Shown here in pieces: positions 1 to 25,410 of a DNA stretch of 25,410 bases. Below the pieces are notes generated by a model. It was not told the DNA's origin. It did no database searches and worked only from the letters and a program-made list of their open reading frames with translations. The position numbers were made by a program, and so were the translations under genes. Numbering within the stretch: the stretch's first letter is position 1; each line of letters starts with the position of its first letter. Origin of the DNA: a virus. Location of the stretch: the IMG/VR virus record IMGVR_UViG_3300042446_002259, positions 1 to 25,410 of that record; one strand, written 5' to 3'.

Positions 1-122
1 CACATGAGAAGGCTATGCTAAAGTCTCCATGGATACGAGAGAGCGTAGAGGCTTATCGTTCTGCTGATGAAGCACAAATCGCTACTGTGGAAGAAATCCG
101 CAAGAAGTGGTATGGTTTCTAA
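1..122 (+). CDS. 3' end of an unknown gene (partial)
   Basis: An open frame enters from the left edge (first full codon at 3) and stops with TAA at 120-122, leaving 39 C-terminal residues. The tail is charged and helical-looking, with a run of Glu, Ala and Lys and the ending KKWYGF. I do not recognise the family. The stop codon directly abuts the ATG of the next small gene (TAAATG), so it is probably co-transcribed and translationally coupled with the two zinc microproteins downstream. The function cannot be read from this fragment. Confidence 0.6.
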   Translation, partial: HEKAMLKSPWIRESVEAYRSADEAQIATVEEIRKKWYGF

Positions 123-221
123 ATGATAACACTATCATGTCGCCTATGCGATAGCAAGATGTCAAGTGAAGCCTTTGCCAGTGATGACATTATCACTTGC
201 CCTAAGTGTTGGGATAAGTAA
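123..221 (+). CDS. 32-residue zinc-ribbon microprotein
   Basis: A short frame starts with the ATG that abuts the previous stop codon and ends at TAA 219-221. The product has two Cys pairs, C6-x2-C9 (CRLC) and C26-x2-C29 (CPKC), separated by 16 residues. This is the classic spacing of a minimal zinc ribbon. Zinc ribbons of this size in phages are commonly nucleic-acid or protein binding, but no specific role can be assigned. The end-to-end TAAATG junctions on both sides suggest a compact translationally coupled operon with the upstream partial gene and the following microprotein. The paired CxxC motifs make it more credible than a random short frame. Confidence 0.6.
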   Translation: MITLSCRLCDSKMSSEAFASDDIITCPKCWDK

Positions 222-320
222 ATGAATGGAATGTATGCACACACATGCGAGACCTGCGGTGATACAGGTATCATTATTTTTAGTGAGAATGAGACCCGCA
301 TAGACCCTTGCAAGTGCTAG
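222..320 (+). CDS. 32-residue Cys-rich microprotein, DnaJ-zinc-knuckle-like
   Basis: This frame starts exactly at the end of the preceding stop codon (TAAATG) and ends with TAG at 318-320. It carries C9-x2-C12 followed by G-x2-G (CETCGDTG) and a C-terminal C30-x-C32. The CxxCxGxG-like half resembles one half of the DnaJ zinc-binding repeat, a motif often found alone in small phage proteins. It is the same length as its left neighbour, but the cysteine spacing differs, so the two are not clearly duplicates. The likely role is a zinc-stabilised binding module with unknown partner. Tandem coupling and motif content support a real gene despite its size. Confidence 0.55.
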   Translation: MNGMYAHTCETCGDTGIIIFSENETRIDPCKC

Positions 321-331
321 AATAATTAGGT

Positions 332-408
332 CGCACTAGGTGTATGATCTACCCTAGTGTGCTCACTAATTTATTCACATTTTTTACACAAAAACATGTA
401 TCATACAC
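332..408 (+). other. Structured non-coding stretch: hairpin with possible pseudoknot
   Basis: Just after the microprotein stop, CACTAGG (334-340) pairs with CCTAGTG (353-359), extendable by a G-U and a C-G pair. The 12-nt loop contains TGTATGAT (341-348). The reverse complement of G340 plus that loop, ATCATACAC, occurs at 400-408, so loop and downstream segment can pair over 9 nt as a pseudoknot. No T-tract follows, so it is not an ordinary terminator. It may be a 3'-UTR stabiliser, a regulatory RNA or an operator. All of this is inferred from base complementarity only. Confidence 0.35.
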
Positions 409-420
409 TTATACAAAATA

Positions 421-465
421 TTCAGATTTTGGGTAAACTCAATTTTTATAATTTTTCAGATTTTG
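421..465. repeat. Two direct copies of TTCAGATTTTG
   Basis: The 11-mer TTCAGATTTTG occurs at 421-431 and 455-465, 34 bp apart (about three helical turns), directly upstream of the extended -10 at 474-482. The geometry fits a pair of binding sites for a regulator of the downstream microprotein gene. The surrounding sequence is very AT-rich, so chance similarity is possible. Confidence 0.35.
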
Positions 466-473
466 ACGGGATA

Positions 474-482
474 TGATACAAT
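474..482 (+). promoter_or_regulatory. Extended -10 promoter, leaderless type
   Basis: TG-A-TACAAT with the hexamer at 477-482 lies 6 nt before the ATG at 489. There is no Shine-Dalgarno, so transcription is predicted to start at or next to the start codon. No convincing -35 sits at 17-nt spacing. Confidence 0.5.
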
Positions 483-488
483 AATTAC

Positions 489-626
489 ATGGCTATACTA
501 AACAACCTAGATAACAACAAGCCACTATTTGAGAGCGAATCATCTTCTCTGGCTATAAAGGTTTTTTCAGAAACTTGTTGCAATGGATGTTTTTGTAAAT
601 CTGAATCAGACCATATAAAAGAGTAA
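489..626 (+). CDS. 45-residue Cys-rich microprotein
   Basis: The frame runs from ATG 489 to TAA 624-626. The product has a cluster C30-C31-x2-C34-x-C36 in its second half and an acidic, Ser-rich first half. It matches no family I recognise. Its ATG sits 6 nt behind an extended -10 hexamer with no Shine-Dalgarno, the same arrangement seen at several larger genes in this window, which supports expression as a leaderless mRNA. It is followed closely by the gene starting at 653. The Cys cluster could bind zinc or an Fe-S cluster, or form disulfides; this is inference from composition alone. Confidence 0.5.
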   Translation: MAILNNLDNNKPLFESESSSLAIKVFSETCCNGCFCKSESDHIKE

Positions 627-652
627 CAATTTGTTATATATTGGGGGAATAA

Positions 653-1399
653 ATGATTAATCAAGGAAATGACGTTCCTGAGAAAACTATTGCACTTTTT
701 AGATTTGAAGAGTTTACAAACCTTAACATGGAAGATATTATTAAAAAACCAAATAAAAAAAGAGACTGGGCACCTTGGTTTGTATATAACTGTCTTCCAT
801 TTATGGTTGCAAATGAATACGGATTTAACATTGTATTAAATTGTGATATTAACTTTATTTGGAACGGTGGGGATAAAAAAGAAGATCTTCAAATTACGTA
901 CATAGAAAACAAAGAAACAAAGGGAAAAATATCTCCAGAAGTAACATCTGATTTCGGTCATGGAATAATAACAATAGCAACACCATTTGTCCTAAGAACT
1001 CCTCCTGGAATAAACCTTATGACAATAAGCCCACCAAATGAAATTTTAAAAAATTTAACGGTATTGACAGGCAGTGTTGAATCTGACAATATAAGGATGC
1101 CTTTTACCCTTAACTTAAGAGTTCAAGAACCAAATGTGCTAACACATATTCCTGCTGGAACACCTTTAAGTACGATAATTCCAATTCCTAGATACTTTGC
1201 TGATGGATTTACAATAAAAGATGCTGATGATTTATTTGAAGACTCTGTAGTTGTTGAAGAAGTAAATGCATTATATGATCATCAGTTTAGAAGAGGGGTT
1301 CAAAAAGAATCTGAACAAGAAGGAAAAGCCCTATTTGATAGATTATATCTTAAAGGGCGAGATATCTACAATAATATTTTTCCAAATCATCAAAGATAG
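653..1399 (+). CDS. DUF6065-like protein, paralogue 1
   Basis: This 248-residue protein starts at ATG 653 behind an unusual Shine-Dalgarno, GGGGGAA (643-649). It is homologous to the proteins at 7670-8365 and 8396-9100. Shared blocks are CLPF followed by a hydrophobic strand and a conserved Asp (residues 47-66), PPG plus a hydrophobic strand (116-125), and the signature HIPAGTPLSTIIPIPR (165-180). The pattern resembles Pfam DUF6065, found in bacteria and phages; this assignment is from memory of the family pattern. The biochemical role is unknown. The mainly beta-strand pattern with an IPAGTP turn could fit a jelly-roll or cupin-like fold, but no metal-binding motif is obvious. This copy is the most divergent of the three: it lacks the PEWYK motif near the N-terminus and has a longer acidic C-terminal tail. 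Confidence 0.6.
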   Translation: MINQGNDVPEKTIALFRFEEFTNLNMEDIIKKPNKKRDWAPWFVYNCLPFMVANEYGFNIVLNCDINFIWNGGDKKEDLQITYIENKETKGKISPEVTSDFGHGIITIATPFVLRTPPGINLMTISPPNEILKNLTVLTGSVESDNIRMPFTLNLRVQEPNVLTHIPAGTPLSTIIPIPRYFADGFTIKDADDLFEDSVVVEEVNALYDHQFRRGVQKESEQEGKALFDRLYLKGRDIYNNIFPNHQR

Positions 1400-1426
1400 T
1401 TGTGATAAATAAAAAGACTATCTTTT
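1392..1426. terminator. Possible bidirectional terminator between convergent genes
   Basis: AAAGATAGT (1392-1400) and ACTATCTTT (1417-1425) form a perfect 9-bp stem with a 16-nt loop. It straddles the stop codon at 1397-1399 and precedes the end of the convergent - strand gene at 1430. The stem is AT-rich and the T-run short, so efficiency is uncertain. Confidence 0.4.
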
Positions 1427-1429
1427 GAA

Positions 1430-1627
1430 CTACCATTTACCTATTGGACATTTAGCATTTTGTAACATTGACTTAGCAGCCATAAAACATCCACACTTCT
1501 TACATGTTTGAGTTTTTGGTCTAAAGAAATCACAGCCTTTGCATATTTCTAATCTGGCTGCTGCTACTTCCTCTGGCGATCTGGGAGACCCATTAAATAA
1601 ATCCCAAGGCTTAACATCATCTGACAT
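1430..1627 (-). CDS. Small zinc-ribbon protein (DUF6171-like)
   Basis: This 65-residue protein has C29-x2-C32 (CKGC), C42-x2-C45 (CKKC), a further C47 and C60 before the C-terminal CPIGKW. The pattern CxxC, CKKCGCFM and CPxGKW is one I associate with small phage and bacterial zinc-ribbon proteins of the DUF6171 type; the family name is tentative. No enzyme function is known to me. It starts 5 nt after the stop of the upstream - strand gene (1633-1824), so the two form an operon, and it has no clear Shine-Dalgarno of its own, suggesting coupled translation. It converges on the + strand gene ending at 1399. Confidence 0.6.
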   Translation of the reverse strand: MSDDVKPWDLFNGSPRSPEEVAAARLEICKGCDFFRPKTQTCKKCGCFMAAKSMLQNAKCPIGKW

Positions 1628-1632
1628 AGAAG

Positions 1633-1824
1633 TTATTCAAATGCCTTAAAAACTATATTTGCAATGTTCTTAGCATTTTCTGCAGTACGCTTTCTTGACA
1701 AAATAACATTTGCATGTTTTTCATCTTCGTCCAAGTCAGTTTCCTTGAGGCTATTTAAAAAATCTTCTGAAAGATAGTTAAATATTTTTTCCTCTAGCAG
1801 TTCTTGTGTAGTTGTAATTTCCAT
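1633..1824 (-). CDS. Small acidic helical protein, unknown function
   Basis: This 63-residue protein is rich in Glu, Lys and Asn. Its predicted-helical segments resemble those of small phage regulatory or accessory proteins, but I recognise no family. The open frame continues upstream to 1881, but the start at 1824 (MEITTTQ) is preferred because AGAGGGAT lies just upstream of that ATG and an extended -10 (1852-1860 on this strand) sits inside the longer frame. It is the first gene of a two-gene - strand operon with the zinc-ribbon protein. Confidence 0.55.
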   Translation of the reverse strand: MEITTTQELLEEKIFNYLSEDFLNSLKETDLDEDEKHANVILSRKRTAENAKNIANIVFKAFE

Positions 1825-1851
1825 AGTTATATCCCTCTTTTGGTTAAATCT

Positions 1852-1860
1852 ATTATAGCA
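1852..1860 (-). promoter_or_regulatory. Extended -10 promoter for the 1824-1430 operon
   Basis: On the - strand this reads TG-C-TATAAT. It lies 27 nt before the ATG at 1824, which has its own Shine-Dalgarno (AGAGGGAT). Confidence 0.55.
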
Positions 1861-1943
1861 GAACATAGATATGCTATACATTTCTTGTACATATTAGGCA
1901 TGAAATGCCTTACGTTGTTCATACTATGTTTTATTCTTCTATT

Positions 1944-1969
1944 TTCGGCTTGACTTAAATCCCGCCGAA
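1944..1969. other. Inverted repeat TTCGGC / GCCGAA
   Basis: A perfect 6-bp inverted repeat (1944-1949 and 1964-1969) encloses 14 nt that include TTGACT (1950-1955). It lies between the end of the SGNH-like gene and the promoter of the next - strand gene. On the + strand a long T-run follows from about 1981. It could be a - strand 3' end structure or a regulator site; no firm role. Confidence 0.25.
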
Positions 1970-2037
1970 TTTAGTATATATATTTTTTTTTGCGTTGCTT
2001 TCTTACCCAAAAAAATTTTTTAATTTTATTAATTATT

Positions 2038-2907
2038 TTATGCATATTTTTTATCCCATTCTTCTTTAAATCTATTAGCCAGCGAATAGTGTATTCCAAC
2101 ACCAAAATGAAATAGATCCCTTGCTCTATACCAATATTTATTATTTTTTAATTCTTTTGGTGCTTTGCCAATAAAATCAAAGTCAACATGGTTTGGACCC
2201 ATATCTAAATAATTTGAGAATAAATGTGAAAATTTATTTATATCTTCACTAGTTTCATGATCCCAACTTCCCCAAATTAGTGGTATTTGTAGATTATTAC
2301 AGTATAACTCTAAAGAAGTAATTTGTGTATATAGATTTAATCTGTAATAATCTTTATTTAGGTTTAAATCTGTTAATGTTGTTATATATTTACCATTTTC
2401 AGCATCAAGAAAATAATTTATATCATATTGAAATACTGTAGATCTAGAATATGGAGGTAGTAGTATAAAAATTCCTAACGGATTTCCAAATTCTTTTATA
2501 TATTCAAAAACATTAGAAATTGACATTTGTATATTATTTGCATTAATTGCAACATTAAAAAAATTTTCTTTATTAAACATTTTATTTACTTGATAGGCCC
2601 ATGTTGAGTTATATGGAAGTCCCGTACCAGATGTATTTGAACATCCAGAAAATAAAAAATTATTTTTAGAAAGTTCTTTTGAAAAATTATCAGACCTTAG
2701 TCCATAATTATTTAATTCGTATGATATTAGTTTGTCTGGTATATTTTTTTTTGTTTTTTGATTATGACTAACACAGGTAAGATTTTTATGGTCACAGTCT
2801 GGACAAAGGATTTCAAATTTTGAAAATGGCTCAATATTTTGATAACTTTGTGTTGATTGTCTTATTATCGATCCATTATATTTGCCAAATATAGGGTGAT
2901 TTTGCAT
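2038..2907 (-). CDS. SGNH/GDSL-hydrolase-like protein
   Basis: This 289-residue, very AT-rich gene encodes a protein with SGNH-like landmarks. FSGCSNTSGTG (residues 86-96) would provide the block I nucleophile Ser90. The hydrophobic IFILLPP lies at 146-152, and RDLFHFG (263-269) gives the D-x2-H pair of block V. The block II Gly and block III Asn are not certain. An N-terminal Cys/His cluster, C35-x2-C38 with C45 and H48, looks like a small zinc knuckle. SGNH enzymes usually de-esterify lipids or acylated polysaccharides, so a role on host surface glycans or a phage-modified compound is plausible but unproven. The ATG at 2907 lies 6 nt behind TG-A-TAGAAT with no Shine-Dalgarno, suggesting a leaderless mRNA. 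Confidence 0.5.
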   Translation of the reverse strand: MQNHPIFGKYNGSIIRQSTQSYQNIEPFSKFEILCPDCDHKNLTCVSHNQKTKKNIPDKLISYELNNYGLRSDNFSKELSKNNFLFSGCSNTSGTGLPYNSTWAYQVNKMFNKENFFNVAINANNIQMSISNVFEYIKEFGNPLGIFILLPPYSRSTVFQYDINYFLDAENGKYITTLTDLNLNKDYYRLNLYTQITSLELYCNNLQIPLIWGSWDHETSEDINKFSHLFSNYLDMGPNHVDFDFIGKAPKELKNNKYWYRARDLFHFGVGIHYSLANRFKEEWDKKYA

Positions 2908-2913
2908 ATAAAC

Positions 2914-2922
2914 ATTCTATCA
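2914..2922 (-). promoter_or_regulatory. Extended -10 promoter, leaderless type
   Basis: On the - strand this reads TG-A-TAGAAT, followed by exactly 6 nt and the ATG of the SGNH-like gene. It is divergent from the + strand promoter at 2958-2966. Confidence 0.45.
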
Positions 2923-2957
2923 TAAAACTAAAGAATATGCAATTTAGTCTTAAATAA

Positions 2958-2966
2958 TGATATAAT
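2958..2966 (+). promoter_or_regulatory. Extended -10 promoter, leaderless type
   Basis: Perfect TG-A-TATAAT, 9 nt before the ATG at 2976 and without Shine-Dalgarno. Confidence 0.6.
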
Positions 2967-2975
2967 AATCTCACT

Positions 2976-3263
2976 ATGACAGCAACCGATTGGGCTCAAT
3001 TTATTCTTGCTTTGCTTTCAATCGGCGCAATTATAATTGGTGCAATTCGCTGGTACATAAAGATTCAAGTTAAACCTATTGCCGAAGCCGTAGAGGATAT
3101 CAGAAAAGAAACTAAGACAAACGGCGGAACCTCAATGCGTGATGAAATTAAGTATATTAAACTTGAGCAAGAAAATGCTAGAGATAAAAGAAAAGCAACT
3201 AGTGATAAACTTGATCGTATGTACGATATTCTTTTAGAGTATGTTTCTAAGAATTCTAAATAA
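2976..3263 (+). CDS. Small membrane protein with coiled-coil tail (holin-like position)
   Basis: This 95-residue protein has one hydrophobic segment (about residues 8-26, AQFILALLSIGAIIIGAI) followed by a charged helical region. The TNGGTSMRDEI segment at 48-58 is typical of small actinophage membrane proteins; the rest (59-95) is highly charged and probably coiled coil. Such proteins are often annotated as holin-like or as minor structural membrane proteins. With a single transmembrane segment and a long cytoplasmic helix, a lysis accessory role is possible but not shown. The lysin-like gene is about 7 kb away. Expression is probably from a leaderless mRNA. Confidence 0.6.
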   Translation: MTATDWAQFILALLSIGAIIIGAIRWYIKIQVKPIAEAVEDIRKETKTNGGTSMRDEIKYIKLEQENARDKRKATSDKLDRMYDILLEYVSKNSK

Positions 3264-3444
3264 CTACTATATATAAACTATCTTTAAAAGACTTAACTAT
3301 AGTATATTCTTTCTTATATATATTTAAGTATACACCAAAAGTTCTTTGTTTTAACTATTAATACCCTGGCTGATTATAACTCTTTTGTAACAATTCAAGT
3401 ATATAACTTTTTGTTATACCTTTATGTGTACTGGTATAAATTAA

Positions 3445-3453
3445 TGTTATAAT
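3445..3453 (+). promoter_or_regulatory. Extended -10 promoter for the hairpin RNA candidate
   Basis: Perfect TG-T-TATAAT. Counting 7 nt from the hexamer puts the start at 3461, the first base of the hairpin at 3461-3508. No coding start follows directly. Confidence 0.5.
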
Positions 3454-3460
3454 GTGAGGG

Positions 3461-3508
3461 CTGGCACTCTAAGTTCTACCCCCACCCCACTGCGCTTAGA
3501 GTGTCCAG
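3461..3508 (+). ncRNA. Hairpin RNA candidate with C-rich loop
   Basis: CTGGCACTCTAAG (3461-3473) pairs with CTTAGAGTGTCCAG (3495-3508) in a 13-bp stem with one bulged T. The 21-nt loop holds ACCCCCACCCCAC (3478-3490). A perfect extended -10 lies 7 nt upstream, so the RNA would begin at the stem base. No T-run follows, so it is not a terminator and read-through into the next gene is likely. C-rich hairpin loops are known from the actinobacterial 6C RNA, but only one such hairpin is present here. It could act as a small RNA or as a 5' stabilising structure. Confidence 0.45.
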
Positions 3509-3518
3509 TTACGAATTA

Positions 3519-3527
3519 TGGTATAAT
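3519..3527 (+). promoter_or_regulatory. Extended -10 promoter, leaderless type
   Basis: Perfect TG-G-TATAAT, 8 nt before the ATG at 3536 and without Shine-Dalgarno. It is the second extended -10 within 75 bp. Confidence 0.6.
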
Positions 3528-3535
3528 CTAATATT

Positions 3536-3952
3536 ATGTGTACTCCTACAATTGAAAAACTTGGTGCAACACCAGCCAACATCCAATGGAACGTTGTTCG
3601 TGGGGATACGGCAACTCTTAAGGTAGAGTTTTTTGAAGATGATGAAACCACCCCGTATGAGACTACCGCTTGGACATTTATAGCAACCTCATATGATCCA
3701 GTATCAGATGCTCTGGACTTACTAACGGTAGAGTCCTATGAAGATGGTGTTATTTATATTATTGCAAAAGCAAACATTACAAAGAACTGGGGACTTGGGA
3801 AATACAAGCCAGTTGTTGCAGAGTTAAGGTTTGACCTACAGGCTACACTGCCTGGAGATGGAGTATCAGGCGGTGGCGGAGATGAAGTTACCAAGTGGAC
3901 ACCAGTTGTTGGAACAATTTGTGTAATAGGCGATGTAAGCGGTACCCTATGA
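3536..3952 (+). CDS. Small beta-sandwich tail protein (LtfC-like), copy 1
   Basis: This 138-residue protein opens with a beta-rich domain of the pattern W-x-V-V-RGDT-x-x-L-x-V-x-F (about residues 18-32). It is related to the proteins at 4809-5162 and 11417-11878, which share the (R/I)GD(T/S) strand and a C-terminal strand ending near a G-x-I/C-x-V-x-G-x-V pattern. The domain resembles the LtfC/p132/Gp6 beta-sandwich seen in actinophage tail proteins, a tentative match from memory. A Gly-rich insert (GVSGGGGDE) near residue 112 is peculiar to this copy. It probably belongs to the baseplate or fibre attachment. The gene is predicted leaderless, and its stop overlaps the next ATG (ATGA at 3949-3952). 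Confidence 0.6.
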   Translation: MCTPTIEKLGATPANIQWNVVRGDTATLKVEFFEDDETTPYETTAWTFIATSYDPVSDALDLLTVESYEDGVIYIIAKANITKNWGLGKYKPVVAELRFDLQATLPGDGVSGGGGDEVTKWTPVVGTICVIGDVSGTL

Positions 3953-4035
3953 TAGTTACAGTAACTCCAGCCCAAGTAAATATTCCTCCTGTAATTAAAG
4001 TTGGAAATAAGGTTTACAGAACACAGTCAAAGTAG
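3949..4035 (+). CDS. 28-residue peptide gene, possibly frame-disrupted
   Basis: ATG 3949 overlaps the preceding stop codon (ATGA), and the frame ends at TAG 4033-4035. The peptide begins MIVTVTPAQVNIPPVIKVG, a well-formed Pro/Val-rich sequence. A different frame over 4011-4076 reads through TVKVVRGLWQRAWNRLNP and stops at 4077. That segment would make a natural C-terminus if a single-base shift joined the two. It may be a complete microprotein, a gene with a frameshift, or a recoded gene. The overlap with the upstream stop supports translation; the function is unknown. Confidence 0.45.
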   Translation: MIVTVTPAQVNIPPVIKVGNKVYRTQSK

Positions 4036-4045
4036 TACGTGGCTT

Positions 4046-4783
4046 ATGGCAAAGAGCATGGAATCGCCTCAACCCTTAAGGAAAAAAAATTATTTAGATG
4101 CTGTTCAATCTTCAACCCCACAAGAATTAGATAAACAATATATTGCAGTTCCTGGTCTTCAAGGAGAAACTGGATTACAAGGACCTAAAGGCGATAAGGG
4201 TGACAAGGGTGATATAGGGCCTCAAGGACTACAGGGAGAGCGTGGTAGGACTGGAGCACAGGGAGAGCGTGGCGAGCCTGGAAAAGGCGGAGAAGGCTAT
4301 GATTCAATTTCAGGACAATATCCAGGTTGGGCATATTATAAAAATGGGTCAGATAAACTTAACATTTTAGGTCCAGAAAGAGGAGATGACGGTTGGGTAT
4401 CTCTTAATTTTTATCCAAACCTTGAATCTTCAAACCAAGAATATATTATGAAAAATAGTAATCAACTTTGGCTATCAGAGACCAATATGTTTAATTTTAA
4501 ATCATTAAAACTAGGGGCTAAAGTTGATATAAGGTATGATTTTACAATAGCCACTGAATCAAACTATACAGAGTTATGGCTTAGAACTTTTAATGAAAAA
4601 TATTTAAACTCTCCTACATCGTACGTTGCAAACCTTAAATACCAGTATTCTTATGACATGTCATTTTTTCAAACAGTATATATTGATGACCAAAGAATTA
4701 AAGGATATGGAGCAAGACCACAGGCAAGAACAGATTCAGAAAGTACTTTATTGCTAAAGGGCATCTATATCTCAGTTTGTTAA
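4046..4783 (+). CDS. Collagen-like tail fibre protein
   Basis: With ATG 4046 the product has 245 residues. Residues 37-84 form sixteen uninterrupted Gly-X-Y triplets (GLQ, GET, GLQ, GPK, GDK and so on to GEG). A 160-residue globular C-terminal part follows, probably the receptor-contacting head. Phage collagen-like repeats usually form a trimeric stalk in a tail fibre. The Y positions contain one Pro (GEP) and several Lys or Arg. The open frame extends upstream to a TTG at 4001, but this would overlap the 28-residue gene. ATG 4046 lies 10 nt after that gene's stop; ATG 4058 is an alternative. No strong Shine-Dalgarno is visible. A 2OG/Fe(II) oxygenase is encoded at 9620-10159. Confidence 0.75.
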   Translation: MAKSMESPQPLRKKNYLDAVQSSTPQELDKQYIAVPGLQGETGLQGPKGDKGDKGDIGPQGLQGERGRTGAQGERGEPGKGGEGYDSISGQYPGWAYYKNGSDKLNILGPERGDDGWVSLNFYPNLESSNQEYIMKNSNQLWLSETNMFNFKSLKLGAKVDIRYDFTIATESNYTELWLRTFNEKYLNSPTSYVANLKYQYSYDMSFFQTVYIDDQRIKGYGARPQARTDSESTLLLKGIYISVC

Positions 4784-4792
4784 TGGTATAAT
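4784..4792 (+). promoter_or_regulatory. Extended -10 promoter with Shine-Dalgarno downstream
   Basis: Perfect TG-G-TATAAT begins one base after the previous stop codon. The hexamer ends 16 nt before ATG 4809, and TTAGGAGG (4797-4804) lies between, so the message would start at the edge of the Shine-Dalgarno. Confidence 0.55.
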
Positions 4793-4808
4793 AAACTTAG
4801 GAGGAACA

Positions 4809-5162
4809 ATGGCATTTCCAGGCACATATAATTTTAGTTACTACCGTGGTGATACGTATCAATTTGTAGTCCGTCCAAAAAATGCAAATGGATCAGTTTT
4901 TACCCTTGATGATTATTTTGATGGAGCATTGTTTACCATAGCGAATAGACGTGGAAGCACTGGAACCCAGGTCGTAGCAACAACGGCAGTTGATACAACA
5001 AGCCATATAATTACATGCACAATTACACCAGAACAAGGACGAGAACTTACTGCTGGAACAACTTATGTTTATGACGTGCAAATTGACAATGGTGCTGGTA
5101 ATATATTTACACTACTTACTGGATCAATTACAGTAACAGATGATATTACTGGAGCAGTTTAA
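4809..5162 (+). CDS. Small beta-sandwich tail protein (LtfC-like), copy 2
   Basis: This 117-residue protein consists essentially of the single beta domain shared with 3536-3952 and 11417-11878. It has YYRGDTYQFVV (residues 11-21), GTTYVYDVQ around residues 83-91, and a final strand GSITVTDDITGAV. The YDVQ and final G-x-I-x-V patterns are typical of small baseplate- or fibre-associated beta sandwiches of actinophages. A strong Shine-Dalgarno (AGGAGG, 4799-4804) precedes the ATG. The stop codon overlaps the next start (TAATG), so it is translationally coupled to the fibre gene that follows. Confidence 0.6.
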   Translation: MAFPGTYNFSYYRGDTYQFVVRPKNANGSVFTLDDYFDGALFTIANRRGSTGTQVVATTAVDTTSHIITCTITPEQGRELTAGTTYVYDVQIDNGAGNIFTLLTGSITVTDDITGAV

Positions 5163-5725
5163 TGCCAGACGTTGTATTATCTAATGACGATTTAACTGTT
5201 TTATCTGGACCAGAAACAATTGAACTTCTTGTTGATATAGGTCCAACTGGAACAAGAGGTAGCAAGTTTTTTGTAGGTGTTGGAAATCCAAACTCAGTTA
5301 CTCTATCAACTAAAATATTAAACGATTTATATATTAACTCTGCTCCTGGATCAGACTATGGTTATTTATACCAATATGTTTCACAGCCTGGTGGAGATAC
5401 CTGGGTAGAAGTTTTAAGATTAAACCCAACAATTTATTCTAAATTACATACAGTAACTTTTGCTTCAGGAACAAGTGCTTATGCTGGAAATGGATCTGTA
5501 GTTATTCCAATAACAGATATATCTACGGCTGCTGGACTTACCGCTGCAAACTTTAATGTCCAATACTCAATTCAAAATACAAAACCATTAGCCTCTTCTC
5601 TCTCATCTGTTAGTATATCTGGAACAGATTTAGTTATAAATCTTGAGGCTTCTGAGTATGACGGAACCTGGGGCTCATTTGATGCAGAGGTTTCAGTTCA
5701 TATTTTTGTATCGGTTATGATATAA
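5162..5725 (+). CDS. Tail fibre protein with collagen-like hinge
   Basis: This 187-residue protein begins with a beta segment and then a short IGPTGTRGSKFFVGVGNPN block (residues 26-44). That block recurs in actinophage tail fibres, where a short GPTGPRG hinge precedes a domain reporting as tail fibre. The C-terminal half (about residues 95-187) is a Ser/Thr-rich beta domain ending in alternating hydrophobic residues. It is started by the overlapping TAATG of the previous gene. It probably contributes to the adsorption apparatus. The receptor is unknown. Confidence 0.6.
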   Translation: MPDVVLSNDDLTVLSGPETIELLVDIGPTGTRGSKFFVGVGNPNSVTLSTKILNDLYINSAPGSDYGYLYQYVSQPGGDTWVEVLRLNPTIYSKLHTVTFASGTSAYAGNGSVVIPITDISTAAGLTAANFNVQYSIQNTKPLASSLSSVSISGTDLVINLEASEYDGTWGSFDAEVSVHIFVSVMI

Positions 5726-5726
5726 T
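5718..5726 (+). promoter_or_regulatory. Extended -10 promoter
   Basis: Perfect TG-A-TATAAT whose hexamer contains the stop codon of the upstream gene. It is 17 nt before ATG 5744, with AAGGTGA (5731-5737) as Shine-Dalgarno. Confidence 0.5.
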
Positions 5727-5743
5727 GAACAAGGTGAAATGAC

Positions 5744-6211
5744 ATGGCAGTAGAATCAATAGGAGTTTTATACTCCACAAAAATTCCAGGGTATGCAGAC
5801 AATGCCGATATTCAGGCTGCTCTAAGAGCATATCACTATGGCTCGTATTCATTTGATACTAGCGAGTCAAACGCTGCAAACCTTATTAACCCATCAATTG
5901 CATACACACTAAATAACCTTCAAGGACAAATTACTGATCTTGATCCATCAGGATCTGTTTCAAAATCAATAATTGATGCAAAGGGTGACTTGCTTGTAGG
6001 AAGTGCAAATGATACCGTAGATAATCTCTCACTTGGAACTAATGGGTACGTTCTTACCGTTGATACCGCACAAACGTTGGGTGTAAAGTGGGCTGCCCCA
6101 TCAGTTACAACATCTAATTCTGTAACATTAACAAACAAGACAATAGCATATGATGATAATACATTAGATGGAGTTGCTTCAGAAATATTAGTTTTAATGG
6201 GGGCTTTGTAA
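5744..6211 (+). CDS. Tail fibre protein, modular
   Basis: This 155-residue protein contains the phage fibre module DAKGDLLVGSANDT, about residues 78-91. It continues to a VKWAAP ending near residue 118, closely matching residues 33-76 of the 708-residue fibre at 12694. After this come TLTNKTIAYDDNTLDG, as in many fibre joints, and a short C-terminus ending LMGAL. The fibre at 15343-16596 ends with the near-identical IMGAL. The shared modules suggest recombination between fibre genes or a common trimerisation and attachment site at the C-terminus. No catalytic motif is seen. Confidence 0.65.
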   Translation: MAVESIGVLYSTKIPGYADNADIQAALRAYHYGSYSFDTSESNAANLINPSIAYTLNNLQGQITDLDPSGSVSKSIIDAKGDLLVGSANDTVDNLSLGTNGYVLTVDTAQTLGVKWAAPSVTTSNSVTLTNKTIAYDDNTLDGVASEILVLMGAL

Positions 6212-6230
6212 AATTTTAAAAAATATAGTG

Positions 6231-6236
6231 TATAAT
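6231..6236 (+). promoter_or_regulatory. TATAAT promoter element
   Basis: TATAAT preceded by GTG rather than the exact TGn. It lies 32 nt before ATG 6269, with TAGGAGGT (6253-6260) as Shine-Dalgarno. Confidence 0.4.
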
Positions 6237-6268
6237 ATAACCATAACCTACTTAGGAGGTAGTAACTA

Positions 6269-6571
6269 ATGGCTACAACAACTAAAGCACTAGCAAGAGC
6301 AGCAGCAGCAACGTCTTCTGCAACTCTATATACAGTGCCAGCATCCACCACAGCAGTAATAACAAATATTGCTGTTACAAATACAGCAGGATCAGCAGGA
6401 ACCTTTTCTCTATTGTTAGATGATGTCTCTCTTCATACAACAACGGCGATTGCAGCAAACTCAACTGTGTATATTGATCTAAAGCAGACCCTCGCCACGA
6501 CCAAAACAATTAAAGGTTTTGCATCAGCAACAACAGTTAACTTTCATATCAGCGGAGTGGAGATAGCGTAA
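6269..6571 (+). CDS. Small beta-rich virion protein
   Basis: This 100-residue protein starts behind a strong Shine-Dalgarno (TAGGAGGT). After an Ala-rich N-terminus, LYTVPASTTAVITNIAVTN and the following strands form a compact beta domain. The pattern is common in phage tail-associated or head-decoration proteins. It has no Cys, no signal peptide and no membrane segment. The stop overlaps the next ATG (TAATG), so the two are coupled. It is likely a virion component, but whether fibre tip or decoration protein cannot be told. Confidence 0.5.
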   Translation: MATTTKALARAAAATSSATLYTVPASTTAVITNIAVTNTAGSAGTFSLLLDDVSLHTTTAIAANSTVYIDLKQTLATTKTIKGFASATTVNFHISGVEIA

Positions 6572-7134
6572 TGGGTATTGCAACATTTCCAGCATCATCA
6601 TCTGGTCTATCTTCAGCAATTAAAAGCCTTCAGCGTGGATCGGCAGCATCTGCAGGTAATATTACAATTAGTGCTGTTGATACTACAAAAACAATGGTTA
6701 ACTCTTTTTCAACAGCATCAGCAGGTACGGTTGCAGCAACAGGAACAGTGAGTGCCGCAAATGGAACTGCTTCTGGACAAACAACTTCAAACTCCGCTGC
6801 TTATGGCGGACTCGATGCATCAGGTACTTACATGGGGTATGCAGGTTCTACTGGTACACCACAGCCATACGTAGCACCATATTACTCAGGTCGTTACGGT
6901 CAAACTTATAATCCAAATAACGTACCAGCAGCACCATTTGGAGGATATATGAACTCTGGAACATTTGGTATTTCTGCAATGAACGTTAATGGTCAAAACA
7001 TTGGTCTTAATGCAACAAATCTTTCTGGCGGATCTACAAACCTTATGGCTGGTGTTTATGGAGCATATTTATCTTCATCAACTAACCTAGTAGTAACTGG
7101 TCCATGTCAGTATGAAGTAGTAGAGTATAACTAG
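6571..7134 (+). CDS. Gly/Ser/Ala-rich tail fibre or receptor-binding protein
   Basis: This 187-residue protein has the N-terminal pattern SAIKSLQRG followed by NITISAVDTTKTMVNSF, which I associate with repeated phage virion beta domains. The middle is low-complexity and rich in Gly, Tyr and Pro (roughly residues 75-130). The end is a hydrophobic beta strand (YEVVEY). Translation starts from the TAATG overlap with its neighbour. It probably forms part of a fibre together with 6269-6571. No enzymatic motif is seen. Confidence 0.5.
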   Translation: MGIATFPASSSGLSSAIKSLQRGSAASAGNITISAVDTTKTMVNSFSTASAGTVAATGTVSAANGTASGQTTSNSAAYGGLDASGTYMGYAGSTGTPQPYVAPYYSGRYGQTYNPNNVPAAPFGGYMNSGTFGISAMNVNGQNIGLNATNLSGGSTNLMAGVYGAYLSSSTNLVVTGPCQYEVVEYN

Positions 7135-7154
7135 GATATAAGGGAGAAAAATAA

Positions 7155-7646
7155 ATGAAATATTTTGTACACTTAAAAGATGACATTGTTTTTGCACATC
7201 ACTCATCTTCAACAGATATTGATATTCCAGGAGATAACATAATTGAAGTTCCTTCAGATGGATCTACATATCTTCTAAAAAAGCATGTTGATGGCAACTT
7301 TGTTGATGCTCCAGAAATTAAATATGCAATTATTGACGAAGATACAGTTGTAGGAATTGAAAAAACAATTTTTTCATCTGACGTAAAGGGACCAATTATT
7401 ACCAATCCAGCAGTAAAGGTATTATGGACTTGGAACGGTTCTGAATTTTCAGATATACAGAAGCCAGTTGCTTACGATACAATTATATTTGATGGAAAAG
7501 AAATTACAACAAGTGCAAGCATGCCTGCCATGACAGATGAACAATACGCAAATATCCTTGCTACACAGGCTCAAGCAGAGGCTGAACGTCTTTTTGTACA
7601 GAATCAAATGGAAAATCCAACTACAGAACCTGGTTCTGAAGCATAA
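7155..7646 (+). CDS. Tail-associated protein, unknown
   Basis: This 163-residue protein has a mixed beta N-terminal region and an acidic helical C-terminal tail (residues 120-163) rich in Gln, Glu and Ala. The organisation resembles small proteins that follow fibre genes and act as fibre-assembly chaperones, but sequence similarity is not strong enough to call it. AAGGGAGA upstream of ATG 7155 is a good Shine-Dalgarno. It is the last gene before the AT-rich accessory cassette starting at 7670. Confidence 0.4.
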   Translation: MKYFVHLKDDIVFAHHSSSTDIDIPGDNIIEVPSDGSTYLLKKHVDGNFVDAPEIKYAIIDEDTVVGIEKTIFSSDVKGPIITNPAVKVLWTWNGSEFSDIQKPVAYDTIIFDGKEITTSASMPAMTDEQYANILATQAQAEAERLFVQNQMENPTTEPGSEA

Positions 7647-7669
7647 TTTTTATTCATTAGGGGGTGTGT

Positions 7670-8365
7670 ATGTCTAAAAAAATTATTTTTACAAAAACTC
7701 TTCCTGTTTCGGATGAATATTTCCCAACACCTGCATCTACCCTTTTGCCAGAATGGTATAAAAAAACAAAATCATATGTAGATGATAAAAAAGAACCAAA
7801 CTTTGTTAGTGCAACAACTGCTACAATAAAAAAATGTCTTCCAGTATTTGATGCAATTACTGGAGGATACATAATTCCAACCTATACAGATCTTTGGATA
7901 AAAAAAACAGAGGGAAATGAAATACATTACTTAACAAGTAATGAGATAGATATTCAGTTTCACCCAACACCACAAGCACCATACCACCCATTTATGAATC
8001 AACATCCATATCCTAAATGGATTAACCCCTGGTCAATTGAAACGCCAAAGGGGTATTCTTGTTTATTTATACCACCAGTTCATGGAGGTAATGAGTATTT
8101 TCAAATTGCAGAAGGAATAGTGGATACCGATAGGTATACTTCTCCAGTTAATTTTCCATTTGTTTTAAAAGATACAGAGTTCACTGGATTAATTCCAGCA
8201 GGAACTCCGATGGTCCAAATAATACCTTTTAAGCGTGATTCCTGGAAACAAGAACTTGGATCTGAAATTAATGAAAAAAAATCTACAGAAACTACAAGAC
8301 TTCTTTCAAGTCAATTTTATGATAGATATAAAAAAATGTTTTGGACATCAAAATCTTTTAAATAA
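7670..8365 (+). CDS. DUF6065-like protein, paralogue 2
   Basis: This 231-residue protein is closely related to the next gene and more distantly to 653-1399. Landmarks are PEWYKK (27-32), CLPVFDAITGGYIIPTYTD (56-74), PKGYSCLFIPP (126-136), a GIVDTD turn (149-154) and IPAGTPMVQIIPFKR (175-189). The pattern resembles DUF6065; the function is unknown. ATG 7670 is preferred over an in-frame GTG at 7664 because TAGGGGGT (7658-7665) is correctly spaced for it. The Shine-Dalgarno is G-run-like, as in paralogue 1, and is complementary to the C-rich loop at 3478-3490. It opens the accessory cassette 7670-10159. Confidence 0.6.
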   Translation: MSKKIIFTKTLPVSDEYFPTPASTLLPEWYKKTKSYVDDKKEPNFVSATTATIKKCLPVFDAITGGYIIPTYTDLWIKKTEGNEIHYLTSNEIDIQFHPTPQAPYHPFMNQHPYPKWINPWSIETPKGYSCLFIPPVHGGNEYFQIAEGIVDTDRYTSPVNFPFVLKDTEFTGLIPAGTPMVQIIPFKRDSWKQELGSEINEKKSTETTRLLSSQFYDRYKKMFWTSKSFK

Positions 8366-8383
8366 TGAAGAATAATTTTTATG

Positions 8384-8389
8384 TATACT
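8384..8389 (+). promoter_or_regulatory. Possible leaderless promoter element TATACT
   Basis: TATACT lies 6 nt before ATG 8396, the same spacing as other leaderless starts here. The TG lies one base too close for a perfect extended -10, so support is weak. Confidence 0.25.
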
Positions 8390-8395
8390 AGAGTT

Positions 8396-9100
8396 ATGGG
8401 AAAAATGAAAAATATATTTAGGCACTCTGCAATAATTGATGGAATAAAAGAAATATCTCCAGCAAAAGAGTTTATGCCAGAATGGTATAAAAGAGGAGAC
8501 AATATAAAAGATGGTCAAAAAATAATAAAAAGTCTACCAATTGAACCAGGATTTAAACTTTGCTCATCTTTTAGCGACAGCCTTCTCTCTGGGTATATGA
8601 TGCCATTATCAATGGATATTGCTATACAACAAACAGATGCAGGCCCAATTATAACTTGGAACAATATAAATTTAGTACCTCCTATTGTAGAAAAAAGATT
8701 AATAAGTCAAAATTCAACCCTACCAACCCCAATGGGATGTTCTCCAAATCATTTTGCATGGAAGACACAGCATGCAATTAACATACCAAAAGGTTATAGT
8801 GCCCTTATTGGTCATCCATTAAATAGATTTGATTTACCATTTTTTACTTTAACTGGAATTGTAGATGGAGAGTTCGATATGTATAATGGATCTATTCCAG
8901 TATATTTTAGTTCAACTTTTGAAGGAATAATTCCTGCAGGAACTCCAATTGCTCAAATTATTTTATTTAAAAGAGAAAATTGGAAAAGCAAAATTGACAA
9001 AGGTATTTTACAAAAAGCAAATCTTAATCATATTAAAAGCATACTTCCAGCATATGGCTGGTATAAAAAAAATATTTGGAAAAAGAAAAGTTATGAATAA
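8396..9100 (+). CDS. DUF6065-like protein, paralogue 3
   Basis: With ATG 8396 the product has 234 residues. It matches paralogue 2 in order: PEWYKR (28-33), a GYMMP strand with conserved Asp (66-74), IPKGYSALIGHP (130-141), LTGIVDGEFD (152-161) and IPAGTPIAQIILFKR (179-193). Upstream in-frame ATG 8381 is possible, but 8396 places PEWYK at the same distance from the N-terminus as in paralogue 2. A third ATG is at 8405. The two adjacent copies look like a tandem duplication that has since diverged. The catalytic or binding role is unknown. Confidence 0.6.
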   Translation: MGKMKNIFRHSAIIDGIKEISPAKEFMPEWYKRGDNIKDGQKIIKSLPIEPGFKLCSSFSDSLLSGYMMPLSMDIAIQQTDAGPIITWNNINLVPPIVEKRLISQNSTLPTPMGCSPNHFAWKTQHAINIPKGYSALIGHPLNRFDLPFFTLTGIVDGEFDMYNGSIPVYFSSTFEGIIPAGTPIAQIILFKRENWKSKIDKGILQKANLNHIKSILPAYGWYKKNIWKKKSYE

Positions 9101-9102
9101 AT

Positions 9103-9627
9103 ATGGGAAAGTATATATCTAAAACCTTAATTTGGAATAATTTATTAATTAATTTTACAGGATCTCCAAGACCATCGCATAACGTGCCACAAAGTTTTTG
9201 GAATAGGAAAAGAGTATTAGCAAACGGTAAAAAAGTAAAAGGAAAGTTTTATTTACATAAGATAATTCCTATACCCTGGCAGTCAAAACCAATTTTTGAT
9301 GAAGTTACTAGGGTTGTTTTTAATGTAGTAGAAGATAATGAATCTTTAGTTTATAAAAATAATTTATGTTCATTTTGCGGCATAAAAATAGATGATACAG
9401 AAGAGTGTATAAGATGGACAGACACAAACGCTAACCCATTTGAAGTTGGATCTCGTGTTTTTTCAGATAATCATCCACTACATTTTGATTGTATGAAACA
9501 GGCAAGAGTTTACTGTCCATATATGAAGTCTTTAGATAACTCAGAATTTGAAATTGGAGAGTATAATAAGTTAAGAAGAAATGCAGATCTTTTTATAAAT
9601 TCTTTAAAGGAGAATAATAGTGAATAA
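9103..9627 (+). CDS. Zinc-binding protein, unknown function
   Basis: This 174-residue protein contains C89-x2-C92 (CSFC), C102, then H127-x2-C130 (HFDC) and C138. The spacing suggests a treble-clef or LIM-like zinc site. The N-terminal 85 residues are basic and aromatic (for example IPIPWQSKPIFDEVTR) and unrecognised. It follows paralogue 3 by 2 nt and overlaps the oxygenase start, so the cassette is one translational unit. A DNA- or protein-binding role is possible but not supported by a named family. Confidence 0.5.
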   Translation: MGKYISKTLIWNNLLINFTGSPRPSHNVPQSFWNRKRVLANGKKVKGKFYLHKIIPIPWQSKPIFDEVTRVVFNVVEDNESLVYKNNLCSFCGIKIDDTEECIRWTDTNANPFEVGSRVFSDNHPLHFDCMKQARVYCPYMKSLDNSEFEIGEYNKLRRNADLFINSLKENNSE

Positions 9628-10159
9628 TGATGAACTAAAAGTAATTGAAGGTTTTCTTACAGAAGAAGAGTGTCTTTCTATAACTAGTTACATGGATAGC
9701 GTAAAAGATAGAAAGTTTTGGATAGAAAATAGTTTAAGGCAGATGATTGTTAACTCTGAGTCTGAAATAATGGTTTCTTTATTGTCTAAATATATAAAGA
9801 AAATTAGAGAAGTACTAAACAACGAAAACCTATACATAACAGAATACATGTTGTCTAGATATAATCCAGGGTTCAAGATGCAACTACACAGTGATTTAGA
9901 GGATGGTAAGGATCATTTTTCAGTAACTGCAGTAGCATACCTAAATAATGATTTCTCTGGAGGGGACATTGTTTTTCCAGACCTAAACTTTAGACATTCT
10001 CCTAAAATGGGGGATTTAACCCTATTTAATTCAGGATCAGAAAAAACAAGTCATGGGGTAGAAGTTGTAAAAACTGGCATTAGATATGCTATGCCAATTT
10101 GGATTAGTGAAAATCCAGACCTTGAATTAAAGTTTTTAAACAAAAAAATAACCCCCTAA
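9620..10159 (+). CDS. 2-oxoglutarate/Fe(II)-dependent oxygenase (prolyl-4-hydroxylase-like)
   Basis: This 179-residue protein has the facial triad of the 2OG-Fe(II) superfamily: H90-x-D92 (LHSD), distal H145 (SHGV) and the 2-oxoglutarate-binding R155 (GIRYAMPIW). The core strand YMLSRYNPGF and the FSGGDIVFP segment (112-120) match the P4Hc/2OG-FeII_Oxy_3 layout. Such enzymes hydroxylate amino-acid side chains, nucleobases or small molecules; the substrate here is unknown. The start is GTG 9620, supported by AAAGGAG (9606-9612) and an 8-nt overlap with the upstream gene. Phages often carry such oxygenases near structural genes. The collagen-like protein at 4046-4783 is one candidate substrate. 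Confidence 0.75.
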   Translation: MNNDELKVIEGFLTEEECLSITSYMDSVKDRKFWIENSLRQMIVNSESEIMVSLLSKYIKKIREVLNNENLYITEYMLSRYNPGFKMQLHSDLEDGKDHFSVTAVAYLNNDFSGGDIVFPDLNFRHSPKMGDLTLFNSGSEKTSHGVEVVKTGIRYAMPIWISENPDLELKFLNKKITP

Positions 10160-10180
10160 ATTAATAGAGGGTTACTTTTT
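10149..10180. terminator. Bidirectional intrinsic terminator
   Basis: TAACCCCCT (10149-10157) pairs with AGAGGGTTA (10166-10174) with one mismatch and an 8-nt loop. TTTTT follows on the + strand and A7 precedes it, giving a T-run on the - strand. It sits between the convergent oxygenase and lysin genes. Confidence 0.7.
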
Positions 10181-10181
10181 A

Positions 10182-10727
10182 TTATTTAGGAAATTTATTC
10201 ATCCACATTCTAGTTTTAGGTGTTATGCCCTTCCAAGAAGACCAATCTTCTCCACCCCTAGACATGTAGTATGCAATCTCAGCATTTTTGACGGGATTGA
10301 ATAATTCAGCGTTAGAGTCAAGATCAAACTTATCTCGTCTATCTGGACCCAGTGTATCAATCATATTAATTTGAAACATCCCGTAGGATGAGTCCCCTGT
10401 CTTATGGTTTCCGTTAAATGCTAAAGGACGACCATTAGATTCTTTCTTGGCAATAGCCCAAGCCACTACTAAATCATTACCTTCAAATCCCACCAAAGAA
10501 AGTAACTTCTTTAATTCAACATCTGTAAGATGTGTCTTGTTTTCATAACGTTCTAACATTTTTGCTTTAGAAACAACAAAAGCCACCTTGTGGGTGGCAG
10601 CAGGGTTTTCAGCCTGTTTAATTAGTAAGTTGTTTTCCGTAGTTGATGCATTAGCAAAGTTGCTAAATGGTGCCACAACTCCAACTAATGCTAGGATTCC
10701 AATCCAAGCCTTTTTATCTCTTCTCAT
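10182..10727 (-). CDS. Secreted lysozyme/SLT-like muramidase (lysin candidate)
   Basis: This 181-residue protein starts with a basic stretch (MRRDKK), a hydrophobic core (about 8-20) and a probable signal-peptidase site after ANA (residues 26-28). The second half is a lysozyme-like/soluble-transglycosylase domain: WAIAKKESNG with catalytic Glu96, GDSSYGMFQIN (111-121), and a helix with NPVKNAEIAYYM (144-155) before WSSW. It would cleave peptidoglycan glycan strands outside the membrane. The signal peptide suggests a Sec-exported lysin, or a host-derived resuscitation/transglycosylase gene. It has AGGAGG before the ATG and the only promoter in the window with a good -35. It points against its neighbours and may be acquired. 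Confidence 0.7.
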   Translation of the reverse strand: MRRDKKAWIGILALVGVVAPFSNFANASTTENNLLIKQAENPAATHKVAFVVSKAKMLERYENKTHLTDVELKKLLSLVGFEGNDLVVAWAIAKKESNGRPLAFNGNHKTGDSSYGMFQINMIDTLGPDRRDKFDLDSNAELFNPVKNAEIAYYMSRGGEDWSSWKGITPKTRMWMNKFPK

Positions 10728-10748
10728 AATAAAAACCTCCTAGAGACT

Positions 10749-10772
10749 AAAAATGCTACTTGTTAGTAGCAT
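10749..10772 (-). promoter_or_regulatory. 5'-leader hairpin upstream of the lysin gene
   Basis: On the - strand ATGCTAC (10772-10766) and GTAGCAT (10759-10753) form a perfect 7-bp stem with loop TAACAA, followed by TTTT. The predicted transcription start is at about 10772, the first base of the stem. It could be a 5' stabiliser or an attenuator-type terminator. Confidence 0.45.
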
Positions 10773-10778
10773 GTATTA

Positions 10779-10808
10779 ATTATAACATGAATTTGGCTCC
10801 AAAGTCAA
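10779..10808 (-). promoter_or_regulatory. Consensus -35/-10 promoter for the lysin gene
   Basis: On the - strand TTGACT (10808-10803), 18-nt spacer, TG-T-TATAAT (hexamer 10784-10779). This is the best housekeeping-sigma-type promoter in the window and is divergent to the + strand promoter at 10855-10863. Confidence 0.65.
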
Positions 10809-10854
10809 ACTTTAGGTAACATTTTGGTAACTTTTTAATTTTTTGTGAGGGAAG

Positions 10855-10863
10855 TGGTATAAT
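10855..10863 (+). promoter_or_regulatory. Extended -10 promoter, leaderless type
   Basis: Perfect TG-G-TATAAT, 10 nt before ATG 10874, no Shine-Dalgarno between. Confidence 0.6.
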
Positions 10864-10873
10864 AATAAGTACT

Positions 10874-11401
10874 ATGGCTACTGGTGCAACTAATACTTAT
10901 GATCTTCCTTATCCCGTTTTAAGTGACCCTGTAAATGTTCATGAGGATATTCAGTCACTTGCAGAGCGATTAGAAGATGTCCTATCTAATGTTGGTGTTC
11001 CATTTATTTCTTTAGAAGTTAGAAATACAACAGGTGCAACAATTGCAAAAGGAACTCCAGTATATATTTCAGGGTATTCAACAAAACCATTAATTGCAAA
11101 ATCTGATTCAGATGACTTAACAACCTTTCCAGTTGTAGGAATAACACAGGCAGCAATTTCAAATAACGCAGATGGAGTAATAATTATCTCTGGAGTATTT
11201 GAAGGAATTGACACTTCTTCTTATACCGCTGGAGATATCTTATATGTTGCCAATGGTGGAGGTTTGACAAACTCAATTCCTACTGGTGGGTCAGGGGCTG
11301 TAGCGGTAGTCGCTAAATCAAATGCCTCAACTGGAATTATTATTGTTGGTCAGCCAAAGGGTAATGGAACTTGGGGGGCATTAAAAAATGGACTTGCTTA
11401 A
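10874..11401 (+). CDS. Tail fibre / virion beta-domain protein
   Basis: This 175-residue protein opens with YDLPYPVLSDPVNVHEDI and a short helix (SLAERLEDVL). It is followed by RNTTGATIAKGTPVYISG (about 50-67), a PVVGIT strand, and GIDTSSYTAGDILYVANGG (116-134). The latter blocks are a widespread phage virion module in fibre and decoration proteins, in which a DILYV/TS strand closes a beta barrel. It is predicted leaderless and is the first gene of the second fibre run. The stop codon directly abuts the promoter of the next gene. Confidence 0.6.
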   Translation: MATGATNTYDLPYPVLSDPVNVHEDIQSLAERLEDVLSNVGVPFISLEVRNTTGATIAKGTPVYISGYSTKPLIAKSDSDDLTTFPVVGITQAAISNNADGVIIISGVFEGIDTSSYTAGDILYVANGGGLTNSIPTGGSGAVAVVAKSNASTGIIIVGQPKGNGTWGALKNGLA

Positions 11402-11410
11402 TGGTATAAT
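11402..11410 (+). promoter_or_regulatory. Extended -10 promoter, leaderless type
   Basis: Perfect TG-G-TATAAT, 6 nt before ATG 11417, no Shine-Dalgarno. The element starts one base after the previous stop codon. Confidence 0.65.
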
Positions 11411-11416
11411 TTAACA

Positions 11417-11878
11417 ATGGCCGTATATAGAAACCCCAATGAGACTGCATTAGATCCTCAGCCCGTTGCTCCCGCTCCTTCAACATACAATGTTGGAAAT
11501 ATACCCCCACTTGTTAACTGGACTTGTGTAATTGGAGATAGTGCTTCTTTTAGAATTTATGTTGAAGATGATCTTGAAAATCCTTTAGATTATGACACCA
11601 CATCTGTTGGAGACGATTCTGGATGGGACATTTCTGGAGAGTTTAGACGATACTCTGATAACGTTGGAGATGATTTATTGTTTACGGTTTATCCAGACCA
11701 AACAGAATTTGATGAGGCTGGAGAGTTTACAGTTACACTCTCGCCTGCACAGTCTAAGATTTTAAGAACGGGCGATGTCTTTGATATTCAATTAAGAGAT
11801 GCTACTCGTGTTTGGACTGTTTGTCAGGGTGAAATGATTATGATCGGTGAAGTTACAGAACAAGATACAGTAAGTTAA
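11417..11878 (+). CDS. Small beta-sandwich tail protein (LtfC-like), copy 3
   Basis: This 153-residue protein has a Pro-rich N-terminal arm (about residues 1-30) and then the beta domain of copies 1 and 2. The domain has NWTCVIGDSASFRIYVEDD (35-53), a FDIQL strand near residue 120 and a closing GEMIMIGEVTE. The extra N-terminal arm may tether it to another virion protein. The open frame has no Shine-Dalgarno and sits 6 nt behind the promoter, a clear leaderless case. It is followed 2 nt later by the next gene. Confidence 0.6.
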   Translation: MAVYRNPNETALDPQPVAPAPSTYNVGNIPPLVNWTCVIGDSASFRIYVEDDLENPLDYDTTSVGDDSGWDISGEFRRYSDNVGDDLLFTVYPDQTEFDEAGEFTVTLSPAQSKILRTGDVFDIQLRDATRVWTVCQGEMIMIGEVTEQDTVS

Positions 11879-11880
11879 TC

Positions 11881-12216
11881 ATGGCAACAACCAATATAAC
11901 TAATATTGGCAGAAGCCAAACCATCTCTGACATAAAACCAACAACAACATTAGAAAACATTTCTGGCCATTCTTCATTAATTTCTAACATTGCTCTTTTA
12001 GTTACAGCAGCAACAATTGTAATATCGCCAACAATTCAAAACATATCAGGCTCTATTGGATCTTTGGTAACTGCAGACTATCCTAAAACAACAACGGTAA
12101 CGGAAATACTTCCATTTAGATTAACTATAACCAATATTGGTATTGAAGGATATAGAGCAGACAATCCCCCAGGTATTGGGGTTCAGGTAATTGGTTTCTC
12201 TAACTATATACTTTAA
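11881..12216 (+). CDS. Small tail-associated protein
   Basis: This 111-residue protein is rich in Ile, Thr, Ser and Asn. Its C-terminal block FRLTITNIGIEGYRADNPPG continues to a hydrophobic end. The block recurs in my memory of actinophage minor tail proteins, but I cannot name the family. There is neither a Shine-Dalgarno nor a -10 at leaderless spacing; the ATG lies 2 nt after the previous stop, so translation is probably coupled. Confidence 0.5.
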   Translation: MATTNITNIGRSQTISDIKPTTTLENISGHSSLISNIALLVTAATIVISPTIQNISGSIGSLVTADYPKTTTVTEILPFRLTITNIGIEGYRADNPPGIGVQVIGFSNYIL

Positions 12217-12222
12217 AATCTA

Positions 12223-12231
12223 TGATATAAT
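12223..12231 (+). promoter_or_regulatory. Extended -10 promoter, leaderless type
   Basis: Perfect TG-A-TATAAT, 6 nt before ATG 12238, no Shine-Dalgarno. Confidence 0.65.
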
Positions 12232-12237
12232 TCAGAC

Positions 12238-12678
12238 ATGGCTAAAATATCATTATCAAGCGTAAAGGCTTATTTCCAAACAGGCGATAGACCTACTGAA
12301 GAACAGTATGTAGATTTAATTGATACCGCATCAGCACAGGCAACAGATCTAGGTTCTGCGGGTAACAACGAAGTAACAATCACTGGTATTGAGAACAGCA
12401 CAATCTTTGATAATTTTACAGCCTCAGAATGGAGATCCGTTAAATACGTGGTCACATTAAAGAAGAGCACTGAAGACAAGTTCTTCACAACAGAGTTAAC
12501 CATAATCCCAGCAGGCACAGATGATAATGTTAGTGAATATGGAACAGTAGACAACAATGGGAATATTGGCACCATTAGCGTCTCTAGGGCAGGAGGCACA
12601 GTTAATCTAACTGTAATTCCCGTGGTGGGTCAGACCCCGATTACCTTACGCTACATGCGTACTGGTTTGAAGGCTTAA
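12238..12678 (+). CDS. Fibre protein with C-terminal beta domain shared with the 708-residue fibre
   Basis: This 146-residue protein has a short helical N-terminus (MAKISLSSVKAYFQ, then PTEEQYVDLID). It then has a beta domain starting near EWRSVKYVVTLKK (residues 65-77), followed by TEL, SEYG and GGTVNLTVIP strands. This corresponds strand by strand to the last 85 residues of the fibre at 12694-14820 (AAKYIVQMKK, LTEYAD, TNVVLKVTAAA). The domain is therefore a reusable terminal module, probably a trimeric knob or an assembly site. Leaderless start at ATG 12238. Confidence 0.6.
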   Translation: MAKISLSSVKAYFQTGDRPTEEQYVDLIDTASAQATDLGSAGNNEVTITGIENSTIFDNFTASEWRSVKYVVTLKKSTEDKFFTTELTIIPAGTDDNVSEYGTVDNNGNIGTISVSRAGGTVNLTVIPVVGQTPITLRYMRTGLKA

Positions 12679-12693
12679 CCAAGGAGATAACAA

Positions 12694-14820
12694 ATGGCAA
12701 CAGTAACAAAAGATTTTAGAGTAAAGGCTGGATTAGTAGTTGAAGGCGCAAGCGCAACCGTTGACGGCCACGATATTCTTACAAAGAAAATTGTAGATGC
12801 AAAAGGTGATTTACTAGTTGGTACTGCAGATAATGCAATATCTAAATTAGGCGTTGGACAAAATAATTATATCTTAACAGCAGACTCAAATGAGGCAACA
12901 GGTGTTAAGTGGGCAGCACCTCAAGCAGTTGGTGTATTTGATACACAGATTACATTTGAAGGCGCAACAGCAAACGATTATGAGACAACTCTTACAGTTG
13001 TAGATCCAACAGCAGATCGTACAATTACACTTCCTAACGTAGATGGAACAGTAGTTACATCTGGTGATACTGGTACAGTTACAGCAACAATCCTTGCTTC
13101 AGATTCAGTAACTACTGTAAAAATTCTAGACGCAAACGTAACTGCAGCAAAACTTGCTACAGACTCTGTAGAAACAGCAAAGATTGTTAATGCAGCAGTA
13201 ACCGCTGCTAAACTTGCTGCAGACTCTGTAGAAACAGCAAAGATTGTAGATTCAAATGTTACAGCAGCAAAGTTGGCTTCAGATGCAGTTACAACAGCAA
13301 AGATTCTTGATGCTAACGTAACAGATGCAAAACTTGCTGCAAACTCAGTTACAAATGCTAAGATTGCAGATTCAGCAGTAGATACAGCAGAGATTGCTGC
13401 AAGTGCTGTAACTGCAGTAAAACTTGCTACAGATGCAGTTGAAACATTAAAGATTAAAGATGCAAACGTAACTGCTGCTAAACTTGCTTCAGACTCTGTA
13501 GAAACAGCAAAGATTGCAAACAGCGCAGTAACAGAAGGAAAGATTGCAGACGGAGCAGTAACTTCAGCAAAGATTCTAGATGGCACAATTGTAAACGCTG
13601 ATATTAATGCATCAGCAGCAATTGCTCAATCTAAAGTTGATGGCTTAACAACATCGCTTAGCGAGAAACTAGCACTTGCTGGTGGAACAATGTCTGGTGC
13701 AATCGCAATGGGTACATCTAAGATTACAGGTCTTGGAGATCCAACATCAGCACAAGATGCAGCAACTAAGAACTATGTAGATACAACGGTTCAAGGTATT
13801 GACTGGAAGGCATCTGTAAAGGCAGCAACAACTGCAAACGTAACACTTGCCTCTGATCTTGAAAATGGAGATGTACTTGATGGCGTAACTCTTGCTACTG
13901 GAGATCGTGTTCTTGTTAAGGATCAGTCAACTGGTTCAGAAAACGGTATCTACGTAGTTAAGGTATCTGGTGCCCCAGATCGTTCAACTGATGCAGATGC
14001 AGGTGCAGAAGTTACTGCAAACTTTGCGGTATTCGTAGAACAAGGAACAGTAAACTCTGACTCAGGATTTACACTAACAAATAATGGTTCAGTTACAGTT
14101 GGTACTACAGCACTTGTCTTCACACAGTTTACTGGTCTTGGACAAATTGTTGCGGGTACAGGATTAGACAAGACTGGAAACACTCTTGATATTGATTCAA
14201 CAGTAGTAACACTAACAGGTACACAAACTCTTACAAACAAGACACTGACATCACCAACACTAACAACTCCTGATCTTGGAACTCCATCAGCAGGAACTCT
14301 TACAAATGCAACTGGTCTTCCAGTGGCAACTGGTATTTCAGGTCTTGGAACAGGCGTAGCAACATTCCTTGCTACACCATCTTCTTCAAACCTTGCAGCA
14401 GCATTAACTGATGAAGCAGGTTCTGGAACAGTAGCATTTACTACTAGCCCAACTTTTGTTACACCAACTCTTGGTGAAGCAGCAGCAACAAGCATTGCTT
14501 TTGCAGATGCTCTTGTTGGTTCTGCTCTAGCAACTGCTGGAACATCAGCAACTACAATTGATTCATGGCCATCAGCAACATATTCTGCTGCTAAGTATAT
14601 TGTTCAAATGAAAAAGGGCAATGATATTGAAGTTCTTGAAGTTCTTGTTGCAGTTAACGGAACAAATGACGTTTATCTAACAGAGTATGCTGATGTAATT
14701 AGCAATGCACAACTTGGAACAACAGATGCTGTCCATGACGGCACAAACGTTGTTCTAAAGGTAACTGCAGCAGCAGCAGACACTTCTGTTAAGATTCACA
14801 AGATTTATATTGAAGCATAA
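12694..14820 (+). CDS. Long tail fibre with decapeptide repeats
   Basis: This 708-residue protein starts behind AAGGAGA. Modules in order: attachment N-terminus MATVTKDFRVKAGL (shared with 14842-15300), DAKGDLLVGTADN module (33-76), TFEGATANDYETTL plus DPTADRTITLPN (about 88-122), sixteen consecutive decapeptides (139-298), DAATKNYVD block (about 352), ENGIYVV repeat (about 414), TLTNKTL joint (about 513) and a C-terminal knob (625-708) shared with 12238-12678. Such architecture fits a long trimeric fibre. No enzymatic domain or chaperone autoproteolysis motif is evident. The other two frames and the - strand stay open over long stretches because of the repetitive codon usage. These are not real genes. 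Confidence 0.8.
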   Translation: MATVTKDFRVKAGLVVEGASATVDGHDILTKKIVDAKGDLLVGTADNAISKLGVGQNNYILTADSNEATGVKWAAPQAVGVFDTQITFEGATANDYETTLTVVDPTADRTITLPNVDGTVVTSGDTGTVTATILASDSVTTVKILDANVTAAKLATDSVETAKIVNAAVTAAKLAADSVETAKIVDSNVTAAKLASDAVTTAKILDANVTDAKLAANSVTNAKIADSAVDTAEIAASAVTAVKLATDAVETLKIKDANVTAAKLASDSVETAKIANSAVTEGKIADGAVTSAKILDGTIVNADINASAAIAQSKVDGLTTSLSEKLALAGGTMSGAIAMGTSKITGLGDPTSAQDAATKNYVDTTVQGIDWKASVKAATTANVTLASDLENGDVLDGVTLATGDRVLVKDQSTGSENGIYVVKVSGAPDRSTDADAGAEVTANFAVFVEQGTVNSDSGFTLTNNGSVTVGTTALVFTQFTGLGQIVAGTGLDKTGNTLDIDSTVVTLTGTQTLTNKTLTSPTLTTPDLGTPSAGTLTNATGLPVATGISGLGTGVATFLATPSSSNLAAALTDEAGSGTVAFTTSPTFVTPTLGEAAATSIAFADALVGSALATAGTSATTIDSWPSATYSAAKYIVQMKKGNDIEVLEVLVAVNGTNDVYLTEYADVISNAQLGTTDAVHDGTNVVLKVTAAAADTSVKIHKIYIEA
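13108..13587 (+). repeat. Sixteen in-frame 30-bp repeats encoding decapeptides
   Basis: Residues 139-298 of the fibre consist of sixteen ungapped decads with consensus V-(T/E)-x-(A/V)-K-(I/L)-x-(D/N)-x-x. Odd and even decads tend to alternate (VTAAKLAxDS, VETAKIxxxx), giving a 60-bp super-period at DNA level. It is likely a fibrous shaft. Confidence 0.85.
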
Positions 14821-14841
14821 ATAATAGAATAGAGGCTGGGA

Positions 14842-15300
14842 ATGGCAACTGTAAATAAAGACTTCAGAGTAAAGCATGGGCTCGCTGTAGCCGAAGGCGG
14901 TACTTTTGGATCACCTGTCACAGTTGCCACCCCAACCGAAAATACACACGCCGCTACTAAGGCATATGTAGACGCTAGAGAACTTCTTGTCACCGCAGGC
15001 TCTGTAGCCCCTAGCGCAGAAAATTCATCAAATGGTGAACTTTTTATTGATACACAGAACAATAGACTTTTATTTTATTACAATGGTCAATGGAATACAA
15101 CAGCATTGCTTCAAGATACTCTTGAACTTCAACAGCACATTCACGATACAGCAATTGGTGGAACAGGGCTTATTGTAAGTACATTTAAAGATGCAGGATT
15201 TTACAATGAGGCTGGATCTGAAGAAGATGCTGGTTTTTATAATACTAACAGTTGGGCTGCCACATATGATGGCGGTATTGCAACAGAAGTATTTAATTAA
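14842..15300 (+). CDS. Short tail fibre protein sharing the N-terminus of the long fibre
   Basis: This 152-residue protein begins MATVNKDFRVKHGLAVAEGG, nearly the same attachment segment as the 708-residue fibre. It continues with a HAATKAYVDA helix (about 34-43), a NGELFIDTQNNRLLFYYNGQW hairpin (around 60-80, a common fibre strand pair) and a C-terminus with the repeat DAGFYN at two places. The common N-terminus suggests that both fibres dock to the same baseplate protein. The Shine-Dalgarno is weak (GAGGCTGGG). A role as short fibre or fibre cap is plausible. Confidence 0.6.
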   Translation: MATVNKDFRVKHGLAVAEGGTFGSPVTVATPTENTHAATKAYVDARELLVTAGSVAPSAENSSNGELFIDTQNNRLLFYYNGQWNTTALLQDTLELQQHIHDTAIGGTGLIVSTFKDAGFYNEAGSEEDAGFYNTNSWAATYDGGIATEVFN

Positions 15301-15304
15301 AAAC

Positions 15305-15313
15305 TGATATAAT
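15305..15313 (+). promoter_or_regulatory. Extended -10 promoter with Shine-Dalgarno downstream
   Basis: Perfect TG-A-TATAAT, 29 nt before ATG 15343, with GGAGGA (15330-15335) as Shine-Dalgarno. Confidence 0.5.
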
Positions 15314-15342
15314 ATGACTATACACCTATGGAGGAGTAAATA

Positions 15343-16596
15343 ATGGCAACAAGAATGCAACAACGTAGAGGTACCGCATCACAGTGGATATCTTCTAACG
15401 CAGGTGATGGTCCAATCCTAAATGCTGGAGAAATCGGCTGGGAGTCAGACACAAACAAATTTAAAATTGGTGATGGAGTGTCCTACTGGGCAAACCTAGA
15501 CTACTTCTCTGATATTAACTCAACAGTGGTTCCTGTCTTTGGAACAAGTATTAGTTTTGAGGGATCAACTGCAGATGCATATGAAACCACTCTTCAGGTA
15601 ACAGATCCAACCGCTGATCGTACAATTACCCTCCCAAATGTAACAGGAACAGTTATTACAACTGGTAACCTTTCAGACATTACAGACATTGGAGTATTTA
15701 CTTCAACAATCGTAATGGAAGGTTCTACAGCAGATGCTCATGAACTTACACTTTCAGCAGGAGATCCTACGGCTGATCGAACAATCACTTTCCCTGATGC
15801 AACTGGAACAGTTCAACTTAGAGTTACAGATGTATCTGACACAGAAATTGGCTACCTAAATGGTGTTACTTCAGCAATCCAGACACAGGTGGATGCTAAG
15901 GCTCCTCTAGCAGGCCCAGCACTTACTGGAGATGCAACAGCAGTTAACTTGACAATTTCTGGCAACCTAACTGTTAACGGAACCACAACAAACATCAACT
16001 CAACCAACCTAGTTGTTGAAGATAAGAATATCGTTCTTGCAGATGTAACAACTCCATCAGATGAAAGTGCTGATGGTGGCGGTATCACATTAAAGGGCTT
16101 AACAGATAAGACACTAAACTGGGTAGATGCTACAGATGCCTGGACTTCATCAGAAGACTTCAATCTGCTAACTGGTAAAGTATATAAAATTAATGGCACA
16201 TCAGTTCTTTCAGGATCAACACTTGGTTCTGGAGTTACAGGATCTTCTCTTACATCTGTAGGAACAATTACATCTGGTACATGGACTGGTACAGCAATTG
16301 CAATTGCAAATGGTGGAACTGGTCAAACTACAGCAATGACTGCAGCAACTGCACTTCTTCCAGACCAGGCATCTAACTCTGGCAAATATCTTACAACAGA
16401 TGGCTCAGGAACACTTTCTTGGGGAACAGTATCAGGATACTCAGCACCAACACTTGGTTCAACATCAATAGCCTCTGGTGCAACAGTAACAACAATTGTT
16501 GGACTTACAAAAGTTCGCTCAGATCAATTCACGACACTAGATGCTGATGGATATGAAGTTGATATTGAAACAATGCAAATTATGGGTGCACTTTAA
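15343..16596 (+). CDS. Tail fibre with Mtd-like N-terminal domain
   Basis: This 417-residue protein starts with MATRMQQRRGTASQW, then GEIGWESDTNKFKIGDG (about 29-45). This is the pattern of the N-terminal domain of phage major tropism determinant and many actinophage fibres. Two copies of the block (E)GSTADAxE-T/L plus DPTADRTIT follow (about 68-95 and 126-150); the same block occurs in the 708-residue fibre. The middle contains the TTNINSTNLVVEDKNIVL joint and GGITLKG. The C-terminus ends IMGAL, as in 5744-6211. It has a strong Shine-Dalgarno and its own promoter. No variable repeat or reverse transcriptase is seen, so diversity generation is not supported. Confidence 0.75.
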   Translation: MATRMQQRRGTASQWISSNAGDGPILNAGEIGWESDTNKFKIGDGVSYWANLDYFSDINSTVVPVFGTSISFEGSTADAYETTLQVTDPTADRTITLPNVTGTVITTGNLSDITDIGVFTSTIVMEGSTADAHELTLSAGDPTADRTITFPDATGTVQLRVTDVSDTEIGYLNGVTSAIQTQVDAKAPLAGPALTGDATAVNLTISGNLTVNGTTTNINSTNLVVEDKNIVLADVTTPSDESADGGGITLKGLTDKTLNWVDATDAWTSSEDFNLLTGKVYKINGTSVLSGSTLGSGVTGSSLTSVGTITSGTWTGTAIAIANGGTGQTTAMTAATALLPDQASNSGKYLTTDGSGTLSWGTVSGYSAPTLGSTSIASGATVTTIVGLTKVRSDQFTTLDADGYEVDIETMQIMGAL

Positions 16597-16638
16597 TTAA
16601 TTAAAAGCACTCAACCTTAACTTTATAGTTAAAGAATT

Positions 16639-16668
16639 AAAACTCCGCATAAAGTGGAGTTTTTTTCT
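16639..16668 (+). terminator. Intrinsic terminator after the fibre run
   Basis: AAAACTCC (16639-16646) and GGAGTTTT (16656-16663) form a perfect 8-bp stem with a 9-nt loop, followed by more T residues. It separates the fibre operon from the reductase gene. Confidence 0.75.
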
Positions 16669-16679
16669 TTGTAAATTTA

Positions 16680-16688
16680 TGATATACT
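16680..16688 (+). promoter_or_regulatory. Extended -10 promoter for the reductase gene
   Basis: TG-A-TATACT, 58 nt before ATG 16747, directly after the terminator. AAAGGT (16735-16740) is the Shine-Dalgarno. The leader is the longest among the + strand promoters. Confidence 0.5.
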
Positions 16689-16746
16689 TAAGACCACTTT
16701 GGAAAACTCAAAGTACTCATCTAAATTTGCTTAGAAAGGTAAATAA

Positions 16747-18777
16747 ATGTCAGAAGTTTTTTCGTTTCGTCTATCAGAAGATTTTGTAAATAAATATAAT
16801 AATGTTCCAGCCCCGTTTGGATTTTCAGATGCTGGATCTAACTCATTAGGAGAGATTACATTTATTCGTACATATTCTCGTGTTAAAGAAGACGGTACAA
16901 AAGAACGTTGGCATGAGGTTTGTCGTCGTGTAATTGAGGGTATGTATTCAGTTCAAAAGAACCATGCTAAAGACAATCGTTTGCCATGGAATGATAATAA
17001 GGCTCAGAAGTCTGCACAAGAAGCATTCCAAAGAATGTTTGAATTAAAGTGGACACCACCAGGTCGTGGGCTATGGGCATTTGGAACACCTATGACTATG
17101 GAAAAGCGTAACTCAGCATCCCTTCAAAACTGTGCAATGGTTTCAACAAGAGACATTGATCGTAATGACCCTGGTGCTTTATTTGCTTGGGTAATGGATG
17201 CATTAATGCTAGGTATTGGAGTTGGATTTGATACCCTTGGACAAGACAAGCAGATGTCTATCTATGCACCGACTGAGCCAGCATCTATTTATGAGATTCC
17301 AGATACTCGTGAAGGCTGGGTTGAATCAGTTCGTCTTTTGGTCAATTCTTTTCTTCGTCAAAACCAACCCATTCAACAGTTTAACTATGACCTTATCCGT
17401 CCTCTAGGAGCCCCAATTAAAGGCTTTGGAGGGGTAGCAAGCGGTCCAGCACCACTTATTGATCTACATACCCGTATCAGAAATGTAATTGGCTCTAGGG
17501 CTGGAGAACTGCTAGATAGCCGTGCTATTGTTGATATTGTTAATCTTATTGGTACCTGTGTGGTATCAGGAAATGTTCGTCGTTCTGCAACTCTTGCACT
17601 TGGAACACCAGAAGATAAAGGCTTTATTAATCTTAAGAATCCAGAAGTATTTCCAGATCGTAACTCCTATGACCCAGAAAAACCAGGATGGGCTTGGATG
17701 TCAAACAATTCTATTTCAGCAACAGTTGGAACAAAATATGAAGACTATGTAGATTTAATTGCAGATAATGGAGAGCCAGGTTTTATCTGGCTTGATGTTG
17801 CTAGAGATTACGGTAGATTAAAAGATGCACCAGACTATAAAGATTCCAGAATCATGGGATTCAATCCTTGTGCGGAGCAGCCATTAGAATCATACGAACT
17901 TTGCACACTTGTAGAGGTGCACTTAAACCGTCATGAATCTAAGGAGGACTTCCTCAAGACATTGAAGTTTGCATACCTTTACGGAAAGACCGTAACATTA
18001 ATGCCAACACATTGGCAGCAGACAAACGGCATTATGCAAAGAAACCGTCGTATCGGAACATCGCTTACAGGCATTGCTTCTTTTGCTGACAATAGTGGGC
18101 TTCCAGCATTACGTGAGTGGATGGATGAGGGGTATCAAAAGATTCGTCATTATGATCATAAGTATTCTGAGTGGCTATGTGTTCGTGAATCAGTTCGTGT
18201 AACTACCGTCAAGCCTTCAGGTTCTGTATCACTTCTTTCTGGAGCAACTCCTGGAGTTCACTGGGGTCCTGGTGGAGAGTTCTATCTTCGTGCTATTCGT
18301 TTTGGAAATACAGATCCAATGCTTCATTTATTTAAAGCAGCGGGGTACAAGATTGAAGACGACCTTGTATCAGCAAATACATCAGTAGTATATTTCCCAG
18401 TAGCATCTGGACATAAACGTGCAGAAAAGCAGGTGAGTCTATTTGAAAAGATTGGTTTGGCAGCAACTGCTCAAAAATACTGGTCAGATAATGGTGTTTC
18501 TGTAACCCTATCATTTGACAATGAAACAGAAAAACAGTTTATTGCTCCAGCATTGAATATGTATGAAGGACAGTTAAAGGCTGTTTCATTCTTACCAATG
18601 GGCAATAAGACTTATCCTCAGCAACCATATACTGAGATTTCAAGAGAAGCGTATAATGCCTATGTTGGAACAATTGGAAAGATTGATTGGTCTGCAATTT
18701 ATGACGGTAAAGATAACTTAGATGCTGAGTCTGAAAAATACTGTTCAACTGATGCTTGCGAGATTAAATTATATTAA
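16747..18777 (+). CDS. nrdJ: Adenosylcobalamin-dependent ribonucleotide reductase (class II)
   Basis: This 676-residue enzyme reduces ribonucleotides to deoxyribonucleotides. It resembles the monomeric class II triphosphate reductase. Key residues: Cys129 (LQNCAMVST) and Cys386 (YELCTLVE) as the redox pair; Cys375 in NPCAEQ as the thiyl-radical residue with Glu377 as partner; and C-terminal C666-x4-C671 (CSTDAC) as the shuttle pair. The C375 to C386 spacing of 11 is the same as in the Lactobacillus leichmannii enzyme. The AdoCbl requirement is inferred from homology to this family. It has its own promoter, is preceded by a terminator and is followed by the LamG protein gene with a separate promoter. 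So a replication-supply enzyme is inserted within the virion gene block, probably under separate control. Confidence 0.88.
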   Translation: MSEVFSFRLSEDFVNKYNNVPAPFGFSDAGSNSLGEITFIRTYSRVKEDGTKERWHEVCRRVIEGMYSVQKNHAKDNRLPWNDNKAQKSAQEAFQRMFELKWTPPGRGLWAFGTPMTMEKRNSASLQNCAMVSTRDIDRNDPGALFAWVMDALMLGIGVGFDTLGQDKQMSIYAPTEPASIYEIPDTREGWVESVRLLVNSFLRQNQPIQQFNYDLIRPLGAPIKGFGGVASGPAPLIDLHTRIRNVIGSRAGELLDSRAIVDIVNLIGTCVVSGNVRRSATLALGTPEDKGFINLKNPEVFPDRNSYDPEKPGWAWMSNNSISATVGTKYEDYVDLIADNGEPGFIWLDVARDYGRLKDAPDYKDSRIMGFNPCAEQPLESYELCTLVEVHLNRHESKEDFLKTLKFAYLYGKTVTLMPTHWQQTNGIMQRNRRIGTSLTGIASFADNSGLPALREWMDEGYQKIRHYDHKYSEWLCVRESVRVTTVKPSGSVSLLSGATPGVHWGPGGEFYLRAIRFGNTDPMLHLFKAAGYKIEDDLVSANTSVVYFPVASGHKRAEKQVSLFEKIGLAATAQKYWSDNGVSVTLSFDNETEKQFIAPALNMYEGQLKAVSFLPMGNKTYPQQPYTEISREAYNAYVGTIGKIDWSAIYDGKDNLDAESEKYCSTDACEIKLY

Positions 18778-18786
18778 GACGTATCC

Positions 18787-18795
18787 TGCTATAAT
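18787..18795 (+). promoter_or_regulatory. Extended -10 promoter with Shine-Dalgarno downstream
   Basis: Perfect TG-C-TATAAT, 17 nt before ATG 18813, with ATAGGAGA as Shine-Dalgarno in between. Confidence 0.55.
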
Positions 18796-18812
18796 AAGGG
18801 GATAGGAGAATA

Positions 18813-21800
18813 ATGTCTAGCCCATCAAATCTATATGCAGAAAAGGTGTTTAGTGAACACCCAATGGCTCTTTGGGCACTAGACGATAAACTTGACTACG
18901 TTAGCCTTATTTCAGAAGCGCAAAGAAATATCCTTACACTTTGGGATGAAACAGGCTGTACTCTTTCTGCAGGTACTGGGTTAACTGGTGAGCCATTTAC
19001 AGATAGTTATACTACAAAAGTTAGTTGCAGCATACCAGTTGGGGCTACAAATGAGGCTATCTTAAAGAGCCCAGAAATAATGAATTTTCAAAATCTAGAC
19101 TTAGGTCTTGGAACATTTTGTATTGCAACACATTTTTATTCTGCAAGCGTATACCTAGACTCAATCTCTATAGGCTATGAATATACAGATACAACAACTT
19201 CACAGGTTGTGCAAAACCTAAAAACATTTAACACATCAATATCAAATCAGTGGGGATTTATATCTGAAACCTTTGAGATTCCAAACGAAAGCACAAACTT
19301 TAAAGTAGTTATAAAGGTAGTTACAAATGCTGGCGGAGATAACATAAATGACTATGAGTTTTATTTTAATGGAATATCTTTAGGTCAGTGGTCTGAAGAG
19401 TTTAACGTAGTATCTTTAGGTGTATACCCAGAAAATTTTCCAGCAGAAATTGAGTTAACTACAACCAGCAACGTAATTCCAGCACCAGCATATGGAATAT
19501 CTTCTGATACTGGGTATTATCTTGTAAATGATAACTCATTGGTGGCAAAAAATACTGGAGTTCCTTTAGTTTTTGGTGCATCAAATGTTACAAAACTTTC
19601 ACCAAATATAGATGGAGGCCCTTCGTTTATATTTCCTGGTAAAGGATTTTTACATGAAAACGGAAGACATAGCGACTACACTGTAGAGTTTTGGGCAAGA
19701 ATAAACTCAGACTCTAATGATCCTAAAAGAATTTTTGGACCAATAGGAAGTGAAGATGGGCTCTATGTAGAAGGTGGATTCTTAACTCTTTTAATTGGCG
19801 GGAAGTTTAGTTCTCATTTTGTCGGGGAATGGTTTAGACCAATGCTAATACACATCAGGTTAATTACTGATAATGCTACTGTATTGATTAATGGAGAACA
19901 AGTAATATCATTAGACTTTGTTACATCAAGCATATCTTTGCCAGAAATAACTGGAGAAGATTGGCTTGGATTTTATGCTTATACCAATGTAAATCCAATA
20001 GAAATTGACTGTGTAGCCATCTACTCATATCAGGTTGCAAATGTTGTAGCAAAAAGAAGATATGTTTACGGTCAGGGTGTAGGTTCATCAGAAAATATTG
20101 ATTCTGCATATAGTGGAACTTCTGCATTTATAGATTATTCTTTTGCAGATTACACAGCAAATTATAACTACCCAGATTTTGCACAGTGGCAACAGGGATC
20201 ATTTGACAATTTATCAACAACTTCAACAGCGCTAACAACGCCTCAGTATTCATTGCCAACAATCTTTACTGGAACAAAAACACTGCAAGAACTATATGAT
20301 GACTCAGACAATGTATATCAAAATCTTACCAGCGGATACCTGGGAACAGACAGTCACTTTATATCCTTAAACCCAAACTCAACTTGGAATAATGAAGGCG
20401 CATACATTAACTTTGGAAACTTTAATGTTTTAAATTCACAAGTTGCATCATTGTATGGAGTATTTCAAGCAAATAATTATGGCAGCGGAACAGATGAAGA
20501 CGAAGAGGTATTATTTAAAATATATAACCAAAGCACAGGAAACTACTTTTCTATTAATGTAGATGGGTTAGAGGTTGTATATTCTTTGTATTACTCAGGA
20601 ATATCTCAAGAAATATATCGTACAGATGAGTTTGAAGTTGGAGAACTTTTTGCTGCTGGAATTAATATTCAAACACTTGTAAATACATTTGGTGGAAACC
20701 TTGCAACATTCTTTGGTAATCAAAACTCTCTAAGCCTTTATGTTGGTGGAGATAACTCGGGATCTAAAACCTTTAGAGGCTACATTTTTTCTATTGGATT
20801 TTCAACAGAGTTAAACTCAAACTCAATATCTAGTTATTTTGATAATAGTGGAATTGCTATTGTTGATACATATGTCGGTAGCGGAGTTGAGTCATCTGAA
20901 AATGCACTAGCACTACTATCGCATACGGCAAGTTATACTCTTTTACCAACATATGCCTATGGAAGTCTATTCTTAGATATTGGTGTTTCTGGATACTGGG
21001 AAGACTATATGCCACTATCTTACTTTGGACAATATGTTCAAAATGATGTTGGAAATTCTTTTTACGATTTAGATTTTTTACAGTTTAATATTGGCTATCC
21101 ATCACCATCAAGCCTACTTGAGGTAGAAACAACTGGATCTTGGACATATGAAGAGTTGCTTAATTCATACTCATTGCCAACTCAAAAAACTTACCAGCAA
21201 CTAGATAATTCATTGCTTACGGGTTGGAATAATTATCAAGATCTTAAAGAAAAAGCATTAAAATATTATGAGTATAATACTGAAGGTTCAGCAATTAGAA
21301 GTTATGTCACTTTCCAATACATTGCTGAGGGGGCAAACTTATCGCAGGATAATTTTACAACAACTGTTTCTGCAAAAGAAAATTCCGTGGTTGATGTTTC
21401 TGACTACTCCTCTTGGTCAACTACAAAATTTGAGGTTGTTGATAATACAATAATTTATCCAAGAAAAGACGTTGACTTTAATAGTTTAGCAATTGTTTAT
21501 CATCTTGATTTTAATATTCGTGGAATACTAACAAAACCAATACTATTAAGAAAACTTGAACTTGCATCACAAGCATTAAATGACAATTCCTTTAATCCAG
21601 TAGGAACAAGGTTCGGAACAGACCTATTCCCATACAAACGCTCTGGACTATACTATGACTATAAATCAAAAAACCCATTTAGCATTTATAAGGGAAGTAC
21701 TCCATATCTGTATATGAATAGAACATCTGGAATACAGGTACGTGGAGACTTTGACTCAAACTTTGACCGTGGAATTTCAATGCCAATTAATCAATCTCTT

Positions 21801-22457
21801 GCAGAAAACTATAGAGTAAGTGCGATGCAGTCTTGGATTAGATATGATCAGGAATCGTTTACAGTAACGCCAATTCCTTTATTTGAAATAAAACACAAGG
21901 CAGACACTATTGTTTTTTTTGTTGTAGCCAATGATGAAACTGGTCAGCGTGGAAGGGTTTATGCTAAAAATAAATCAAACAATCTAGATTTTCAGTCAAT
22001 ATCTTATTACCTTAATGGAACGCTTGTAAGAGAGCCAGTATTAACAATTAAAGAATGGTCAGCCCTAGGTATTAACTTTGGAGAAGGCCTAAACTTTGAC
22101 CTATTTATAGGATCTATCAATTTAAATAGCCCAGCGTTGTTTAATAATGTTGCATACTACCAAGCCAATAACCTTCAACAGTTACAGTCTACAATTACTA
22201 GACAATGGCTTAAGGTTAAACAAGATGGACCTACAAGTAGAGACTGGTCTTACTGGTTAAATAATTACACCTGGGAAGGCGTTTTGGTTATATCTGCCTC
22301 AGCCCTATATGGGGTTAACGCTCAAGATGTATATAAAACCTACATTGGAACTAATAAGATTATCATTGATGATGAAGAAGGAATGATTTTTGACGCAGAT
22401 AAGATGAAAATCTACAATGACACAACATGGTCAATATCTGTCGGCTCACCAGTGTAA
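18813..22457 (+). CDS. Giant LamG/concanavalin-like virion protein
   Basis: This 1214-residue protein opens with YAEKVFSEHPMALWALDD. Then comes a carbohydrate-binding-like beta region (about residues 90-195), a LamG-like domain starting at DYTVEFWARI (about 287-400), a second such domain (about 516-666), and a third (about 986-1118). The C-terminus has a conserved W-rich end (DWSYWLN, YKTYIGTNKIIIDD, YNDTTW). Repeated jelly-roll domains of this kind bind sugars in actinophage minor tail proteins. It is likely a host-surface-contacting tail component. It lies directly upstream of the portal block, on its own promoter. The size and domain number make it the largest virion protein seen here. No catalytic motif is recognised. 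Confidence 0.75.
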   Translation: MSSPSNLYAEKVFSEHPMALWALDDKLDYVSLISEAQRNILTLWDETGCTLSAGTGLTGEPFTDSYTTKVSCSIPVGATNEAILKSPEIMNFQNLDLGLGTFCIATHFYSASVYLDSISIGYEYTDTTTSQVVQNLKTFNTSISNQWGFISETFEIPNESTNFKVVIKVVTNAGGDNINDYEFYFNGISLGQWSEEFNVVSLGVYPENFPAEIELTTTSNVIPAPAYGISSDTGYYLVNDNSLVAKNTGVPLVFGASNVTKLSPNIDGGPSFIFPGKGFLHENGRHSDYTVEFWARINSDSNDPKRIFGPIGSEDGLYVEGGFLTLLIGGKFSSHFVGEWFRPMLIHIRLITDNATVLINGEQVISLDFVTSSISLPEITGEDWLGFYAYTNVNPIEIDCVAIYSYQVANVVAKRRYVYGQGVGSSENIDSAYSGTSAFIDYSFADYTANYNYPDFAQWQQGSFDNLSTTSTALTTPQYSLPTIFTGTKTLQELYDDSDNVYQNLTSGYLGTDSHFISLNPNSTWNNEGAYINFGNFNVLNSQVASLYGVFQANNYGSGTDEDEEVLFKIYNQSTGNYFSINVDGLEVVYSLYYSGISQEIYRTDEFEVGELFAAGINIQTLVNTFGGNLATFFGNQNSLSLYVGGDNSGSKTFRGYIFSIGFSTELNSNSISSYFDNSGIAIVDTYVGSGVESSENALALLSHTASYTLLPTYAYGSLFLDIGVSGYWEDYMPLSYFGQYVQNDVGNSFYDLDFLQFNIGYPSPSSLLEVETTGSWTYEELLNSYSLPTQKTYQQLDNSLLTGWNNYQDLKEKALKYYEYNTEGSAIRSYVTFQYIAEGANLSQDNFTTTVSAKENSVVDVSDYSSWSTTKFEVVDNTIIYPRKDVDFNSLAIVYHLDFNIRGILTKPILLRKLELASQALNDNSFNPVGTRFGTDLFPYKRSGLYYDYKSKNPFSIYKGSTPYLYMNRTSGIQVRGDFDSNFDRGISMPINQSLAENYRVSAMQSWIRYDQESFTVTPIPLFEIKHKADTIVFFVVANDETGQRGRVYAKNKSNNLDFQSISYYLNGTLVREPVLTIKEWSALGINFGEGLNFDLFIGSINLNSPALFNNVAYYQANNLQQLQSTITRQWLKVKQDGPTSRDWSYWLNNYTWEGVLVISASALYGVNAQDVYKTYIGTNKIIIDDEEGMIFDADKMKIYNDTTWSISVGSPV

Positions 22458-22459
22458 TC

Positions 22460-22468
22460 TGGTATACT
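22460..22468 (+). promoter_or_regulatory. Extended -10 promoter, leaderless type
   Basis: TG-G-TATACT, 7 nt before ATG 22476, no Shine-Dalgarno. The in-frame GTG at 22470 would be only 1 nt from the hexamer and is unlikely as start. Confidence 0.55.
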
Positions 22469-22475
22469 TGTGGTT

Positions 22476-22874
22476 ATGGATTCTTTATTTAGCCCAAAAA
22501 CTGGCAAACCAATTGTTGAAAATGTACGACGTAAGGTCATTGATAAGCACTATGACTGGGGTCTCTACGTATACAAGAAGTCAAACGGAAAGTGGTTTAC
22601 TGACGGTACTGGCTCTGTATTAAACATTCCCGCTCAAAAAGGTGACATCTCAAAGATTGCAGAACTTAAAAGGGCTGCAGTATTTAATGGTGACGATGGA
22701 GAGGGCACAGCCCACTTTGTTGCGGGACTAACAAGAATATCTGAAGAAGAATATTCAGAACAAAAAGATAGAATGATTCAAGGTTTAATTCCAAATGTTA
22801 ATGACTTGGGCGCTATTGCCGATGCACAGAAAACATTAAAAACACACGGAAGGGATGCGTACGAAAGTGACTGA
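22476..22874 (+). CDS. Small conserved protein upstream of portal
   Basis: This 132-residue protein is mixed alpha/beta, with an N-terminal basic patch (RRKVIDKHYDWGLYVYKKSN, about 18-37). It has a central GSVLNIPAQKGDISKIAELK (about 46-65) and a charged helical C-terminus. I do not recognise the family. Position directly before the portal and a 20-nt overlap with it suggest head-assembly or packaging partnership. It may be a head-tail connector or packaging-accessory protein; this is from context only. ATG 22476 is chosen over the upstream in-frame GTG because of promoter spacing. Confidence 0.5.
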   Translation: MDSLFSPKTGKPIVENVRRKVIDKHYDWGLYVYKKSNGKWFTDGTGSVLNIPAQKGDISKIAELKRAAVFNGDDGEGTAHFVAGLTRISEEEYSEQKDRMIQGLIPNVNDLGAIADAQKTLKTHGRDAYESD

Positions 22875-24471
22875 TGACGATAACTTCCAGTATGTAAGAG
22901 CAAGTCTAAATACTCAAGAGCAAGAAGAGAATCAGTTTAAGGTAAGCGACCCATTTAATAAAAATTGGGAAGAGTTACAGAAATACTCTGGACTAGATCA
23001 AAACTTCCGTCGTCGTGTATCAAGACAGGTTAGCAAAGCAATAACACCAAATGAAGCATATTTAGATTCAGCAAATGCAGTTCCATCTGGAGTGGATGCT
23101 GGATCGAAGGCCCTTAATCCTGGAACAGTATACAGAAACGGATACGGTCTATTTGACGTAATCACTCCACCATACAATATGTATGAACTTGCAAATTTTT
23201 ATGATACATCTTTTGCTAACCATGCAGCGATTGATGCAAAGGTAGAAAATATCGTAGGACTTGGATATCGTTTTGATATTGCAGATAGAACTGCACTTAG
23301 ACTAGAAATGTCAGAAGATGCATCTGCGACTGATAGGGCAAGAAACAGAATTGAAAGAGCAAAAATTGAGTTGCGTGACTGGCTAGAAAATCTTAATGAT
23401 GATGATAGTTTTACAAAAATCATGGAAAAGGTTTATACAGATGTTGAAGCAACAGGAAATGGTTTCATTGAAGTTGGTAGAACAATAAAGGGTGAGATTG
23501 GCTACATTGGTCATATTCCAGCAACTACTGTTCGTGTTCGTAGACTTAATGATGGTTTTCTTCAGATTATTGGGCAGGCAGTTGTTTACTTTAGAAACTT
23601 TGGGGCTAATAATCCAAATCCAGTAACAGCAGATAATCGTGCAAATGAAATTATTCATATCAAATCTTACTCTCCATTAAATACGTACTACGGTATTCCA
23701 GACATTGTTTCTGCAATGCCATCTTTAATTGGAGATCAACTTGCATCAAGATATAATATTGACTACTTTGAAAACAAGGCTGTGCCAAGATATATTATTA
23801 CCCTAAAGGGTGCAAAACTATCTGGAGATGCTGAAGACAAGATGTTTAGATTCCTTCAGACTGGACTAAAATCTCAGTCACATAGAACTCTTTATATTCC
23901 ACTTCCTGGAGACACTGATCAAAACAAGGTTGAGTTTAAGATGGAGCCAATTGAAAACGGTATCCAAGATGGATCATTTAAAGAGTATCGTAAACAGAAT
24001 CGTGATGACATTTTAATTGCTCACCAAGTACCTATTTCAAAACTAGGTGGATCAGAGTCTGGACTTGCAGCAGCACTTTCTCAGGATAGAACATTTAAAG
24101 AGCAGGTTGCACGACCTGCACAACATCATCTTGAGAAGGTAGTCAACAAGATTATTAAAGAAAAGACAGATGTTCTTGAACTTAAGTTTAATGAACTAAC
24201 TCTTACTGATGAGATTGCACAGTCTCAAATTCTTGAGAGATACGTTAAGACTCAGGTTATGACTCCAAATGAGGCTCGCACAGCACTTGATTTGCCACAG
24301 AGAAAAGATGGAGATACTCCATTTGTTATGACTCCAAGACAGGCAACAGATGCTAGAGCAAACCTTGCTGACAATCGTCAAAGAGATGCAGAAAGAACAA
24401 ATAGTCAATCAGATGGTGCTGCAACTCTTGATGGCCGTAATCCACAAGGAGAGGGAAGAGCGTCTCAATAA
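22855..24471 (+). CDS. Phage portal protein
   Basis: This 538-residue protein has the PBSX/HK97-type portal layout: a helical NHAAIDAKVENIVGLGYRF segment (about 122-140), a DVEATGNGFIEV strand (around 197), NEIIHIKSYSPLNTYYGIPD (about 264-283) leading into the crown/stem, and the clip-region DDILIAHQVPISKLG (about 383-397). The portal dodecamer forms the DNA entry channel of the procapsid. The C-terminal 60 residues are charged and low-complexity. ATG 22855 overlaps the preceding gene by 20 nt and has GGAAGGG upstream. The prohead protease follows, the usual order. No terminase gene lies in the window. Confidence 0.88.
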   Translation: MRTKVTDDDNFQYVRASLNTQEQEENQFKVSDPFNKNWEELQKYSGLDQNFRRRVSRQVSKAITPNEAYLDSANAVPSGVDAGSKALNPGTVYRNGYGLFDVITPPYNMYELANFYDTSFANHAAIDAKVENIVGLGYRFDIADRTALRLEMSEDASATDRARNRIERAKIELRDWLENLNDDDSFTKIMEKVYTDVEATGNGFIEVGRTIKGEIGYIGHIPATTVRVRRLNDGFLQIIGQAVVYFRNFGANNPNPVTADNRANEIIHIKSYSPLNTYYGIPDIVSAMPSLIGDQLASRYNIDYFENKAVPRYIITLKGAKLSGDAEDKMFRFLQTGLKSQSHRTLYIPLPGDTDQNKVEFKMEPIENGIQDGSFKEYRKQNRDDILIAHQVPISKLGGSESGLAAALSQDRTFKEQVARPAQHHLEKVVNKIIKEKTDVLELKFNELTLTDEIAQSQILERYVKTQVMTPNEARTALDLPQRKDGDTPFVMTPRQATDARANLADNRQRDAERTNSQSDGAATLDGRNPQGEGRASQ

Positions 24472-24493
24472 TTGAGAAATCTCTTAAAACATT

Positions 24494-24502
24494 TGGTATA
24501 AT
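24494..24502 (+). promoter_or_regulatory. Extended -10 promoter, leaderless type
   Basis: Perfect TG-G-TATAAT between portal and protease, 10 nt before ATG 24513. An in-frame ATG at 24501 lies inside the hexamer and is an unlikely start. Confidence 0.55.
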
Positions 24503-24512
24503 GGATAACGAT

Positions 24513-25410
24513 ATGTTAATCAATAAAGCACACTGGACAACAGACAAGGATAGCGTCCGTCTGTCAATGCCTATTGGCAAGGTAGACATAGAACGCCGAA
24601 TGGTCTCTGGTTTTGCAACTCTTGACAATATTGATAAGCAAGATGATATTGTTACAACTGAGGCAAGTCTTCAGGCATTTAAAAATTTCCGTGGAAATCT
24701 AAGAGAAATGCACCAACCTTCAGCGGTAGGAAAGATAGTCTCATTTAAAGAAGACAAGTACTTTGACCCTAATTCAAAGAAGTTTTATAGCGGAGTTTAT
24801 GTATCTGCATACGTATCAAAGGGTGCACAAGATGCCTGGGAGAAAGTCCTGGATGGCACATACAGTGGTTTTTCTATTGGTGGCAACATTAAGTCTTGGG
24901 ATGATGCATATAATGCAGACATGGACAAGGCAATTCGTATTATTAAAGACTATGATCTTTATGAACTATCTCTTGTAGATAGCCCAGCAAACCAATTTGC
25001 AAGTATTATTTCTGTTGAAAAGGTCAATGGACAGAATGTTATTTCTGGAGCATCAGTAGATGCAGTAATTGAAAATGTTTTTTACGATTCTGAAAACGGT
25101 ATCGTATTAGTATCTGACTCAGAAACAGCAGAAAGCCCAGTCAGTGGTAAGAACATGGAAAACATTGGTTTTGTAGAAAAAAATGATAACGAAAAAGCAA
25201 ACATGATAAAGTTCTTAGTTGATAGTGCTAAAGGCATTAGTACAATTAAGATTACCAAGGAGGTAAATAAAATGACAGAAACAACAGAAGCAGTATTAGA
25301 TGCTGTAGTTGAAAATGTTGAAATTACTCCAGAGGCACAGCCAGCAGAAGTAGAAACTCCTGCAGTCGTTGAAGCAGCAGCAACAGATACTGTTGTTGAA
25401 AAGTCAGACG
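24513..25410 (+). CDS. XkdF-like prohead serine protease (partial, runs off the window)
   Basis: The frame is open from ATG 24513 to the right edge (299 full codons). The N-terminal ~165 residues are a Peptidase_S78_2/XkdF-type prohead protease. GFATLDNIDKQDDIV is a strand pair at 33-47, catalytic His67 lies in REMHQPS, and GTYSGFSIGG (115-124) holds the candidate nucleophile Ser121. YELSLVDSPAN follows near residue 148. The rest is acidic and low-complexity (Glu, Val, Ala), typical of a fused or nested scaffold. Such proteases cleave scaffold and capsid during head maturation. An internal start at 25272 probably makes the scaffold alone. The alternative ATG at 24501 is in-frame. Confidence 0.8.
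   Translation, partial: MLINKAHWTTDKDSVRLSMPIGKVDIERRMVSGFATLDNIDKQDDIVTTEASLQAFKNFRGNLREMHQPSAVGKIVSFKEDKYFDPNSKKFYSGVYVSAYVSKGAQDAWEKVLDGTYSGFSIGGNIKSWDDAYNADMDKAIRIIKDYDLYELSLVDSPANQFASIISVEKVNGQNVISGASVDAVIENVFYDSENGIVLVSDSETAESPVSGKNMENIGFVEKNDNEKANMIKFLVDSAKGISTIKITKEVNKMTETTEAVLDAVVENVEITPEAQPAEVETPAVVEAAATDTVVEKSD
25272..25410 (+). CDS. Nested in-frame scaffold start (partial)
   Basis: ATG 25272 is in frame with the protease gene (residue 254) and is preceded by a perfect AAGGAGGT (25257-25264) at 7-nt spacing, the strongest Shine-Dalgarno in the window. A ribosome entering here would make only the acidic, Ala/Glu/Val-rich C-terminal part. In phage lambda, C and Nu3 use the same arrangement to make a protease and a shorter scaffold from one frame. 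The visible part has 46 full residues, with no stop. The frame leaves the window, so full length is unknown. Confidence 0.5.
   Translation, partial: MTETTEAVLDAVVENVEITPEAQPAEVETPAVVEAAATDTVVEKSD

Follow-up and report, generated by a model that had tools for sequence, protein, structure and literature searches.

A hairpin with a C-rich, G-free loop behind an extended −10 promoter is very likely a new regulatory RNA of tailed phages

In the 25,410-base IMG/VR virus record analysed here over its whole length (hereafter the window), we identified a hairpin with a C-rich loop, placed directly behind its own promoter. We consider it very likely that this hairpin is a genuine regulatory RNA, as yet undescribed. 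The computational analysis established its promoter, its structure, the selection on the plus strand, the constraint on its loop, its presence as a single copy and its independence from the downstream gene. We file the hairpin as a new phage-encoded RNA family within an already known general type, that of small RNAs with a C-rich loop.

A hairpin between two promoters

In the window, the locus consists of a promoter (P1), the hairpin (3460-3509) and a second promoter (P2), and is flanked by the genes at 2976-3263 and 3536-3952. P1, TGTTATAAT at 3445-3453 on the plus strand, is a perfect match to the extended −10, as an initial annotation of this DNA had reported, and the −35 consensus is absent from P1 across the hairpin family. 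With the last T of the −10 taken as position −7, this spacing predicts that transcription starts on the plus strand at 3460, which is the seventh base after the −10 and lies at the stem foot. This predicted start is one base before the 3461 that had been proposed. Among 91 distinct aligned members of the family, the first stem base is the seventh after the −10, which is the standard +1, in 60 and the eighth or ninth in 30. When the hairpin was sought without demanding a promoter, the −10 was still present at each true case among the matches listed, the sole deviations there being TGTTAGAAT and TGTTAAAAT, both in one clade. Moreover, TGnTATAAT sites are nearly all intergenic in three genomes of the group (22/25, 26/26 and 21/22), which backs both P1 and P2 as real promoters. 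At the sequence level, the hairpin has its own promoter at a fixed distance, as is characteristic of an autonomous small RNA gene. Upstream of P1, an inverted repeat, TATAAC-TTTTT-GTTATA, is found at 3402-3418 (no strand assigned) and may be an operator. Indeed, 47 of 88 members carry a repeat of the form ATAAC-N3-7-GTTA in the 125 nt before P1, against 1% in mononucleotide shuffles, which hints at regulation through a possible regulator site.

The stem is formed on the plus strand by a 5′ arm at 3461-3473 (CUGG followed by CACUCUAAG) and a 3′ arm at 3495-3508, which comprises CUUAGAGUG at 3495-3503, a bulged U at 3504 and CCAG at 3505-3508. Between them lies a 21-nt loop, UUCUACCCCCACCCCACUGCG (3474-3494, plus strand), C-rich and free of G in its apical part, that holds ACCCCCACCCC at 3478-3488. 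G3459 and G3460 are able to add two G-U pairs with U3510 and U3509. The segment 3461-3510 folds with −19.4 kcal/mol (z = −6.0), and none of 200 shuffles folded equally well; the 13-bp stem with one bulge (U3504) and the 21-nt loop with ACCCCCACCCC, as first described, are therefore confirmed far above chance.

Behind the stem, positions 1 to 7 are mostly T, with A as the runner-up (91 members), and this U-rich stretch is consistent with a possible intrinsic-terminator tail. In the window, the corresponding segment, TTACGAATTA (3509-3518, plus strand), is weak: this tail of the window's clade is a poor terminator tail, so that read-through is possible. P2, TGGTATAAT at 3519-3527 on the plus strand, was correctly assigned from the outset to the next gene, whose ATG at 3536 lies 8 nt behind the −10 of P2 and which is thus nearly leaderless. 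This gene (3536-3952, plus strand; 138 aa, weak match to PHROG 1084) lies outside the RNA and is given as context. Neither a Shine-Dalgarno (SD) sequence nor an open reading frame is visible in the interval from the hairpin to the ATG. In the window and in the L320-L337 genomes, extended −10 elements of the form TGnTATAAT without a −35 are found, many of them directly before an ATG, and numerous structural genes therefore appear leaderless or nearly so. Such ATG-proximal sites number 15-17 per genome and many later genes thus have their own promoters.

Conservation and covariation in related viruses

The P1-hairpin unit of the window recurs in related IMG/VR loci in at least 147 distinct versions. 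Among 80 homologous loci collected via the protein of the downstream gene, the order promoter-hairpin-promoter is kept in nearly all; the exceptions are due to a contig end or to an inserted gene (L032 and L033), and the genomes of these last two loci retain the hairpin farther upstream, by about 0.85 kb (L110 and L163). DNA-pattern scans brought many further members, all such numbers being lower bounds, and the covariance model R1 found exactly one strong copy per record in 13 of 13 records of 88-112 kb. The unit and its loop remain when the downstream gene is swapped (L085, L110, L140, L158, L163, L165, L169, L185, L338 and L340), and the unit is always co-directional with what follows. In bacterial genomes, a strict pattern gave a single chance match, in a coding gene of a Verrucomicrobiota metagenome-assembled genome; blastn with the unit gave no real match among described phages, and in the lake actinophage DSL-LC01 the matches of R1 did not exceed chance. 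The unit is kept across a large and diverse group of freshwater (lake) tailed phages that probably infect actinobacteria.

Compensatory changes in relatives had been set beforehand as the test of the hairpin, and they were found: in the 91 distinct aligned members, 12 of the 13 stem pairs show double changes with pairing kept. Double-change cells number 133; shuffles give 37, and sliding the pairing partners along the alignment, a control that preserves relatedness, gives no more than 35. In this same control, the share of paired cells, 93.6% for the true partners, drops to 28-52%, and the covariation score does not exceed 0.098, as against 0.436. Since this alignment was fitted to the covariance model, a separate check was made with MAFFT free of any structure; on that alignment, RNAalifold predicted ten pairs, eight of which carry double changes. 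Furthermore, wobbles are strongly asymmetric, with 104 G-U against 22 A-C or C-A over all pairs and 40 G-U against 0 A-C over the eight pairs never unpaired in any sequence, counts that are not phylogenetically independent. Such an excess of G-U over A-C indicates selection on the plus-strand RNA, as a DNA palindrome would show no such preference. The compensatory changes fit one structure, on the transcribed strand, as is expected of a structured noncoding RNA. Altogether, these results support the initial proposal of a real structured phage RNA that starts at a promoter-defined +1 and is independent of the next gene.

Host, loop and known RNAs

The portal protein encoded in the window is nearest, at 45-47% identity, to those of Streptomyces phages, Muntaha and NootNoot among them; the class II ribonucleotide reductase is nearest to those of mycobacteriophage Gaia and DSL-LC01 (60%), and the WhiB turn motif GVWGG is encoded in several genomes belonging to this group. 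From these three features, the host of the hairpin phages is likely to be found among actinobacteria. The unit stands at the head of a long co-directional block of structural genes, and the turning point of the cumulative GC skew lies within about 3-12 kb of the hairpin. A role as a replication-origin RNA was set aside, as the turn simply follows the switch in gene orientation.

The 147 distinct hairpins, which have 51 distinct 5′ arms and 15-18 pairs as folded, show a stem remodelled by matched mutations around a C-rich, G-free loop that stays. The apical loop measures 12-20 nt and is composed of 64% C, 20% A, 16% U and 0% G; an internal-loop G occurs in 2 of the 147 members, the other 145 being free of it. 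Typical loops are UCUCUACCCACCCCCACU and UACCCCCACCCCACU, and GC/GC closing pairs are present in many clades. The N of the loop end ACNGC is changed in 11 of 100 aligned members. In the window, the loop end CCCCACUGC (3485-3493) has GCAGUGGGG as its reverse complement, a sequence that we take to be part of a conserved 16S rRNA region near E. coli position 355; this complementarity is probably a coincidence. A G-quadruplex on the opposite strand was also considered and rejected, as only two G runs are present.

In Rfam, the window has no match at the gathering threshold, and the window region and seven related loci do not match 6C RNA (RF01066) at E values up to 10. The initial caution against calling the hairpin a 6C RNA was thus well placed, as a single hairpin is seen and Rfam gives no match. 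The phage RNA shares with 6C RNA, known in mycobacteria as B11, its small size, a C-rich hairpin loop, the actinobacterial setting and a plausible pairing with G tracts (PMC10470900). However, 6C RNA has two hairpins whose loops each contain about six C in a row, whereas the phage unit has one hairpin with C runs split by A, a stem that begins at +1 and a phage origin. In mycobacteria, the C-rich loops of B11 repress via a six-G tract in the 5′ UTR of eccB4, and a compensatory mutation restores the effect (PMC10470900).

The unit also recalls other RNAs. Like HK022 put RNA and the lambda PR′-tR′ RNA, it would be a short structured RNA that opens an operon just downstream of a phage promoter; the lambda PR′ RNA stops at tR′ and put RNA modifies the polymerase. 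It differs from both by its single C-rich loop, by an independent promoter within about 10 nt and by its exchangeable downstream gene. With 5′-terminal stabilising mRNA hairpins it shares a stem that begins at +1, but it has neither an SD sequence nor an open reading frame behind it and its loop sequence is constrained. As in intrinsic terminators, the stem is stable and, in most members, leads into a U-rich stretch, yet the unit has a long, conserved C-rich loop and its own promoter immediately upstream. Within a limited literature search, no account of a phage RNA of this type appeared.

Other structured leaders were noticed in these phages. At L320:2472-2532, a promoter and a +1 hairpin stand before a phage HSP20 gene (PF00011, E 4e-17); this leader also occurs at 57276 of G004 (L328), at 44967 of G005 (L470) and at 51061 on the minus strand of G007 (L476). 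In most of these leaders, a second hairpin folds the GGGG ribosome-binding site (UUAUUCGCUUGAAAGGGGAAUAA); they look like ROSE-type RNA thermometers, and no Rfam family matches them. On the minus strand of the window, at 10735-10790, a lysis-type gene with an SLT domain has a hairpin, CAUGCUACUAACAAGUAGCAU, starting from the predicted +1. Different stems, such as UGAGACC/GGUCUCA, stand at apparently the same place in other genomes, which suggests compensatory change.

Possible functions of the hairpin RNA

We infer transcription, termination and action in trans as follows. RNA polymerase would start at P1 and the RNA would open directly with the stem, its paired 5′ end being expected to give it stability. 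It would probably terminate at about 50-65 nt, within the U-rich stretch that follows the stem. The open C-rich loop would then most likely act in trans by pairing with G-rich phage or host RNA in the manner of 6C/B11. An autonomous phage noncoding RNA of this size, which displays a C-rich loop and perhaps acts on G-rich RNA as 6C/B11 do, is favoured by the covariation, the wobble asymmetry, the −10 at each true hairpin listed, the stem at +1, the U-rich tail of most members, the single copy, the exchange of the downstream gene, the loop constraint, the absence of a visible SD sequence or open reading frame behind the hairpin and the analogy with B11; we give this reading about an even chance. 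Against this autonomous trans-acting RNA, the poor terminator tail of the window allows for read-through, and a fixed place at the head of the structural block would also suit a role in cis.

The search for targets bears on the same question. GGGGG is found near the start of about 3% of genes, 8 times the background, and is concentrated in DUF6065-like accessory genes. However, SD sequences with G tracts occur at the same or a higher rate in the hairpin-negative actinophage records G018, G033 and G044, and they were rejected as specific targets of the loop since they are equally common where the hairpin is absent. In three fully read phage genomes, no extended complement of the loop is conserved as a leader, and the top matches to the loop complement include the coding motif GVWGG of WhiB type and other coding sequence. 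The proposed titration of G-rich ribosome-binding sites is therefore not established. The DUF6065-like genes (653 and 7664 in the window; L373-L384) often have GGGGG ribosome-binding sites with diverged flanks, and GGGGG tracts before genes are frequent across freshwater actinophages.

The main rival is a leader acting in cis as an attenuator or antitermination element of the structural operon, so ranked because the unit heads a long structural block. The RNA from P1 would halt at the hairpin and U tract until a factor bound to the loop permits read-through, or the hairpin would alter the polymerase as put RNA does. The co-directional block, the unit's constant orientation with the following genes and the terminator-like form of a hairpin with a U-rich tail all speak for it. 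Nevertheless, we regard such a leader as unlikely, since P2 within about 10 nt and the many later promoters make long-range read-through seem needless; moreover, put RNA carries two hairpins. It is distinctly unlikely that the RNA serves as a decoy that captures a host protein with affinity for single-stranded C-rich sequence, be it Rho or some other factor of termination, decay or translation: the loop is free of G, rich in pyrimidines and in YC dinucleotides, and the compact structure is expected to be stable, but the classical rut site is much longer than this loop, and a decoy would leave unexplained both the ACNGC end and the A that is conserved between C runs.

A stabilising function, by which the +1 hairpin protects the messenger that reads through from P1, is very improbable, even though other +1 hairpins do precede SLT-domain and HSP20 genes in these phages. 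Indeed, those leaders have an SD sequence and an open reading frame right behind them, the C-rich-loop hairpin has neither, and stabilisation alone does not call for conservation of a C-rich loop. The message stabilisation first suggested is likewise weakened by the nearly leaderless next start, which lies near the 5′ end of the P2 transcript, with no ribosome-binding site between. Finally, the long inverted repeat within a promoter region and the U-rich tail of most members could also suit a DNA-level element (cruciform, binding site or insulator) or a simple terminator in which the loop is incidental; strand-asymmetric wobbles, loop constraint and strict promoter spacing already disfavour this reading, which we hold to be extremely improbable.

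Returning to the autonomous trans-acting RNA, we propose, tentatively and at somewhat less than even chance, that the hairpin represents a new and widespread class of phage RNA with a G-free, C-rich loop that acts in trans to control host or phage RNA while freshwater actinobacteria are being infected, by a mechanism convergent with cellular 6C/B11. Phage regulatory RNAs have seldom been recognised beyond a few model phages. Owing to its strong compensatory evolution, the hairpin RNA is easy to find by covariance search, and it can be tested in newly cultured systems of freshwater actinobacterial phages (PMC10202952). If its loop acts like those of 6C/B11, phage infection would be tied to a central and poorly understood RNA mechanism of actinobacteria.
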